A stretch of 45,289 nucleotides of DNA. Source: a virus. The notes under the pieces are model-generated. The model did no database searches, was not told the origin of the DNA, and worked only from the letters and a program-made list of their open reading frames with translations. The position numbers and the translations under genes are program-made. The stretch covers positions 1 through 45,289 of IMG/VR virus record IMGVR_UViG_3300023094_000016. The stretch is one strand, 5' to 3'. Of the stretch, positions 1 to 45,289 are shown piece by piece (positions within the stretch are counted from its first letter, which is position 1; the number at the start of each line of letters is the position of its first letter).

Positions 1-27
1 TATGTTGCCCGGATATCAACGTGAAGC

Positions 28-112
28 TGGTGCGGGCGGCGGGGGTCGAACCCGCACAGCCAAGGCCGAGGGATTTTAAGTCCCTTGCGTCTACCAGTTT
101 CGCCACGCCCGC
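28..112 (-). tRNA. tRNA-Leu (anticodon UAA), integration target
   Basis: Read on the minus strand this folds as a class II tRNA. The 7-bp acceptor stem is GCGGGCG/CGCCCGC, the anticodon stem-loop AGGGA-CTTAAAA-TCCCT gives anticodon UAA, there is a long variable arm, a T-arm with GGTTCGACCCC, and an encoded CCA at 28-30. The half from the 5' end to the anticodon (71-112) lies inside the 44-bp att repeat, so this part and everything upstream of it came in with the phage, while the 3' half (28-70) is chromosomal. The gene is intact after integration and must now be transcribed from phage sequence. Confidence 0.95.
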
Positions 113-114
113 AT
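71..114. repeat. attL core: 44-bp direct repeat, copy 1
   Basis: This 44-bp segment is identical to 45201-45244, and the bases differ immediately outside on both sides. It covers tRNA-Leu from the anticodon stem to its 5' end plus two bases. An integrase gene lies just inside it, so it is the left attachment site of the prophage. Confidence 0.95.
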
Positions 115-121
115 GCCTTTT

Positions 122-149
122 CTTTCAGGCACTTACTCGATTCCGTCAA
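122..149 (-). promoter_or_regulatory. Candidate phage-supplied promoter for tRNA-Leu
   Basis: On the minus strand TTGACG (144-149) is followed after 16 bp by TGAAAG (122-127), which ends 9 bp before the tRNA 5' end. The displaced host sequence right of attR has the same arrangement: TTGACT (45275-45280), 16 bp, TGAATG (45253-45258). The first 12 bases of the two boxes agree at 11 positions (TTGAC[G/T]GAATCG). The shared layout suggests a functional replacement promoter. The -10 match to the sigma-70 consensus is poor in both, so the exact -10 is uncertain. Confidence 0.5.
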
Positions 150-154
150 TCCCT

Positions 155-188
155 GTTTTGCAAAACAATCCCCTGCGTTTTGCAAAAC
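155..188. promoter_or_regulatory. Left integrase arm-type sites (two palindromes)
   Basis: The 12-bp palindrome GTTTTGCAAAAC occurs exactly at 155-166 and 177-188, a 22-bp repeat distance or about two helical turns. Partial copies (GTTTTGCAA) lie next to attR. This placement beside both att cores is that expected of integrase arm-binding sites. The left pair also lies just upstream of the candidate tRNA promoter. Confidence 0.55.
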
Positions 189-192
189 CTGT

Positions 193-1287
193 TCACCCGC
201 CGTTCTTGGCGCGTGCCTTTTTCCCCTCGAAAGCCCTGATCACCTTGGCCTCGTTCTCGACGTGCCGAGTGTAGTGAGCGCCCATCCGCTCCGACTTATC
301 GCCCAGTGCTGCGGCGATATCCCCGGTATCCGCTCCTGACCTCTTCAGGTCCGCCGCATAGGTCACTCTGAGGCCATGTAGCGTGGTGCCGGGACCGACT
401 TTCCCCAATGCTTCTATATCCCGCAAATAGTGGCTGACTTCGGTCTGCATCTGCACCTCGTTGTCCCACGGTGACCCATCGGCACGTGTCGTGATATGCG
501 TCGCCAGGGTCTTGTTTCCCCTGATAGCGTCGAGGTGTGTTTGCAGATCGGCCGCCGCCGGCACCCATACGACCTCGCCGTTTTTCCGGGTGATGACGCG
601 GAAACACTTTCCATAAGAGGCGTCGTGCTGATACTCGCGCCATGTAAGCGTCGCGATGGTCTGGCCACGGAAGCCAGCGTACCGAGCGATCAGCAGGATA
701 GTCTTGATGTTGGCTGGAGCCGCGTCGATCGCGGCGTCAACTTCTGCCGCCATCCATTCCCGATTCGCGTTCTTGTCGGCAGTGTGGGCCTTGTCGATTC
801 CAAGAGCCGGGTTCATTCGCATCTTCTTCCGCTTCACCGCTTGGCCGAACATGGACGAGAGGGCGGAGATCATCTTGTCCGCGAAGCGGGGCCATTTCTC
901 GATCGCGCATTTGTCGCGCAATTCGTACAACTCCGCTGTGTCGATATCGTCGAGTTTGGCGTCGAACACATCACGCATATGCTGGAATGCTGCCGTGTAG
1001 TCTTTCTTCGTAGCGGCTGAGAGCGTCTGATATTTTGGGCATTCGAGCTCGAACCATCGAACCAAGTCTCCAAGCGTCCCGGGCTCATAGGTGCGCTTGA
1101 CGTCCGGCTGTCGCCGAGCGTTCCATTTGGCGATGAAATTCTTGTCGCTGGCGAGCAACCGCTTCAGCTCGGCCTTCTCGCCCTCGTAGGGCCCGAACAG
1201 CCGTTCGCCAGTCTCCCGGACGTAGACGTAGAGCTTTCCCCGGGCGCTGACGATGTTAAGCCCTGTGATTTTCAAGGTGACCACCAT
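193..1287 (-). CDS. int: Tyrosine-recombinase integrase
   Basis: This site-specific recombinase would integrate the phage into tRNA-Leu and, with the excisionase, excise it. Counted from the ATG at 1287 the protein has 364 residues. It has an N-terminal arm/core-binding part and a C-terminal catalytic domain with the first Arg in ARYAGFRGQT, the H-x-x-R box HGLR (H304, R307) and the nucleophile Tyr in HYTRH (Y339). The ATG at 1287 has GGAG upstream and begins a typical hydrophobic N-terminus. A longer open frame to 1359 runs deep into the upstream gene and is less likely. The start overlaps the end of the excisionase gene by 32 bp, so the two are probably co-translated. The gene is 79 bp from attL, the usual position. 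Confidence 0.93.
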   Translation of the reverse strand: MVVTLKITGLNIVSARGKLYVYVRETGERLFGPYEGEKAELKRLLASDKNFIAKWNARRQPDVKRTYEPGTLGDLVRWFELECPKYQTLSAATKKDYTAAFQHMRDVFDAKLDDIDTAELYELRDKCAIEKWPRFADKMISALSSMFGQAVKRKKMRMNPALGIDKAHTADKNANREWMAAEVDAAIDAAPANIKTILLIARYAGFRGQTIATLTWREYQHDASYGKCFRVITRKNGEVVWVPAAADLQTHLDAIRGNKTLATHITTRADGSPWDNEVQMQTEVSHYLRDIEALGKVGPGTTLHGLRVTYAADLKRSGADTGDIAAALGDKSERMGAHYTRHVENEAKVIRAFEGKKARAKNGG

Positions 1288-1519
1288 ATAGCCGCTCCGC
1301 CAAGCTCTTCCTTGGAGCGGCACTTTGCTTGTTCGGGTCCATGGACACCAGCCATTCATCCAGGCGCTGGCGAAGATATCGCTCGCCCCTTGTGGATTGT
1401 GTGAATTTCAGTGGACGAACTGGGCAAACCTTTTTGAAGGTCTCGACACAGACGCCGCAATATGCCGCCGCCGATTTCAGGTCCATCGCCGCCGGCCAGT
1501 ATGGGATTTGGTCGGTCAT
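1256..1519 (-). CDS. AlpA/MerR-like excisionase
   Basis: An 87-residue protein whose centre (DLKSAAAYCGVCVETFKKV, then a basic wing ending RLDEWL) looks like the winged helix-turn-helix of small phage excisionases of the AlpA type. Such proteins bend DNA at the attachment site and direct the integrase towards excision; here that role is inferred from the fold and from overlap with the integrase gene. A strong GGGAGGG lies upstream of the ATG, and the start overlaps the preceding gene's stop by 4 bp (ATGA). It could alternatively regulate the operon. Confidence 0.75.
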   Translation of the reverse strand: MTDQIPYWPAAMDLKSAAAYCGVCVETFKKVCPVRPLKFTQSTRGERYLRQRLDEWLVSMDPNKQSAAPRKSLAERLYGGHLENHRA

Positions 1520-1758
1520 TCGCTGCCCTCCCTCGAAACGGGCGCGGGGGTATCGATCATCGAAAGGATGATCGCATCGTGATGGGCTTGCACTGCTGCT
1601 TTCGCGCCCGCCAAGTCATCTCCACCCTTCTTGAATTTCGGGTCTCGTTGGCTGCGCCAGTAGCCAGAGGCATAAGCCGTGTAGATGGTGCCGAGCACCA
1701 CGGCCTCCGCGTCACCTCCGCGATACGGCTTCCATTCGAGCGGATTGACCTTAATCAT
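1516..1758 (-). CDS. Hypothetical protein, 80 aa
   Basis: I do not recognise this small protein. It begins MIKVNPLEWKP, is rich in Ala and aromatic residues in the middle (TIYTAYASGYWRSQ), and has a helical charged segment containing HHDA near the end. The ATG at 1758 overlaps the stop of the DfrB-like gene by 8 bp (ATGATTAA) and has GGGGAGGT upstream, which makes it a better start than the longer open frame from 1944. It is the third-last gene of the leftward operon, between the DfrB-like gene and the excisionase gene. Confidence 0.65.
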   Translation of the reverse strand: MIKVNPLEWKPYRGGDAEAVVLGTIYTAYASGYWRSQRDPKFKKGGDDLAGAKAAVQAHHDAIILSMIDTPAPVSREGSE

Positions 1759-2257
1759 CAGTCTCGACCTCCCCGCCGCCATGGCATTCGGCACAATCCA
1801 TGCCAGTGTCAGGGAAAGCGCCAAGGCCTTTGCAGTGCAGGCATGGCTGGCCTTTTTCTTCTCCCATAGGAGAGGACAGAGCGGCGAGGGCCGTTTCTGG
1901 ATAGATCTGTACCGATCCGGGCTCACGCTCGCTCTCGACGGCATAGCCGATCGGCGTTAGCTCAGTGCTGTAGAAGCCGACAATACGGCCCTGCCAGGAT
2001 GAGCCCTTTGTCTTGCGGACACGGTCGCCGAGCGCGAATTTTCCGCCCATCGCAATATGGGTGGGCGATGGGGTGCGACCATCTGCACGGTCTGCATAGA
2101 TGATACCATCGACGATCTGGGCGCACGTCTGCTTCTGAGCTGCCGTCAGGCCGTCATAGAAGTCCATGCACCCGAGCTTCTGCTTTGAATAGCGGTCGGA
2201 CCAGAGGGCCATAGCTACGCGGGCTTCGGCGTGCGGGTTGAGGTTGCGGTCGCTCAT
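1751..2257 (-). CDS. R67/DfrB-type SH3 domain fused to a CxxC zinc knuckle
   Basis: A 168-residue protein in three parts. Residues 1-70 are an unassigned helical region. Residues 72-127 (KFALGDRVRK...VQIYPETALA) closely resemble the SH3-like fold of plasmid R67 type B dihydrofolate reductase, which reduces dihydrofolate as a homotetramer and resists trimethoprim. The residues I recall as essential in R67 (Lys32, Trp38, Ser65, Gln67, Ile68, Tyr69) are present as K82, W88, S115, Q117, I118 and Y119. By my memory of R67 about two thirds of the 54 aligned positions are identical. Residues 139-158 hold CxxC...CxxC (C139, C142, C155, C158) with a DnaJ-like CxGxG spacing. R67 is only 78 residues, so both flanking domains are extra. 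Enzyme activity is an inference; the fold could instead bind nucleic acid or protein. Confidence 0.8.
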   Translation of the reverse strand: MSDRNLNPHAEARVAMALWSDRYSKQKLGCMDFYDGLTAAQKQTCAQIVDGIIYADRADGRTPSPTHIAMGGKFALGDRVRKTKGSSWQGRIVGFYSTELTPIGYAVESEREPGSVQIYPETALAALSSPMGEEKGQPCLHCKGLGAFPDTGMDCAECHGGGEVETDD

Positions 2258-2258
2258 A

Positions 2259-2510
2259 TCACTTGCCTTTCTGCTGAAGAGGGGAGAGGCGGAAACGCCG
2301 AATTATCATCCGCTTGAGACGTGCATGAATGGCGACGAGGCGTTCCTCGTTCGACCAGTGCCAGCCGGCGTAATGCTCGTCGGAGCGTTCGCGCGGGTAC
2401 TTGGATTCCATCAGGTGGGATGCTTCTTTGTGAGCAGCCGCAGCAAGCGTCATGAAGTGACGGCCGGCCGATGGGGAGAAGTAGACTGTGCGGGCGCGGG
2501 CCTCGATCAT
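2259..2510 (-). CDS. Hypothetical protein, 83 aa
   Basis: A basic protein of unknown role. The first half is Ala/His-rich (HFMTLAAAAHKEASHLME) and the second half is Trp/Arg-rich (HYAGWHWSNEERL). A good AGGAG lies 8 bp before the ATG at 2510, and the gene overlaps its upstream neighbour by 4 bp. It sits in the leftward operon between the HNH nuclease and the DfrB-like gene. Nothing visible points to a catalytic function. Confidence 0.65.
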   Translation of the reverse strand: MIEARARTVYFSPSAGRHFMTLAAAAHKEASHLMESKYPRERSDEHYAGWHWSNEERLVAIHARLKRMIIRRFRLSPLQQKGK

Positions 2511-2923
2511 CGTCTCGTCTCCTGTATCGGGGCGTAAAGCTGGGCGGGTGGCAATTGTGGTTTCGATGGGCGATCGGGCTTCGACCGCTTGGGGAAGCCG
2601 GCGCCGCGGATAGCCTGCTTCGGCTGCTTCAAACCGTTGGCGCGATCATACTGACGCTTGCTTTTGGCGATCGCCGTCACGTCCTGGTTCGTCTTGCCGT
2701 CTTTGCCACGATGGCAGCACTTCCCGAGCAACTGGCCTTCCGCAATGGTGATTTTCCGCTGCTTGTCGGCTTCTGGTCGAAGAGCTTCCGCGATGATGTG
2801 GTCGATCTCGAAGGGCTTGCCGCCGAGGACGAGCTTGCAGCGCTCGCAGCAAATCTGGCCGAGCTCGTTTTTGGAGCGCTCGACGATCTGCTCACGCTGG
2901 TTTCGGGTAAACTCCCGTCTCAT
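2507..2923 (-). CDS. HNH endonuclease
   Basis: A 138-residue protein with CERC (first Cys pair), FEIDHIIAEALRP (the central Asp-His of the HNH motif) and GQLLGKCCHRGKDGKTNQD (second Cys pair plus the final H/N-type motif). This is a zinc-supported beta-beta-alpha-metal nuclease fold. A Pro/Lys-rich tail follows. It overlaps the 67-aa gene upstream by 4 bp (ATGA). HNH proteins near terminase genes usually assist packaging, but this one is far from the terminase and within the recombination operon, so a recombination or homing role is equally possible. Confidence 0.82.
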   Translation of the reverse strand: MRREFTRNQREQIVERSKNELGQICCERCKLVLGGKPFEIDHIIAEALRPEADKQRKITIAEGQLLGKCCHRGKDGKTNQDVTAIAKSKRQYDRANGLKQPKQAIRGAGFPKRSKPDRPSKPQLPPAQLYAPIQETRR

Positions 2924-3123
2924 CCGCGCGTCCTCGCCATCAGCGCAGCGATCCCGCGCATCATCTTCCGGACGGCGGTCTCGCTCCTGGGTCGGGTGTT
3001 CATGCCCTTGGCGGCTATCTCGCGCTGGAGCTGCTCGACGGTGGCGGCTACCTTTTCCCGGTGGGCTATTGTCTCCGGACGAGCGTGGGGGCGCTTCTGG
3101 AGGTATTCGGCGGCGGTCCTCAT
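2920..3123 (-). CDS. Hypothetical basic protein, 67 aa
   Basis: A short, Arg/Lys-rich, mostly helical protein (MRTAAEYLQKRPHARPETI...). GAGGAAGG lies just before the ATG at 3123, and 4-bp overlaps connect it to both neighbours. Composition suggests nucleic-acid contact or a helical adaptor, but no family is recognised. Confidence 0.62.
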   Translation of the reverse strand: MRTAAEYLQKRPHARPETIAHREKVAATVEQLQREIAAKGMNTRPRSETAVRKMMRGIAALMARTRG

Positions 3124-3329
3124 GCGCCTTCCTCCTCTTCAGCCGGCTCAGATACCCAGAACCAGGTAGCGTATGCGGTCAGTTCGAATTCCTTGCCGCA
3201 ATCGCTGCATTCAAATTCCGAGATGTTCTCATCATAGAGCCGCCAATTCTCGTCCAACGGCATGTTGACGTGCTGGCAGTGCGGGCAAACAGCCCCTTCG
3301 GAATTCATGAGATCAGTTGAGCGCGTCAT
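3120..3329 (-). CDS. Zinc-ribbon protein, 69 aa
   Basis: Two Cys pairs, VCPHCQ near residue 14 and ECSDCG near residue 42, give a typical zinc ribbon, with an acidic C-terminus (EPAEEEEG). It is probably a small structural or regulatory protein. The first ATG (3329) overlaps the upstream stop and has a GGTGAAG-like site. A second Met seven residues later is possible. It lies in a run of small, coupled genes in the leftward early operon. Confidence 0.65.
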   Translation of the reverse strand: MTRSTDLMNSEGAVCPHCQHVNMPLDENWRLYDENISEFECSDCGKEFELTAYATWFWVSEPAEEEEGA

Positions 3330-3502
3330 TCTTCACCGCCTTTCGCCGGATCATCCTTGCGATGGCGGAAGTATTCGAGCGCAGCTTCTGCAACTGAGGT
3401 TTCGGCAAGCTCTTCGATATCGCGGCCGAGTTCGGCGGCGATGACGCGCAGGCGTTTCATTGTTTCGGACGATGCTAGAACATTGATGGTGCTGTAGCTC
3501 AT
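3326..3502 (-). CDS. Small ribbon-helix-helix-like protein, 58 aa
   Basis: Starting at the ATG at 3502 the protein begins MSYSTINVLASSETMKRLRV, a short beta strand followed by helices, as in ribbon-helix-helix or CopG-like proteins. The charged tail is EYFRHRKDDPAKGGEE. The start has GGGGAGG 6 bp upstream and overlaps the preceding stop by 4 bp, whereas the longer open frame from 3541 has neither. The DNA-binding assignment is tentative. Confidence 0.6.
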   Translation of the reverse strand: MSYSTINVLASSETMKRLRVIAAELGRDIEELAETSVAEAALEYFRHRKDDPAKGGEE

Positions 3503-3711
3503 TCCGCATCCTCCCCATACTTCACGCCGCAGAAGGGGCAATAGGTGAGGAACATGGAGACGGCCTTCGGCTTGCCGCGCCCTTTCTCGATCTGATCCGT
3601 TTCCAGCATCAGGCCTGGGTGGTTGGCCTCGTGGAACATGAACGCTTGCGAAAGGCGCGTGTTGCGGGTCGCCAGCTTTTCGTTGACGGTTTCGATGCAG
3701 GTGCAGGTCAT
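3499..3711 (-). CDS. Small Cys-containing protein, 70 aa
   Basis: Begins with a Cys-rich MTCTCIET and ends with YCPFCGVKYGE, so it may bind a metal through CxC and CPxCG. The middle carries HEANHPG. The function is not recognised. The start overlaps the 140-aa gene upstream by 4 bp, and the stop overlaps the next start by 4 bp, so translation is coupled throughout this part of the operon. Confidence 0.62.
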   Translation of the reverse strand: MTCTCIETVNEKLATRNTRLSQAFMFHEANHPGLMLETDQIEKGRGKPKAVSMFLTYCPFCGVKYGEDAE

Positions 3712-4130
3712 CGAGCGTTCTCCTCTAAACCATCGAGGTCGATAGACCAGTTCACTATCTTCCCATCTGCATCGATGGTCATGATGACGTAGTCACCATA
3801 GCCAGAGCCGCCGGGCGACATGATGGAAGGCACATAGCCTTCGATCTCACGAACGACATTCTTGTCGGCGTCCAGGAGACGATAAATCCCGGCGTCACAG
3901 ACCTTGTAATGCACATCGGCGGTAGTGCCGTCCGGCCAACCTTCGACGACGCCAGTCGTCAGATCGATTATCGGGCACCACGAATCCTTGATGCGGCAAG
4001 GGATCAACGTGCCTTCGGTGTCCTCGACGCCGTTGACTTCGCCGTCTTCCCAATAGCGAACGCCGCATTCTGCCTGCAGGTATTTCACTTCCTTGGTCAA
4101 CTTTTGGGTGAGCTGGATGGTGACTGTCAT
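3708..4130 (-). CDS. Hypothetical protein, 140 aa
   Basis: An acidic protein with many beta-prone stretches. After a charged start (MTVTIQLTQKLTKEVKYLQ) it has VRYWEDGEVNGVEDTEG, a Cys/Trp segment around residues 44-52 (IPCRIKDSWCPII), and a C-terminal sheet-like part (YVIMTIDADGKIVNWSIDLDG). It resembles a small beta-barrel or roll, but I cannot name the family. It lies immediately after the NinB gene with a 4-bp overlap. No signal peptide or membrane segment is visible. Confidence 0.65.
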   Translation of the reverse strand: MTVTIQLTQKLTKEVKYLQAECGVRYWEDGEVNGVEDTEGTLIPCRIKDSWCPIIDLTTGVVEGWPDGTTADVHYKVCDAGIYRLLDADKNVVREIEGYVPSIMSPGGSGYGDYVIMTIDADGKIVNWSIDLDGLEENAR

Positions 4131-4537
4131 GCCGCTTTTCCTTTCGGATCAGACCAAACGACGCCGTGCTGGGCGCCGAAGGCGAAGATGATTTCGATGA
4201 GGTCGGTCATCTCGTCTCGCGAGAGATCCGACGAGGACGTGCCGAGCGTCACAAAGCCGGTGCCGTCGGTGTTCGGCACGAAACGGATCTGCTCGCTCTT
4301 CTCCCGGCGCAGCGCGTCGAGCATCACGAATTTCCAGTCTTCGGTGGTGAGCTGCAGCCCGTGCCAGGCGAGCTGGAGCGAGATGTCGGTGAGCATCGCC
4401 CACATACGGTCGTTCTGAGGGGTGGAGCGCTTTGGTCCTTTAAACTCGACGCGCGTATCCATCGGCGCGCGCCGAATCCAATCAATCGCCTTCTGGCGGA
4501 AATGATCGTTTGCGAGGACGAGAAGCGCTCTACCCAT
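4127..4537 (-). CDS. ninB: NinB/Orf-family recombination protein
   Basis: A 136-residue protein with the NinB layout: an N-terminal strand-helix, then RSTPQNDRMWAMLTDISLQL, WHGLQLTTEDWKFVMLDALRREK, and a C-terminal SRDEMTDLIEIIFAFGAQHGV. The family (lambda Orf) helps load annealing proteins on single-stranded DNA covered by SSB and stands in for host RecFOR. The exonuclease and ERF annealing protein lie directly upstream, completing a phage recombination set. The start is 3 bp from the preceding stop. Confidence 0.85.
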   Translation of the reverse strand: MGRALLVLANDHFRQKAIDWIRRAPMDTRVEFKGPKRSTPQNDRMWAMLTDISLQLAWHGLQLTTEDWKFVMLDALRREKSEQIRFVPNTDGTGFVTLGTSSSDLSRDEMTDLIEIIFAFGAQHGVVWSDPKGKAA

Positions 4538-4539
4538 GT

Positions 4540-5205
4540 TCAGCCCGCCATCAACAGTTCGCCGTCGGCATCAATCGGCGCGGGCTTATACAGGCGGTCG
4601 AGTTTGGCGACGGTACCGCGGACCTCGTTCATGAAGCTGACAACCTCGCGTTCAAGGGTCGAGATGTAGACGTCATCACGATGAACCCGCTTGCAGAAGA
4701 ACTGCAGGTGCTCCTGGACGCGGGGATCAAACGACACGAAATCACACCAGGCGCGACCCGTGCACGCCATCTGCCACTGCATCTGAGGAATGTATTCTTC
4801 CGGCACTTCTTGGCTGAGAAGCGTTTCAATGTGCGTCTCAGTTTTCGGGCACTTGATTTCCAGCAACCCATCGGATTCCGAAAGACCGTCAGGGGAGGCG
4901 CCGCTATCACCGATGGTCGGATGCAAGATGAACCCGACTTCTTCAACGACAGCTGCCCGGTTGAAAACGTACGCTTCGCGCGCTTCCGATTCGGTTTCAG
5001 TTCCCCAGCGCATTTCTTTGCTGGTGTACTTTTCGGCTGACTTACCCGTTAGGCGCTCGACGACGAGTTGCTTGGCGTAGGCTTCCCGCGTGGCCGCATA
5101 TGCACCCTTCGCGGTTTTGTTGATCAGGTCGGCGATCCGCGAAGCAGTGGTCTTGCCGGCGCGCGCCTGAAACCATTCATCCGTGCCTTGAATGATCTTA
5201 TCCAT
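4540..5205 (-). CDS. YqaJ/lambda-Exo-type exonuclease
   Basis: A 221-residue nuclease that would resect DNA ends 5' to 3' for annealing by the ERF protein. N-terminal motif QGTDEWFQARAGKTTASRI (residues 5-23) is typical of YqaJ proteins. The catalytic PD-(D/E)xK part follows as GASPDGL and LLEIKCPKTETH, then the Gln-helix IPQMQWQMACTGRAWCDFVSFDP. The ATG at 5205 overlaps the ERF stop by 8 bp. A longer open frame to 5331 would extend far into the ERF gene and lacks family features. All expected active-site residues are present. Confidence 0.9.
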   Translation of the reverse strand: MDKIIQGTDEWFQARAGKTTASRIADLINKTAKGAYAATREAYAKQLVVERLTGKSAEKYTSKEMRWGTETESEAREAYVFNRAAVVEEVGFILHPTIGDSGASPDGLSESDGLLEIKCPKTETHIETLLSQEVPEEYIPQMQWQMACTGRAWCDFVSFDPRVQEHLQFFCKRVHRDDVYISTLEREVVSFMNEVRGTVAKLDRLYKPAPIDADGELLMAG

Positions 5206-6022
5206 TTTCGGCAGCCTTCTTCTCGGCGATGACGGCGATACGACGGCGCAGCGAGCCAACGACTTCGTTGAACTTCGAAGACGCGATGTCGGGGATGGCC
5301 TCGACCTTCCATCGCTGGCAGAACTGGTCAATCTCCAGCTCAGCCTTTTCGATCAGGTCGCGGATGACAGACGCCTGCGCCTCCGTAATCGTGGCAGTAT
5401 CTTCCGGCGCGGGTGGCGTCTTGTTGCCATCCTTGTCGTCGAAGAATGCAAGATCGAGCGCGCTGGCCTTGAGGTAGCGGCGCGCATACGTCTGGGTGCT
5501 GCCCTTCGCTTGAATGGCCGTCTTGTTGACCGTGCCGCCAGAGCCTGTGTTATCGAGGGGGAAGTCGTCTTCGTATACCTTCTCATGGCCACCAGCGTGA
5601 CCGATGGTGAGCTGCATACGGATATGGCCAGCGAGACTGCAGGGGATCGGGGCAGACGTGGTGGAGAACCCATGCTTGGTCAGGATCGGCGTCACGACAC
5701 GTTCGATGTCAGCAAGATCGGCGTATTTCGATTTCGTGTGCTTGTTGTCGTTCGTACGAAAGATCGGGCCGATTTCCGCCTGAACCGCTGAAAAGGCAGA
5801 GAGCCATTCGCGGCGGGCCGCTTCAATCCGGTCCTCCCTCGCCATCTCGCGGCTGCGATCCTCCATCCGCTCTTTCATCGCCAGCATTTTCTCTAGCCGG
5901 TCGATCGGGATATCCGGATCCATGGCGATGCGTTCGATCATGGCGACCATCGGCGCATCGTTGGCCGGAACGAGCTTGGTCTCGTTCTGCAATGCGATTT
6001 CCTGCTTTACTGCAGCGCTCAT
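5198..6022 (-). CDS. erf: ERF-family single-strand annealing protein
   Basis: A 274-residue protein. Residues 70-190 carry the ERF core: SAFSAVQAEIGPIFRTND, SKYADLADIERVVTPILTKHGF, and the glycine/aromatic region KGSTQTYARRYLKASALDLA. The C-terminal part is helical and charged. Phage P22 Erf and relatives form rings that anneal complementary single strands and circularise or recombine phage DNA. The ATG at 6022 has a very good GAGGAGAAAG. It is the first of the three-gene recombination set, 10 bp downstream of the coiled-coil protein gene. Confidence 0.9.
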   Translation of the reverse strand: MSAAVKQEIALQNETKLVPANDAPMVAMIERIAMDPDIPIDRLEKMLAMKERMEDRSREMAREDRIEAARREWLSAFSAVQAEIGPIFRTNDNKHTKSKYADLADIERVVTPILTKHGFSTTSAPIPCSLAGHIRMQLTIGHAGGHEKVYEDDFPLDNTGSGGTVNKTAIQAKGSTQTYARRYLKASALDLAFFDDKDGNKTPPAPEDTATITEAQASVIRDLIEKAELEIDQFCQRWKVEAIPDIASSKFNEVVGSLRRRIAVIAEKKAAENG

Positions 6023-6032
6023 GGCTTTCTCC

Positions 6033-7112
6033 TCAATACTGAAGGGTGACGTTCGGGACGAGGCCGCGAACGAGATGGCCGACGATGGCCTGCGCCTGCT
6101 CGGTCGTGATGCCGGAGCACTCGACGAGTTCGGCAACGATGTTGTTGTTGACCTGCTTGCGATGGGCCTTGTCGGCATCACGGCGGCGCTGCTCTGCCTC
6201 TTCGGCTTCTTTCGCCCTGGCTATCCGCTGGCGCTCCGCTTCTGCCTTGCGGTCGGCTTCAGCCTTGGCCTCTTCGATGTCGCGGGCAGCCTGTGCTTTC
6301 GCTTCTTCGGCGCGGCGATCGGCGTCAGCAATGCGCTGTTCGGCCTCACGTGCAGCCTTGTCGGCAGCATCCTTGGCAACCTGCTCGATCTCCGCCTTGC
6401 GCTTCTCTTCAGCCAGACGCTCGTTCTCGGCGCGCTCAGCCTCGCGCTGCTTCGCCTCTTCGGCGGCTGCAATCTCGACCTTCTCCTGCTCAAGCTTGGC
6501 CTTGGCTGCGCGCAGTTCTTCAAGCTCGCGCGCGTCGGCCTCCTGCTTCTCGGCAGCTTCGATCAATCGGACGAGGGAAGCGGACGCATCGGCCTTAGCT
6601 ATAGCCGCGCGGTCTTCGAACTCTTCCCATGAAGCATCGACGAGCGTGTCCTCGACAGTAGCGAGAGCGGTCCGCAGTAGTGCTGAAGGCTGCCCTGTTG
6701 GGGTGGAGATCATGGCCAGCAGCGCGTCAAGCGCGGTCTGGTGCTTGTCGATGCGTGCCTGTTCCGCCGTCTCCCAGTCGGTGAGCGGCTGGCGAACGCT
6801 GGCCTGAAGCTTCTCCAGGCGCTCTTCGATCTTCGTGCGGGTCGCGTTCACCTTCTTGGTGTTCTCGCGCCATTCGCCCGTCAGGGCCAAGCCCTGCTTA
6901 TCGAGAGCGACCTTCGTCTTGGCGATCTTATGGGCGAGCGACTTGATGGCATCGCGGCCCGTCTTCGTCGTCAGGTCTGGCTTATGCTCCTCGACCTTCT
7001 TCAGGATGGCATCATAGAGCTTGTCGAATTCCTTCTCGTCGGTGAATGTCGCAACGTTCGGTACCGTCGGCAGGACAACGATCAGATCGGTAGAGGTGGC
7101 TTGATCAGCCAT
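6033..7112 (-). CDS. Long coiled-coil protein of the recombination cluster (DUF1351-like)
   Basis: A 359-residue protein. Residues 1-150 contain VPNVATFTDEKEFDKLYDAI and a helical domain with TKTGRDAIKSLAHKIAKTKV. Residues about 170-310 are an extreme Ala/Glu/Lys/Arg coiled coil. The C-terminal 45 residues are a small globular tail (VAELVECSGITTEQAQAIV). Proteins of this layout are common next to phage annealing proteins (DUF1351-like) and may help handle ssDNA. The coiled coil invites the name TolA, but there is no membrane anchor. The ATG at 7112 has AGGAGA at 9 bp. Confidence 0.75.
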   Translation of the reverse strand: MADQATSTDLIVVLPTVPNVATFTDEKEFDKLYDAILKKVEEHKPDLTTKTGRDAIKSLAHKIAKTKVALDKQGLALTGEWRENTKKVNATRTKIEERLEKLQASVRQPLTDWETAEQARIDKHQTALDALLAMISTPTGQPSALLRTALATVEDTLVDASWEEFEDRAAIAKADASASLVRLIEAAEKQEADARELEELRAAKAKLEQEKVEIAAAEEAKQREAERAENERLAEEKRKAEIEQVAKDAADKAAREAEQRIADADRRAEEAKAQAARDIEEAKAEADRKAEAERQRIARAKEAEEAEQRRRDADKAHRKQVNNNIVAELVECSGITTEQAQAIVGHLVRGLVPNVTLQY

Positions 7113-7323
7113 GACGGACATTCTCCTGATTTTCGATGGCTCGGTGCTTGAGCTGGGTTTCGGCCTGAGACAAAGCCCAGAGGCCCGCGACTGCAAAAAG
7201 GATGATGACGACAACCGCCTGATTGAGACCGGCGATCATCTGCCGGCGTTCGGCTTCGATCTTCTCGTTGATGGCCTTGGCGCGATCGACGAAGGACTGT
7301 GCGGCTTCGAGGTGCTGGCTCAT
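7105..7323 (-). CDS. Small single-span membrane protein, 72 aa
   Basis: An N-terminal amphipathic helix (residues 1-30) is followed by one clear transmembrane segment (AVVVIILFAVAGLWALS, about residues 36-52) and a short charged tail. The function is unknown. The stop overlaps the next start by 8 bp, and the start overlaps the upstream gene by 4 bp. It is unusual among otherwise soluble recombination genes. Confidence 0.6.
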   Translation of the reverse strand: MSQHLEAAQSFVDRAKAINEKIEAERRQMIAGLNQAVVVIILFAVAGLWALSQAETQLKHRAIENQENVRHG

Positions 7324-7862
7324 GCTTCACCTGCCTTCACCAGAGCTCGGCATTCATCCATTGTGACGCGATGAGACACGCCTTCGCAGTCTTGGTAGAG
7401 GCTGCAATAGTCCGCATCCGCTGGCGCTTCAGACAGAACGATCCGTGCTATCTTTGCGAACGGTTCCAGCGCCTCGCGAAGCTTGGCTATCTCCGCCTCC
7501 TTGGCGGCGAGGGCTTGGCGCTGTTCGCGCAGAGCGGCGTAGGGATCTCGCTCCATCTTGTTGAGGTCACCTTTGGGCAGCATCGCATCAAACGACCACC
7601 CATCCATGTCTTCAACCAGATCACGCAAGCGGTCGGCGTGATTAGTGCTGCCGAAGTATGACCGATCGCCCTCATCCTCAACGTGATCAACGACGTTCTG
7701 GACAGTCTGGCGAGCGTCATCCAGTAGGACGATGATGGAGCGATACTTCCCCTTGAACAGGTTCCGTTCCGCTTCGATGCGTTCGATCACGGTACCGCGC
7801 CGATCCATCTCAGCCGCGATTTCGTCAACGGATGCCTGACGGCTTGAATGAACAATGGTCAT
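7320..7862 (-). CDS. Hypothetical coiled-coil protein, 180 aa
   Basis: Starts at the ATG at 7862, which forms TGATG with the upstream stop. It has a helical N-terminus (VDEIAAEMDRRGTVIERIEAE), a middle with HVEDEGDRSYFG and DMDGWSFDAML, and a coiled coil (REQRQALAAKEAEIAKLREALEPFAKIARI). A C-terminal Cys/His segment (YCSLYQDCEGVSHRVTMDEC) may bind metal. Similar ead/Ea-type phage proteins have a coiled coil ending in LREALEPFA, but their role is unknown to me. Confidence 0.65.
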   Translation of the reverse strand: MTIVHSSRQASVDEIAAEMDRRGTVIERIEAERNLFKGKYRSIIVLLDDARQTVQNVVDHVEDEGDRSYFGSTNHADRLRDLVEDMDGWSFDAMLPKGDLNKMERDPYAALREQRQALAAKEAEIAKLREALEPFAKIARIVLSEAPADADYCSLYQDCEGVSHRVTMDECRALVKAGEA

Positions 7863-8194
7863 CAGAAATCCTCCCGCATCATCTCTCGCTTGGCGTCGGC
7901 GGCGTCGTCGAGCGCTGCCTCGTGCTGTTCGGAAGCTTCGGCCATCAGCCAAGCCTTGAAGCTTTCAGTGCTGGTGATGCGATCCTCGATCGACCACGGC
8001 AGGTCGATCAGGCCGCTGCCATCCTCGAACGAGACCTTGTTGACCTCGACGCTCGGCTCTTCACCCGGCTCGGTCAGTGTCTGCTTGCAGCCGGGATGAA
8101 CCGTGAAGGCAACCGACATTTTGAGGTTCACCTCTGTGCCGCAGCTATCGCCTGTGATGGTGACGGTCTGGAAGGTGTGGAATTTTCGGGTCAT
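7862..8194 (-). CDS. Hypothetical protein, 110 aa
   Basis: The N-terminal half is beta-rich (FHTFQTVTITGDSCGTEVNLKMSVAFTVHPG) and looks like a small beta sandwich. The C-terminal half is helical and acidic (AWLMAEASEQHEAALDDAADAKREMM). No known motif is visible. It is coupled to both neighbours by short overlaps near the promoter-proximal end of the leftward operon. Confidence 0.6.
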   Translation of the reverse strand: MTRKFHTFQTVTITGDSCGTEVNLKMSVAFTVHPGCKQTLTEPGEEPSVEVNKVSFEDGSGLIDLPWSIEDRITSTESFKAWLMAEASEQHEAALDDAADAKREMMREDF

Positions 8195-8592
8195 ACCCGT
8201 TCCCCCGAGTTAAGCCGGATCAACGGGATAAGGCCGGGACGAGGGCGGAAGACAGGGACGGGCGCCGAAGCGGCAACATCATCCTTCCAGCAAGCCCAAG
8301 CTCGGCTGTCGCGAACGTAGGCAGGGAAAAGGCGATCGTCTTCGAGGCCGAATTCAGTGTTGTCGGCGCGGAAAAGCCACTGTTGAGCGACTTCCTCGGT
8401 GATGTCTTCCGACTTCATCGTCTCGGTGTTGATGCGGAAAATGCTCTGAACGCCCTCAGCAAACTCGTCGAGGATATGATCGACCTTGTAGGCCGTGCCG
8501 AAGAACGGGCTTTCCGTGATGAAAGGCTTGCCGCCGTTGATGCGTTCAATGGCGAAGTAGGTTTCGTTCGTTTCGATTATGTGCTTGCGCAT
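8191..8592 (-). CDS. First gene of the leftward operon, hypothetical 133 aa
   Basis: A 133-residue protein (MRKHIIETNETYFAIERING...) with ITEEVAQQWLFRADNTEFGL in the middle and a Pro-rich tail. No family is recognised. It is the promoter-proximal gene of the early left operon, starting about 40 bp downstream of the operator-controlled promoter at 8635-8663. Genes in this position often encode early regulators, but nothing in the sequence proves that. Confidence 0.6.
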   Translation of the reverse strand: MRKHIIETNETYFAIERINGGKPFITESPFFGTAYKVDHILDEFAEGVQSIFRINTETMKSEDITEEVAQQWLFRADNTEFGLEDDRLFPAYVRDSRAWACWKDDVAASAPVPVFRPRPGLIPLIRLNSGERV

Positions 8593-8630
8593 CGTCTCAT
8601 CCTCGTCGCCGGTGGCGTTTCGTTGATGAG

Positions 8631-8647
8631 TTGGACTTTAAATCCAA
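8631..8647. promoter_or_regulatory. Repressor operator 1 (overlaps pL -10)
   Basis: TTGGACTTTAAATCCAA is a near-perfect 17-bp palindrome. Its 13-bp core GGACTTTAAATCC matches the operators in the repressor-cro intergenic region at the outer GGA/TCC and the central A/T block. Confidence 0.65.
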
Positions 8648-8663
8648 TTAGAATGCGCGTCAA
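8635..8663 (-). promoter_or_regulatory. Leftward early promoter pL
   Basis: On the minus strand TTGACG (8658-8663, five of six to consensus) is separated by 17 bp from TAAAGT (8635-8640, four of six). The -10 lies inside operator 1 (8631-8647), and operator 2 (8671-8687) is just upstream of the -35. Repressor binding at both sites should shut the whole left operon. Confidence 0.6.
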
Positions 8664-8670
8664 TCTAAAA

Positions 8671-8687
8671 TTGGATTTATTTTCCAA
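8671..8687. promoter_or_regulatory. Repressor operator 2
   Basis: TTGGATTTATTTTCCAA carries the core GGATTTATTTTCC, identical over 13 bp to operator 3 at 10622-10634. It lies upstream of pL and also upstream of the rightward gene at 8750, so one site may control both directions. Confidence 0.65.
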
Positions 8688-8749
8688 AGCGACAAATCGA
8701 CTCGACTCACGCTTGATGTTCTGGCTTTTTAGAACGAAAGGAGAACAAA

Positions 8750-8986
8750 ATGGGCTATGCAGTACTAAGGTCAGCCGCGCCGTTCACGCTCCACATTAGG
8801 TGCGACAACTGCATGCGAGACAGCGAAAAGATGGTGGAGATGCCAGTTGGCGACGAGGTTCCGCGAGATGCGGAAGAGCTGATCGAGAGTGTATTTCTTG
8901 AAAAAATCCCGTTCCGTTGCCAGCCATGTGGTGGCGTCATCGGCAGACTGATCGGGATTAGCGGAGGTAATGCTTATGACTACTGA
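8750..8986 (+). CDS. Small zinc-binding protein, 78 aa
   Basis: A rightward gene in an otherwise leftward area, with a strong AAAGGAG before the ATG. Two Cys pairs, RCDNC (residues 18-22) and RCQPCGG (residues 56-62), suggest a zinc ribbon. The ends are beta-prone and the middle acidic. No family is recognised. The 160-bp region upstream contains operators 1 and 2, so it is probably also under repressor control. Confidence 0.65.
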   Translation: MGYAVLRSAAPFTLHIRCDNCMRDSEKMVEMPVGDEVPRDAEELIESVFLEKIPFRCQPCGGVIGRLIGISGGNAYDY

Positions 8987-9284
8987 GAGAGACGTGATCG
9001 AGTTCATCGTCGTGCCGCCCTATGAGCAGCGCGCAGCGGTAGCTGCCGCCAAGGAACGGTTTGAGCACTATCTGGGCAACAGGTTCCCCGGCTACAACTT
9101 CAAGATAGCAACGTTCGCGCCGGTGGGAGAAGAGGGGGAATTCTGCATCGTGCCGATAATGAATTTCCTCGGCGACGACGGGAAGAGCTACATGTGTTCG
9201 GAACCCAAACGCTGGGTGATGCAGGATATCGCCAAGGCCTGTAGGGAATTCGATCTGCATGGCTTAAGGCACTTTGCTGCATAG
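8976..9284 (+). CDS. Hypothetical protein, 102 aa
   Basis: Begins MTTERDVIEFIVVPPYEQRAA, followed by a helix and a beta-rich segment (YNFKIATFAPVGEEGEFCIVPI) and a helical C-terminus. The ATG at 8976 lies 8 bp after GGAGG and overlaps the end of the 78-aa gene, so the two form a small operon. An ATG at 8970 is too close to the ribosome site. Function unknown. Confidence 0.62.
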   Translation: MTTERDVIEFIVVPPYEQRAAVAAAKERFEHYLGNRFPGYNFKIATFAPVGEEGEFCIVPIMNFLGDDGKSYMCSEPKRWVMQDIAKACREFDLHGLRHFAA

Positions 9285-9299
9285 AAAAGAGCGGTACCC

Positions 9300-9581
9300 T
9301 TAAAGCCAACCGAACCCTTTTGCCATTAACCCAGCAAGGCCAACGGCGACCCCTATAAGTGCTCCAAACATGATCCGGAAGTCGGCCCGAGCGTCTGATC
9401 TCAGGTCGCGGAGATCCTGCTTAATCTCGGCAAGTGTGGCCTTGATATTATCAACGTCAGCTTCGACTTTGGCTATCCGTGCTTCCATACGTCCATCATT
9501 GCCACCGCCACCCCCAGAAGACAATGGGTTTGAAGGATGGTTATCGTTGCTGGTCGAGTAGATTTCGCTGACTTTAGCCAT
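9300..9581 (-). CDS. Coiled-coil membrane protein, 93 aa (XhlA-like layout)
   Basis: A Gly-rich linker (residues 20-30) is followed by a heptad-repeat coiled coil (RMEARIAKVEADVDNIKATLAEIKQDL split over residues 31-57) and a C-terminal hydrophobic span (IMFGALIGVAVGLAGLMAKGF). This layout resembles XhlA-type or similar coiled-coil membrane proteins. It lies in the immunity region, not the lysis cassette, so a role in superinfection exclusion or signalling is a possibility only. The start overlaps the upstream stop by 8 bp (ATGGCTAA). Confidence 0.65.
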   Translation of the reverse strand: MAKVSEIYSTSNDNHPSNPLSSGGGGGNDGRMEARIAKVEADVDNIKATLAEIKQDLRDLRSDARADFRIMFGALIGVAVGLAGLMAKGFGWL

Positions 9582-9882
9582 TGGATTGGAGCCATTCCCT
9601 GACGATACTAGCCGAGAAGAATTTGATGTATCCGCAGTTACGGCAATTAAGTGTATGCACGGGCATAACCTTGTCTGTCCACGCGCCTGGGATAACGCCG
9701 ATCTGCAAGTATGGATCGGGGCGGTAGTCGCCAACTGCTTGGCTGGTTCCCCAGTCATTCACATCACACTCTGGACACGGCTTCTCAGGAGCCTTGCTCG
9801 CCAAAAATCGAGTGAAATCCTGATGCGTTATGCGGCTGTTCTCATCTATCGGAATCGGTTCACGGCGATTTTCATCGGTCAA
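9574..9882 (-). CDS. Hypothetical Cys-motif protein, about 102 aa
   Basis: Two Cys pairs (CPEC about residues 36-39 and CRNC about residues 80-83) suggest zinc binding; the rest is unassigned. I chose the TTG at 9882 because AAGGGG lies 7 bp before it and it clears the repressor gene. The first ATG in frame (9918) overlaps the repressor by 20 bp and has no ribosome site. It is immediately downstream of the repressor and is probably expressed in the lysogen. Confidence 0.55.
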   Translation of the reverse strand: MTDENRREPIPIDENSRITHQDFTRFLASKAPEKPCPECDVNDWGTSQAVGDYRPDPYLQIGVIPGAWTDKVMPVHTLNCRNCGYIKFFSASIVREWLQSNG

Positions 9883-9898
9883 GTCACAACCCCTTGGT

Positions 9899-10615
9899 TC
9901 AAAAGCCTGGCATTTCATTCATGACGCGTCGAACGATGGCAATGACCTGAACGGTCACCCCGTCGTCAGCGTCATATTCACGTTTCACCACAATAGGCTT
10001 GTGCTTCGCGTTCGTTGATCGCGGATGGAATTCGGCGCGATCGGGAAAAACCTCAAGCTGTTTCACTGACCATTCGCGGAAGTGTCCGTCATCGCGGGTG
10101 CGCTCGACAACGACCACCATGCCGGATTTCAGTTCGACGAGGTGCTCGACATCTTCGTAGGACAGACAGACAAGGCGGTCGCCGGGAAAGATCGGGCGAG
10201 GGCGGAGATCATTCATGCTATCGCCGCTGCAGTCGAACACTAGCTGCCTGGCGTTCGGGAATTTCTCGTCCCTCGGCAGCATGATCTCGACAGGAGCGGA
10301 TTGATCGAACTCGTCGACCTCACGGAAGGCGCCAGCTTCGACAATACCGGCGACGCGGCCCGCCACCATGCCAACGGCTGAAAGCGATACCGTGCTTTCG
10401 TCTTCAAGCCCGTCACGAAGCCAGAGCAGCGGCTTACCCACTGCATCCGCGAGTTTCTCCATTACGTTTCCTCGCGGCTGCTCCGTATCGCCGCGCAAAT
10501 ATTTGTTGATGCTGTCATAGGAAACACCTGATGCTTCATGGAGCTCAGCCTTTCCCCAGCCGAGTTCATCCAACCGTTCTTGTAATCTTTGCCACCATTT
10601 CATGCTCGGCATCAT
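9899..10615 (-). CDS. LexA/CI-type phage repressor
   Basis: A 238-residue lysogeny repressor. Residues 6-65 form an XRE helix-turn-helix (KAELHEASGVSYDSINKYLRG with recognition helix YDSINKYL). Residues 85-235 are an S24 self-cleaving domain with a probable Ala-Gly cleavage site (A94-G95 in VEAGAF), catalytic Ser in CSGDSMND (S133) and Lys in SVKQLEV (K185). This predicts RecA-stimulated self-cleavage and SOS induction. There is no clear ribosome site before the ATG at 10615. An internal Met five codons in (10603) is an alternative. It faces the Cro-like gene across three operators. Confidence 0.9.
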   Translation of the reverse strand: MMPSMKWWQRLQERLDELGWGKAELHEASGVSYDSINKYLRGDTEQPRGNVMEKLADAVGKPLLWLRDGLEDESTVSLSAVGMVAGRVAGIVEAGAFREVDEFDQSAPVEIMLPRDEKFPNARQLVFDCSGDSMNDLRPRPIFPGDRLVCLSYEDVEHLVELKSGMVVVVERTRDDGHFREWSVKQLEVFPDRAEFHPRSTNAKHKPIVVKREYDADDGVTVQVIAIVRRVMNEMPGF

Positions 10616-10621
10616 ACTTTA

Positions 10622-10634
10622 GGATTTATTTTCC
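10622..10634. promoter_or_regulatory. Repressor operator 3
   Basis: GGATTTATTTTCC, identical to the core of operator 2. It lies 7 bp from the repressor start codon and so may autoregulate the repressor gene. Confidence 0.6.
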
Positions 10635-10639
10635 GTTTT

Positions 10640-10652
10640 GGATTTAACGTCC
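10640..10652. promoter_or_regulatory. Repressor operator 4
   Basis: GGATTTAACGTCC, the middle of three operators, spaced 18 bp from operator 3 and 22 bp from operator 5 (start to start). The outer GGA/TCC and the T-tract agree with the others. Confidence 0.6.
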
Positions 10653-10653
10653 G

Positions 10654-10680
10654 TTGCGTTTGGATTTAAAATCCTATAAT
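10654..10680 (+). promoter_or_regulatory. Rightward promoter pR, leaderless
   Basis: A perfect TATAAT at 10675-10680 lies 8 bp before the ATG of the Cro-like gene (10689), so transcription should start at or within about two bases of the start codon. The -35 is weak (TTGCGT at 10654-10659, 15-bp spacing). Operator 5 lies between the two boxes. Confidence 0.6.
10662..10674. promoter_or_regulatory. Repressor operator 5
   Basis: GGATTTAAAATCC, an almost perfect palindrome and the best match to the consensus. It abuts the TATAAT of the rightward promoter, so binding should block RNA polymerase. It differs at one position from GGACTTAAAATCC of the tRNA-Leu anticodon arm in attL and attR. Confidence 0.65.
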
Positions 10681-10688
10681 CATTTTCC

Positions 10689-10946
10689 ATGAGCACTTAT
10701 CGAACCATTCCCGAGATCACCAAGGACTGCGGCGGCGCTCGAAGGATCAGTGATGCCAGCGGCCCCTTGAATGAAAAGAACAAGCGCCCGCTGACGCACG
10801 ACGCTGTGTACAAGTGGGCGCTGACCGGAATCCCTGATCGCCATTGGCCGTTGGTGATGTCTCTGACCATCACGACTGCCGAAGAGCTGCATGCCGCTAA
10901 TTGCCTTGTGCGCGGAGTTGAGATCGCTGCGGAGCATGCAGCATGA
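10689..10946 (+). CDS. Cro-like helix-turn-helix protein
   Basis: An 85-residue protein divergent from the repressor. The segment LTHDAVYKWALTGIPDRHWPLVMSL (residues 35-59) is a Cro/YdaS-type helix-turn-helix in which KW...GIPDRHW is characteristic. It would bind the same operators and favour the lytic path. There is no ribosome site, and the -10 box is so close that the mRNA is probably leaderless, as for the lambda repressor transcript from pRM. Confidence 0.8.
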   Translation: MSTYRTIPEITKDCGGARRISDASGPLNEKNKRPLTHDAVYKWALTGIPDRHWPLVMSLTITTAEELHAANCLVRGVEIAAEHAA

Positions 10947-11596
10947 CCGACGCTCAAGGTATCCCCCGACTGCAGCTCAAGTCCATCGTGGAAAGAGTGG
11001 AGCGTTTGGAAGCGGAGATCGCTGATCTGAACGCGGACAAGTCCGACATCTACAAGGATGCCCGTGGCAACGGCTTCGACGTGAAGGCAATCAAGAAGGT
11101 CGTGTCGCGGCGCAAGCTCGACGACAACAAGCGCGTCGAGGAAGACGTCGTTTTCGAAACCTACTGGGACGCTATTCACGGAACTGGCCTCGTGCATGCA
11201 CACGCACGAGAAAACATTGAGGAATTTGACGCGGAAACGGGTGAAATCCTCGAAGGGGAGTCCGCAGGTACTGCGTATGGTCTCCCCACCAATCAGCCGG
11301 AAACGGCCCCGGAAGAAGCGGCACCTCACGAGGTTGCCGACGTCAACAGCGTCGAGAGCGTAAGCCCACAGGCTGAAACAGCCGCTACAGGCAGCATCGA
11401 CGCCAACACAGGAGGCGGTCATGTAACCGACGGTCGGAATGCTCAACCAGATCAGGCCGGTGGCCTCGTTCAACGCCCACCGGCCAAACCCCTCCGACCA
11501 CAATGCCGAAACCCCGGCGATCACTGCGGTGGATACGGAAGCACTCATTGCAACTCCTGTGTCCAAGCAGCGAAAGAAATCGAGGTGGCGGCATGA
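10943..11596 (+). CDS. GapR/DUF2312-like nucleoid protein with extended tail
   Basis: Residues 10-75 (LKSIVERVERLEAEIADLNA, DIYKDARGNGFDVKAIKKVV, SRRKLDDNKR) match the GapR/DUF2312 layout: a coiled-coil helix followed by a basic helical pair. GapR is an alphaproteobacterial protein that binds overtwisted A/T-rich DNA ahead of replication and supports topoisomerases. Known GapR is about 90 residues; here some 140 extra residues follow, first acidic and Pro-rich, then Cys/His-rich (CRNPGDHCGGYG, THCNSC, about residues 188-208), perhaps a zinc site. The start overlaps the Cro-like stop by 4 bp. A role in phage replication or host nucleoid take-over is inferred. Confidence 0.72.
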   Translation: MTDAQGIPRLQLKSIVERVERLEAEIADLNADKSDIYKDARGNGFDVKAIKKVVSRRKLDDNKRVEEDVVFETYWDAIHGTGLVHAHARENIEEFDAETGEILEGESAGTAYGLPTNQPETAPEEAAPHEVADVNSVESVSPQAETAATGSIDANTGGGHVTDGRNAQPDQAGGLVQRPPAKPLRPQCRNPGDHCGGYGSTHCNSCVQAAKEIEVAA

Positions 11597-11703
11597 CCCC
11601 CATCCTTCCATCCAATTCAACCGACGCAATGGCCCAACGCGCGATTGAACGCGGCGTCGGGCTCGATCGGAAACAGATTTCAAGACCGGAGAAATTGCCA
11701 TGA
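11593..11703 (+). CDS. Small protein, 36 aa
   Basis: MTPILPSNSTDAMAQRAIER and a short basic tail. GAGGTGG lies 5 bp before the ATG, and the ATG overlaps the upstream stop by 4 bp (ATGA). The stop overlaps the next start in the same way, so this is a convincing coupled mini-gene, though without known function. Confidence 0.5.
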   Translation: MTPILPSNSTDAMAQRAIERGVGLDRKQISRPEKLP

Positions 11704-11795
11704 GTGCATCGCTCATCTTCGCCATTGCCGGCGTAGCTCTTCTCTACATCCCGGCGGTCGCCTTCTTCCTTGGCACCCTCCGATACGCGGATTGA
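11700..11795 (+). CDS. Membrane micropeptide, 31 aa
   Basis: The whole peptide is essentially one hydrophobic helix (MSASLIFAIAGVALLYIPAV, then AFFLGTLRYAD). GGAG is 8 bp upstream, and the start overlaps the 36-aa gene by 4 bp. It could insert in the inner membrane and affect host physiology or superinfection. The function is unknown. Confidence 0.5.
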   Translation: MSASLIFAIAGVALLYIPAVAFFLGTLRYAD

Positions 11796-11820
11796 CGGCG
11801 CGGCACCCCTCCAGGCCCCG

Positions 11821-12063
11821 TCAACGCTGGTCCCGGTCATCCTCCTCCCGGCCGGGACCAGCAACCCTGATCCTCACCCGGTTGTTCTTGAGCCTCATAA
11901 CGACGGCTTGAACGACCGGCCCGAGACTTTCGAAAGGGGCCGACGACAGCGGCGGCATGTCGTCGGCGGCAGGGCGAGGCGGAACGGGTGCCCTGCGAAA
12001 CTGAACAATTTTGTCGTCTTTGGACGGAGTAGAAGATGAAAGCCGAGATTTCCGATCTGACAT
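11821..12063 (-). CDS. Possible antisense small gene, 80 aa
   Basis: A minus-strand frame (MSDRKSRLSSSTPSKDDKIV...) fills the gap between two rightward genes. AAAGGA lies 6 bp before the ATG at 12063. The sequence has a charged Ser-rich start, a Pro-rich middle (RAPVPPRPAADDMPP) and a basic end. It overlaps the 5' end of the AP2-HNH gene by 28 bp. The good ribosome site and lack of any plus-strand gene here favour it, but no family is recognised. Confidence 0.42.
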   Translation of the reverse strand: MSDRKSRLSSSTPSKDDKIVQFRRAPVPPRPAADDMPPLSSAPFESLGPVVQAVVMRLKNNRVRIRVAGPGREEDDRDQR

Positions 12064-12608
12064 ATTCATTCCTTTCAGAGTGCTTCCGCGTCGACGAACG
12101 CCGAGGCGTACTGATCTGGAACGAGCGACCAGAGAAGCATTTTTCTAGCGCCTTGCAGTGCGTTGGGTGGAACAAGATCTTCGCGGGCAAGGATGCCGGC
12201 TGGGTAAAGAACGGTCGGGAAGTCACTAAAATCAGGGAGAGGCAGTTCCAAACGCATCGGCTGATCTATGCGCTCTGGCACCGTATCAACCTGTGCGACG
12301 TGCCAAGAATCCTTGATCACGCTGATGGCAACCCTTTGAACAATCGCCCCTCTAATCTGAGAGAGGCGAGCAAGTTCGAGAACGCCTTCAACGCCCCTCG
12401 ATACGGCCACAACACCAGCGGTTTTAAAGGCGTCTATTTCGACAAGCGAGAGGGCGGTTGGGTGGCCACGATCACAGCATTCAAGGTGAAAATCTATCTT
12501 GGCATCTACGCAACGAAAGCTGAGGCCGGTGCGGCCTACTGCGGGGCGGCTCGAGTCATTCACAAAGATTTCTACCGAGAGAATCAGGAACCAGTTGCGG
12601 CAGCCTGA
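12036..12608 (+). CDS. HNH endonuclease with AP2 DNA-binding domain
   Basis: A 190-residue protein. Residues 60-120 hold an HNH_3-type nuclease (FQTHRLIYALWH, then LDHADGNPLNNRPSNLREAS with the catalytic His-Asp-Asn set). Residues 129-178 form an AP2-like domain (NTSGFKGVYFDKREGGWVAT, then a basic strand and KAEAGAAYCGAARVIHKDFY). Such AP2-HNH proteins are free-standing homing-type endonucleases, common in phages. It interrupts an otherwise coupled early operon and is flanked by non-overlapping spacers, which fits a mobile insertion. The ATG has GGAG upstream. Confidence 0.88.
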   Translation: MKAEISDLTYSFLSECFRVDERRGVLIWNERPEKHFSSALQCVGWNKIFAGKDAGWVKNGREVTKIRERQFQTHRLIYALWHRINLCDVPRILDHADGNPLNNRPSNLREASKFENAFNAPRYGHNTSGFKGVYFDKREGGWVATITAFKVKIYLGIYATKAEAGAAYCGAARVIHKDFYRENQEPVAAA

Positions 12609-12611
12609 GCC

Positions 12612-12656
12612 GGAGAGGGGAGAGTGCTGATTGGCGTCGGCACGTCTTCCCTCTCC
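12612..12656 (+). terminator. Inverted repeat after the AP2-HNH gene
   Basis: GGAGAGGG (12612-12619) pairs perfectly with CCCTCTCC (12649-12656) across a 29-base loop. It starts 3 bases after the stop codon. There is no T-run, so it may be a weak terminator, an mRNA-stabilising hairpin or a border remnant of the inserted gene. Confidence 0.3.
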
Positions 12657-12727
12657 ATCACGATTAATCGTCCTGCGCATCGGCAACTCCTGTGAACAAG
12701 GAGAAGATCGCACAGGAGCAAAACCAC

Positions 12728-13120
12728 ATGTCGGAAAAGTCACCCGGAAATGCGGGGAAACTAAAACAGGGCGTGAGTAAGCGGATGAACGACGTAGCCA
12801 CAGCAAATTTCTTGATCGCGGAGATCGGGGCGAGGCGCCACATCGGCGACATGTTCCGGAATGCCTGCAAGGAGCTGCGCAAGCGCTTCCCTCACAACGA
12901 CGACCCAGAAAACCAATGGACGGAACGCCGCCTGCGGGGGTGGTGGAACAACGAAAGCCGGACGGTGAAGCACTTCCAGATGGTCGAGCTTTTCGAGACG
13001 GCAGAAGCAATACGGGCAGCGAGGACAGAACATGCCGAATACAAAGCCAAGACCGCCGCTCTTCGTCAGATGGCTCAGCTTCGATCGTCGGCACGCGCTG
13101 GCGATGTGGCTCAGAGATAA
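12728..13120 (+). CDS. Hypothetical protein, 130 aa
   Basis: Starts MSEKSPGNAGKLKQGVSKRM. The middle (ARRHIGDMFRNACKELRKRF and WTERRLRGWWNNESRTVKHF) is basic, helical and Trp-rich, compatible with DNA binding. The C-terminus is helical. The ATG at 12728 has AGGAG 10 bp upstream. A GTG start at 12692 would add twelve residues. It lies just before the methyltransferase locus, but its role cannot be read from the sequence. Confidence 0.6.
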   Translation: MSEKSPGNAGKLKQGVSKRMNDVATANFLIAEIGARRHIGDMFRNACKELRKRFPHNDDPENQWTERRLRGWWNNESRTVKHFQMVELFETAEAIRAARTEHAEYKAKTAALRQMAQLRSSARAGDVAQR

Positions 13121-13171
13121 GGCTGCCGGCCTCGCAGAATGGATCTGCCCGGAACTGGTGGAGGAGCAAAA

Positions 13172-14326
13172 GTGAATGTGGCTCTACGTCCCGAACACCT
13201 CAACATCCTCTCCATCTGCACAGGTGGAGCCGGCCTCGATCTCGGCGTCGAGCTGGCAATTCCAAGCGCTCGAACAGTCTGCATGGTGGAGAGGGAAGCC
13301 TTCTCGGTCGCGTCACTGGTGGCAGCGATGGAACAAGGGCTCCTTCATCCGGCTCCTGTGTGGAGTGATGCCAGAACCTTTAACGGCCGAGCATGGCGTG
13401 GCGCAGTGGACGGCCTCATTGGTGGCATCCCGTGCCAGCCTCACAGCCTCGCCGGACGCAAGCAGGGAAGCAACGACGACAGAGACCTCTGGTCGACAGG
13501 TCGCCGCATCATCGTCCAGTCGGGCGCGTGGTTCGTCGTCATCGAAAACGTCAGCGGCATGCTCGCGGCGGGGGCTGACGAAATCGCTGGCGCCGAGCGG
13601 GTTTGCGGAGACCTTCGCAAGCTTGGTTTCCAGGTGGAGGGCGGATTGTTCACGGCGTCAGAAATTGGCGCGAGCCATCAGCGGGAACGCGTCATTATCC
13701 TTGGCGTGGCTGACGCCGTCTGCGAACGAGGATGCAGCTGGGACGGTGGACGGCAAGATGCAGCGCATGCTGACGCATCAGGCCAAGGAAGTGTCGGACC
13801 AGTGGTCGACTCCGAGAGCATCGGACGCGGAGAAGGGCGGACCCAATCAGGCTTTCGGCGCGGGCGGTATTCCTCTGCCGGCTCAAGCGGCTCAATGGGC
13901 AACTCCTCGGGTATCGTCGGAGAGGACATCATCGATCGCGCTGGAGCGACCGGACAGCGTGTCGTCGCTCTCGATCGCCCAGCAGGCGGAAATGGTCATG
14001 GGGGAAGTGCCGCGGGAAATCTATCTTGTGAGCGAGAAGACGCAACGCCGTCTTGGCTTCGACCCCTCTTCGCTCCGGGACCAGCTGACTTATCCAGTTG
14101 GTGCGACACTCTCGCATCCCCGCCGGAGCTTGAACCCGCTTTTCGTCGAGTGGCTGATGGGCTGGCCTCCCGCATGGACATTGGTCGCGTGGACCGACTT
14201 CGCATGCTCGGAAACGGAGTTGTGCCTCTTCAAGCAGCGTATGCGCTCCGCACTCTTGTCACTCGGCTTGCCGCACGAGGCTCCGCCGGCGCAGCTCGCC
14301 TTGTTCGGATGATGGAGGCAGCATGA
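13172..14326 (+). CDS. DNA cytosine-C5 methyltransferase (frame A of an overprinted locus)
   Basis: A 384-residue enzyme from the GTG at 13172, which lies 5 bp after GGAGGAG; an upstream ATG at 13139 has no comparable site. Motif I is ILSICTGGAGLDLG (from residue 12), motif IV is GGIPCQPHS with catalytic Cys88, motif VI is ENV (125-127), motif VIII is HQRERV, and motif X is RLRMLGNGVVP (G347-P352). It would methylate cytosine using SAM, protecting phage DNA or altering regulation. Between motifs VIII and X (about residues 185-300) the sequence is low-complexity Gly/Ser. There frame A has only about 55% G+C at third positions, against about 75% in the catalytic part (hand counts of 100 codons each). 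The whole gene is also open in the +1 frame. Confidence 0.85.
   Translation: MNVALRPEHLNILSICTGGAGLDLGVELAIPSARTVCMVEREAFSVASLVAAMEQGLLHPAPVWSDARTFNGRAWRGAVDGLIGGIPCQPHSLAGRKQGSNDDRDLWSTGRRIIVQSGAWFVVIENVSGMLAAGADEIAGAERVCGDLRKLGFQVEGGLFTASEIGASHQRERVIILGVADAVCERGCSWDGGRQDAAHADASGQGSVGPVVDSESIGRGEGRTQSGFRRGRYSSAGSSGSMGNSSGIVGEDIIDRAGATGQRVVALDRPAGGNGHGGSAAGNLSCEREDATPSWLRPLFAPGPADLSSWCDTLASPPELEPAFRRVADGLASRMDIGRVDRLRMLGNGVVPLQAAYALRTLVTRLAARGSAGAARLVRMMEAA
13176..14312 (+). CDS. Overprinted protein in +1 frame of the methyltransferase gene (frame B)
   Basis: A 378-codon frame lies entirely inside the methyltransferase gene and begins with an ATG 4 bp after its GTG, 9 bp from the same GGAGGAG. 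The product starts MWLYVPNTS and is Ser/Trp-rich. It contains repeated W-[SA]-TPR units (QWSTPRASDAEKGGPNQ at 209-225, QWATPR at 240-245) and LNPLFVEWLMGWPPAWT (319-335). From memory these motifs recur in phage proteins, and LNP...LMGWP recalls the motif IX region (LTPRE...LMGFP) of C5 methyltransferases. Over 13710-14009 frame B has 72% G+C at third positions against 55% for frame A (hand count), so frame B looks like the better-selected frame there. It may be a second protein or the C-terminal part of a frameshift product. Confidence 0.55.
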   Translation: MWLYVPNTSTSSPSAQVEPASISASSWQFQALEQSAWWRGKPSRSRHWWQRWNKGSFIRLLCGVMPEPLTAEHGVAQWTASLVASRASLTASPDASREATTTETSGRQVAASSSSRARGSSSSKTSAACSRRGLTKSLAPSGFAETFASLVSRWRADCSRRQKLARAISGNASLSLAWLTPSANEDAAGTVDGKMQRMLTHQAKEVSDQWSTPRASDAEKGGPNQAFGAGGIPLPAQAAQWATPRVSSERTSSIALERPDSVSSLSIAQQAEMVMGEVPREIYLVSEKTQRRLGFDPSSLRDQLTYPVGATLSHPRRSLNPLFVEWLMGWPPAWTLVAWTDFACSETELCLFKQRMRSALLSLGLPHEAPPAQLALFG

Positions 14327-14502
14327 CCGACGCCCTTACCGACCTCTCCGAAGAGATAAAATTCCTCGACGAGGAGATCCGCGGCCTCAAGGCCCGCACG
14401 ACGGGGAGTGAAACCCAGGTCCACAAGCTCTCGATGCTCACCCGCCTTCGCGAGCGCTGCGAGCGTTCCAAGCAGGCGATAGAGCGGAAGGCAGGGCAAT
14501 GA
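14323..14502 (+). CDS. Small coiled-coil protein, 59 aa
   Basis: A highly charged helical protein (MTDALTDLSEEIKFLDEEIR, ending with KQAIERKAGQ). The start overlaps the cytosine methyltransferase stop by 4 bp (ATGA) and the stop overlaps the start of the next methyltransferase by 4 bp, so it is translated with both. It might be an adaptor or dimerisation factor, but no family is recognised. Confidence 0.6.
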   Translation: MTDALTDLSEEIKFLDEEIRGLKARTTGSETQVHKLSMLTRLRERCERSKQAIERKAGQ

Positions 14503-15662
14503 TCGAAACCAGAACACTCCTCGACGGCCGCTGCACCATGCTTGTCGGCGATTGCATCGACGCAATGCGTTCCATGCCGGCGAACTCTGTCGATTGCGTC
14601 GTCACGTCGCCGCCCTACTGGGGACTTCGCGATTATGGTGTCGCAGGCCAGATCGGGCTTGAACCGACGCTCGCCGAGCATCTGCAGGTCATGGTGCAGG
14701 TGTTCCAAGAAGTTCGCCGAATCCTGAAGCCGCAGGGAACGCTCTGGCTGAACTACGGCGACTGCTATGCCACCACGCCGAATGGTAAGTCGGCCGCTGC
14801 ATACAAAGCCGACGGTTCTGACGATCGCACTTTCCGTGACAAACCTTTCTCGACAATCGGCGGCGCGCTGAAGCCTAAGGATCTATGCATGATCCCGAAC
14901 CGGCTGGCGATCGCCCTGCAGGAGGACGGCTGGTACGTTCGATCCGAGATCATCTGGCACAAGCCCAATCCCATGCCGGAATCGGTCTATGACCGCCCGA
15001 CCTCGTCACATGAGAAGATCTGGCTGCTGACGAAGGGCGAGGACTACTTCTACGATCACGAGGCCATTCGCGAGCCAGTGAGCGGTACCGCTCACGCCCG
15101 CAAGCCTGGCCCGAACAGCCGACAGAACGTCGACCGCGTTCCTCGATCGAGAAAAGGCAGCTCCGGCGTAGGCTGGGGCCGTCTCGACAAGATCAATCCG
15201 GGCGAAACCGATCGAGGCCGTGACCGTATTGTCTCGAAGATGGCGGACGAGAGCGATCCCTTCAGGAAGTCGAAGCCATCCTTCGCAGCATCGACCGGCG
15301 ACCTCGTCGAAACGAAGAACGCCCGCAACGTCTGGACTATCGCTCCAAAGGCGTTCCGCGAGGCGCATTTTGCGACGTTCCCGCCGGCGCTGGCCGAGCG
15401 TTGCATAAAAGCTGGAACACCGAAAACCATCTGCTCATGCTGTGGAGCCGTTGAAGGCTGTGGCCTGATCTGTGAGGTGTTCGGCCGAGAGCCTGGCGTC
15501 GTCTTCGATCCTTTCGGCGGCGCCGGCACGGTCTCGCTCGTAGCTGAGCAGCTTGGGCTCCGATCCATCATGGTCGAGTTGAACCCTGAATATGCTGAAA
15601 TCGCTGAGCGCCGGATAACGGGCGTGCCCATCCCGATCGAGACGGAAGGAGAGGCAGCATGA
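14499..15662 (+). CDS. DNA N4-cytosine/N6-adenine methyltransferase
   Basis: A 387-residue amino-methyltransferase. The catalytic motif TSPPYW (S37-Y40) precedes the SAM-binding DPFGGAGT (337-344), the beta-type order. SPPY is compatible with N4-cytosine or N6-adenine methylation. A long insert (about residues 190-290) would hold the target-recognition domain, and CSCCG (about residues 312-318) may bind zinc. It is coupled to the 59-aa gene and followed by a nuclease gene (VRR-NUC), but no matched restriction enzyme is evident, so an orphan protective or regulatory enzyme is most likely. Confidence 0.9.
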   Translation: MIETRTLLDGRCTMLVGDCIDAMRSMPANSVDCVVTSPPYWGLRDYGVAGQIGLEPTLAEHLQVMVQVFQEVRRILKPQGTLWLNYGDCYATTPNGKSAAAYKADGSDDRTFRDKPFSTIGGALKPKDLCMIPNRLAIALQEDGWYVRSEIIWHKPNPMPESVYDRPTSSHEKIWLLTKGEDYFYDHEAIREPVSGTAHARKPGPNSRQNVDRVPRSRKGSSGVGWGRLDKINPGETDRGRDRIVSKMADESDPFRKSKPSFAASTGDLVETKNARNVWTIAPKAFREAHFATFPPALAERCIKAGTPKTICSCCGAVEGCGLICEVFGREPGVVFDPFGGAGTVSLVAEQLGLRSIMVELNPEYAEIAERRITGVPIPIETEGEAA

Positions 15663-15880
15663 CCTTTTCCGAAGCCTACGCCATCCACGGTCCTGATGTT
15701 GAGGCAATCGCCGATGCACTCGGTATCGCGCCACCAGTCGCTGATAGCTTGATCAATGCCGAACTCACCAAGCGTCACCATGACCGCCTGAAGGAAGAGA
15801 AGCGCCGGACAGCGCAGCGCGATCATATGCGGCGCGTCCGGTCTGATCTGCGCGCCATGCGCGCCGGGAGGTCCGCATGA
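15659..15880 (+). CDS. Hypothetical protein, 73 aa
   Basis: The first half (MTFSEAYAIHGPDVEAIADAL then GIAPPVADSLINAEL) reads like a short helix-turn-helix, and the second half is very basic (KRHHDRLKEEKRRTAQRDHM). This is probably a small nucleic-acid-binding protein. It has 4-bp overlaps on both sides. Confidence 0.6.
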   Translation: MTFSEAYAIHGPDVEAIADALGIAPPVADSLINAELTKRHHDRLKEEKRRTAQRDHMRRVRSDLRAMRAGRSA

Positions 15881-16197
15881 AGGAAAGCCAGATCCACAAG
15901 GCTGTCGTCGCGCACTGGAAGGCTCTTGCCCTGCCTGGGACACTCGTTGCCACCATCCCGAACATGGGAGCCATGGGCCAGCACGGGCTTACCAAAGGAC
16001 TGCCGGACCTGATCCTGATCGGGCCTGAAATGCACGGCTATCTGGAACTCAAGACAGAGACCGGGAAGCTCACGGGACCGCAGCGCGACTTTCAGTCCAT
16101 CTGCATCGCCAGAGGGATTCCGTTCTACGTCACATATGGCCGCGACCAGCCTATTCAGCTGCTCGAAGAACTTGGGCTCGTCAGGAGGGCTGCATAG
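15877..16197 (+). CDS. VRR-NUC domain nuclease
   Basis: A compact 106-residue VRR-NUC protein, a PD-(D/E)xK nuclease family often linked to phage replication, recombination or junction processing. It shows the N-terminal ESQIHKAVVAHWKALALPG, NMGAMGQHGLTKGLPDLILI with the catalytic Asp, YLELKTETGKLTGPQ with the ExK pair, and the C-terminal FQSICIARGIPFYVTYG. It ends in TAGTG, overlapping the next start by one base. Confidence 0.88.
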   Translation: MKESQIHKAVVAHWKALALPGTLVATIPNMGAMGQHGLTKGLPDLILIGPEMHGYLELKTETGKLTGPQRDFQSICIARGIPFYVTYGRDQPIQLLEELGLVRRAA

Positions 16198-16685
16198 TGG
16201 CCGATCTCCCTTGCATGCCGTTCTGGACCGACGCCTATCTGGCCGACACCCAGCACCTCACGACCGAGGAGCATGGCGCCTATCTGCTGCTTCTTTTTCA
16301 GGCATGGCGCTCGCATGACTGCTCGCTGGCCGACGACGACGACATGCTGTCACGTCAGGCAGGCGTTTCCATCGCCAAGTGGAAGGTGATGAAGCCGATC
16401 ATCATGTCGTTCTGGAAGCTCGATAAGCGTCGTAAAAGATGGGTGCAGAAGCGGCTCAAAATTGAGCGCGAAAAAGCGACAGTCAAAAAGGCTAAAGCAC
16501 GAGATAGCGCCGCAAGTCGTTGGAAAGACAGAGAAAAGGGTGATGCGAACGCATTGCGAACGCAATGCTACCCTGAACCTAATCCTGAACCTATCGAAAA
16601 ACCTACAAAAGGTTTTTCTCAGGGCGCTCCCGCGCCGAAAAAAACTCCTCGTCAAAAAATGTTGGAAGGGATCCACAATGGCTGA
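16197..16685 (+). CDS. DUF1376 protein (phage replication-associated)
   Basis: A 162-residue protein from a GTG start. The DUF1376 domain is clear: LPCMPFWTDAYLADTQHLTT, EEHGAYLLLLFQAWRSHDCSL and a winged-helix-like part ending KRRKRWVQKRL. A long basic tail then contains NPEPIEKPTKGF. DUF1376 proteins sit in phage replication modules and are thought to act like replication initiators or helicase loaders. Downstream neighbours include a DnaA domain IV protein, which supports a replication role. The tail is relatively A-rich and contains an intragenic hairpin (16596-16618). Confidence 0.82.
   Translation: MADLPCMPFWTDAYLADTQHLTTEEHGAYLLLLFQAWRSHDCSLADDDDMLSRQAGVSIAKWKVMKPIIMSFWKLDKRRKRWVQKRLKIEREKATVKKAKARDSAASRWKDREKGDANALRTQCYPEPNPEPIEKPTKGFSQGAPAPKKTPRQKMLEGIHNG
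16596..16618 (+). other. Intragenic hairpin with U-rich 3' arm
   Basis: GAAAAACCT (16596-16604) pairs perfectly with AGGTTTTTC (16610-16618) over a 5-base loop, within the DUF1376 coding region and 60 bp before the next gene. It could attenuate transcription, slow translation, or simply be a coding coincidence. Confidence 0.35.
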
Positions 16686-17319
16686 TTTAGTCCCGAACGA
16701 TATCTTCGAACGCCTTCCAGAGCGGTACCAGCGCCGAGCGCGCGACATTGCCACCCGTGTTTCAGAGCTGAATCTGCTGCTGAAGCGGTGCGACCTGATC
16801 GCCATCGTCGATGCGGCAACAAGGCTTCAAGGCCAGCTCCGTTGGCAGCCTGAGACCGACCACGAGGCATTCGGCACTGAGTTTCGTGTTGCCTGCGAAG
16901 ACCTGCCGGAATGGGCAGTCTCCGAAGCCACGAACGATTTCCTCGCCGGTAGGGTCACAAATCACACGGGTCAGTTCATGCCGACGTGTGCCGAGTTCGC
17001 CCGCCATGCCCGTTCCGTGGTGCTGCCATTCCTCACCGAGATGTCGATCTTGCGCCGTGAGGCCGAGCAGCTATTCGAGCGGGCCGAAGACGAGCGCCGC
17101 CGCGATCAGATAGCGATCGAGCGAGCAAGACCCGGCCATCGGGAGTGGGTTCGTCAGTTAGCCAAGTCAGTGACGGCCGGCGCTCCTGTGATCTCCAGCC
17201 GAACACACAGCCGAGTGGATCAAGACACGCAGGCTCGCCTCGATGCCCTCAAGGCAAAGCGCGGCGAACCGGAATCCAAGCTTTCTCAAACCAGTATAGT
17301 TCGGAGTGCAAAACGATGA
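16678..17319 (+). CDS. Hypothetical replication-module protein, 213 aa
   Basis: Starts at the ATG at 16678, which overlaps the DUF1376 stop by 8 bp (ATGGCTGA). The body has LPERYQRRARDIATRVSELN, WQPETDHEAFGTEF, and EWAVSEATNDFLAGRVTNHT, mostly helical. The C-terminal half is Arg/Glu-rich. Proteins at this position between DUF1376 and a DnaA-like gene may act in helicase loading, but that is inference from context only. Confidence 0.65.
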   Translation: MADLVPNDIFERLPERYQRRARDIATRVSELNLLLKRCDLIAIVDAATRLQGQLRWQPETDHEAFGTEFRVACEDLPEWAVSEATNDFLAGRVTNHTGQFMPTCAEFARHARSVVLPFLTEMSILRREAEQLFERAEDERRRDQIAIERARPGHREWVRQLAKSVTAGAPVISSRTHSRVDQDTQARLDALKAKRGEPESKLSQTSIVRSAKR

Positions 17320-17801
17320 TCGTCGCAGCGAGACAATTCAACAGTGCCGCGGAAATGAGGGCGGCCGCCGTCGCCGTCCACGCACGGTGCTTCAATCCGA
17401 AGCCTCTCCGGTTGATCGCCTCTCTTCCTGTCGTGGAAGTACCAGCGATCGCCACCGTGACACCTGTCCGGCGCCGTGAAGTTGGGCCGGCTTGGATGCA
17501 TGAGCCGACATTTTTCGATGCCCACATCGCGCAGCATCGTAGCCGCATGGTCGAGATCGGAGCGAACCCGGCCCGCGTCTACATCAAGGATCGCTGCAGA
17601 GAGCTGGGCGTCACCTACCGATTGATGATCGGATCCGACCGCCGCAAGAAGACCTGCGATCTCCGCCACGTTTTGATGTGGGAGGTGCACCGCAGGTTCG
17701 ACTTGAGCTTCCCGGCAATCGGTAGGCTCTTTGGCGGTCGGGATCACACCACTTGCCTCTACGCCATCCGCAAGATCGAAGCGCAGCGGGGTGAAGCATG
17801 A
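17316..17801 (+). CDS. Stand-alone DnaA domain IV protein
   Basis: A 161-residue protein whose C-terminal 60 residues match DnaA domain IV: LRHVLMWEVHRRFDLSFPAI then GRLFGGRDHTTCLYAIRKIE (about 116-155). The GRDHTT box is the DnaA-box-binding signature. There is no AAA+ ATPase domain; the first 100 residues are unassigned. It could bind DnaA boxes of the phage or host origin, recruiting or blocking host DnaA. The ATG at 17316 overlaps the upstream stop by 4 bp. The module has no recognisable helicase, so host machinery is probably recruited. Confidence 0.85.
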   Translation: MIVAARQFNSAAEMRAAAVAVHARCFNPKPLRLIASLPVVEVPAIATVTPVRRREVGPAWMHEPTFFDAHIAQHRSRMVEIGANPARVYIKDRCRELGVTYRLMIGSDRRKKTCDLRHVLMWEVHRRFDLSFPAIGRLFGGRDHTTCLYAIRKIEAQRGEA

Positions 17802-18109
17802 CAAACACTTTTAACTCAGGCGCCATCCTCTCTCCGAATGGATGGATAGCCTTCTACCGCGACGTTCGGTGGTCTGAGAACCGGATACTTCGTGACGGCA
17901 AGCACAACATCATCTTTCCAAGCCAGCAGGAAGCCAAGGAGGCGGGTCATGCGGCGCTTCTGGCCCATCTCAACGGCCACATGGTCGGCGAGTTCATGAG
18001 TGCGGTGCCAGCAACAACCAGGCGGGCGAAATTCGCGGAAGCCGAACGAAAGCTTTTCCGTGGCGGCGGGAAAACAATCCAGGTTGAATATTCAGGTGCA
18101 AGGGACTGA
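17798..18109 (+). CDS. Hypothetical protein, 103 aa
   Basis: Starts MTNTFNSGAILSPNGWIAFY. It has a beta-rich N-terminus, a helical part (QEAKEAGHAALLAHLNGHMV) and a basic C-terminus ending in a short strand. No family is recognised. The 4-bp overlap with the DnaA-like gene places it in the replication operon. Confidence 0.6.
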   Translation: MTNTFNSGAILSPNGWIAFYRDVRWSENRILRDGKHNIIFPSQQEAKEAGHAALLAHLNGHMVGEFMSAVPATTRRAKFAEAERKLFRGGGKTIQVEYSGARD

Positions 18110-18112
18110 AGA

Positions 18113-18673
18113 ATGGCGAAACGAGGCCGCAAGGCGAAACTAGGCGGAGTGACGTTGGCGGCAGTCGGCCACATGCAGACGCAACCGGTGCTGAGCGAGG
18201 TGGAAAACCCGCTCTACAACCCGGCCCACGATGGGGAGAACTGGAACCCGAAGAAGATCACCGGCATCAAGAACATGAAGGAGAGTGCGCTGGTCACACT
18301 AGAGCAGCGCGGCCTCCTCGACGACGCGCAGGTGAAGGCCGGGGAGCGGTTCCGCACCGTCTGGGAATCGCTCGGCGGCTCGGGCGCTGGATCGTTCGAC
18401 TATAGCCGCGAGCCTGTTGACGGTGGCGGACCTCGATCGGCGCTTTCCGATCGCCAGATCCAGGCGGGCATTGATCTCGCGGATTGCCGACGCGTCCTTG
18501 GCATAGGTTACGACATTATGGTGAAGGTGGCAGGCGAGGGGCGCGCCGTGACCGAGATGACGCCGAGCAAGAACCTCCAGCGGGCCTATATCGAAATGCT
18601 CAAGCAGGGCCTGACCGCACTGGCCATCCATTTCGGATACGAAAATCATGGGAAACTGCGGAAACGGGCATAA
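18113..18673 (+). CDS. Last gene of the middle operon, hypothetical 186 aa
   Basis: A basic start (MAKRGRKAKLGGVTLAAVGH) is followed by LVTLEQRGLLDDAQVKAGER, a Gly/Ser linker, SDRQIQAGIDLADCRRVLGI and a helical end with GLTALAIHFGYE. The central AGERFR...ADCRRVLG arrangement is reminiscent of rhizobial DUF6456-type proteins, but I am not certain. Its position just before the late region would suit a late-gene activator or antiterminator; this is inference from position only. Confidence 0.6.
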   Translation: MAKRGRKAKLGGVTLAAVGHMQTQPVLSEVENPLYNPAHDGENWNPKKITGIKNMKESALVTLEQRGLLDDAQVKAGERFRTVWESLGGSGAGSFDYSREPVDGGGPRSALSDRQIQAGIDLADCRRVLGIGYDIMVKVAGEGRAVTEMTPSKNLQRAYIEMLKQGLTALAIHFGYENHGKLRKRA

Positions 18674-18681
18674 ATAGCTAT

Positions 18682-18709
18682 TTGACCCAGAACCCGACGA
18701 TGCTACATA
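18682..18709 (+). promoter_or_regulatory. Candidate promoter before tRNA-Asn and the late genes
   Basis: TTGACC (18682-18687) is followed after 16 bp by TACATA (18704-18709). It lies in a 97-bp non-coding gap just after the middle operon. The -10 is weak, so a phage activator may be needed. No other sequence feature was found in this gap. Confidence 0.35.
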
Positions 18710-18770
18710 GAAATTACGGTGGTGATTTGCGTCTAACGCAGTGAAATCCACCGCGCCCCATCCTTAACTT

Positions 18771-18846
18771 TGAAGCGTAGCTCAGTCGGTAGAGCAGGCG
18801 ACTGTTAATCGCCTTGTCGCAGGTTCGAGCCCTGCCGTTTCAGCCA
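18771..18846 (+). tRNA. Phage tRNA-Asn (anticodon GUU)
   Basis: A full cloverleaf: acceptor TGAAGCG/CGTTTCA with one G-U pair, D-arm AGCTC...GAGC, anticodon arm GGCGA-CTGTTAA-TCGCC (anticodon GUU), T-arm GCAGG-TTCGAGC-CCTGC, discriminator G and an encoded CCA. It lies inside the prophage away from att, so it is a phage gene and not an integration scar. It may supplement Asn codons in late genes or replace a host tRNA cleaved in defence. Confidence 0.93.
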
Positions 18847-18851
18847 TTCCA

Positions 18852-18880
18852 GCCCGCCCGGTTCGCCGAGGCGGGCGCTT
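18852..18880 (+). terminator. Terminator after tRNA-Asn
   Basis: GCCCGCC (18852-18858) and GGCGGGC (18870-18876) form a 7-bp G+C-rich stem with an 11-base loop, followed by GCTTTCATTT. This is a plausible intrinsic terminator or tRNA-processing border. Confidence 0.5.
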
Positions 18881-18896
18881 TCATTTGGAGAGAGCG

Positions 18897-19190
18897 ATGA
18901 GCAAGACGGTTGTTGTCGATGAAGCTTACCGCGACCGCCAGACGGCAAACCAGTTCAACGCTGCATTCCGCCACTGCCGAATCGGCAAGGTGACGATGAA
19001 GCGCCGGCAGCCAAACCCGTTCAGACATATACGCCCGATCAAGCCAACCTGGCCCTTCTCATTTGAGGAAACAAATCCGCCATTCGCTGACACCGAGTGG
19101 AAGCAGATGTTCATGGACAAGTGCGGCTGTAGGGTTGGCACCGCCTGCGGCAACGTCGCTTGCCCGCATCGGCTCGCCGCCACTTGCTAA
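18897..19190 (+). CDS. Hypothetical protein, 97 aa
   Basis: Starts MSKTVVVDEAYRDRQTANQF, with GGAGAGAG before the ATG at 18897. The C-terminus is Cys-rich (KCGCRVGTACGNVACPHRL), with at least four Cys and one His suited to metal binding. Position between the tRNA and the packaging genes suggests late expression. Function unknown. Confidence 0.62.
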   Translation: MSKTVVVDEAYRDRQTANQFNAAFRHCRIGKVTMKRRQPNPFRHIRPIKPTWPFSFEETNPPFADTEWKQMFMDKCGCRVGTACGNVACPHRLAATC

Positions 19191-19367
19191 CCCCTCCGCT
19201 ACGCATACGCGCTAATGCTTTCAACCGCCGCAGCGGTTTCTCCGACTGGCCCAACCAGCGACTGGGGCAAGGCTTTGCTCGATCCTGAAGAAGGACACAG
19301 GCGCCGTAGCGCGCTGTCATACCCGGTGGAAGCAGGCAAGCTGGATACTCCAACAAAGGAACTCGGC

Positions 19368-19706
19368 ATGGCAACGTTGACAGACCTCGCGCGCACCGCC
19401 GCCGAGAAGAAGGAAGAGCTTGAACGTTGGAATGATGGGCCGAAGGAATCCGACCGTCCTGATTATCCATACGGCCTGACGCTGTTCCTCGATTACAGCA
19501 CGCTGAAGAAGATGGGCCTCACCGATCGAGACTTCGACGCCGGCCAGCCTGTCACCATCCATGCGGAGGCCATGATCGCCGAAGACCGCATCGAGATCAT
19601 CAATGGTGAGAAGCGCCACTCGATTTCGCTCCAAGTGCAGAAGATGGCGCTTCAGCAGGATCTGAAGGACGCCGCCGACAAGTTCTACGGCGAGAAAGTC
19701 AGCTGA
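19368..19706 (+). CDS. Capsid staple-like protein
   Basis: A 112-residue protein with a helical start and then DRPDYPYGLTLFLDYSTLKK and LTDRDFDAGQPVTIHAEAMI leading to a beta-rich C-terminus (SISLQVQKMAL). The YPYGLxLxLD...L box followed by a small beta barrel is how I remember phage proteins annotated as capsid staple proteins, which sit on the head surface. The ATG at 19368 has AAGGAAC upstream; a longer frame from 19215 begins in non-coding sequence. It is directly before the terminase genes. Confidence 0.65.
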   Translation: MATLTDLARTAAEKKEELERWNDGPKESDRPDYPYGLTLFLDYSTLKKMGLTDRDFDAGQPVTIHAEAMIAEDRIEIINGEKRHSISLQVQKMALQQDLKDAADKFYGEKVS

Positions 19707-19713
19707 TATACCC

Positions 19714-20244
19714 ATGCTCAATGACAAGCAGCGTCGTTTCGTCGAGGAGTATCTGATCGACCTCAATGCCACCCAGGCTGCGATCCGCGCCGGGTACAGT
19801 GAGAGAACGGCCCATTCCCAAGGCCCAAGGCTGTTGGAGAATGTTGGAATTATTGCCGCTATCGAGGAAGCGAAGGCTGAGCGCTCAAAGCGCACGAAGA
19901 TTGACGCTGATTGGCTGCTCAAGCGCCTGGCCGATGAAGCTACCGCAGACATCGCCGACCTTTACGATGATGATAACAATCTCAAGTCCGTAAAGGATTG
20001 GCCGCTGATCTGGCGTCAAGGCCTCGTCGCAGGCGTAGAGATCGATGCTTTGTATGAGGGATACGGGGAAGACCGCGAACAGGTCGGCCACACAAAGAAG
20101 CTCAAGCTGTCCGATCGTATCAAGCGCCTCGAACTGATCGGCCGCCACGTCGATGTTCAAGCCTTCAAGGAAAAGGTCGAGGTCGAGCTGACTGGCTCCC
20201 TCGCAGAACGCCTAGCGCGAGCAAAGGCAAGAGCAGGTAAGTAA
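19714..20244 (+). CDS. terS: Terminase small subunit
   Basis: A 176-residue Terminase_2-type protein: LNDKQRRFVEEYLIDLNATQ and AAIRAGYSERTAHSQGPRLL form the N-terminal helix-turn-helix that recognises phage DNA. A central helical oligomerisation part and a basic C-terminus follow. It ends one base before the large-subunit start, the standard arrangement. Confidence 0.92.
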   Translation: MLNDKQRRFVEEYLIDLNATQAAIRAGYSERTAHSQGPRLLENVGIIAAIEEAKAERSKRTKIDADWLLKRLADEATADIADLYDDDNNLKSVKDWPLIWRQGLVAGVEIDALYEGYGEDREQVGHTKKLKLSDRIKRLELIGRHVDVQAFKEKVEVELTGSLAERLARAKARAGK

Positions 20245-21732
20245 ATGCCAGCCGCAGCGCAGACCGATGTCGACCTCGATGACGAGATTATCGAGCTGGC
20301 GGCGCAATGCCAGTATGACCCGCAGGCTTGGGCGACGATCGCATGGGATTGGGGCAGGGGTGATCTTGCCGGGATCGATGGCCCTCGCGACTGGCAAGCC
20401 GACATCAATGCCCAGATCAAGCAGCACCTGAACAGCGAGAACCGCTATCAGCCGCTGCAGATCGCCGTCTCAAGCGGCCACGGTATCGGTAAGTCGGCTG
20501 AAATGGGCATGCTCTGCAACTGGGCTATGTCCTGCTTTGCTGGCTGCAAGATCCTGGCGACAGCGAACACTGAGCTGCAGCTGCGGACGAAAACCTCGCC
20601 AGAGATCGGGAAGTGGTTTCGGTCTTCGATCACGGGCCACTGGTTTGACGTCGCATCGATGTCGATCAAGGCCAAGGAGAACGGCGAAAACTGGCGCCTC
20701 GACTTCTCCCCATGGTCTGAGCACAACACGGAAGCTTTCGCCGGCCTGCACAATAAGGACCGGATCATCGTTTTGATGTTCGATGAGGCATCAAAGATTG
20801 CCGACAAGGTCTGGGAAGTCGCCGAGGGCGCGCTGACGGACGAGAACACCATCATCATCTGGCTCGTTTTCGGTAACCCGACACAGAACGTCGGTCGGTT
20901 CCGCGAGTGCTTTCGCCGCTATCGCAAGCGCTGGATCAGACGACAGATCGATAGCCGGACGGTGCCTGGCACCAACAAGGAAAAGCTCAACCAGTGGGTT
21001 GAGGACTACGGCGAAGACAGCGATTTCGTAAAGGTGCGAGTGCGCGGCATGTTCCCATCTGCTTCGGCAAAGCAATACATCTCGACCGACATCGTCGATG
21101 CGGCCCGCAAGCGCCACCTCCGCAAGGAGCAATACGATTTTGCTCCCAAGATCATCGGCGTTGATCCCGCATGGACCGGCGATGACGAGTTGGTGGTCTA
21201 CTTCAGACAGGGGCTTTACTCAAAGCTCCTCATGAAGATGCCGAAGAACGACAACGACATCGAGGTCGCCAATCACGTCGCTCGGTTCGAGGATGAGCTT
21301 GGCGCGGATGCTGTGTTCATCGACCTTGGCCATGGCACAGGCATCTACTCTGCCGGCATTACGATGGGCCGCAACTGGCAACTGATCAATTTTGGCGGCA
21401 AGAGCGTCGATCGCGGCTGCCTGAACAAGCGCGCCGAGATGTGGAAAGGCCTTCGCACCTGGCTGATGGATGGTGGAGCGCTCGAAGATGACGACGTCCT
21501 CTACCAGGATCTGATAGGCCCTGAGCTTGTTCCTCGTGTTGACGGCATCATGCAGCTCGAAAGCAAAGAGCACATGAAGGATCGAGGCATCCCGTCTCCG
21601 AACCGGGCTGATGCGCTTGCTCTGACCTTTGCCTTCCCAGTCGTCGCCAAGGAAGATGACCGCGGCTCTAACGTTCGTGGCGGCAGCTACGGCGGCCAAT
21701 CCTCCGACGACGAGTACAACCCCTATGCATGA
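20245..21732 (+). CDS. terL: Terminase large subunit
   Basis: A 495-residue packaging motor. The ATPase has a Walker A-like SSGHGIGKS (76-84), an adenine/coupling region (ATANTELQLRTKT) and Walker B VLMFDEAS (D180, E181). The C-terminal nuclease begins with IGVDPAWTGDDELVV (about residue 305), with AVFIDLGHGTG and RADALALTFAF supplying later acidic residues. It cuts and translocates DNA into the prohead through the portal. The full family length is present and it appears intact. Confidence 0.95.
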   Translation: MPAAAQTDVDLDDEIIELAAQCQYDPQAWATIAWDWGRGDLAGIDGPRDWQADINAQIKQHLNSENRYQPLQIAVSSGHGIGKSAEMGMLCNWAMSCFAGCKILATANTELQLRTKTSPEIGKWFRSSITGHWFDVASMSIKAKENGENWRLDFSPWSEHNTEAFAGLHNKDRIIVLMFDEASKIADKVWEVAEGALTDENTIIIWLVFGNPTQNVGRFRECFRRYRKRWIRRQIDSRTVPGTNKEKLNQWVEDYGEDSDFVKVRVRGMFPSASAKQYISTDIVDAARKRHLRKEQYDFAPKIIGVDPAWTGDDELVVYFRQGLYSKLLMKMPKNDNDIEVANHVARFEDELGADAVFIDLGHGTGIYSAGITMGRNWQLINFGGKSVDRGCLNKRAEMWKGLRTWLMDGGALEDDDVLYQDLIGPELVPRVDGIMQLESKEHMKDRGIPSPNRADALALTFAFPVVAKEDDRGSNVRGGSYGGQSSDDEYNPYA

Positions 21733-21742
21733 GGTGAACGCC

Positions 21743-22036
21743 ATGAGCGTCAAGGATATGGAACTGCTTCTCGCGCAGCAGCAGGCGGCAATCGACCTGG
21801 AGCGCGCCAAGACAGCCGTCGCTAATGGTCGGGCGCTCGTGGTCATGCTCTTCGCCCTTATCATCGCGGTAGCCGCTCTGGTCGACAAGGCGGCTCTGTG
21901 GCTCGCTTTGCTGCCCTTGGCCAGCATCGGGGCGGCTTACCTCGCTGACGGCGTCCTGCGCCGCTACCAGCCTTACCTGTCGATCGTCAGCATTGTCTGC
22001 GCGCTCGCCTCCCTTCTCATCATCTTTTACCTCTGA
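21743..22036 (+). CDS. Small multi-span membrane protein, 97 aa
   Basis: A short helical N-terminus (MSVKDMELLLAQQQAAIDLE) is followed by about three hydrophobic spans, residues 35-51, 54-72 and 80-97 (ending LASLLIIFYL). GAGGTG precedes the ATG at 21743. It is odd to find a membrane protein between the large terminase and portal genes; it might be a structural or host-interaction accessory. Function unknown. Confidence 0.58.
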   Translation: MSVKDMELLLAQQQAAIDLERAKTAVANGRALVVMLFALIIAVAALVDKAALWLALLPLASIGAAYLADGVLRRYQPYLSIVSIVCALASLLIIFYL

Positions 22037-22045
22037 GGTTCGCGC

Positions 22046-22255
22046 ATGTGCATTTTTGGAAGCACCCCAAAAGCTGAGACGCCGGCTCTTCCCGTCGAGT
22101 ATGCCGCACAGCGGGCACCGTCCACGGCTGCAGCGCAGGATGCTGGCAAGACTGCAAGAGATAAGCTGCGCGCCGCGACACCGACCATGCTGACCGGCGC
22201 CAATGGTGTCGGCGCTGTCGATGCCACCGGCAAGAAGACGCTGCTGGGCGCTTGA
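22046..22255 (+). CDS. Small conserved-type protein before the portal, 69 aa
   Basis: MCIFGSTPKAETPALPVEYA, then a short helix and a C-terminal GVGAVDATGKKTLLGA. Small proteins with an MC-F-G start and a K-T-L-L-G end are common just before portal genes of podovirus-like prophages. No function is known to me. It is separated by one base from the portal start. Confidence 0.62.
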   Translation: MCIFGSTPKAETPALPVEYAAQRAPSTAAAQDAGKTARDKLRAATPTMLTGANGVGAVDATGKKTLLGA

Positions 22256-22256
22256 T

Positions 22257-23963
22257 ATGGCGGACACTATCCGGTCGCGGCACGATAGGCGCCTCGCAGC
22301 GCTGAAGACAGAACGCAGCGACTACGAGGCCAACTGGCAGGAGCTGAACGATTTCATCTCGCCTGGCCGATATCGGAAGGGTGACGCAAAGGAGAACCGC
22401 GGCAAGCCGCTCAACTCCAAGATCATCGATAACTCGCCTTTGCTTGCACATCGTGTCGCTCGATCGGGGATGCAGGCTGGCCTGACCTCTCCAACGCGCC
22501 CCTGGATGCGCTACAGCACGTTCGACGACGATCTGAAGGAGTTCGGCCCGGTCAAGGATTACCTGTATCAGGCAACCCGTAAGGCCCGTGACAAGCTTTC
22601 GGTATCGAACATCTACAACTGCCTGCACTCAGGCTATGGCGACGAGCTGCTTTTCGGCCAGTTCTGCATGATCCTGACCAAGATGCAGGACAAGCTGCAC
22701 GCCATCATGCCCATTGCCGGCCAATACTGGCTGGCTGCCAGCGGTGCGCAGCGCGTTGACACCTGCTATCGCCGGATCTGGATGACTGTCGAGCAGGTGG
22801 TCGGGCGCTTTGTCCGCAAGCCGAACGGCGATATGGACTGGTCCAAGGTCTCGACGACGGTCAAGAACCTTTGGGACAAGGGCAGCTATGACGAATGGGT
22901 CGAGTGCTTCAATGCAATCGAGCCGCGCCATGACCGCGACCACCGCAGCCCGACCAAGGCCAACAAGCCTTTCATGTCGAACTACTGGGAAGCGGGCGGA
23001 GACAGGGATGTCATGCTGGAGATCAGCGGTTTCGATCGCAATCCGCTGATCGCTCCCCGCTGGGATATCGTCGGTGAAGACGTCTACGCGGCTTATTGCC
23101 CAGGCATGGACGCGCTCCCTGACGTCAAGATGCTGCAGAAGGAGCAGAACTGGAAGGGCCAAGCGATCGAGCACCAGGTCAAGCCGGCCGTCGTCGCCCC
23201 GATGGCGCTGCGCAACAAGCGGAATTCATCGCTGCCCGGTTCGATCACCTATGTCGACGAGGCAAGCGCGAATTCCTCCTACCGTCGGGCCTTCGAAGTC
23301 AATCTGTCGGTTAATGAGCTGGTGGGCGACATTCAGGACGTGAACCGCCGTGTCGACCGCGCCTTCTATGCCGACCTGTTCATGGCCATCTCGAACATGC
23401 AGGGCATCCAGCCGAAGAACGTCCTGGAGCTGACGCAACGCAAGGAAGAGCAGCTTCAGCAGCTCGGTCCGACTGTCGAGCGCCAGCACCATGAACTGAT
23501 CATGCCTTTGGCCGACTGGGTGTTCTATGCCCTCGACGACGACAACGAACTGCCTGAGCCGCCACAGGAGCTGGAAGGGCAGGAGCTTCGCATCGAGAAT
23601 GTGTCGACCTTGGCTCAAGCTCAGCTCGCGGTCTCCACCGGGTCGATCGAGCGCTTCGTCGGTTTCGTCGGCAACATCAGCGCTGGCAGCCCGGAGTCGA
23701 TGGACAAGGTCGATTTCGATCAGGCGATCGACGAATATGCCGATGCCGTCGGCGTGATGCCTACAATCGTTCGCTCCGACGACGACGTGAAGCAGATGCG
23801 AGCCGATCGAGCCAAGCAGCAGCAGGCCGCACAAGCCGCTGAAATGGCCTCCAAGGTAGCGCCAGCCCTCAATCAGGGCGCTCAAGCCGCACAGGTGCTG
23901 GCCGGAACGGATGATACCGGTGGGCCTGCTGACCTCCTTAGCCGTCTGGGGATTGCTGGATGA
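22257..23963 (+). CDS. Portal (head-to-tail connector, T7-like)
   Basis: A 568-residue portal from the ATG at 22257. Landmarks are RHDRRLAALKTERSDYEANW and the LNDFISPGRYR segment at the N-terminus, followed by the conserved GMQAGLTSPTRPWMRYS. The central YWLAASGAQRVDTCYRRIWM and the C-terminal helical region with NRRVDRAFYADLFMAIS complete the T7-type connector. Twelve copies should form the ring through which DNA enters and leaves. The tail is Gln/Ala-rich. Length fits the family. Confidence 0.93.
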   Translation: MADTIRSRHDRRLAALKTERSDYEANWQELNDFISPGRYRKGDAKENRGKPLNSKIIDNSPLLAHRVARSGMQAGLTSPTRPWMRYSTFDDDLKEFGPVKDYLYQATRKARDKLSVSNIYNCLHSGYGDELLFGQFCMILTKMQDKLHAIMPIAGQYWLAASGAQRVDTCYRRIWMTVEQVVGRFVRKPNGDMDWSKVSTTVKNLWDKGSYDEWVECFNAIEPRHDRDHRSPTKANKPFMSNYWEAGGDRDVMLEISGFDRNPLIAPRWDIVGEDVYAAYCPGMDALPDVKMLQKEQNWKGQAIEHQVKPAVVAPMALRNKRNSSLPGSITYVDEASANSSYRRAFEVNLSVNELVGDIQDVNRRVDRAFYADLFMAISNMQGIQPKNVLELTQRKEEQLQQLGPTVERQHHELIMPLADWVFYALDDDNELPEPPQELEGQELRIENVSTLAQAQLAVSTGSIERFVGFVGNISAGSPESMDKVDFDQAIDEYADAVGVMPTIVRSDDDVKQMRADRAKQQQAAQAAEMASKVAPALNQGAQAAQVLAGTDDTGGPADLLSRLGIAG

Positions 23964-24256
23964 CCAAGACTCGGGAGCAACAGGACCTCGAACTCGCAAC
24001 CGAGTTCGTGCTGGCGGAGCCGCGCGCTCGCGAATTCCTCTGGTGGATCATTGGCAAGTGCGGCGTCTACCACGCGCCCCATGCCGTCAATGGCGAGACA
24101 GGAATCCACATCGGCCGCCGGATCGTCGGCGTCACCATCATCGACCAACTGAACTCGATCGATCCGACCGCATACGCCCGGATGATGATCGAGGCTCACA
24201 ACCGCGCGGAGAGGTACGAACGCGATGAGAAGAATGCACAGCCTGCTGACGAGTAG
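23960..24256 (+). CDS. Bbp19-like protein
   Basis: A 98-residue protein with LAEPRAREFLWWIIGKCGVY and the later VTIIDQLNSIDPTAYARMMI. This pattern (helix, Cys-Gly-x-Tyr, then a helix with a D-P-x-x-Y-x-x-M end) matches my memory of Bordetella phage BPP-1 Bbp19, a small head-region protein. The start overlaps the portal stop by 4 bp, and the stop lies inside the scaffold gene. Confidence 0.72.
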   Translation: MTKTREQQDLELATEFVLAEPRAREFLWWIIGKCGVYHAPHAVNGETGIHIGRRIVGVTIIDQLNSIDPTAYARMMIEAHNRAERYERDEKNAQPADE

Positions 24257-25055
24257 CGTTGCCTTTGCCCCTGAGGGCGTCGAGGGCGGCGGCGGAGACG
24301 ACGGCGCTACATCTGAGACTGCTGCCAAGGAAAGCGCGTCTGGGTCGATCCTGACGGGCAAGGTCGAAGGCGCTGCCGAAGAGACCGGCAAGATCGAGGG
24401 CGATACCAAGGCGAAGGAAGAGCCGGCCGCCGACGAGGGGTGGAAGGAATACGTTCCCGACGACAAGCTCTCCGCCGATGACAACGCCAAGGCGAAGGCC
24501 GAGCACGACAAGACCAAGCCTGCTGAAGGCGATGGCAAGGACAAGAAGGAAGAGACCGACAAGGCTGACGTCGTGCCGGAGGACGGCAAGTACGAGATCC
24601 AGCTTGCCGACGGTATCCAGCTTGATGAAGCGCTGCTCGACAAGGCGGCGCCGGTCATGAAGGAAATCGGCCTCACCAACGGTCAGGCCAGCAAGCTCGC
24701 CGGCGCACTCGCCGAGCACAAGAAGGCTGAGTTCGACGCCCACGGCGAGCGCCTCCAGAAGATTACCGACGACTGGCAGAAGGAAATCAAGACCGACAAG
24801 GAGTTCGGTGGCGACAACCTGAAGGTCAGCGTCAACAACGCAGATCGCGTGATCGCGACGTTCGGTGATGAGCCGCTTCGTCGGGATCTCGTGGAACTCG
24901 GGCTGGGCAACCATCCCGGAATCTTCCGACTATTGGTCCGTGTCGGCAACGCTCTCAGTGATGACAAGCCTGTCACGTCGGAAACCCCCGCCGCATCCCA
25001 GAAATCGCCTGAGGAGGCGATGTACGGGGCAACCACTCCAATGACACGAGGTTAA
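24225..25055 (+). CDS. Scaffolding/capsid-assembly protein
   Basis: A 276-residue, very Lys/Glu/Asp-rich, helical protein between the portal and capsid genes, the normal scaffold position. The first 120 residues are disordered and acidic; then YEIQLADGIQLDEALLDKAA, LTNGQASKLAGALAEHKKAE and VIATFGDEPLRRDLVELGLG follow. It should direct prohead assembly. It overlaps the Bbp19-like gene by 32 bp, which is unusual and implies coupling. The Met at 24234 is an alternative start. Confidence 0.85.
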   Translation: MRRMHSLLTSSVAFAPEGVEGGGGDDGATSETAAKESASGSILTGKVEGAAEETGKIEGDTKAKEEPAADEGWKEYVPDDKLSADDNAKAKAEHDKTKPAEGDGKDKKEETDKADVVPEDGKYEIQLADGIQLDEALLDKAAPVMKEIGLTNGQASKLAGALAEHKKAEFDAHGERLQKITDDWQKEIKTDKEFGGDNLKVSVNNADRVIATFGDEPLRRDLVELGLGNHPGIFRLLVRVGNALSDDKPVTSETPAASQKSPEEAMYGATTPMTRG

Positions 25056-25057
25056 TC

Positions 25058-26050
25058 ATGGCCACTGTTGGCAACCTTTATCCGACGCTCTCGGACCTGA
25101 AAAAGCAGGAATGGGGCGATGACATCGCAACCATTATCGACATGCTCGTCCAGTTCAACAGCATGTACGAGGATGCCCCCATTCTCGAATGCAACATGGG
25201 TACCAGCCACCTGACGACGGTGCGCACCGGTCTCCCGACCCCAACCTGGCGCAAGCTCTACAAGGGCGTTCTGCCTACGAAGGGCACCACCGCGCAGGTC
25301 AAGGACGCGACCGGCATGCTGGAAGACTGGTCCGAAGTTGACGCCAAGCTCGTCGACATCGCCAAGAACCCGGCCAAGTTCCGCCTGAACGAGGCGAAGG
25401 CTCACATCGCCGGCATGGCGAACACGCTCGGTTCCACCGTTTACTACGGTGACACTGACGTGAACCCGGAGCGCTTCACCGGCCTGCATCCCCGCTTCAA
25501 CTCGAAGTCCGCTGCCAACGGCAAGCAGATCATCGATGCGGGCGGTACTGGATCGGACAACACGTCGATCTGGTTCGTCACCTGGGGCGAGGACTCGGTT
25601 CACCTTCTCTACCCGGAAGGCACCAAGGCTGGCCTGCAGCGCGACGACAAGGGCAAGACCACCAAGGAACTGCCTGACGGTTCGCTGTATGACGTCTTCC
25701 GCGAGAAGTTCTCGCAGGACATCGGCATGTCCGTCCGCGATTGGCGCGGCGTGGCTCGTGTCGCCAACATCGACGTATCCGACCTTCGCGCGGACGCATC
25801 GACCGGCGCCAAGCTGATCGATCTGATGATCGACGGCTACTACGCCCTGCAGAACCCGAACCAGCCAAACGGCAAGACGGTCATCTACGCGCCTAAGACG
25901 GTGCAGACCTTCCTGCACAAGCAGGCCATGAACAAGACGAACGTCAACCTGACGCTCGATCAGGCCCAGGGCAAGCCGCAGGTCTCGTTCCTCGGCCTTC
26001 CGATCCGCCGGGATGACAACATCCTCGAAACCGAAAGCCAGATCCTCTAA
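25058..26050 (+). CDS. Major capsid protein (BPP-1 Bbp17-like)
   Basis: A 330-residue coat protein. It begins MATVGNLYPTLSDLKKQEWG, with a mid-region STVYYGDTDVNPERFTGLHP and a C-terminal PNQPNGKTVIYAPKTVQTFL, MNKTNVNLTLDQAQGKP and SFLGLPIRRDDNILETES. This is the BPP-1/Bbp17 type of podovirus capsid, presumably HK97-fold. It is two bases after the scaffold gene and followed by a cement protein gene. High third-position G+C fits strong expression. Confidence 0.9.
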   Translation: MATVGNLYPTLSDLKKQEWGDDIATIIDMLVQFNSMYEDAPILECNMGTSHLTTVRTGLPTPTWRKLYKGVLPTKGTTAQVKDATGMLEDWSEVDAKLVDIAKNPAKFRLNEAKAHIAGMANTLGSTVYYGDTDVNPERFTGLHPRFNSKSAANGKQIIDAGGTGSDNTSIWFVTWGEDSVHLLYPEGTKAGLQRDDKGKTTKELPDGSLYDVFREKFSQDIGMSVRDWRGVARVANIDVSDLRADASTGAKLIDLMIDGYYALQNPNQPNGKTVIYAPKTVQTFLHKQAMNKTNVNLTLDQAQGKPQVSFLGLPIRRDDNILETESQIL

Positions 26051-26078
26051 CGGGGGTCGCGAAGCAAGGTACAAAACC

Positions 26079-26522
26079 ATGATCTTCGATGCTCAGAACA
26101 CCTTCTCGGATGCGCAGGCGATCACCGCTTCTGCCGTATCCACCAACGTCGTAGACTTCGGCGCCTCGGGGAAACCCATTGGCGCCGCAGCCGCAATCCG
26201 CAAGGACATGGGCCGCGGGATGAAGGTCAACGTCCGTATCCAGATGGTCGAAGCTGCGCTCGCCGCTGGTGCCGCAACGCTGACCGTTGACCTTCAGACG
26301 GACGATAACGAGGCCTTCGCGTCTCCCAAGACCGTGTGGACCTCCGGCCCGATCGGCAAGGCACAGCTCGTCGCTGGCTACGTCTTCCCGATGGAATGGT
26401 TCCCGCGCGGTACCGACGAGCGCTACGCCCGTCTGAACTACACCGTCGCAACAGGCCCACTGACGGCCGGCAAGATCACCGCCGGTGTCGTCGCTGCAGG
26501 GGAGGACAACAACTATGACTAA
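26079..26522 (+). CDS. Bbp16-like capsid cement protein
   Basis: A 147-residue protein starting MIFDAQNTFSDAQAITASAV, then STNVVDFG, the signature start of Bbp16-type cement proteins that reinforce the capsid. The rest is beta-rich with YVFPMEWFPRGTDERYARLN. The ATG at 26079 follows AAGCAAGG. It ends in an 8-bp overlap with the next gene. Confidence 0.85.
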   Translation: MIFDAQNTFSDAQAITASAVSTNVVDFGASGKPIGAAAAIRKDMGRGMKVNVRIQMVEAALAAGAATLTVDLQTDDNEAFASPKTVWTSGPIGKAQLVAGYVFPMEWFPRGTDERYARLNYTVATGPLTAGKITAGVVAAGEDNNYD

Positions 26523-27000
26523 GGCCATCACCGTCATCGCCACCCGCCAGGGCGTCTACGACCACTTCCGCGAAGAAGGCGACGTCTTCGAAGTTCGGGA
26601 CGAGCGGCACTTCTCCAAGAACTGGATGCAGAAGGTTTCTGCGTCCACTGCCAAGAAGCTCCATGCTGCTGAGGCGGAGCACGGCGAAGCTGAGGTTCAT
26701 GTCGTCGACACATCGAGCGAGAACAACCCGGAGCTTGAACGACTTCGGGCTGAACTACTGGCCAAGAGCAAGGAACTGGACGAGCTGCGCGCAGCTGGGA
26801 AGGCTCCTGCGACGTCCACCGACGGCAAGAAGGACGATCAGCCCGAGAAGACTGCAGCCGAAGTGCTCGCCATGAACAGCGACCCCTCGGTCGACTTCAT
26901 GACGTTCAAGGCTGCAGCTCGCAAGATCCTCGGCAGTGACACGCCGTCGACCAAGGCTGAAATCATCGCCGCTCTCGAAGACAAGGCCACCACGCCTTAA
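26515..27000 (+). CDS. Head-region hypothetical protein, 161 aa
   Basis: N-terminal 40 residues (MTKAITVIATRQGVYDHFRE then EGDVFEVRDERHFSKNWM) form a small beta domain seen in many phage head modules. A charged coiled coil follows, and the C-terminus (VDFMTFKAAARKILGSDTPS then TKAEIIAALEDKA) is a SAP/LEM-like helix-extended-helix that may touch DNA. It is the last gene before a strong terminator, closing the head operon. Confidence 0.68.
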   Translation: MTKAITVIATRQGVYDHFREEGDVFEVRDERHFSKNWMQKVSASTAKKLHAAEAEHGEAEVHVVDTSSENNPELERLRAELLAKSKELDELRAAGKAPATSTDGKKDDQPEKTAAEVLAMNSDPSVDFMTFKAAARKILGSDTPSTKAEIIAALEDKATTP

Positions 27001-27023
27001 TCGCGAAAGCGTCGAAACTCATA

Positions 27024-27050
27024 GGCCCGGTGGGAAACTACCGGGCCTTT
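27024..27050 (+). terminator. Strong intrinsic terminator between head and tail genes
   Basis: GGCCCGGT (27024-27031) and ACCGGGCC (27040-27047) form a perfect 8-bp stem with an 8-base loop and are followed by TTTCC. It lies 23 bp after the head-region gene and would reduce tail transcription relative to capsid transcription. Confidence 0.75.
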
Positions 27051-27069
27051 CCTATGCTTGGAGATGGTC

Positions 27070-27660
27070 ATGACGTCGGTTGTCGGTATCTGGAATATTG
27101 CCCTGTCGCACGTCGGCAAGGCCACCATATCGGACCCCAACGAGGAATCCGAAGAGGCGCGGCAGTGCAAGCTCCACTATGCCTTGACCCGCGATACCAT
27201 GCTGCAAGCCTATCCATGGCTGTTTGCCCGCAAGATGCAGGTCCTTGCTGAAGTCACGAACACCTGGGGCGAGCGCTGGCAGCACACCTTCACACGCCCG
27301 TCGGATTGCCTGAAGCCTATCCGGATCGTTCCTGAGATCGACATTGCTGATGACATCAACGGCATTGCCTACAGCGTCGGTGAGGGCCTGATCTACTGCG
27401 ACATCTCTCCGGCCAAGCTGGAATACACGATGCGTTTCGAGGATCCAACCCGGTTCCCTCCATTGTTTCAGGATGCCCTGTCGTGGGCGCTGGCCACCAA
27501 GATTGCCATGCCGCTTACCAAGGACCAGGGCGTCCGCAAGGATGCCTACCAGATCGCAGGCCAGACGCTCGGCGCAGCCCAGATGGCGGACGCCAATGAG
27601 GCCAACGACGAGAGCAGCACCTACGATCGCCCCTCCGCCCTCATTCAGTCGAGAAGCTAA
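27070..27660 (+). CDS. Tail tubular protein A-like (T7 gp11)
   Basis: A 196-residue adaptor with MTSVVGIWNIALSHVGKATI, the long helical pair around RDTMLQAYPWLFARKMQVLA, and RPSDCLKPIRI and LEYTMRFEDPTRFPPLFQDA. This is the gp11-type nozzle adaptor that links portal and tail. GGAG lies 6 bp before the ATG at 27070; ATG at 27064 or TTG at 27058 is less likely. It begins a new transcription block after the terminator. Confidence 0.88.
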   Translation: MTSVVGIWNIALSHVGKATISDPNEESEEARQCKLHYALTRDTMLQAYPWLFARKMQVLAEVTNTWGERWQHTFTRPSDCLKPIRIVPEIDIADDINGIAYSVGEGLIYCDISPAKLEYTMRFEDPTRFPPLFQDALSWALATKIAMPLTKDQGVRKDAYQIAGQTLGAAQMADANEANDESSTYDRPSALIQSRS

Positions 27661-27663
27661 CGC

Positions 27664-29982
27664 ATGGCCATTCTGCGCACGATGCAGCCTGCCTTCACGG
27701 CGGGCGAGCTTAGCCCTGCCTTGTGGGCTCGCGTCGACCTGTCGAAGTACCAGTCCGGCCTGAAGATCGCCAAGAACGTCTTCGTGCACCCGCACGGCGG
27801 CGTATCGAACCGCGCCGGCCTTGAGTTCATCGGCCGCATCCGTGGCTCGGGCATCGCGGTCCTCATTCCCTTCGTCTATGACGCTGAGACCGACCAGACC
27901 TACAATCTCGAATTCTCGCACCTGAAGATGCGTGTTTATCGCGCTGGGGCTCCGGTCCTCCAGGCTGCCAAGAACGTTACGGCCATGACCACGGCGAATC
28001 CGGGCGTCTTCACCTCTGCAGCTCATGGCTATGCCAACGGAGACGAGGTCTATTTCGCCGGTATCCTTGGCCCGACAGTCCTGAATGGCCGTAACTTCAT
28101 CATCCGCAACGTGACGGCAAACACCTTCACGCTTGAGGATCTGTTCGGCAACGCGATCAGCACCGTCGGCTTGCCGGCATATGTCAGCGGTGGCACGGCG
28201 CGTCGGATCTATGAGGTGGTTTCGCCCTATACGCAGGACGAAGTGCGGCGCATCGTCTTCGCGCAGGAGAACGACGTCATCTACATGACGCATCAGGCGC
28301 ACCCGCCGCAGAAGCTTTCCCGACTGGCCGACGACAATTGGACCTTCACCACGCCGACCTTCGCACCCTCGATCGTCGCACCGGCCGCGCCAACGGTCAC
28401 TGCCGTGGTGAACACCTCTGGCGCTCCGGGCTATTCGGCCACGACTTACCGCTACAAGGTGGCGACCATCGCCGATGCGACGGGCGAGGAAAGCCTGCCA
28501 TCGCCGCTCGGCTCCGTTGTCAACGACCTCGACATCGCGACAGGCGGCGTCAACGGCAAGAACCGCGTGTCATGGGGCGCGGTGGCGGGAGCAGGGCGGT
28601 ATATCGTCTACAAGGAAGACAACGGCGTCTACGGCTATATCGGCGGCACGACTGGCACGACCTTCGATGACGAGAACATCACGGCGGACCTGAGCAACAC
28701 CCCGCAGGCGGGCATCAACCCGTTCAATAGCGCCGGCAACTATCCGGCTTGCGTGAACTTCTACGAGCAACGCCTGGCAATGGCCGGTACCGAGACGATC
28801 CCGTCGGGTGTCTGGCTGGGCCAATCGGCCAACTATGAGAACTTCGGCGCGTCTTCGCCGGCCAAGGCAAGCGATTCCATCACCTTCCGCGTGAAGTCGA
28901 AGGAGAAGAACGCGGTGCGGGCGCTCGGCGAATCCCGTGGCCTGGCTGTCTTCACGTCTGCAAACGAGTTCAATGTCTCGGGCGGCTCTGAAGACTTCCT
29001 CACGCCCTCAAGCATTGTCGTCAAGAAGCAGAGCAACCGAGGCTCCGGATTGGTGCAGCCGATCGCGGTCGGCGACGTGATGCTCTTCTCGATCGCCCGC
29101 GGCGGCGTGGTGCGCGACTACTCCTACGAGTTCGCCAACGACAACTTCACCGGCAAGGATCTGACGATCATGTCGCGCCACCTTTTCAAAGGGCGCAAGA
29201 TCGTCTCTTGGGCCTATGCGCAAGCGCCAGACTCCATCGTGTGGGTGGTGCTCGACAACGGCCAGTGTGTCAGCCTGACCTATATGCGAGAGCATGATGT
29301 CTGGGCATGGACGCGACACGAGACCGATGGTTTCTTCGAAGGCGTCAACGTCGTGCCTGAGGGTGACGAGGACGCGGTCTATTTCATCGTGCGCCGGACA
29401 GTGCAGGGGCAAGATCAGCGCCATATCGAGCGCTTGCACTCCCGCCTGTTCGAGGATTCGGAAGACGCCTTCTTCGTCGACAGCGGCCTGACCTACGACG
29501 GCGCACCGATCACCATGCTTCGCGGCCTCTATCACCTTGAAGGCAAGGCAGTGGTCGCGCTTGCCGATGGCAATGTGATCAAGAACCTGACGGTGACCAA
29601 CGGCTCCATCACCATCCCCTCGGCAGCCTCGAAGATCCATGTCGGTCTTGCCTATGAGGCAATGTTGAAGACCCTCGATCTCGACCTGGGCAACGTTCAA
29701 GGGCTTGGCTCGGTGCAGGGGCGGAACAAGGCCATTGCTACCGTGACGCTTCGTGTCGAGAAGACGCGCGGTATCTGGGTCGGGCCGAAGGAAAACAAGC
29801 TGACCGAGTTGAAGCAGCGGCAGTTCGAAAACTGGAACGAGGCAATCCGGCTGGCGACCGACGATGTCGAGATCACCCCCACGTCGGACTGGACCAAGGG
29901 CGGGACCATCTTCGTTAAGCAGTTCGACCCGCTGCCCATGACAATCCTTGCGATCCTTCCTGATGTGAGGGTCGGCGGATGA
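27664..29982 (+). CDS. Tail tubular protein B-like (T7 gp12)
   Basis: A 772-residue tail nozzle protein, close to the 794 residues of T7 gp12. The start (MQPAFTAGELSPALWARVDL, after the first residues) is the classic N-terminus, with KYQSGLKIAKNVFVHPHGGV and NRAGLEFIG following. A beta-rich body follows, with SGAPGYSATTYRYKVATIAD resembling a fibronectin-like insert (about residues 245-345). The C-terminus contains PTSDWTKGGTIFVKQFDPLP. It forms the tail tube beneath gp11. Confidence 0.9.
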   Translation: MAILRTMQPAFTAGELSPALWARVDLSKYQSGLKIAKNVFVHPHGGVSNRAGLEFIGRIRGSGIAVLIPFVYDAETDQTYNLEFSHLKMRVYRAGAPVLQAAKNVTAMTTANPGVFTSAAHGYANGDEVYFAGILGPTVLNGRNFIIRNVTANTFTLEDLFGNAISTVGLPAYVSGGTARRIYEVVSPYTQDEVRRIVFAQENDVIYMTHQAHPPQKLSRLADDNWTFTTPTFAPSIVAPAAPTVTAVVNTSGAPGYSATTYRYKVATIADATGEESLPSPLGSVVNDLDIATGGVNGKNRVSWGAVAGAGRYIVYKEDNGVYGYIGGTTGTTFDDENITADLSNTPQAGINPFNSAGNYPACVNFYEQRLAMAGTETIPSGVWLGQSANYENFGASSPAKASDSITFRVKSKEKNAVRALGESRGLAVFTSANEFNVSGGSEDFLTPSSIVVKKQSNRGSGLVQPIAVGDVMLFSIARGGVVRDYSYEFANDNFTGKDLTIMSRHLFKGRKIVSWAYAQAPDSIVWVVLDNGQCVSLTYMREHDVWAWTRHETDGFFEGVNVVPEGDEDAVYFIVRRTVQGQDQRHIERLHSRLFEDSEDAFFVDSGLTYDGAPITMLRGLYHLEGKAVVALADGNVIKNLTVTNGSITIPSAASKIHVGLAYEAMLKTLDLDLGNVQGLGSVQGRNKAIATVTLRVEKTRGIWVGPKENKLTELKQRQFENWNEAIRLATDDVEITPTSDWTKGGTIFVKQFDPLPMTILAILPDVRVGG

Positions 29983-30446
29983 CGTTCAGGATCATTCCGG
30001 CCACAGAAGCCCATGCAGAAGAGATAGCGCCTCGGATGAGGGTAGCAGACGTCGAAGAGGTGTTTGCCGCCTCAGGGCGCGGCAGGCTGTCAGCATTGCG
30101 CTATTCGATCGCCCGTTCCGACTTCGCCTATACGGTAGAGTTCGATGGTCGGCCGGAAACCATGTTCGGTTGCGGCACGGCGAACATCACAGCGAATGTC
30201 GGCGCGCCTTGGTTGCTAGGCTCGGACGCCCTCGAAACCCACTATCGCCACTTCCTGCGCGGCTCCCGCTTCTGGATCGGCAAGATGCTCACGGAATACT
30301 CGACGCTGCGCAACATCGTCGACGATCGGAACCACGTCTCGAAGCGCTGGCTTGAATGGCTCGGCTTCACTCTGAGTGAGCCGGTACCGATGGGATATGA
30401 AAAGCGGCCTTTCCGCATATTCGAAATGAAGGCAAACCATGTGTGA
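29979..30446 (+). CDS. GNAT-like internal virion protein (T7 gp13 position)
   Basis: A 155-residue protein with a reduced acetyltransferase fold: TFRIIPATEAHAEEIAPRMR at the start, a central beta part (MFGCGTANITANVGAPWLLG) and NHVSKRWLEWLGFTLSEPVP near the end. In T7-like phages the gene after the tail tube encodes gp13, and relatives in other podoviruses are GNAT-like. Whether it retains acetyl-CoA binding is unclear. It overlaps both neighbours (4 and 8 bp). Confidence 0.75.
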   Translation: MTFRIIPATEAHAEEIAPRMRVADVEEVFAASGRGRLSALRYSIARSDFAYTVEFDGRPETMFGCGTANITANVGAPWLLGSDALETHYRHFLRGSRFWIGKMLTEYSTLRNIVDDRNHVSKRWLEWLGFTLSEPVPMGYEKRPFRIFEMKANHV

Positions 30447-30969
30447 TTTCGGGCTCGTTCTGACCGCTGCTTCAACGCTCGTTGGCGCGGCCGGCGCAAA
30501 GCAGTCAGCCGACGCTGAAGCCGAGGCGCAGAACTACAACGCCAAGGTCAAGGATATGAACGCGACCCTGGCCGAGCGCCGGGCGCGTGACGCTCTTGAG
30601 CGAGGGCGCATCGATGAGCAGCAGAAGCGCGAGCAGGTCTCCCAGATCCAAGGCAAGCAAAAGGCTGCTATGGCTGCAAACGGCGTTGACCTAACCTTCG
30701 GCTCGCCGCTCGACACGCTGGTCGACACTGCAACGCTCGGCGAGCTGGACGCTCTCACCATCCGCAAGAGCGCGGCGCGTGAGGCTTACGACTACAAGGT
30801 GCAGGCCGTTAATGATCGGGCAGACGCCTCGCTGTCGCGCGCCAATGCCAAATCGACGAAGAAGGCAGGCTATCTCAGCGCCGTTGGTACCGTCCTCACT
30901 GGCGCTGCCAAGGGCTACGGGCAGGCTTATGGCCAAGGCGGCAGCCTCGCTTATGGGGGAGGCCGCTAA
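30439..30969 (+). CDS. Internal virion protein B-like (T7 gp14)
   Basis: A 176-residue protein starting MCDFGLVLTAASTLVGAAGA with a hydrophobic Ala/Gly N-terminus, followed by a long coiled coil (NYNAKVKDMNATLAERRARD) and a Gly/Tyr-rich end (KGYGQAYGQGGSLAYGGG). This is the gp14 pattern (196 residues in T7). On infection gp14 forms a pore in the outer membrane for DNA ejection. Confidence 0.82.
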   Translation: MCDFGLVLTAASTLVGAAGAKQSADAEAEAQNYNAKVKDMNATLAERRARDALERGRIDEQQKREQVSQIQGKQKAAMAANGVDLTFGSPLDTLVDTATLGELDALTIRKSAAREAYDYKVQAVNDRADASLSRANAKSTKKAGYLSAVGTVLTGAAKGYGQAYGQGGSLAYGGGR

Positions 30970-33329
30970 TGCCTACCGTTCCCGTCTACCAGAGAACCGA
31001 GCGTCTTCGTCCGGAGCTTCAGCAGGGCGTCACCACGCAAGCCAGCGGCAACGACTTCGGCGCCCAGATCGGCGCTGGCCTTCAACAGGTTAGCCGTGGG
31101 CTCGACAATGCCGGCGAGGCAGTGGCGCAGGTCAACGCACTTAAAGACGAATCCATGGTCCGTCAGCGCCGCAACGCAATGATGGAGGAGAAACGGTTAC
31201 TCATGTACGACCCCGAAACGGGCTACATGACGAAATCCGGTCAAGCCGCGATCGACGCGCGACCGAAGTTCGAACAAGACCTTCGGGCTCTCAATGCGAA
31301 GCACGCTGAAGGCTTGTCGCCGGCACAGCAGAACCTTTACGAGCGTACCACCGAACCGCTCGTCCAAGATGGCCTTCAGTCAGGCATCGTGCACAACGCC
31401 AACGAGCTGAAGACCCAGATTGCGAATGACGCCGCCGCCTCGTCGGAGAACTTCCTGAACGAAGCGCTTGTCAACTATGCAAACCCAGCGAAGGCAGACA
31501 AGTATGTTGCAGCCGGCCTGTTGGAAATCAAAAACCTCGGCGAAAAGCAGGGCTGGACAGCCGATATCCTTGAAAGCAAGCAACGCACGTATCTCTCAGG
31601 CGCTACGCAGAAGATGGCGCTGCGCATTGCCGCGGAAAACCCGCTGGCAGCGAAGGAATACATCACAAAGAATTCGTCGCGACTGAGTGCTGACGATCAG
31701 TTCGAACTCGATTTGAAGCTGAAGCCTATCGTGCAGGAAGCGGAAGCAACCGCCAATGCCGCCGATCTGCTGGGCAAGAAGCGCGGTTCGGGCGTGGATG
31801 TCGTCAAGGAAGTCGTCGACGCTGCAAGCAACGACAATGCAGGGCGCGAAGATCCTGGCGCGGCCACCGGTGCCGATCGTCCGGTGTCGACGACTGGCCC
31901 GACAAAGGTTCGCGCTTTCCTTGCCGCTCGCGCTCCGGGCAAAGGCATGGCGGCGATCGATGGCCTCGATGACACGTTCGCGACGAACCTAGCTGCGATG
32001 ATCGAGGATGCGCCGCCGTCCATTCGGGCAGGTCTTCAGGTTGTCAGCGGTGTGCGATCCAATGAACGGCAGGAAGAACTGTTCGCGAATTCAGATCGGA
32101 CCGGACATTCAGTCGCGTTTCCTGCAGGATATCGCAAACCTGATGGCTCGATCGCGAAGGGGTCGAACCATCTTCGCGGTAAGGCTGTCGATCTGGGTTG
32201 GAATGGTAAGCTGCTCCGCCCCGGCAATGCTCCTCAGGAGGTCATCGACTGGGTGCATTCGAACGTCGGCAGCTACGGCATGTATTTCCGCATGGGCCAC
32301 GAGCCATGGCATGTGGAGCCTACAGGCGGCAGGGGCAGCACAGTGGCCTCGAAGGTCGACATGCCCGTTTCGCGCTCCGCTGCGCCGTCCTATGACGAGA
32401 TCCAGACCTACTTGGGCAACATCAAAGACCCTGTTGTTCGCGAAAAGACGCAGGAGAAGATTTTCCAGTCACTGGCGCAGCAAGACAAGATCCGCGAGAT
32501 GAACCAGCAGGGCGCTCGCCAGCAGCTCTGGGACATGTGGGAGAAGAATGGCCAGACGCCGGATCAAGCGCCGGTCGATTTGCGCATCGCTGCCGGCAAC
32601 ACTGCCGTCGACAGCATCAACGAATCCATCAAGAAGGAGCGCGAAGGCTATGCGGTCACCGATCAGAACGTGCTGTTCGGCTTGAACCGTATGGCTGCCG
32701 AGAACCCTCAGGGGTTCAAATCTCTCGACCTGACGGATTACTACGCCCAGCTTTCTCGCGAGGATCGCAAGGCCGTTGCCGACAGCCAGAACAAGCTGCT
32801 GTCCGGCGACGTGGAAGCGCAACAGAGCGGTGCAAACTACAACGCCGCCTATAAGCAGGCGGAACAGTCGCTCGCTTCTGTCGGCCTTACGACCACAGGC
32901 ATCCCGGCAAACTCCACCACCAAGCGGGCAGAGATGGAGACGCGGGTGGCGAAGTTCCAGAACGCGTTGAAGAGCGAGATCGATCAGTTCCGCACACAGA
33001 ACGGCAAGACGCCCGGCTATGACGAGACGCAGTCGCTGATCAACGCCTTGCTGATGAAGTCCATCTACACGGAAGAGCGCAGCGCCTACTCTCCGGCGCG
33101 GCTATTCGATGATGGCCAGGATCAGGTCGGCGAGGGCCTCATGTTCGAGCGGGGCGATCGGCCGGACGGTTCGAACGTCAAGCCAGTCGTTGAATATCCG
33201 AAGATCCCGCCTGAGTGGCAGTCATCCATCCGCACGGCACTGACCGAGCGGAATGGAAAGCCCCCCTCACGACAAGAGATCGAAGCGGAATATGCTGCTG
33301 TCGTGATGGAAATCTTAGGGCAAAACTAA
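30969..33329 (+). CDS. Internal virion protein C-like (T7 gp15) with M15 peptidase
   Basis: A 786-residue protein in the gp15 position (747 residues in T7), sharing a base with the upstream stop. It begins MPTVPVYQRTERLRPELQQG and is mostly helical. Residues about 330-455 are an inserted peptidase of the M15 D-Ala-D-Ala/L-Ala-D-Glu type, with SNHLRGKAVDLGW (H401 and D408) and GHEPWHVEP (H444, H448) as zinc ligands and catalytic residues. It would open peptidoglycan during ejection. Here the muralytic activity therefore sits in the gp15-like protein rather than in the gp16-like one. Confidence 0.85.
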   Translation: MPTVPVYQRTERLRPELQQGVTTQASGNDFGAQIGAGLQQVSRGLDNAGEAVAQVNALKDESMVRQRRNAMMEEKRLLMYDPETGYMTKSGQAAIDARPKFEQDLRALNAKHAEGLSPAQQNLYERTTEPLVQDGLQSGIVHNANELKTQIANDAAASSENFLNEALVNYANPAKADKYVAAGLLEIKNLGEKQGWTADILESKQRTYLSGATQKMALRIAAENPLAAKEYITKNSSRLSADDQFELDLKLKPIVQEAEATANAADLLGKKRGSGVDVVKEVVDAASNDNAGREDPGAATGADRPVSTTGPTKVRAFLAARAPGKGMAAIDGLDDTFATNLAAMIEDAPPSIRAGLQVVSGVRSNERQEELFANSDRTGHSVAFPAGYRKPDGSIAKGSNHLRGKAVDLGWNGKLLRPGNAPQEVIDWVHSNVGSYGMYFRMGHEPWHVEPTGGRGSTVASKVDMPVSRSAAPSYDEIQTYLGNIKDPVVREKTQEKIFQSLAQQDKIREMNQQGARQQLWDMWEKNGQTPDQAPVDLRIAAGNTAVDSINESIKKEREGYAVTDQNVLFGLNRMAAENPQGFKSLDLTDYYAQLSREDRKAVADSQNKLLSGDVEAQQSGANYNAAYKQAEQSLASVGLTTTGIPANSTTKRAEMETRVAKFQNALKSEIDQFRTQNGKTPGYDETQSLINALLMKSIYTEERSAYSPARLFDDGQDQVGEGLMFERGDRPDGSNVKPVVEYPKIPPEWQSSIRTALTERNGKPPSRQEIEAEYAAVVMEILGQN

Positions 33330-33332
33330 GCG

Positions 33333-33632
33333 TTAATTACACGTTGTGGCAACTCTGCCCCCAATAGGAGTTGAGGTGCAATAGGTTGTCCGGTTCATTG
33401 CGTTAATGTCCGAGACGTCATTGGCAACCTGCATCGCATGGCGCTGCCGTGCATTCGCTTGCTGAGCATCCACCTGCATAAGGCAATTGGAAAACGCGTC
33501 TGTGCCCTTCTTGAAGCCATAGTTCGTGCAGGTTGTAGCAATCTGCTCCCTCAGTTTCTGGCGCTGCTCCTCTGTCGGTACGCACGCGGTAAGTGCAAAC
33601 CCTGTGAGTAACACCACTACCAATTTCATCAT
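33333..33632 (-). CDS. Lipoprotein moron
   Basis: A 99-residue protein on the opposite strand to every late gene. The signal peptide MMKLVVVLLTGFALTACVPT ends in lipobox LTAC, predicting lipidation at Cys17. The mature part is a helical Gln/Arg-rich stretch with Cys pairs (CTNYGF, NCLMQV, YCTSTP, TCN). It converges on the gp15-like gene and diverges from the gp16-like gene, so it has its own promoter and could be expressed by the lysogen, for example to block a receptor. No family name is known. Confidence 0.75.
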   Translation of the reverse strand: MMKLVVVLLTGFALTACVPTEEQRQKLREQIATTCTNYGFKKGTDAFSNCLMQVDAQQANARQRHAMQVANDVSDINAMNRTTYCTSTPIGGRVATTCN

Positions 33633-33651
33633 TACAAGCCCCCGGTGATAA

Positions 33652-36600
33652 ATGTCTCCTGACGAATATCTTGCACAAAGCCGAGATCGGCAAGCCGTGT
33701 CGACGAAGCAAGTTGCATTCTCGTTAACGCAGGACCCGACGACGCCCGATCAGCACGCGTCTGACATCAAGATGGCGCAGTCGCTGGCGCTGCCGACGTC
33801 GTTGACCTCGCAGTTTCGGGACACCTTCGCGCAGCGCATCGAGCAGAAGCGCAACGAGACGATCCTTTCGGCGAACCCGCGTCTGCAAAACTGGATGGAA
33901 ACTCCAGATAACGCCAAGGTGGCGAAGGATGATCTGCCGGCGCTGTCCTGGTGGGAGCAGTTCTCGAAGGGCGCGGTCCCTGCAACGGTCACCGAAACCG
34001 CCAAGGGCGTGCCGGTCGGCGCCGTGCAGATGGGCGGCTTGGCCCTCGAAGGCGCTGGACAGGTTCTTGCTACGGGTGAGGGTGCTGACAAATCCCCGAT
34101 CGCAAAGCGTATCGCTGAGGCCCGGTCGCGCTCCCCGGAAGAGATTGCGCAGCTTCGCAAGGACATCTTTCAGCAAGGCGTGATCAATCCGAGCATCGCC
34201 CAATCGGTTCTGTCTGATGTGCTGTCGGGTGATATGCGCCCTGATGAGGCGTTCTCCGCCTTTGAACCAGCGCTGGAAGACATCAGCCGCGGCCTTCAGT
34301 CGGCGGGTGAAGCGACACAGACCTATAGCGAAGGGATGCTGCCGGCCGCCAAGGGGTACGAGGATAGCTGGGCTCGCACGATCGGCTCCGGCATTGGCTC
34401 CATGATCCCGGTCATCATTGCTGGCCTCGCTTCAGGTGGCGGCGGCGCTGCTGCCCTCGGTGCTGCGTCTGGCGCCGGTGAAGCCTCTTCGAATGCTCGC
34501 ACTGCCGGGCAGGATGAGGACACCCAGACGATTGCCGCGTTCATGGGCCTTCTGCCTGGCGCGACAGATGCCATCCCGGTCGAACGCCTGCTGAACAACA
34601 AGGTCATCAAGGCGGGCCTCGCTTCGGTACTCCGCCGCATTGGCGCGCAGGCGGCGGTCGAAGGCGGTCAGGAAGGCGTTCAGCAGGTCATGCAGAACGC
34701 TATCTCGCAATATCTCTACGCGCCCGACAAGTCGCTGACTGACGACGTGGGTGAGAACGTCGCGGCCGGTGGCGTGATTGGCGCCATCATGGAAGCTGGC
34801 AAGCTGGCCTTTGAAGCCGCCCTTCCTGGTCGCGTCCGCGGCGGGCACATCAAGGCGAAGCAGGCCGAGCAGACGAAGGCAACCATCGACCAGATCGGCG
34901 AGGCAGCAAACACCAGTAAGCTACGCCAGCGTCTCGACGGCTCGTTCATGGATTTCGTCGAGAAGGCCACCGAAGGCACGCCCATCCAGGACATCTACGT
35001 TCCCGCCGAGAAGATGCAGGAGCTATTTCAGAGCTACCGATACGACCCCGAAGAGTTCCTGACCGATCTACCGGGTGTTGATCCGGCTGAATGGCAGACG
35101 GCGATTGCTACCGGCGGCGATGTGAAGATCCCGACGGCCACCTATGCCGCCAAGCTTGCGGGCTCTGAGTTCGACGACTTCCTTCGCCAGAACATGCGCT
35201 TTGAGCCTGACGGCATGACCTTCCTTGAAGCGCAGGACTTCAACGCTCGCGCGTCCGAAATCCAGATGCAGGCCTTCGAGGAATCGGAAGCCGCTCGGGT
35301 AGCGCAGGAAAGCGAACGGTCGCTCGACGCGCAGGAATACGACGAGCTCGTCGGACGCCTTCGCGCGGCCGGCCGCGCCACCGACGTGGCTCGCTTTGAA
35401 GCCGCGCCGCTGATCGCTATGCGCCGCACCATGGCGTCTCGCGCTGGGCTGTCGCAGGAGGAGTTTGCCAAGGCCAACCCGTTGCCGGAGGTGCGCGGCG
35501 CTGTGCCGGAAGGCATGCAGGCCAAGAACGTCGACGAACTGACGCGCCAGTTGGCCGAGATGCGCTCGTTCAAGCCGAAGCCGATCGAGAATGGCCCATC
35601 GCTGCTTGAGGCAATCTCCGATTACGGCGGCATCAATGATACCGGCGGGGAATTGAAGGCTCGCGATGCTTCCGTCGTCAAGCGCGGGAAGGGCAAGAAG
35701 AACCTGCGCCTGGCGCGGGGCGGGGTGATCGCCGGCATGAAAGACCTGCTCGGCGGTACCGAAGGCGGCAAGAAGCACGGCATCGACGACGTTGCGCAAG
35801 CCATGATCGAGTCCGGATACCTTCAGGACAACCCGGTTGCGAACGAATACCGGACCGCGCTGGAGACGGGCGGCGAGCTGCCGAACATCGGTAACGCTCT
35901 TCTGGATGCGATCGACGAAGAGTTGCGCGGCAACATCCAGTACTCGGGCAACGTCGAGGCAGACGAGAAAGGCGCGCTGATCGATAGCAATATCGCTTAC
36001 CTCGATAGCCTGGGCGTCTCCCTGAACGACAGTGACGACGTGATCCGGGAAGCTTTGCGGAAAGCGCAAGATGATGAGGCGCGCAAGTACGGTCAGGATC
36101 GCCTACTCTTCCAAGAAGGCAAGCGCGGGTCGATCCAGCTGCCACTAGGCGGCGCCAGCGACAGCGCGGTCATCATCAGCCTTTTCGAGACCGCAGACCT
36201 TTCGACCTTCACCCACGAAAGCGCGCACTACTTCCTGAACACGCTGCAGGACATGCAGACCGTCAGCCCCGAGATTGCGGCGATGTACGACAGCGTCAAG
36301 ACATGGTGGCGCGACAATGCAAACGCGGTTGCCGCTGATGCGAAGGCCGCGTCTGGCCTCGATGTCACGGCTGAACACGTCACCGCTGCCCTCGATAACG
36401 GCTCTTCGGGTGACGCGGCCATCGATCTGGCGATCGATACCGGCATGCACGAGCAGTTCGCACGCGGTTTTGAATCGTATCTGATGGAAGGCAAGGCGCC
36501 GTCGATCGAGCTGCGCGCCGCCTTCGAGCGCTTCACCCAGTGGCTGATCCGTCTCTACAAGAACCTGCGCGGCCTGAACGTCGACGTCTCCCCGGAAATG

Positions 36601-39600
36601 AAAGGCGTCTATGACCGCCTGCTGGCTACTGACGCGGAAATCGAGGCCGCGAGGTCCGATGTATCGGATGAGATGCTGTTCGCCGCTGCTGAGGCCGCTG
36701 GCGTCTCTCCTGACGAATACCGCGAACTGGTGAAGCTGCACGACCGTTCCGTCGATGCTGCGAAGCAGCGCCTTCGCAAATCCGTCATGGCGCCGATCCA
36801 GCGCGAAACCGAGAAGTGGTATCGCGAGGAAAAGGCCAAAGTCCGCGAAGAGATGACGGATCAGGTAAACCGCATGCCGGTCTATCGGGCATGGGAGTGG
36901 CTGGGAAACCGTCGCTGGATGGGTGAGGAAGCGCCGGAAGGCATGCCTGACATGCGGCTGGATCGGGATGACCTGGTTCGGCGGTATGGCGAAGGCGTGC
37001 TGAAGACGCTGCCGCGTGGCAAGTTTACTGTCTACGCCAACGAGGGCGGGATGAACGTCGACGAGGTGGCCGGCTGGTTTGGCTTCGAAAGCGGGGATGC
37101 GCTTGTCAAGGGTCTCGAACAGGCCCAGCCGCGCCGGGAAGCGATCGACGCCGAGACCGAGCGTGTCATGCGCGAACGCCATGGCGACGTGCTGCGCGAC
37201 GGCCAGATCGAAGAGCAGGCGATCGAGGCTGTCCACAATGACGCCCGTGGCCAGTTCCTGGCGGCCGAACTCAAGATCCTCAAGGCGCGCGCCGGCGACA
37301 CATCGCCCGATATGACGGTGTCGCAGGCAAGGGAAGCCGCCCGCCAGACGATCAACCGCATGCAGGTTCGCGATGCCATTGCAAGCAATCGCTTCCTGAC
37401 GGCCGAACGCAAGGCGGCAAACGAGGCTGTAAAGCTGGCCCGCCTTGTCGAGCGCGAAAATCTCTGGTCCCGCCAGAAGCGCCGCGACGTGCAGGCCGCC
37501 GTGAAGTCCGGTTCGCTTCGCTCTGCCAACTCGGCCACGGACAAGGCGAACGTCAGCACCGATCGGTTCAATGATGCCGTCTCGCTGCTAGTGGAGCAGA
37601 AGCGCCGGCAGCTGCTGAACCACATGCTCTATTCCGAAAGCCTCAAGGCCACAGAGGAGATCGAGCAGGCCGAACGCTATACCAGCCGCCTCGGCAAGCG
37701 CTCGACGCGCTCGAACCTCGCTGGCGACTATCTCGAAGCGATCGACGAGCTGTTAGAGCGCTACGACTTCCGCAAGCTGTCTTTGAAGTCGGAACAGCGA
37801 CGCGGTTCCTTGCTGGCCTATGTGCAGCGCATGACCGACGAGGGCAGGGAGAACGAGCTTTCCATTCCGGATGCTGTCCTGCAGGAAGCGCAGCGCAAGC
37901 CCTATAAGCAGCTGACCGTGGACCAACTGCGCGGAATCGTCGATGCGCTCAAGAACATCGAGCACACCGCGCGGCTGAAGCAGAAGCTGAAGGATGCAAG
38001 GCGGGAACGCGACCTTGAAGCCGTCGTCGGCGATATCATAACCGAATTTGAGGAGAACGTGATAGGAAGCGCGCCTTCCCGCGCCAAGTCCGGCCGTGGT
38101 GGCGCAAAGGAAGGATTCCGCAGCTACCTCAATCTGGTCAAGACCGCCGACACGATCCTTCGGGAGATCGACGGGTTTGAGGATGGCGCCGCTTATCGCC
38201 ACATCAAGGCGCCGATCGACGAGGCCGTCTCCGAGCTGATGGTGAAGCGCCGGCAGGCGGGCGAGGACTTCGACACGCTCTATTCGCTTTATTCGAAGGA
38301 AGAGCGGCGCGCGATGACGACGCTGCAGAGCATCCCCGAACTGAATGGCCAGTTCTCGAAGTGGGATCTGATCTCGATCGCGATGAACGTCGGAAACGAG
38401 GGCAACTATCAGCGCCTGACCGATAACCGGGTGAAGGGCTATTTCACGCCGCAGCAGGTCGAACTGGCGATCGGCCGCCTGGATGAGCGCGACTGGAAGT
38501 TCGTGCAGTCGGCTTGGGATCTCGTCGAGGGATACTGGCCGGATATCGAGGCGCGCGAGAAGCGGGTGACCGGTGTCGCGCCTGAGAAGGTAACGCCGCG
38601 CGAGGTGAAGACGGCCTCCGGCACTCTCAAGGGCGGATACTACCCGCTCAAGTACGATACCGAAATCTCTTCGCTGGCCCGCGACGACGATCTAAACGAC
38701 ATGGCCAAGTCCATGACGGGCGGACGCTTCGGCAAGGCTCAGACCAAGAACGGCCACACGAAGGAACGCGCCCAGTCCTCGGGCCGCCCGGTGATGATCG
38801 ATATCGGCGTGCTGCATGGTCACATCAACCAGGTGGTCCACGATCTGGCGCTGTCGGAGGTGGTGACCAACTCCTGGCGAATCCTTCAGGACAACGACGT
38901 GAAGAGCGCCTTCCTCGATCGAGGGATGAAGTCGGACTTCGATGCGCTTGAGGTGTGGCTGCAGGACGTGGCGAGCGGTGAGGTCCGCGGCGCTGACTTC
39001 ATGAACCGGTGGTCGCGCAAGCTGAAGTCGGGCTTCACTGTCTCGAAGCTGGCCTTCAACCTGACAACGGTCCTGTTGCAGCCGACTGGCATCGCGCAGT
39101 CGATCGTCGTCGTCGGGAAGAAGAACATGCTTCTCGGCGTACAGGACATGTTCCGTCGGCCTCTCTCGGGTCCAAACAGCGCGGCAAGCGAGATCATCCG
39201 CAAGTCGCCGTTCATGCAGGAACGCGAGACCACGTTCAACAAGGACATCTACGACCTGCTGGGCGAGGTGAGGGCGGGCCCGACACAGAACCGCGTGTCA
39301 GCCTTCACGAGCGAGTATCTGGCGCCGTGGGGCTTCTGGCTCATGCAGAAGGCGCAGTTCTACACCGTGGACATGCCGACATGGCTGGCGGGGTATCGAC
39401 AGGCGCTCGACCAAGGCAAAGGCGAAAAGGATGCCATTGCCCACGCCGATCGTATCGTGGCGCGCGCGGCGGCGTCCGGCAACTTCTCTGATCGCACGCC
39501 GATCGAGCGCGGCACGCTGTCACGCAACGTTCGGCAGAATGATGTCGTGCGGCTCTTCACCGCCCTCGGCTCCTACATGTTCGCCAAGTTCAACGTAGCC

Positions 39601-40074
39601 TATGAGAAGACACGGCAGACCCAGTTCACGGATCCTCGGCAGGTTCTGTCGTGGACAACGGACATGGTCATGCTCTTCACCGTTGAAGCAGTCCTCGCCG
39701 CCATGGTTCGCGGCCAGCTTCCGTGGGGCGACGATGACGACGACGACAAGGACGGCTGGGCCGAATTCCTTGCAAAGCAGACAGCAATGAGCGTGGCCGG
39801 CACCTTGCCGTTCGTCCGCGATATCGCAAGCGGTGTGCAAGGTTTCAGCGGCGGCGGCGCTTACGGCTCGATGATGGATACCATCGCGCGCCCGATCTAC
39901 CAGGCATCACAGGGCGAGGTCGACAAGGCTTTCGTTCGGTCGCTGGTCGATGCCGGTGGCCTATTCCTTCACGCGCCTTCAACGCAGATCAATCGATTCA
40001 TCGATGCGGCCTGGCGACAGTCCGAAGGTGATGACGTGTCACCTATGGAGTACATCATGGGGAAATCTAAATGA
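33652..40074 (+). CDS. Giant internal virion protein (T7 gp16 position; polyvalent-type), 2140 aa
   Basis: Following a gp15-like gene this is the expected place of gp16 (1318 residues in T7), but it is far longer. Residues 1-230 are helical; about 240-275 are a hydrophobic Gly/Ala stretch (GSGIGSMIPVIIAGLASGGG) that could insert in the inner membrane. FTHESAHYFLNTL includes an HExxH-like HESAH (855-859), a possible zincin active site. Long Glu/Arg-rich helical regions follow. Near residues 2025-2032 there is an Asp-only tract, and an amphipathic C-terminus closes the protein. Such large multi-domain phage proteins are called polyvalent or DarB-like. No transglycosylase motif is visible. The ribosome site (GGTGATA) is weak. 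Confidence 0.78.
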   Translation: MSPDEYLAQSRDRQAVSTKQVAFSLTQDPTTPDQHASDIKMAQSLALPTSLTSQFRDTFAQRIEQKRNETILSANPRLQNWMETPDNAKVAKDDLPALSWWEQFSKGAVPATVTETAKGVPVGAVQMGGLALEGAGQVLATGEGADKSPIAKRIAEARSRSPEEIAQLRKDIFQQGVINPSIAQSVLSDVLSGDMRPDEAFSAFEPALEDISRGLQSAGEATQTYSEGMLPAAKGYEDSWARTIGSGIGSMIPVIIAGLASGGGGAAALGAASGAGEASSNARTAGQDEDTQTIAAFMGLLPGATDAIPVERLLNNKVIKAGLASVLRRIGAQAAVEGGQEGVQQVMQNAISQYLYAPDKSLTDDVGENVAAGGVIGAIMEAGKLAFEAALPGRVRGGHIKAKQAEQTKATIDQIGEAANTSKLRQRLDGSFMDFVEKATEGTPIQDIYVPAEKMQELFQSYRYDPEEFLTDLPGVDPAEWQTAIATGGDVKIPTATYAAKLAGSEFDDFLRQNMRFEPDGMTFLEAQDFNARASEIQMQAFEESEAARVAQESERSLDAQEYDELVGRLRAAGRATDVARFEAAPLIAMRRTMASRAGLSQEEFAKANPLPEVRGAVPEGMQAKNVDELTRQLAEMRSFKPKPIENGPSLLEAISDYGGINDTGGELKARDASVVKRGKGKKNLRLARGGVIAGMKDLLGGTEGGKKHGIDDVAQAMIESGYLQDNPVANEYRTALETGGELPNIGNALLDAIDEELRGNIQYSGNVEADEKGALIDSNIAYLDSLGVSLNDSDDVIREALRKAQDDEARKYGQDRLLFQEGKRGSIQLPLGGASDSAVIISLFETADLSTFTHESAHYFLNTLQDMQTVSPEIAAMYDSVKTWWRDNANAVAADAKAASGLDVTAEHVTAALDNGSSGDAAIDLAIDTGMHEQFARGFESYLMEGKAPSIELRAAFERFTQWLIRLYKNLRGLNVDVSPEMKGVYDRLLATDAEIEAARSDVSDEMLFAAAEAAGVSPDEYRELVKLHDRSVDAAKQRLRKSVMAPIQRETEKWYREEKAKVREEMTDQVNRMPVYRAWEWLGNRRWMGEEAPEGMPDMRLDRDDLVRRYGEGVLKTLPRGKFTVYANEGGMNVDEVAGWFGFESGDALVKGLEQAQPRREAIDAETERVMRERHGDVLRDGQIEEQAIEAVHNDARGQFLAAELKILKARAGDTSPDMTVSQAREAARQTINRMQVRDAIASNRFLTAERKAANEAVKLARLVERENLWSRQKRRDVQAAVKSGSLRSANSATDKANVSTDRFNDAVSLLVEQKRRQLLNHMLYSESLKATEEIEQAERYTSRLGKRSTRSNLAGDYLEAIDELLERYDFRKLSLKSEQRRGSLLAYVQRMTDEGRENELSIPDAVLQEAQRKPYKQLTVDQLRGIVDALKNIEHTARLKQKLKDARRERDLEAVVGDIITEFEENVIGSAPSRAKSGRGGAKEGFRSYLNLVKTADTILREIDGFEDGAAYRHIKAPIDEAVSELMVKRRQAGEDFDTLYSLYSKEERRAMTTLQSIPELNGQFSKWDLISIAMNVGNEGNYQRLTDNRVKGYFTPQQVELAIGRLDERDWKFVQSAWDLVEGYWPDIEAREKRVTGVAPEKVTPREVKTASGTLKGGYYPLKYDTEISSLARDDDLNDMAKSMTGGRFGKAQTKNGHTKERAQSSGRPVMIDIGVLHGHINQVVHDLALSEVVTNSWRILQDNDVKSAFLDRGMKSDFDALEVWLQDVASGEVRGADFMNRWSRKLKSGFTVSKLAFNLTTVLLQPTGIAQSIVVVGKKNMLLGVQDMFRRPLSGPNSAASEIIRKSPFMQERETTFNKDIYDLLGEVRAGPTQNRVSAFTSEYLAPWGFWLMQKAQFYTVDMPTWLAGYRQALDQGKGEKDAIAHADRIVARAAASGNFSDRTPIERGTLSRNVRQNDVVRLFTALGSYMFAKFNVAYEKTRQTQFTDPRQVLSWTTDMVMLFTVEAVLAAMVRGQLPWGDDDDDDKDGWAEFLAKQTAMSVAGTLPFVRDIASGVQGFSGGGAYGSMMDTIARPIYQASQGEVDKAFVRSLVDAGGLFLHAPSTQINRFIDAAWRQSEGDDVSPMEYIMGKSK

Positions 40075-41444
40075 CCATTTCCAGCGAGATCAGCACCGCC
40101 GGCCCTTATGACGGCAATGGCGTAACAACGATCTTTCCGTATGGATTCCGGATCGTCGACGAGGATCATATCCGTGTTGTCCTTCAGGACATCTTCGGGG
40201 TGTCGACAGACCTGTCTCTCGTCGATGGCGACTATACCGTGTCGGGGGTAGGGAACGATGCGGGCGGCAACGTCACTGTCGTCGTTGCTCCGGCGACCGG
40301 ACAGAAGCTGACGCTTCTCCGGAACCCGCCCTTCACCCAGGAAACCGACCTTGCGAACCAAGGGCCATACAATGCTGAGGTGGTCGAAGACCGCTTCGAC
40401 ATGATGGTTATGCAGATCCAGACGGTTAAGGAAATCACCGATCGATCCATTCAGGTATCACCGGGGCAGACGCCGCCGACAGCTGATTTGATTGAGGCTG
40501 CGGAAGGGAATGCGGAAGCAGCGGCCGCAAGCGCTCTCGCAGCTGGTGAGTTTGCGCAGGATGCGTCTGAAAGCGCGGCCCTTGCCGCTGAGTTCGCAAA
40601 CAACCCCGAAGACGTGGCTGTTCTGCCGGGGCTGTACTCGGCCTTCCATTTCATGAAGAAGGCGCAGGCGGCGTTTGCGTCGGTGATTGCTGGCTTCGCT
40701 GCCGCCATTCATGGGGCGACGGCCAAGTCGCCGATGATCGATGCTGACGAAATCGGCTTCTGGGATAGCGTGTCGGGCGACCTACGAAAGATCACGCTCC
40801 TCAACTTCGTCGCCAGTATCTTCGTCGCCACCCGCACGATCGCCAACGCCACCTTCGCTGGGGCGACGTTCCGCCTCCGCAATGCTGCTACCGCGTTCTA
40901 TCTGAATTGGAACGTGACGGCTCTGACCGCAAGTCGCACGCTGTCAGTCCCCGACCGGGATATGATGCTTGGCATCACGCATGCGACGCCTGTCGTTAAC
41001 CCGAACACGGCGGCTGTAACGTTCACTGGCATCCCGGCTGGAGTGAAGCGTATCACCGCGCACTTCAACGCATGGGGACCGGCTACGAGTGCCATATGTG
41101 TTATTAGACTTGGAGCCGGCGGAGTGGTGCAATCTGCTGGGTATCTGGGTCCAGTTACAGCTAGTTCGGGCTCGGCTACCGTAGGGCACACGGGTGACCC
41201 CTCTGGCGCAATTATTGCAGACGCAACGGGAACGACAGCGAGAAGCGGCTTCATAACATTCGAGCGGCTTTCGCCTACGCTAAATATATGGTCTTGGCGG
41301 CTGACCGTGCAGAACACAACCACCAGTCAGCTTTGGGGGGCGGGCAACGTGACCCTCACAGGAGACCCTGATCGGGTTCAGTTTACGACACAAGCAGGTA
41401 CCGCTCTTCTCAACGGCACAATGAACATTTCGTGGGAGTTCTGA
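40071..41444 (+). CDS. Tail fibre protein with T7 gp17-like N-terminus
   Basis: A 457-residue fibre. Residues 1-130 (ISTAGPYDGNGVTTIFPYGF, YTVSGVGNDAGGNVTVVVAP, LTLLRNPPFTQETDLANQGP) are the tail-attachment domain of T7-type fibres. Residues 140-185 form an Ala/Glu coiled coil. The C-terminal 110 residues are Thr/Ser/Gly-rich beta, presumably the receptor-binding tip, and use more A/T-rich codons (such as ATA and TTA) than the rest. The start overlaps the giant gene by 4 bp. Confidence 0.85.
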   Translation: MTISSEISTAGPYDGNGVTTIFPYGFRIVDEDHIRVVLQDIFGVSTDLSLVDGDYTVSGVGNDAGGNVTVVVAPATGQKLTLLRNPPFTQETDLANQGPYNAEVVEDRFDMMVMQIQTVKEITDRSIQVSPGQTPPTADLIEAAEGNAEAAAASALAAGEFAQDASESAALAAEFANNPEDVAVLPGLYSAFHFMKKAQAAFASVIAGFAAAIHGATAKSPMIDADEIGFWDSVSGDLRKITLLNFVASIFVATRTIANATFAGATFRLRNAATAFYLNWNVTALTASRTLSVPDRDMMLGITHATPVVNPNTAAVTFTGIPAGVKRITAHFNAWGPATSAICVIRLGAGGVVQSAGYLGPVTASSGSATVGHTGDPSGAIIADATGTTARSGFITFERLSPTLNIWSWRLTVQNTTTSQLWGAGNVTLTGDPDRVQFTTQAGTALLNGTMNISWEF

Positions 41445-41445
41445 T

Positions 41446-41904
41446 ATGGCCAGCCAAGAATTCATCATGGACGTGGGAACGGGTGAAACAAGCAAAAAGG
41501 CTTATGTGCCCCCTGCCGTGAGCGCACCGACATCGGATCAGGTGGACCAAGAGCGCGACCGCCGCATCGCCCTCGGCTTTGACTGGAACGGCAAGCACTA
41601 CCAGTCCCGACAGTTCGACCTCGACAACATCCGATCGATGGGCGCGGCCGCCACGGCGATGATCGCGCAGGGTCAGGTAGACACCGGCTATCGCTGGTTC
41701 GACCCAGCACAGGACTTCGTGTGGATCGCCGCCGACAACAGCCTCACGCCCATGAGCGCATCCGACATGATCGACTTCGCGCTCGCTGGTGCGATCTGGG
41801 TCAAGAACTGCATCTTCGCTGCTTCGGCCATCAAGGCGACGGCCGGCGGCATCCCTGCTGACTATGCATCTGACGCGAGGTGGCCAAATGCGTCCTCCGG
41901 CTAA
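41446..41904 (+). CDS. DUF4376-like tail protein
   Basis: A 152-residue protein. The segment DQERDRRIALGFDWNGKHYQ leads into FDLDNIRSMGAAATAMI and FVWIAADNSLTPMSASDMID, which match the DUF4376 pattern seen in tail-associated proteins near fibre genes. It may be a fibre assembly factor or part of the fibre tip. It overlaps the collar gene by 17 bp. Confidence 0.72.
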   Translation: MASQEFIMDVGTGETSKKAYVPPAVSAPTSDQVDQERDRRIALGFDWNGKHYQSRQFDLDNIRSMGAAATAMIAQGQVDTGYRWFDPAQDFVWIAADNSLTPMSASDMIDFALAGAIWVKNCIFAASAIKATAGGIPADYASDARWPNASSG

Positions 41905-42418
41905 TAACGCTCTTGCCCGCCTCGGCACGCTGTCGGTGACGCTGAATGACGAGCTGCGGCCCGGCTGGCTCGTCGCAGATGGAACCACGGAATACACGAG
42001 GGCGGCTTATCCTGCCTTCGTGACGAAGTTCTCGGCCAAGGGGTGGTTCTTGGCCGGAACGACCGCGTCGACGTTCAAGCTGCTCGACCTCCGCGACCTG
42101 GCGCTTGTGATCGCCGGCAAGGGCGTGACGCTTGGCTCTGTCGTGGGCATCGCCGAATACGAGCTGACGGCGGATAACCTGCCCGAGCACTCGCACACCT
42201 ACGATCAACCGGGGCTCGACGCTCCGGAGAACGTCAACGTTATCGGCTCGATCCTCGGCGGCGTCCTCAAAGGCCTGACGCTGGCGCGGCCGAAGGTCAC
42301 CAGCGGCGTTGCCAGCGGCAAGGCTGGCAAGCCGACCGCCACCATCAAGAAGATCCCGATCACGCCCAAGTCGATCGGCGTCAACGTCTTCGTCTTCGCG
42401 GGCCTTCCGCAAACCTGA
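41888..42418 (+). CDS. Phage tail collar-domain protein
   Basis: A 176-residue protein from the ATG at 41888, with GAGGTGG upstream. It has VTLNDELRPGWLVADGTTEY, TFKLLDLRDLALVIAGKG and LTADNLPEHSHTYDQPG, the classic collar-domain pattern (GW..ADG, F.LPDLR, E.LP.H.H). Collar proteins form fibre tips or baseplate attachments. The end is Lys/Ile-rich and beta-forming. It closes the tail module before the lysis genes. Confidence 0.85.
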   Translation: MRPPANNALARLGTLSVTLNDELRPGWLVADGTTEYTRAAYPAFVTKFSAKGWFLAGTTASTFKLLDLRDLALVIAGKGVTLGSVVGIAEYELTADNLPEHSHTYDQPGLDAPENVNVIGSILGGVLKGLTLARPKVTSGVASGKAGKPTATIKKIPITPKSIGVNVFVFAGLPQT

Positions 42419-42443
42419 ACCATCTCTAAAAGTGGAGTCTTCC

Positions 42444-42698
42444 ATGCTCGTCCATAACTGGCGCGCAGTGCTGGCCCGTGCCTGGTCGGTGCGGTTCATG
42501 GCGCTGGCGTTTGTCTTCATCCTCGCGGAGCCGATCTACACCTTCGTGGCGGCGACATGGGTCTCGCGAAATATCTACATCCAGCTCGGTATGTCGGCCC
42601 TGACCGGCCTGCTCACCATTGCGGCGATCGTTTCCCGCATCTTCGTTCAACAGAAAGTCTCAGGAGATCTGAATGGCAAGCCGCCTGAAGAAGGGTAG
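42444..42698 (+). CDS. Holin candidate
   Basis: An 84-residue protein with two hydrophobic spans (about 18-38, FMALAFVFILAEPIYTFVAA, and 47-67, QLGMSALTGLLTIAAIVSRI) and a charged tail (KVSGDLNGKPPEEG). It overlaps the lysozyme gene by 26 bp. Size, topology and position fit a small holin, or a pinholin matched to the SAR lysozyme, but the sequence family alone does not prove it. Confidence 0.7.
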   Translation: MLVHNWRAVLARAWSVRFMALAFVFILAEPIYTFVAATWVSRNIYIQLGMSALTGLLTIAAIVSRIFVQQKVSGDLNGKPPEEG

Positions 42699-43140
42699 CG
42701 CGATAGCCGCTGCCGCGATTGCTGTCGTCAGCACGTTCGAGGGGCTGCGCACCGTGGCCTATCGTGACCCGATCGGAATCCCGACTGTCTGCTTCGGCGA
42801 GACGCGCGGTGTGAAGATGGGTGACAGTTACACGGTTGCCCAGTGCAGAGACATGCTGGGCGATCGGCTGGCGGAGTTTGAGACGGGCATGCGTGCCTGC
42901 CTGAAGGCTCCCGACGCCATCCCAGCCGGCGCCTACGTGGCTTCGCTGTCGATCAGCTACAACATCGGAACGGGAGCGTTCTGCAAATCCACACTCGCTC
43001 GCAAGCTGAACACGGGCGATATCGTCGGAGCCTGCAACGAATTTCCGAAATGGGACAAGGCGGCCGGCATTCGGCTTCCGGGCCTGACCAAGCGCCGCAC
43101 TGCGGAGCGCGCTCTTTGCCTCAATGGGATTCCGTCCTGA
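42673..43140 (+). CDS. GH24 lysozyme with SAR signal anchor (endolysin)
   Basis: A 155-residue T4/R21-type lysozyme. The catalytic triad spacing is exact: E23, D32 and T38 in FEGLRTVAYRDPIGIPTVCF. The first 22 residues (KKGSAIAAAAIAVVS) are a weakly hydrophobic Ala/Gly segment typical of signal-anchor-release endolysins, which leave the membrane when it is depolarised. YVASLSISYNIGTGAFCKST and LPGLTKRRTAERALCL are the conserved later motifs. Confidence 0.93.
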   Translation: MASRLKKGSAIAAAAIAVVSTFEGLRTVAYRDPIGIPTVCFGETRGVKMGDSYTVAQCRDMLGDRLAEFETGMRACLKAPDAIPAGAYVASLSISYNIGTGAFCKSTLARKLNTGDIVGACNEFPKWDKAAGIRLPGLTKRRTAERALCLNGIPS

Positions 43141-43589
43141 TGCCGATCCTATACGCCATTGCGCGCTATCTCGGATTCGGCGGCTGCATCGCGCTCGGCC
43201 TGCTTGCCTATTACGAGGGCATCCCCGGCGCGTGGCGCATTCCGTTCCTGTCGAACGTCCCGGTAATCGGAGACCTGGCAACTGGCAAGGTTCATTCCTA
43301 CGCCAATGAACAGGTCCGCCTCGCTACCTCCAAGATGGTCTCTGCCTTCGAATATGAGGTGGTTGCCCAGCAGCTAGCCGAGGAGCGCCGTCGAGCCAAT
43401 CAGGCTGCGCAGATCACCGAAGAATACCGAAAGCGCACTGAGGCCGCTGTGAGAGCCACGGCGCAGGCACAAGACAAGCTGGAGAAGATCATTGCGGAAG
43501 ATAGCGGCACTGACAGCCCTGTGTGGGACGCTCGTGATATTGAATGGCTGTGCCAGCACGGATCAAAAGCGCCTCAGTGCAGCCGCTGA
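43140..43589 (+). CDS. i-spanin (Rz-like)
   Basis: A 149-residue protein with an N-terminal membrane span (FGGCIALGLLAYYEGIPG, residues 12-29), then a long periplasmic coiled coil (QQLAEERRRANQAAQITEEY). The C-terminus is Cys-containing (LCQHGSKAPQCS). The start forms TGATG with the lysozyme stop. It is expected to pair with the lipoprotein encoded in another frame at its 3' end to fuse inner and outer membranes. Confidence 0.8.
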   Translation: MPILYAIARYLGFGGCIALGLLAYYEGIPGAWRIPFLSNVPVIGDLATGKVHSYANEQVRLATSKMVSAFEYEVVAQQLAEERRRANQAAQITEEYRKRTEAAVRATAQAQDKLEKIIAEDSGTDSPVWDARDIEWLCQHGSKAPQCSR

Positions 43590-43797
43590 AGCAAAAGGCA
43601 GGGTGCAGGCTGCTGTCATCCTCCCCGACCTACCGGCCGAGTGCCGTGACAAGATGGGGCGGGTCTACCCGAAATCGACCGAGAAGCCCCGCAATACCCA
43701 GCTACGGTGGGAATTTGCGGCCGACGCTCAAGATGATCGAACCGGGCGGTGCTCCGGTTTCTACGACGACGTGAAAACCAAGTTCGGCCAGCGCTGA
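43492..43797 (+). CDS. o-spanin lipoprotein (Rz1-like), embedded start
   Basis: A 101-residue lipoprotein beginning at a TTG inside the Rz gene in another frame. GGAG lies 7 bp before it. The signal peptide KIAALTALCGTLVILNGCAS has lipobox LNGC with Cys20 as the lipidation site. The mature protein contains AAVILPDLPAECRDK, a short Pro-containing o-spanin-like body. The 98-bp overlap with Rz is the usual Rz/Rz1 arrangement. Confidence 0.78.
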   Translation: MRKIAALTALCGTLVILNGCASTDQKRLSAAAEAKGRVQAAVILPDLPAECRDKMGRVYPKSTEKPRNTQLRWEFAADAQDDRTGRCSGFYDDVKTKFGQR

Positions 43798-43838
43798 ACG
43801 ATAGCCTGCCAAGTGCATTGAAAGGGCAGTGGGAACGG

Positions 43839-44483
43839 ATGACTAAAGGTGCGATGGATATGCCAACAAACGGCTCGTTCGACCCAGAGACCCGCTATGT
43901 CCAGCTTGGGGAGCGGGTAGAGAACCAGGCGACGAAGATTGCCGACCTTGATCTGAGGATGCGGCAGGGCTTCACCGACATTGGGTCTCAGATCCGCGGG
44001 CTGTCGGATGACGTTCGCGGTGGGTCGAAAACGCAGTGGCCTCTGGTCATCGGCTTCAGTTCCGTGACGATCACGATCCTTGCCGGTCTTGGCTTTCTCG
44101 CCTTGCAGCCGATCAAGGACAACATCAGCCAGATCCGGGAGGATGCGAAGGTCCAGGCATCAAGCACCTCGCAGGCGCTGAGTGTTGTCGTCGAGAAGAT
44201 GGTCACGCAAAAGGAAATGGAGTGGCGCACCGCTCGGGGGACTGAAGATAGGGCGCGGATGGAGGGTTCTGTCAAAGAAGTCCGCGACGCCCAGGTCCCC
44301 AGAGAAGAGCTTGATCGGGTATGGGCCAGCTACGATCAGCGCTTCGCGGACCAGCAGCGTCAGCTCGATGATCTGAAGACGGCGCAGGGCAGCGTCTATG
44401 GGCAACGCGACTTCATGCTTGATCTCAGGGAGCGGCTTGACCGCGTCGAGCGCCAGCGGCTGACAGGGGCGCAGGGCGGATGA
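43839..44483 (+). CDS. Coiled-coil membrane protein, 214 aa
   Basis: From the ATG at 43839 (GGGAACGG upstream): a helical N-terminus (YVQLGERVENQATKIADLDL), one membrane span (about residues 66-88, PLVIGFSSVTITILAGLGFL) and a long coiled coil at the C-terminus (SYDQRFADQQRQLDDLKTAQ). It lies after the lysis genes, where superinfection-exclusion or accessory membrane proteins often occur. No family is recognised. A longer frame starts inside the Rz1 gene. Confidence 0.65.
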   Translation: MTKGAMDMPTNGSFDPETRYVQLGERVENQATKIADLDLRMRQGFTDIGSQIRGLSDDVRGGSKTQWPLVIGFSSVTITILAGLGFLALQPIKDNISQIREDAKVQASSTSQALSVVVEKMVTQKEMEWRTARGTEDRARMEGSVKEVRDAQVPREELDRVWASYDQRFADQQRQLDDLKTAQGSVYGQRDFMLDLRERLDRVERQRLTGAQGG

Positions 44484-44610
44484 GTGCTACAGTGATGGCT
44501 AATATTAACCACCGCCTTAAAATAGTTCTGCGAGTATCGTTGCGGCACTATGCAACTAAAATTGTTTCTGTCACTCATCTCGCCGTTAACAACCTTATGG
44601 GGAGTGAGTC

Positions 44611-44760
44611 TTGATCAAAGTTCTATTTGTAGCAGCGCTGGTAGGTCTTTCCGCTGCATCTGCTTCCGTCGCCGGTAACTGCGCACATTCTTACGATCGT
44701 GCGAGCGACGGGTCTTCTTGCGGCGGACGTGCTGCCGATCAGCGTGACGGTGGCAACTGA
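44611..44760 (+). CDS. Small secreted Cys-containing protein, 49 aa
   Basis: Begins at a TTG with GGGGAGTGAG upstream. The signal peptide MIKVLFVAALVGLSAASASV ends near AxA/G. The mature part of about 28 residues includes NCAHSYDRASDGSSCGGRAA with two Cys that could form a disulfide. Small rhizobial exported proteins with an R-A-x-D-G-S-x-C-G-x-R-A-A pattern look similar from memory. The upstream 127 bp (44484-44610) are relatively A/T-rich and hold no gene, probably its promoter. It may be expressed from the prophage. Confidence 0.6.
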   Translation: MIKVLFVAALVGLSAASASVAGNCAHSYDRASDGSSCGGRAADQRDGGN

Positions 44761-44772
44761 TAAACTGAAGAC

Positions 44773-44796
44773 GAGGGGCTCCTAACGGGGCTCCTC
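44773..44796. terminator. Convergent terminator
   Basis: GAGGGGCTCC (44773-44782) pairs with GGGGCTCCTC (44787-44796) over the loop TAAC, ten pairs including two G-U. It lies between the converging secreted-protein gene and the leftward gene ending at 44795, and can serve both strands. Confidence 0.6.
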
Positions 44797-45094
44797 AATC
44801 CTGCTTGCTGCCCTTCATACCGTTCGCCGCCATGAGCGCGTGATAGTATTCCTCGACCTTCCGGCCTGCCTCGCGCCTCGTGGGCTCATATCCCTGATGT
44901 GGCAAAAGGCGCTTCTTGGTTCGCGGCCCATGCCCGCTCCACATCCACTGGCCTTTCATCGGCCCATGCGGCTGAAGCTGCACCCTCCCTATTCCAATCT
45001 CCCCGTCATACCCTGACCAGTCTGAATCGGTCGGTATGTCGTTCTCGTCTATCTTGGTGCGGCGCCAGGTGTAGAGGGGTTGGTACTCGTCCAT
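44795..45094 (-). CDS. Hypothetical protein at the right end, 99 aa
   Basis: Starts MDEYQPLYTWRRTKIDENDI and is Trp/Gly-rich in the middle (HGPMKGQWMWSGHGPRTKKR) with a helical basic end. No family is known. The ATG at 45094 is preceded by GTGAA; an ATG at 45118 would overlap the arm-type site. It is transcribed away from attR and stands alone, so it could be a lysogen-expressed accessory gene. Confidence 0.58.
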   Translation of the reverse strand: MDEYQPLYTWRRTKIDENDIPTDSDWSGYDGEIGIGRVQLQPHGPMKGQWMWSGHGPRTKKRLLPHQGYEPTRREAGRKVEEYYHALMAANGMKGSKQD

Positions 45095-45109
45095 TTCACG
45101 GCCCAAAAT

Positions 45110-45169
45110 GTTTTGCAAATCTCATTTTGTTCCATCGATTTCAGTCGAAAATCAATGGCTGTTTTGCAA
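45110..45169. promoter_or_regulatory. Right arm-type sites and inverted repeat
   Basis: GTTTTGCAA occurs at 45110-45118 and 45161-45169 in the same orientation as the left palindromes (155-188). Between them CCATCGATTT (45132-45141) and AAATCAATGG (45149-45158) form an inverted repeat with one mismatch. These probably belong to the right attP arm (integrase, excisionase or bending-protein sites). No gene lies in 45095-45200. Confidence 0.5.
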
Positions 45170-45200
45170 TAGGGAATGCCGGAAACGCTGAGTTTCTAAC

Positions 45201-45244
45201 GGATTTTAAGTCCCTTGCGTCTACCAGTTTCGCCACGCCCGCAT
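45201..45244. repeat. attR core: 44-bp direct repeat, copy 2
   Basis: Identical to 71-114. It holds only the 5' half of tRNA-Leu (to the anticodon stem), so no working tRNA can form here. It is the right end of the prophage; bases from 45245 are chromosome. Confidence 0.95.
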
Positions 45245-45252
45245 AGCCACCT

Positions 45253-45280
45253 CATTCAACGACTGCGGCGATTCAGTCAA
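45253..45280 (-). promoter_or_regulatory. Displaced native tRNA-Leu promoter
   Basis: On the minus strand TTGACT (45275-45280), 16 bp, then TGAATG (45253-45258) lies upstream of the half tRNA in attR. The prophage has cut it off from the 3' half of the gene, and the phage copy at 122-149 has the same layout. Confidence 0.5.
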
Positions 45281-45289
45281 GGGCATCTG

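Follow-up and report, generated by a model that had tools for sequence, protein, structure and literature searches.

We have analyzed a 45,289-base viral DNA record (hereafter the window), a temperate phage related to rhizobial prophages, and find that an early gene beside its integrase encodes a 168-residue protein, P0001, in which a true R67/DfrB-type domain with the predicted SH3-like fold of R67 is joined to other modules. The domain is a shuffled cassette that has been exchanged between unrelated phage proteins. As a whole we favour, with a probability of roughly 0.6, the explanation that P0001 is a modular early protein whose domain, acquired as a cassette, would form a tetrameric reductase for folate supply.

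The features discussed here are collected in Table 1. The open reading frame reported in an earlier note, which named no strand, is real and lies on the minus strand; its nearest relatives are in Rhizobiales prophages. The locus falls in the integrase-proximal early region, where a leftward operon following the integrase comprises the P0001 gene, an HNH-like gene, NinB, a YqaJ exonuclease and an ERF annealing protein; with the integrase and tRNA-Leu nearby, this bears out the description of the gene as an early gene of a temperate phage. The structural genes (head-tail connector, GP7 capsid protein, Bbp16 and a T7 gp14-like protein) are oriented rightward, and ahead of them lies a phage-borne tRNA-Asn(gtt) at 18771-18846. 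No thyA, thyX or FolA-type (DHFR_1) reductase gene was found within the window.

Table 1. Features of the P0001 locus, in positions of the window
Feature	Position	Strand	Remarks
tRNA-Leu(taa)	28..112	-	likely attachment end; att role presumed
Tyrosine integrase	193..1287	-	
Next gene, 80 aa, 'IKVNPLEW' module	1516..1758	-	
P0001, 168-aa modular early protein	1751..2257	-	ORF: ATG at 2257, stop ends at 1751
Two CXXCXGXG motifs, residues 139-162	1772..1843	-	DnaJ/anti-TRAP-like putative zinc site
Gene-end cassette	1861..1891	-	in L090 and L144 ends GGAG(G)...GGGGAATGA, Shine-Dalgarno plus stop/start; altered and read through in the window
DNA cassette in common with L090 (91%)	1864..2041	-	L002 shares 1883-2041 (89%)
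R67/DfrB-type SH3-like domain, PF06442, residues 72-127	1877..2044	-	
N-terminal helical module, residues 1-65	2063..2257	-	
Start/RBS cassette in common with L002	2250..2289	-	95% over 40 bp

The identification of the domain was made to depend, in the earlier note, on a match to Pfam PF06442 (DHFR_2). Residues 72-125 match this family with 88.5 bits (E = 2.7e-25), well above its cut-off of 25 bits, and relatives occur widely in phages, those of rhizobia included. The domain also matches the R67 chains in the PDB (E = 2.7e-19). Its identity to R67 is 36/55 (65%), in agreement with the earlier estimate of about two-thirds, and the active-site residues are kept as claimed. With P0001 numbers equal to R67 numbers plus 50, K32 corresponds to K82, W38 to W88 and V66-Q67-I68-Y69 to V116-Q117-I118-Y119. 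Two substitutions relative to R67 are W45 to F95 and H62 to E112, the latter also found in the tetrameric homologue DfrB-H5. AlphaFold2 was run on clean alignments, since MAFFT alignments that mixed fragments of the N-terminal module and the domain were misaligned and were left out. With a 39-row alignment the domain is modelled at a pLDDT of about 90, and Foldseek places the predicted structure on R67 (1vie, 2rk1 and 3sfm) with TM scores of 0.87-0.91 of the target, at 1.1 Å and E values of 2-4e-6; no fold other than R67 was returned below E = 0.01. P0001 thus resembles R67 (DfrB1), a type II dihydrofolate reductase, in predicted fold and active-site residues, but differs in being a fusion of 168 residues that lies neither on a plasmid nor in an integron. 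It also falls outside the DfrB1-21-type resistance genes, which are stand-alone proteins of about 78 residues: its score against NCBIfam NF000331 (trim_DfrB) is 92.7 bits, short of the resistance cut-off of 137 bits.

The domain was found in 26 phage records, 271 viral-contig stretches and 54 genome loci. Among 125 distinct homologues (69 after clustering at 85%), K32, W38, G40, G44, Y46, G54, V66, Q67 and P70 are invariant, I68 and Y69 have one variant each, and position 45 is free to vary. The flanking sequences are far less constrained: flanks of at least 30 residues form 42 unrelated clusters on the N-terminal side and 23 on the C-terminal side, and 56 proteins consist of the domain alone, these counts being approximate because start codons were chosen by rule. 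The extreme variability of the flanks suggests that the protein owes part of its function to regions outside the domain.

Stand-alone DfrB-like proteins of about 70 residues (FQMGDYAAKKGRASWRGKIVGWYRTD...; L128, L129, L130, L134, L136, L137 and L138) make up a second family, chromosomal in Bradyrhizobium, Ensifer, Sphingomonas and Novosphingobium, with 95% clade support and an intact VQIY; ORFs read by eye around these chromosomal genes included no obvious thymidylate or folate gene. In a cluster of viral contigs, together with Pseudomonas phage PS-1 and Stutzerimonas relatives, the domain lies at the C-terminal end of the protein or close to it; the N-terminal sequence ahead of it varies extremely, and the pieces 'RPAQTEQQP' and 'PLYAAP' recur in it (L010, L033, L039-L041, L045-L047, L051, L052, L055, L056, L058, L060-L064, L066, L073, L074, L077-L079, L083, L089 and L127). 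The subfamily of L011, L121, L125 and L142, which includes stand-alone genes of Rhizobium Schitoviridae, reads G-P-VQIYP in place of G-S-VQIYP and is changed at positions 58-59. The domain gene of Vibrio phage 1.030.O (DfrB-H4 type; L009:3689-4345) is located among tail genes, such as those for a DNA circulation protein and baseplate J, rather than among early genes.

The N-terminal 65 residues of P0001 matched no family in Pfam or PHROG. They are predicted to be helical, with three helices in the 39-row model and four segments (pLDDT 83-89) in another. Neither the N-terminal nor the C-terminal part alone matched anything among the phage records, and a search of viral contigs with the N-terminal module added one further locus. 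The same module is found apart from the reductase domain in L090, L121, L144 and L016. The C-terminus, CLHCKGLG...CAECHGGG, had been described as a zinc knuckle. This label has to be replaced: the tail carries two CX2CXGXG motifs resembling those of DnaJ and anti-TRAP and does not fit the CCHC pattern CX2CX4HX4C. Its matches to DnaJ and anti-TRAP profiles are weak and under the cut-offs (E = 0.002-0.05; PDB 1exk, E = 0.0019), and it is of low confidence in the AlphaFold2 model.

Comparison with related contigs shows how these parts have been combined. L090, a prophage contig of a Rhizobiales bacterium whose integrase end is related to that of the window, has 91% DNA identity to window positions 1864-2041, which is exactly the domain, and to 2063-2257, which is exactly the N-terminal module. 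There the N-terminal module is a gene of its own and the domain is part of the following gene, behind a 'VKPLEW' module. Modules of this kind are fused ahead of the reductase domain in both L090 and L007; in the window the module forms a separate downstream gene. L002 carries the domain, at 89% DNA identity, within a 258-residue protein with a different N-terminus. When the window was compared with L090, L002 and L092 in 15-base bins, matches dropped from 11-15 to background at both edges of the domain. Over the 48 codons compared, the P0001 domain differs from that of L002 by 16 synonymous changes and from that of L090 by 15, with no non-synonymous change in either case; the domain is under purifying selection.

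The junctions themselves have features in common. In L002, L121, L144 and L090 the gene ends double as ribosome-binding sites, reading GGAGGA(T/C)CAGCCATGA or GGAG(G)GCGGGGAATGA. The window keeps the preceding CTGTCCTCTCCTATGG and then diverges; its stop codon is lost, and the frame continues into the CXXCXGXG tail. At the other end of the gene, the start/RBS cassette precedes an unrelated N-terminal coding sequence in L002. This arrangement suggests that recombination has taken place at ribosome-binding-site junctions.

Phage homologues of DfrB, including multi-domain proteins and some with activity, have already been published, and P0001 is another member of this group. Lemay-St-Denis et al. 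(2023; PMC9835603), whose DfrB-H proteins include DfrB-H3 from a Pseudomonas phage (PS-1 here), DfrB-H4 from a Vibrio phage and DfrB-H5 from M. pseudosasicola, assayed five multi-domain or extended homologues; four of the five conferred trimethoprim resistance on E. coli. DfrB-H5 forms an active tetramer whose kinetics resemble those of R67, and DfrB-H3 displayed no activity, for which the authors blame a lack of soluble expression. We identified DfrB-H5 as L123, a 365-residue protein in which the VQIY tyrosine is Y267, matching the published position; its domain is 70% identical to that of P0001, and both have E at 62 and an aromatic residue at 45. P0001 and the DfrB-H proteins alike embed an SH3-like domain that keeps K32, W38 and VQIY in a longer chain of mostly unknown function, but P0001 has other N- and C-terminal modules, the CXXCXGXG tail and the exchange of DNA cassettes between adjacent genes. 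Positions 14499-15662 of the window encode an N6/N4-type DNA methyltransferase; the published DfrB-H genes were likewise noted near DNA methyltransferases. Two other reports list dfrB-like genes of phages, one a dfrA/dfrB survey of lytic phages with eight candidate DfrB homologues (PMC12466917) and the other describing four dfrB2-like ORFs in freshwater viruses (PMC7265639); in what we consulted of them, neither deals with fusions, with cassette exchange or with the mutual exclusion of reductase types described below. In the literature on phage DfrB homologues, to the extent that it was available to us, we found no earlier description of either the cassette exchange or this exclusion.

The DHFR_2 genes of Rhizobium and Sinorhizobium phages (phiM9_002 and those of RHEph16, RHph_TM3_3_3 and RHph_N3_2) encode the same domain. 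The temperate copies are like P0001 in being fused proteins encoded near an integrase, whereas those of phiM9 and RHEph16 are stand-alone and belong to genomes with thymidylate synthase. Among 50 carriers of the domain, four have thyA, all of them large virulent-type phages, and none has ThyX or a FolA-type reductase. We then considered 13 phages of alphaproteobacteria that encode thymidylate synthase. Seven have only the R67-type enzyme (phiM9, RHEph16, Y38, N38, I1_6, RHEph24 and ZX86), four have only a FolA-type enzyme, encoded beside the synthase (phiM12, phiN3, phiM7 and P10VF), and two have neither (X2_28B and ort11); DHFR_1 and DHFR_2 co-occur in none of the 13, among which there are few independent lineages. 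The proposal that every thymidylate-synthase phage needs a dihydrofolate reductase of its own was rejected on account of the last two phages. phiM9, which belongs to the same family as P10VF, carries two td genes; if the genome ends join, its DHFR_2 gene would share an operon with td.2, lying a few genes upstream of it. The distribution supports the view that the two types of reductase replace one another in thymidylate-synthase phages, in what are few independent cases, and the mutual exclusion suggests a real reductase role in such phages of alphaproteobacteria.

The explanation that we favour assigns a role to each part of P0001, a helical N-terminal module followed by the R67/DfrB-type domain and the CXXCXGXG pair. 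The domain would assemble into an R67-type homotetramer. In its one central pore, with V116-Q117-I118-Y119 as the lining and K82 at the entrance, NADPH and dihydrofolate would be held and brought together for hydride transfer. P0001 would then be a trimethoprim-insensitive dihydrofolate reductase that raises the supply of tetrahydrofolate for nucleotide synthesis during phage growth. Its gene would have received the domain as a cassette swapped among adjacent early genes; the C-terminal motif would have been joined on at a site that in relatives holds a stop codon and ribosome-binding site. Published homologues, among them the active tetramer DfrB-H5, make it quite probable that the domain is tetrameric and active. 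The odds that folate reduction is the native task in this phage appear slightly less than even. Since the phage has no thymidylate synthase, as is true of nearly all temperate carriers, we can only infer its role. The suggestion of folate supply in the earlier note finds indirect support in the virulent phages that themselves encode a thymidylate synthase but none among the genes of this phage.

A distinctly less likely view was proposed in PMC9835603: the domain may be catalytically able but a reductase by accident, serving natively in mosaic phage early proteins as an SH3-like module for tetramerisation or ligand binding. The many unrelated flanks and the temperate carriers devoid of folate and thymidylate genes fit this, as does the description of R67-type enzymes as primitive and poorly evolved (PMC9835603). 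It accounts less readily for the virulent phages that appear to use the R67-type in place of the FolA-type enzyme, or for the near-invariance of K32, Q67, I68 and Y69 over 125 sequences, which indicates that the pore itself is under selection. A conserved pore within variable flanks could also be expected if the tetramer bound some other nucleotide-like ligand, acting, for instance, as a sponge that takes up a signal nucleotide of a host defence system. Counter-defence genes are often located in fast-shuffled early regions beside the integrase, which is where the P0001 gene lies; P0001, however, had no match in a scan of defence families, and the association with thymidylate synthase in virulent phages points to folate, so that we consider a counter-defence module improbable. 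It is most improbable that the domain represents a trimethoprim-resistance gene captured under selection from drug use. The family is that of dfrB and has relatives on 98 plasmid records, but P0001 is no more than 83% identical to any plasmid copy, its nearest kin are in rhizobial prophages, the phage diversity of the domain is deep, and the best-supported matches of the window's genes include no integron or resistance family. Tetrameric folate reduction by a modular early protein remains our preferred reading.

The original function of the DfrB family has been called unknown or poorly understood (PMC9835603, PMC11662351), and Burkholderiales chromosomes have been proposed as the source of plasmid dfrB (PMC11662351). 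The earlier note saw phages as a candidate reservoir. This holds insofar as phages contain a large pool of the domain, the closest viral copy to R67 among those found being a stand-alone 69-residue protein (L076:6001-6171) with 82% identity in the domain; P0001 itself is much more distant, and the domain tree, with 56 columns and mostly unresolved, is too short to settle the origin of plasmid DfrB. A nested position of plasmid DfrB inside viral sequences was dropped as a conclusion, since a clade of cellular stand-alone forms was not rejected (p-AU 0.67). It is conceivable, if on balance doubtful, that R67-type reductases are at home in phages, with virulent phages using them in place of the FolA-type enzyme, temperate phages shuffling them among early proteins at conserved ribosome-binding-site junctions, and stand-alone plasmid dfrB having been excised from these. 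The exclusion between FolA-type and R67-type enzymes, as in phiM9 and P10VF of one family, makes the question of native function directly testable. Two related phages that carry a near-identical domain in different genes provide a direct molecular picture of its excision and re-joining, the step by which plasmid dfrB has been proposed to arise.

Follow-up and report, generated by a model that had tools for sequence, protein, structure and literature searches.

Organization of the locus

The window discussed here, the whole stretch of DNA that was analyzed, is a virus record of 45,289 bases. Two long reading frames lie over each other on its plus strand. Frame A, the putative alpha gene, runs from a GTG at 13172 to a stop codon at 14324 to 14326 (13172 to 14326, 384 aa) and carries the large domain of a C5 cytosine methyltransferase (motifs I to VIII and X). 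Frame B, the putative beta gene, is offset by +1 and extends from an ATG at 13176 to a stop codon at 14310 to 14312 (13176 to 14312, 378 aa); it is wholly nested in frame A and amounts to 98% of its length. A single Shine-Dalgarno sequence, GGAGGAG (13160 to 13166, plus strand), is placed for both starts. The region from 13160 to 13178 reads GGAGGAG-CAAAA-GTGAATG, in which the twin start GTGAATG (13172 to 13178, plus strand) holds the GTG of A and the ATG of B, 4 nt apart. Coordinates and sequence confirm what a sequence-only reading of this DNA had described, namely two same-strand frames behind one Shine-Dalgarno sequence with starts 4 nt apart. The TGA at 13173 to 13175, within GTGAATG, ends a short upstream frame in the register of B. 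A second A-frame start codon, an ATG, lies upstream at 13139 and would lengthen A to 395 aa; we took GTG 13172 as the start because the twin start is conserved.

A start codon for B is present in 87/87 loci in which B aligns from residue 1 or 2 and there is room upstream, near-identical copies being kept in this count (71 ATG, 10 GTG, and 6 TTG), and the Trp that follows it (W2) is invariant in 82 sequences. An A-frame start lies within 5 nt of the B start in all 87 loci. It is 4 nt upstream, as in the window, in 53 of them, and the remaining 34 have an A-frame start codon 2 or 5 nt downstream, with a reversed order of the starts in some of these, including ATGACATGG forms. The A-frame GTG at +2 follows automatically from ATGTGG, so the twin-start count is partly trivial and the informative forms are those at -4 and +5.

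The surroundings include an HNH endonuclease-like gene (12036 to 12608; phrog_99, 1.1e-43), a second DNA methyltransferase gene directly downstream (14499 to 15662; phrog_67, 8.7e-69), and a small endonuclease-like gene (15877 to 16197; phrog_93 endonuclease, 3.8e-7). Ten neighbors were scanned, and neither of the two endonuclease-like genes was identified as one. Promoter and terminator scans of 11500 to 15700 gave nothing above shuffled sequences.

Frame A

Frame A matches Pfam PF00145 at 1e-21 over residues 22 to 190 of the 395-aa form, i.e., in its first half only. Motifs I to VIII, delimited by the profile match and by invariant and near-invariant columns, occupy 13196 to 13720 on the plus strand (A residues 9 to 183) and include the PCQ of motif IV (13430 to 13438) and the ENV of motif VI (13544 to 13552). 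Residues 190 to 300 (13739 to 14071) make up a low-complexity linker that is predicted to be unstructured, with block-mean pLDDT values of 35 to 55. Motif X, GNGVVP, is found beyond the linker in the same frame (14210 to 14227, A347 to A352), and its residues G347, N348, and V350 do not vary among 82 A sequences.

The AF2 model of A has a mean pLDDT of 71.9 and a pTM of 0.63 overall, with block means of 81 to 97 over residues 11 to 180 (64 at 91 to 100) and of 95 to 98 over residues 351 to 380; the helix after motif X is confidently modeled. Superposition of this model on M.HhaI gave a Z score of 21.0 and an rmsd of 2.3 for 198 residues, between A 8 to 379 and HhaI 10 to 324. Only the first and last aligned residues are reported by the superposition, and we read it as probably covering the large domain, including the helix after motif X, without the small domain. 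Alpha therefore has several marks of a C5 methyltransferase in one chain: motifs I to VIII with PCQ and ENV, a SAM-binding fold, and motif X. A search with a motif IX profile found no motif IX in frame A, and the small domain of such an enzyme is missing from this chain. PADLOC models match A, the best 25 matches listed all falling within about residues 19 to 203, and none of them matches frame B.

Frame B

Frame B has no match in Pfam or NCBIfam. A Pfam scan of 82 B sequences returned nine families with one member each, all weak, and a sequence search of solved structures gave only an insignificant match (E 2.2). B does match phrog_27243 (labeled "unknown") and phrog_1008 ("DNA methyltransferase"), the latter matched by all 80 B sequences scanned. 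With the 82-row profile, phage coat protein appeared in two weak matches (best E 0.048), which we regard as chance. The AF2 model of B has a mean pLDDT of 62.1 and a pTM of 0.30 and is good only over approximately residues 21 to 90 and part of a helix at 147 to 169. In the fold search, B had no PDB match and no significant match in BFVD (best E 1.4).

Three regions can be recognized along B, all on the plus strand. The N-terminal domain (B residues 20 to 90; 13233 to 13445) is helical and rich in Trp and Arg, with block-mean pLDDT values of 71 to 95 over residues 21 to 90. The second region, of target-recognition type (B residues 178 to 310; 13707 to 14105), contains the W-x-TP repeats WLTPSA, WSTPRA, and WATPRV. 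The third is motif IX (RSLNPLFVEWLMGWPPAWT, 14124 to 14180). Frame B includes the stretch LNPLFVEWLMGWP, which fits motif IX. These repeats and LNPLFVEWLMGWP in frame B, and GNGVVP in frame A, had been pointed out from the sequence alone, and all are present in the translations.

The assignment of the C-terminal half of B leans on mycobacteriophage Estave1 gp75, a monomeric protein with motifs I to VIII, two TP repeats, AFPEWMMGWPAGWV, and GNGVVP in one frame, the TP repeats lying between motifs VIII and X. The A profile aligns to its residues 2 to 161, and the B profile gives a 37-column match at a TP repeat (95.7%). The B motif IX profile, a separate small profile whose E-values refer to a one-sequence search, finds the same motif in frame at residues 316 to 329, just before motif X at 337 to 361. 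Given motif IX and the repeats, and where these lie in Estave1, we infer that the C-terminal half of B would be a folded recognition/small domain. The profile of the B N-terminal domain had no significant match in Estave1 gp75, in gp56 of Paenibacillus phage Shelly, or in the beta sequence from Sporomusa.

Stop codons in frame B

In tblastn searches, two Synechococcus phages matched B along its entire 378 residues with 52% identity. Relatives of B were found in 212 viral contigs; we retained the 80 best, which are mostly full length and reach down to approximately 30% identity. The B alignment kept 82 sequences and then 80. Among the conditions that the sequence-only reading had set against its two-frame interpretation was a frame B broken by stops in most close relatives. 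Frame B is not broken in this way. Among 42 nonidentical relatives retrieved with A, which are a fairer test of openness than loci chosen by B, 40 have no internal +1 stop between the B start and the last approximately 30 codons of A; here, as in the motif-layout count of 156 loci given below, identical copies were counted once and near-identical ones retained. Four of the 40 open relatives have a GC content of only 44 to 46%, and their +2 frame contains 16 to 22 stops. The exceptions are the distant locus L044 and L026, with one stop. In L026 the middle repeats of B are also missing, and frame A is still open.

Synonymous reshuffling of frame A gave a measure of how many stops should be seen. 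In 75 loci, chosen partly by B for near-full B matches, the +1 frame has no stop over A21 to A180, compared to 191 to 264 expected, and 3 over A301 to A372, compared to 82 to 100 expected. Across relatives this signal is very strong; for the window alone it is modest, the +1 frame over A21 to A180 staying open in 1.3 to 4.5% of reshufflings. As a control we used the terminase gene, for which 57 loci were fetched and 54 (that of the window and 53 relatives) were used after short, stopped, and ambiguous ones were dropped; their +1 frames contain 882 stops, compared to 933 expected, and 0/54 are open for 340 codons. The flanking genes yielded no control family of at least 10 members, and the head-tail gene gave one relative.

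Selection on the two frames

The silent sites of A were compared in 16 diverged loci, with uniformity judged against the codon use of each gene itself. Among 132 A columns, 52 are over-uniform at p<0.01 and 36 at p<0.001, and the frozen sites are concentrated at A46 to A95 (13/25), A186 to A300 (12/20), and A301 to A335 (8/15). The silent sites of A are frozen where B depends on these positions. At A62, for example, the third base is T in 16/16 loci and B always has Leu, and at A82 the residue in A is Val, Leu, or Ile while B has Ser throughout. Two terminase sets were drawn from 55 sequences, namely the first 16 under 70% identity and 12 under 60%. The 16 sequences, with a mean identity of 0.53, gave 7/142 columns at p<0.01 and none at p<0.001, and the more diverged 12 gave 5/136 and 1, respectively.

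Codon phase and substitution ratios show how the two frames share the gene. A is coding-like over residues 21 to 185, and over residues 186 to 285 the third position of B is the fastest. For A, dNN/dSN over A186 to A300 is 0.94, compared to 0.23 in control genes, in a stretch that is hard to align; by this measure A residues 186 to 300 appear nearly unconstrained. The dSN/dSS ratio, a test for B, ranges from 0.33 to 0.73 and is below the control value of 0.79, which comes from few sites, in 8/8 windows. A second test for B, dNN/dNS, is below the control of 0.69 in five of eight windows and above it in three (0.74 at A46 to A95, 0.80 at A96 to A140, and 0.78 at A186 to A300). The pairwise test of four-fold sites over A20 to A178 gave differences of 0.36 to 0.51, compared to 0.34 to 0.50 in noisy controls, and so no clear constraint on B. 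Conservation in excess of expectation is modestly higher in the +1 than in the +2 frame, with eight of 10 windows higher, one tied, and one lower.

Synonymous-rate tests for each frame, which the sequence-only reading had suggested, thus point to constraint on both, with mixed outcomes in the four-fold, +1/+2, and dNN/dNS comparisons. Its hand counts of third-position G+C were reproduced in part: we also find 55% for A in 13709 to 14008 and 72% for B in 13710 to 14009, but its 75% for A in the "catalytic region" became 68% when recomputed over 13172 to 13708. Its suggestion that selection seems to switch frame holds insofar as A dominates over motifs I to VIII and B over A186 to A300; it does not hold for the N-terminal part of B, which is also constrained, most clearly at A46 to A95. 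Judged from these alignments, purifying selection is detectable in both frames and graded along the gene, as dual coding requires, and we regard the conserved dual coding as real.

Motif layout among relatives

The division of motifs seen in the window, with motif IX in the +1 frame and motif X in frame 0, recurs in 148/156 nonidentical loci, most of them relatives retrieved by searches with A or B, alongside named records selected for a match to A or B, and in 41/42 of the subset retrieved with A. The sequence-only reading had placed a motif IX-like sequence in frame B and motif X in frame A; that observation was borne out and proved to be the key to the locus. In 144 of the 152 loci with motif IX in +1, the +1 frame extends without a stop at least as far upstream as the point where the alpha profile match begins, in most cases motif I. 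There are 874 phage records that match A, and the layout was read in 16 named ones. Named hosts of the layout include Synechococcus, Acidovorax, Tunturiibacter, Paenibacillus, Vibrio, Klebsiella, and Escherichia, and it also occurs in Rhizobiales genomes. Plasmid searches returned two records matching B and six matching the nested gene of Shelly.

The eight exceptions are of several kinds. L044 and L181 have both IX and X in the +1 frame. L094 and L137 have IX in +2 and X in +1, both frames being displaced within the repeat region; these two are metagenome-derived, and the displacement is either decay or sequencing error. In L175 and L176, motif IX is in +1 and motif X falls below the profile threshold, with GNAVNP in frame 0 in both. 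L180 is monomeric, and L184 gave no motif IX.

Comparison with described systems

The closest likeness is to M.EcoHK31I, a two-polypeptide C5 methyltransferase that modifies YGGCCR. Lee et al. are said to have reported in 1995 that the coding sequence of its small subunit (176 aa) lies within that of the large subunit (309 aa) in another frame. The window has nesting of this reported type, with 13176 to 14312 inside 13172 to 14326 in the +1 frame. Its beta chain, however, is 378 aa long and starts 4 nt from the start of alpha, unlike the internal start reported for M.EcoHK31I, and it has a conserved N-terminal domain over the motifs of alpha. According to PMC3404938, the large subunit of M.EcoHK31I contains motifs I to VIII and X plus a predicted recognition domain, the small subunit contains motif IX only, and the small subunit of M.AquI has both IX and X. 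By that description, M.EcoHK31I resembles the window, known from its reading frames only, in having IX alone in the second chain and X in the first. The recognition repeats of the window are in beta, whereas the recognition domain of M.EcoHK31I is predicted, in the same source, to be in the large subunit, which counts against the likeness. The likeness is one of motif division.

M.AquI (CYCGRG) is like the window in forming one C5 enzyme from two chains. The presence of both IX and X in its small subunit, as described in PMC3404938, has no counterpart in the window, where motif X is in frame A. L044, whose sequence also occurs in a Sporomusa genome (L138), and gp81/gp80 of mycobacteriophage JewelBug look AquI-like, with IX and X in +1. 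Paenibacillus phage Shelly has gp55 and gp56 (annotated "g55 internal gene"), a pair that resembles the window: the nested +1 gene carries TP repeats and motif IX, and motif X is in the outer gene. Unlike that of the window, the nested gene of Shelly begins at an ATG within the outer gene, preceded by GGGAGG at a distance of 12 nt, and it has no match to the N-terminal domain of the window's beta. The monomeric, AquI-like, nested, and full-overlap forms look like stages of one series that could run in either direction.

Another overlap has been described in Streptococcus thermophilus phages of the 5093 group, where, in PMC5601072, C5 methyltransferase frames are reported to overlap totally in different frames, with a similar overlap in pneumococcal phage MM1 and the conjugative transposon Tn5252. 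The methyltransferase frame of 5093 and of MM1 contains both motif IX (LTPRECWRLQGFP) and motif X. From these sequences the methyltransferase looks monomeric, and since IX and X share a frame there, the overlap would be of another kind than that in the window. Phage 5093 (L186, 6067 to 7026) has a different +1 frame that covers part of the gene, and in MM1 (L187, 7480 to 8637) a partial +1 frame is annotated as MM1p15; both of these frames are unlike frame B. Within the open-licence literature, to which our search was confined, we found no account of phage-wide nested alpha/beta C5 enzymes, and M.EcoHK31I was mentioned only in passing. What is new relative to M.EcoHK31I is the near-complete overlap, the twin starts, the conservation of an N-terminal domain in beta, and the distribution across phages.

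A candidate split methyltransferase

The conservation of both frames, the assignment of motifs to frames, and the fold of the alpha large domain were computed directly. Together with the comparative sequence evidence, they make it likely, in our judgment, that the product of this locus is a C5-cytosine DNA methyltransferase of two subunits, alpha coming from frame A and beta from frame B, that works like M.EcoHK31I. Alpha would be the large catalytic domain, with motifs I to VIII and with motif X packed onto it, and beta would be the target-reading small domain, including motif IX, together with an additional N-terminal domain. Along the gene, the small domain falls between motifs VIII and X; here its place would be kept, but in the +1 frame, over the featureless linker of alpha. 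One ribosome-binding site and twin starts 4 nt apart would allow both subunits to be made, and pairing of alpha and beta would give the active enzyme. Such an enzyme would most likely be an orphan methyltransferase of the phage, giving protection against host restriction.

A functionally unrelated beta, for example an anti-restriction or regulatory protein grown from overprinting of a complete monomeric methyltransferase, would agree with the absence of Pfam, NCBIfam, or significant PDB matches for B and of significant matches to its N-terminal profile in Estave1 gp75, Shelly gp56, and the Sporomusa beta. We nonetheless consider this improbable, since A has neither motif IX in its own frame nor a structured small domain, A186 to A300 appear nearly unconstrained, and B bears motif IX as well as the repeats found between motifs VIII and X of Estave1. 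The view that B is an accidental open frame produced by G+C-rich codon usage draws on the 1.3 to 4.5% probability of an open N-terminal half in the window alone; we give it almost no credence, in view of zero stops against 191 to 264 expected, openness kept at 44 to 46% GC, and a freezing of silent bases that has no equivalent in the terminase control. Unless the alignments are systematically wrong, the reshuffling, the A-retrieved set, and the terminase control together rule out a chance open frame.

The sequence-only reading had offered two products of the locus: two proteins, which the comparative evidence strongly supports, or a frameshift chimera, which we do not favor. In the latter case programmed frameshifting would fuse the catalytic part of A to the recognition part of B in one chain. 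The junction after motif VIII is a sensible fusion site, and C5 enzymes are usually single chains, as stated in PMC3404938; such a fusion would, however, be without motif X unless a second shift occurred. The start of B is beside that of A in 87/87 loci and is directly followed by conserved residues, W2 being invariant, and the internal beta start of Shelly has the Shine-Dalgarno-like GGGAGG. The start codon in all 87 loci and the internal start of Shelly make separate initiation the more economical reading, and we regard frameshifting as very unlikely.

The split two-subunit enzyme may also be one case of something broader, a view to which we incline only slightly. Obligate two-subunit C5 methyltransferases with 98% overlap of alpha and beta would then form a class that is widespread among phages, in which the small domain is in the other frame, the large domain and motif X are in one chain, and twin starts set the subunit ratio. 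The N-terminal domain of beta would be a possible new fold or docking module, and the layouts would form one evolutionary series.

Annotation of the overlapping genes

Approximately 1.1 kb of DNA holds two constrained frames that seem to be the halves of one enzyme, a rare case of an overprinted gene with a partner that can be identified and tested. If this is correct, many phage entries named "DNA methyltransferase" are half an enzyme and would give a dead protein when cloned alone. The locus could serve as a test bed for the evolution of overlapping genes and for the role of beta as a distinct specificity subunit. Current annotation hides the arrangement, usually giving one gene only. Both frames are recognizable in 11 of 14 named records, the other three being monomeric, split, or undecided. 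These 11 are L125, L126, L127, L175 to L179, L182, L183, and L185, the last taken from an incomplete plasmid gene table. Both frames are annotated in one of them, Shelly, and a single frame in the remaining 10 (A in five and B in five).
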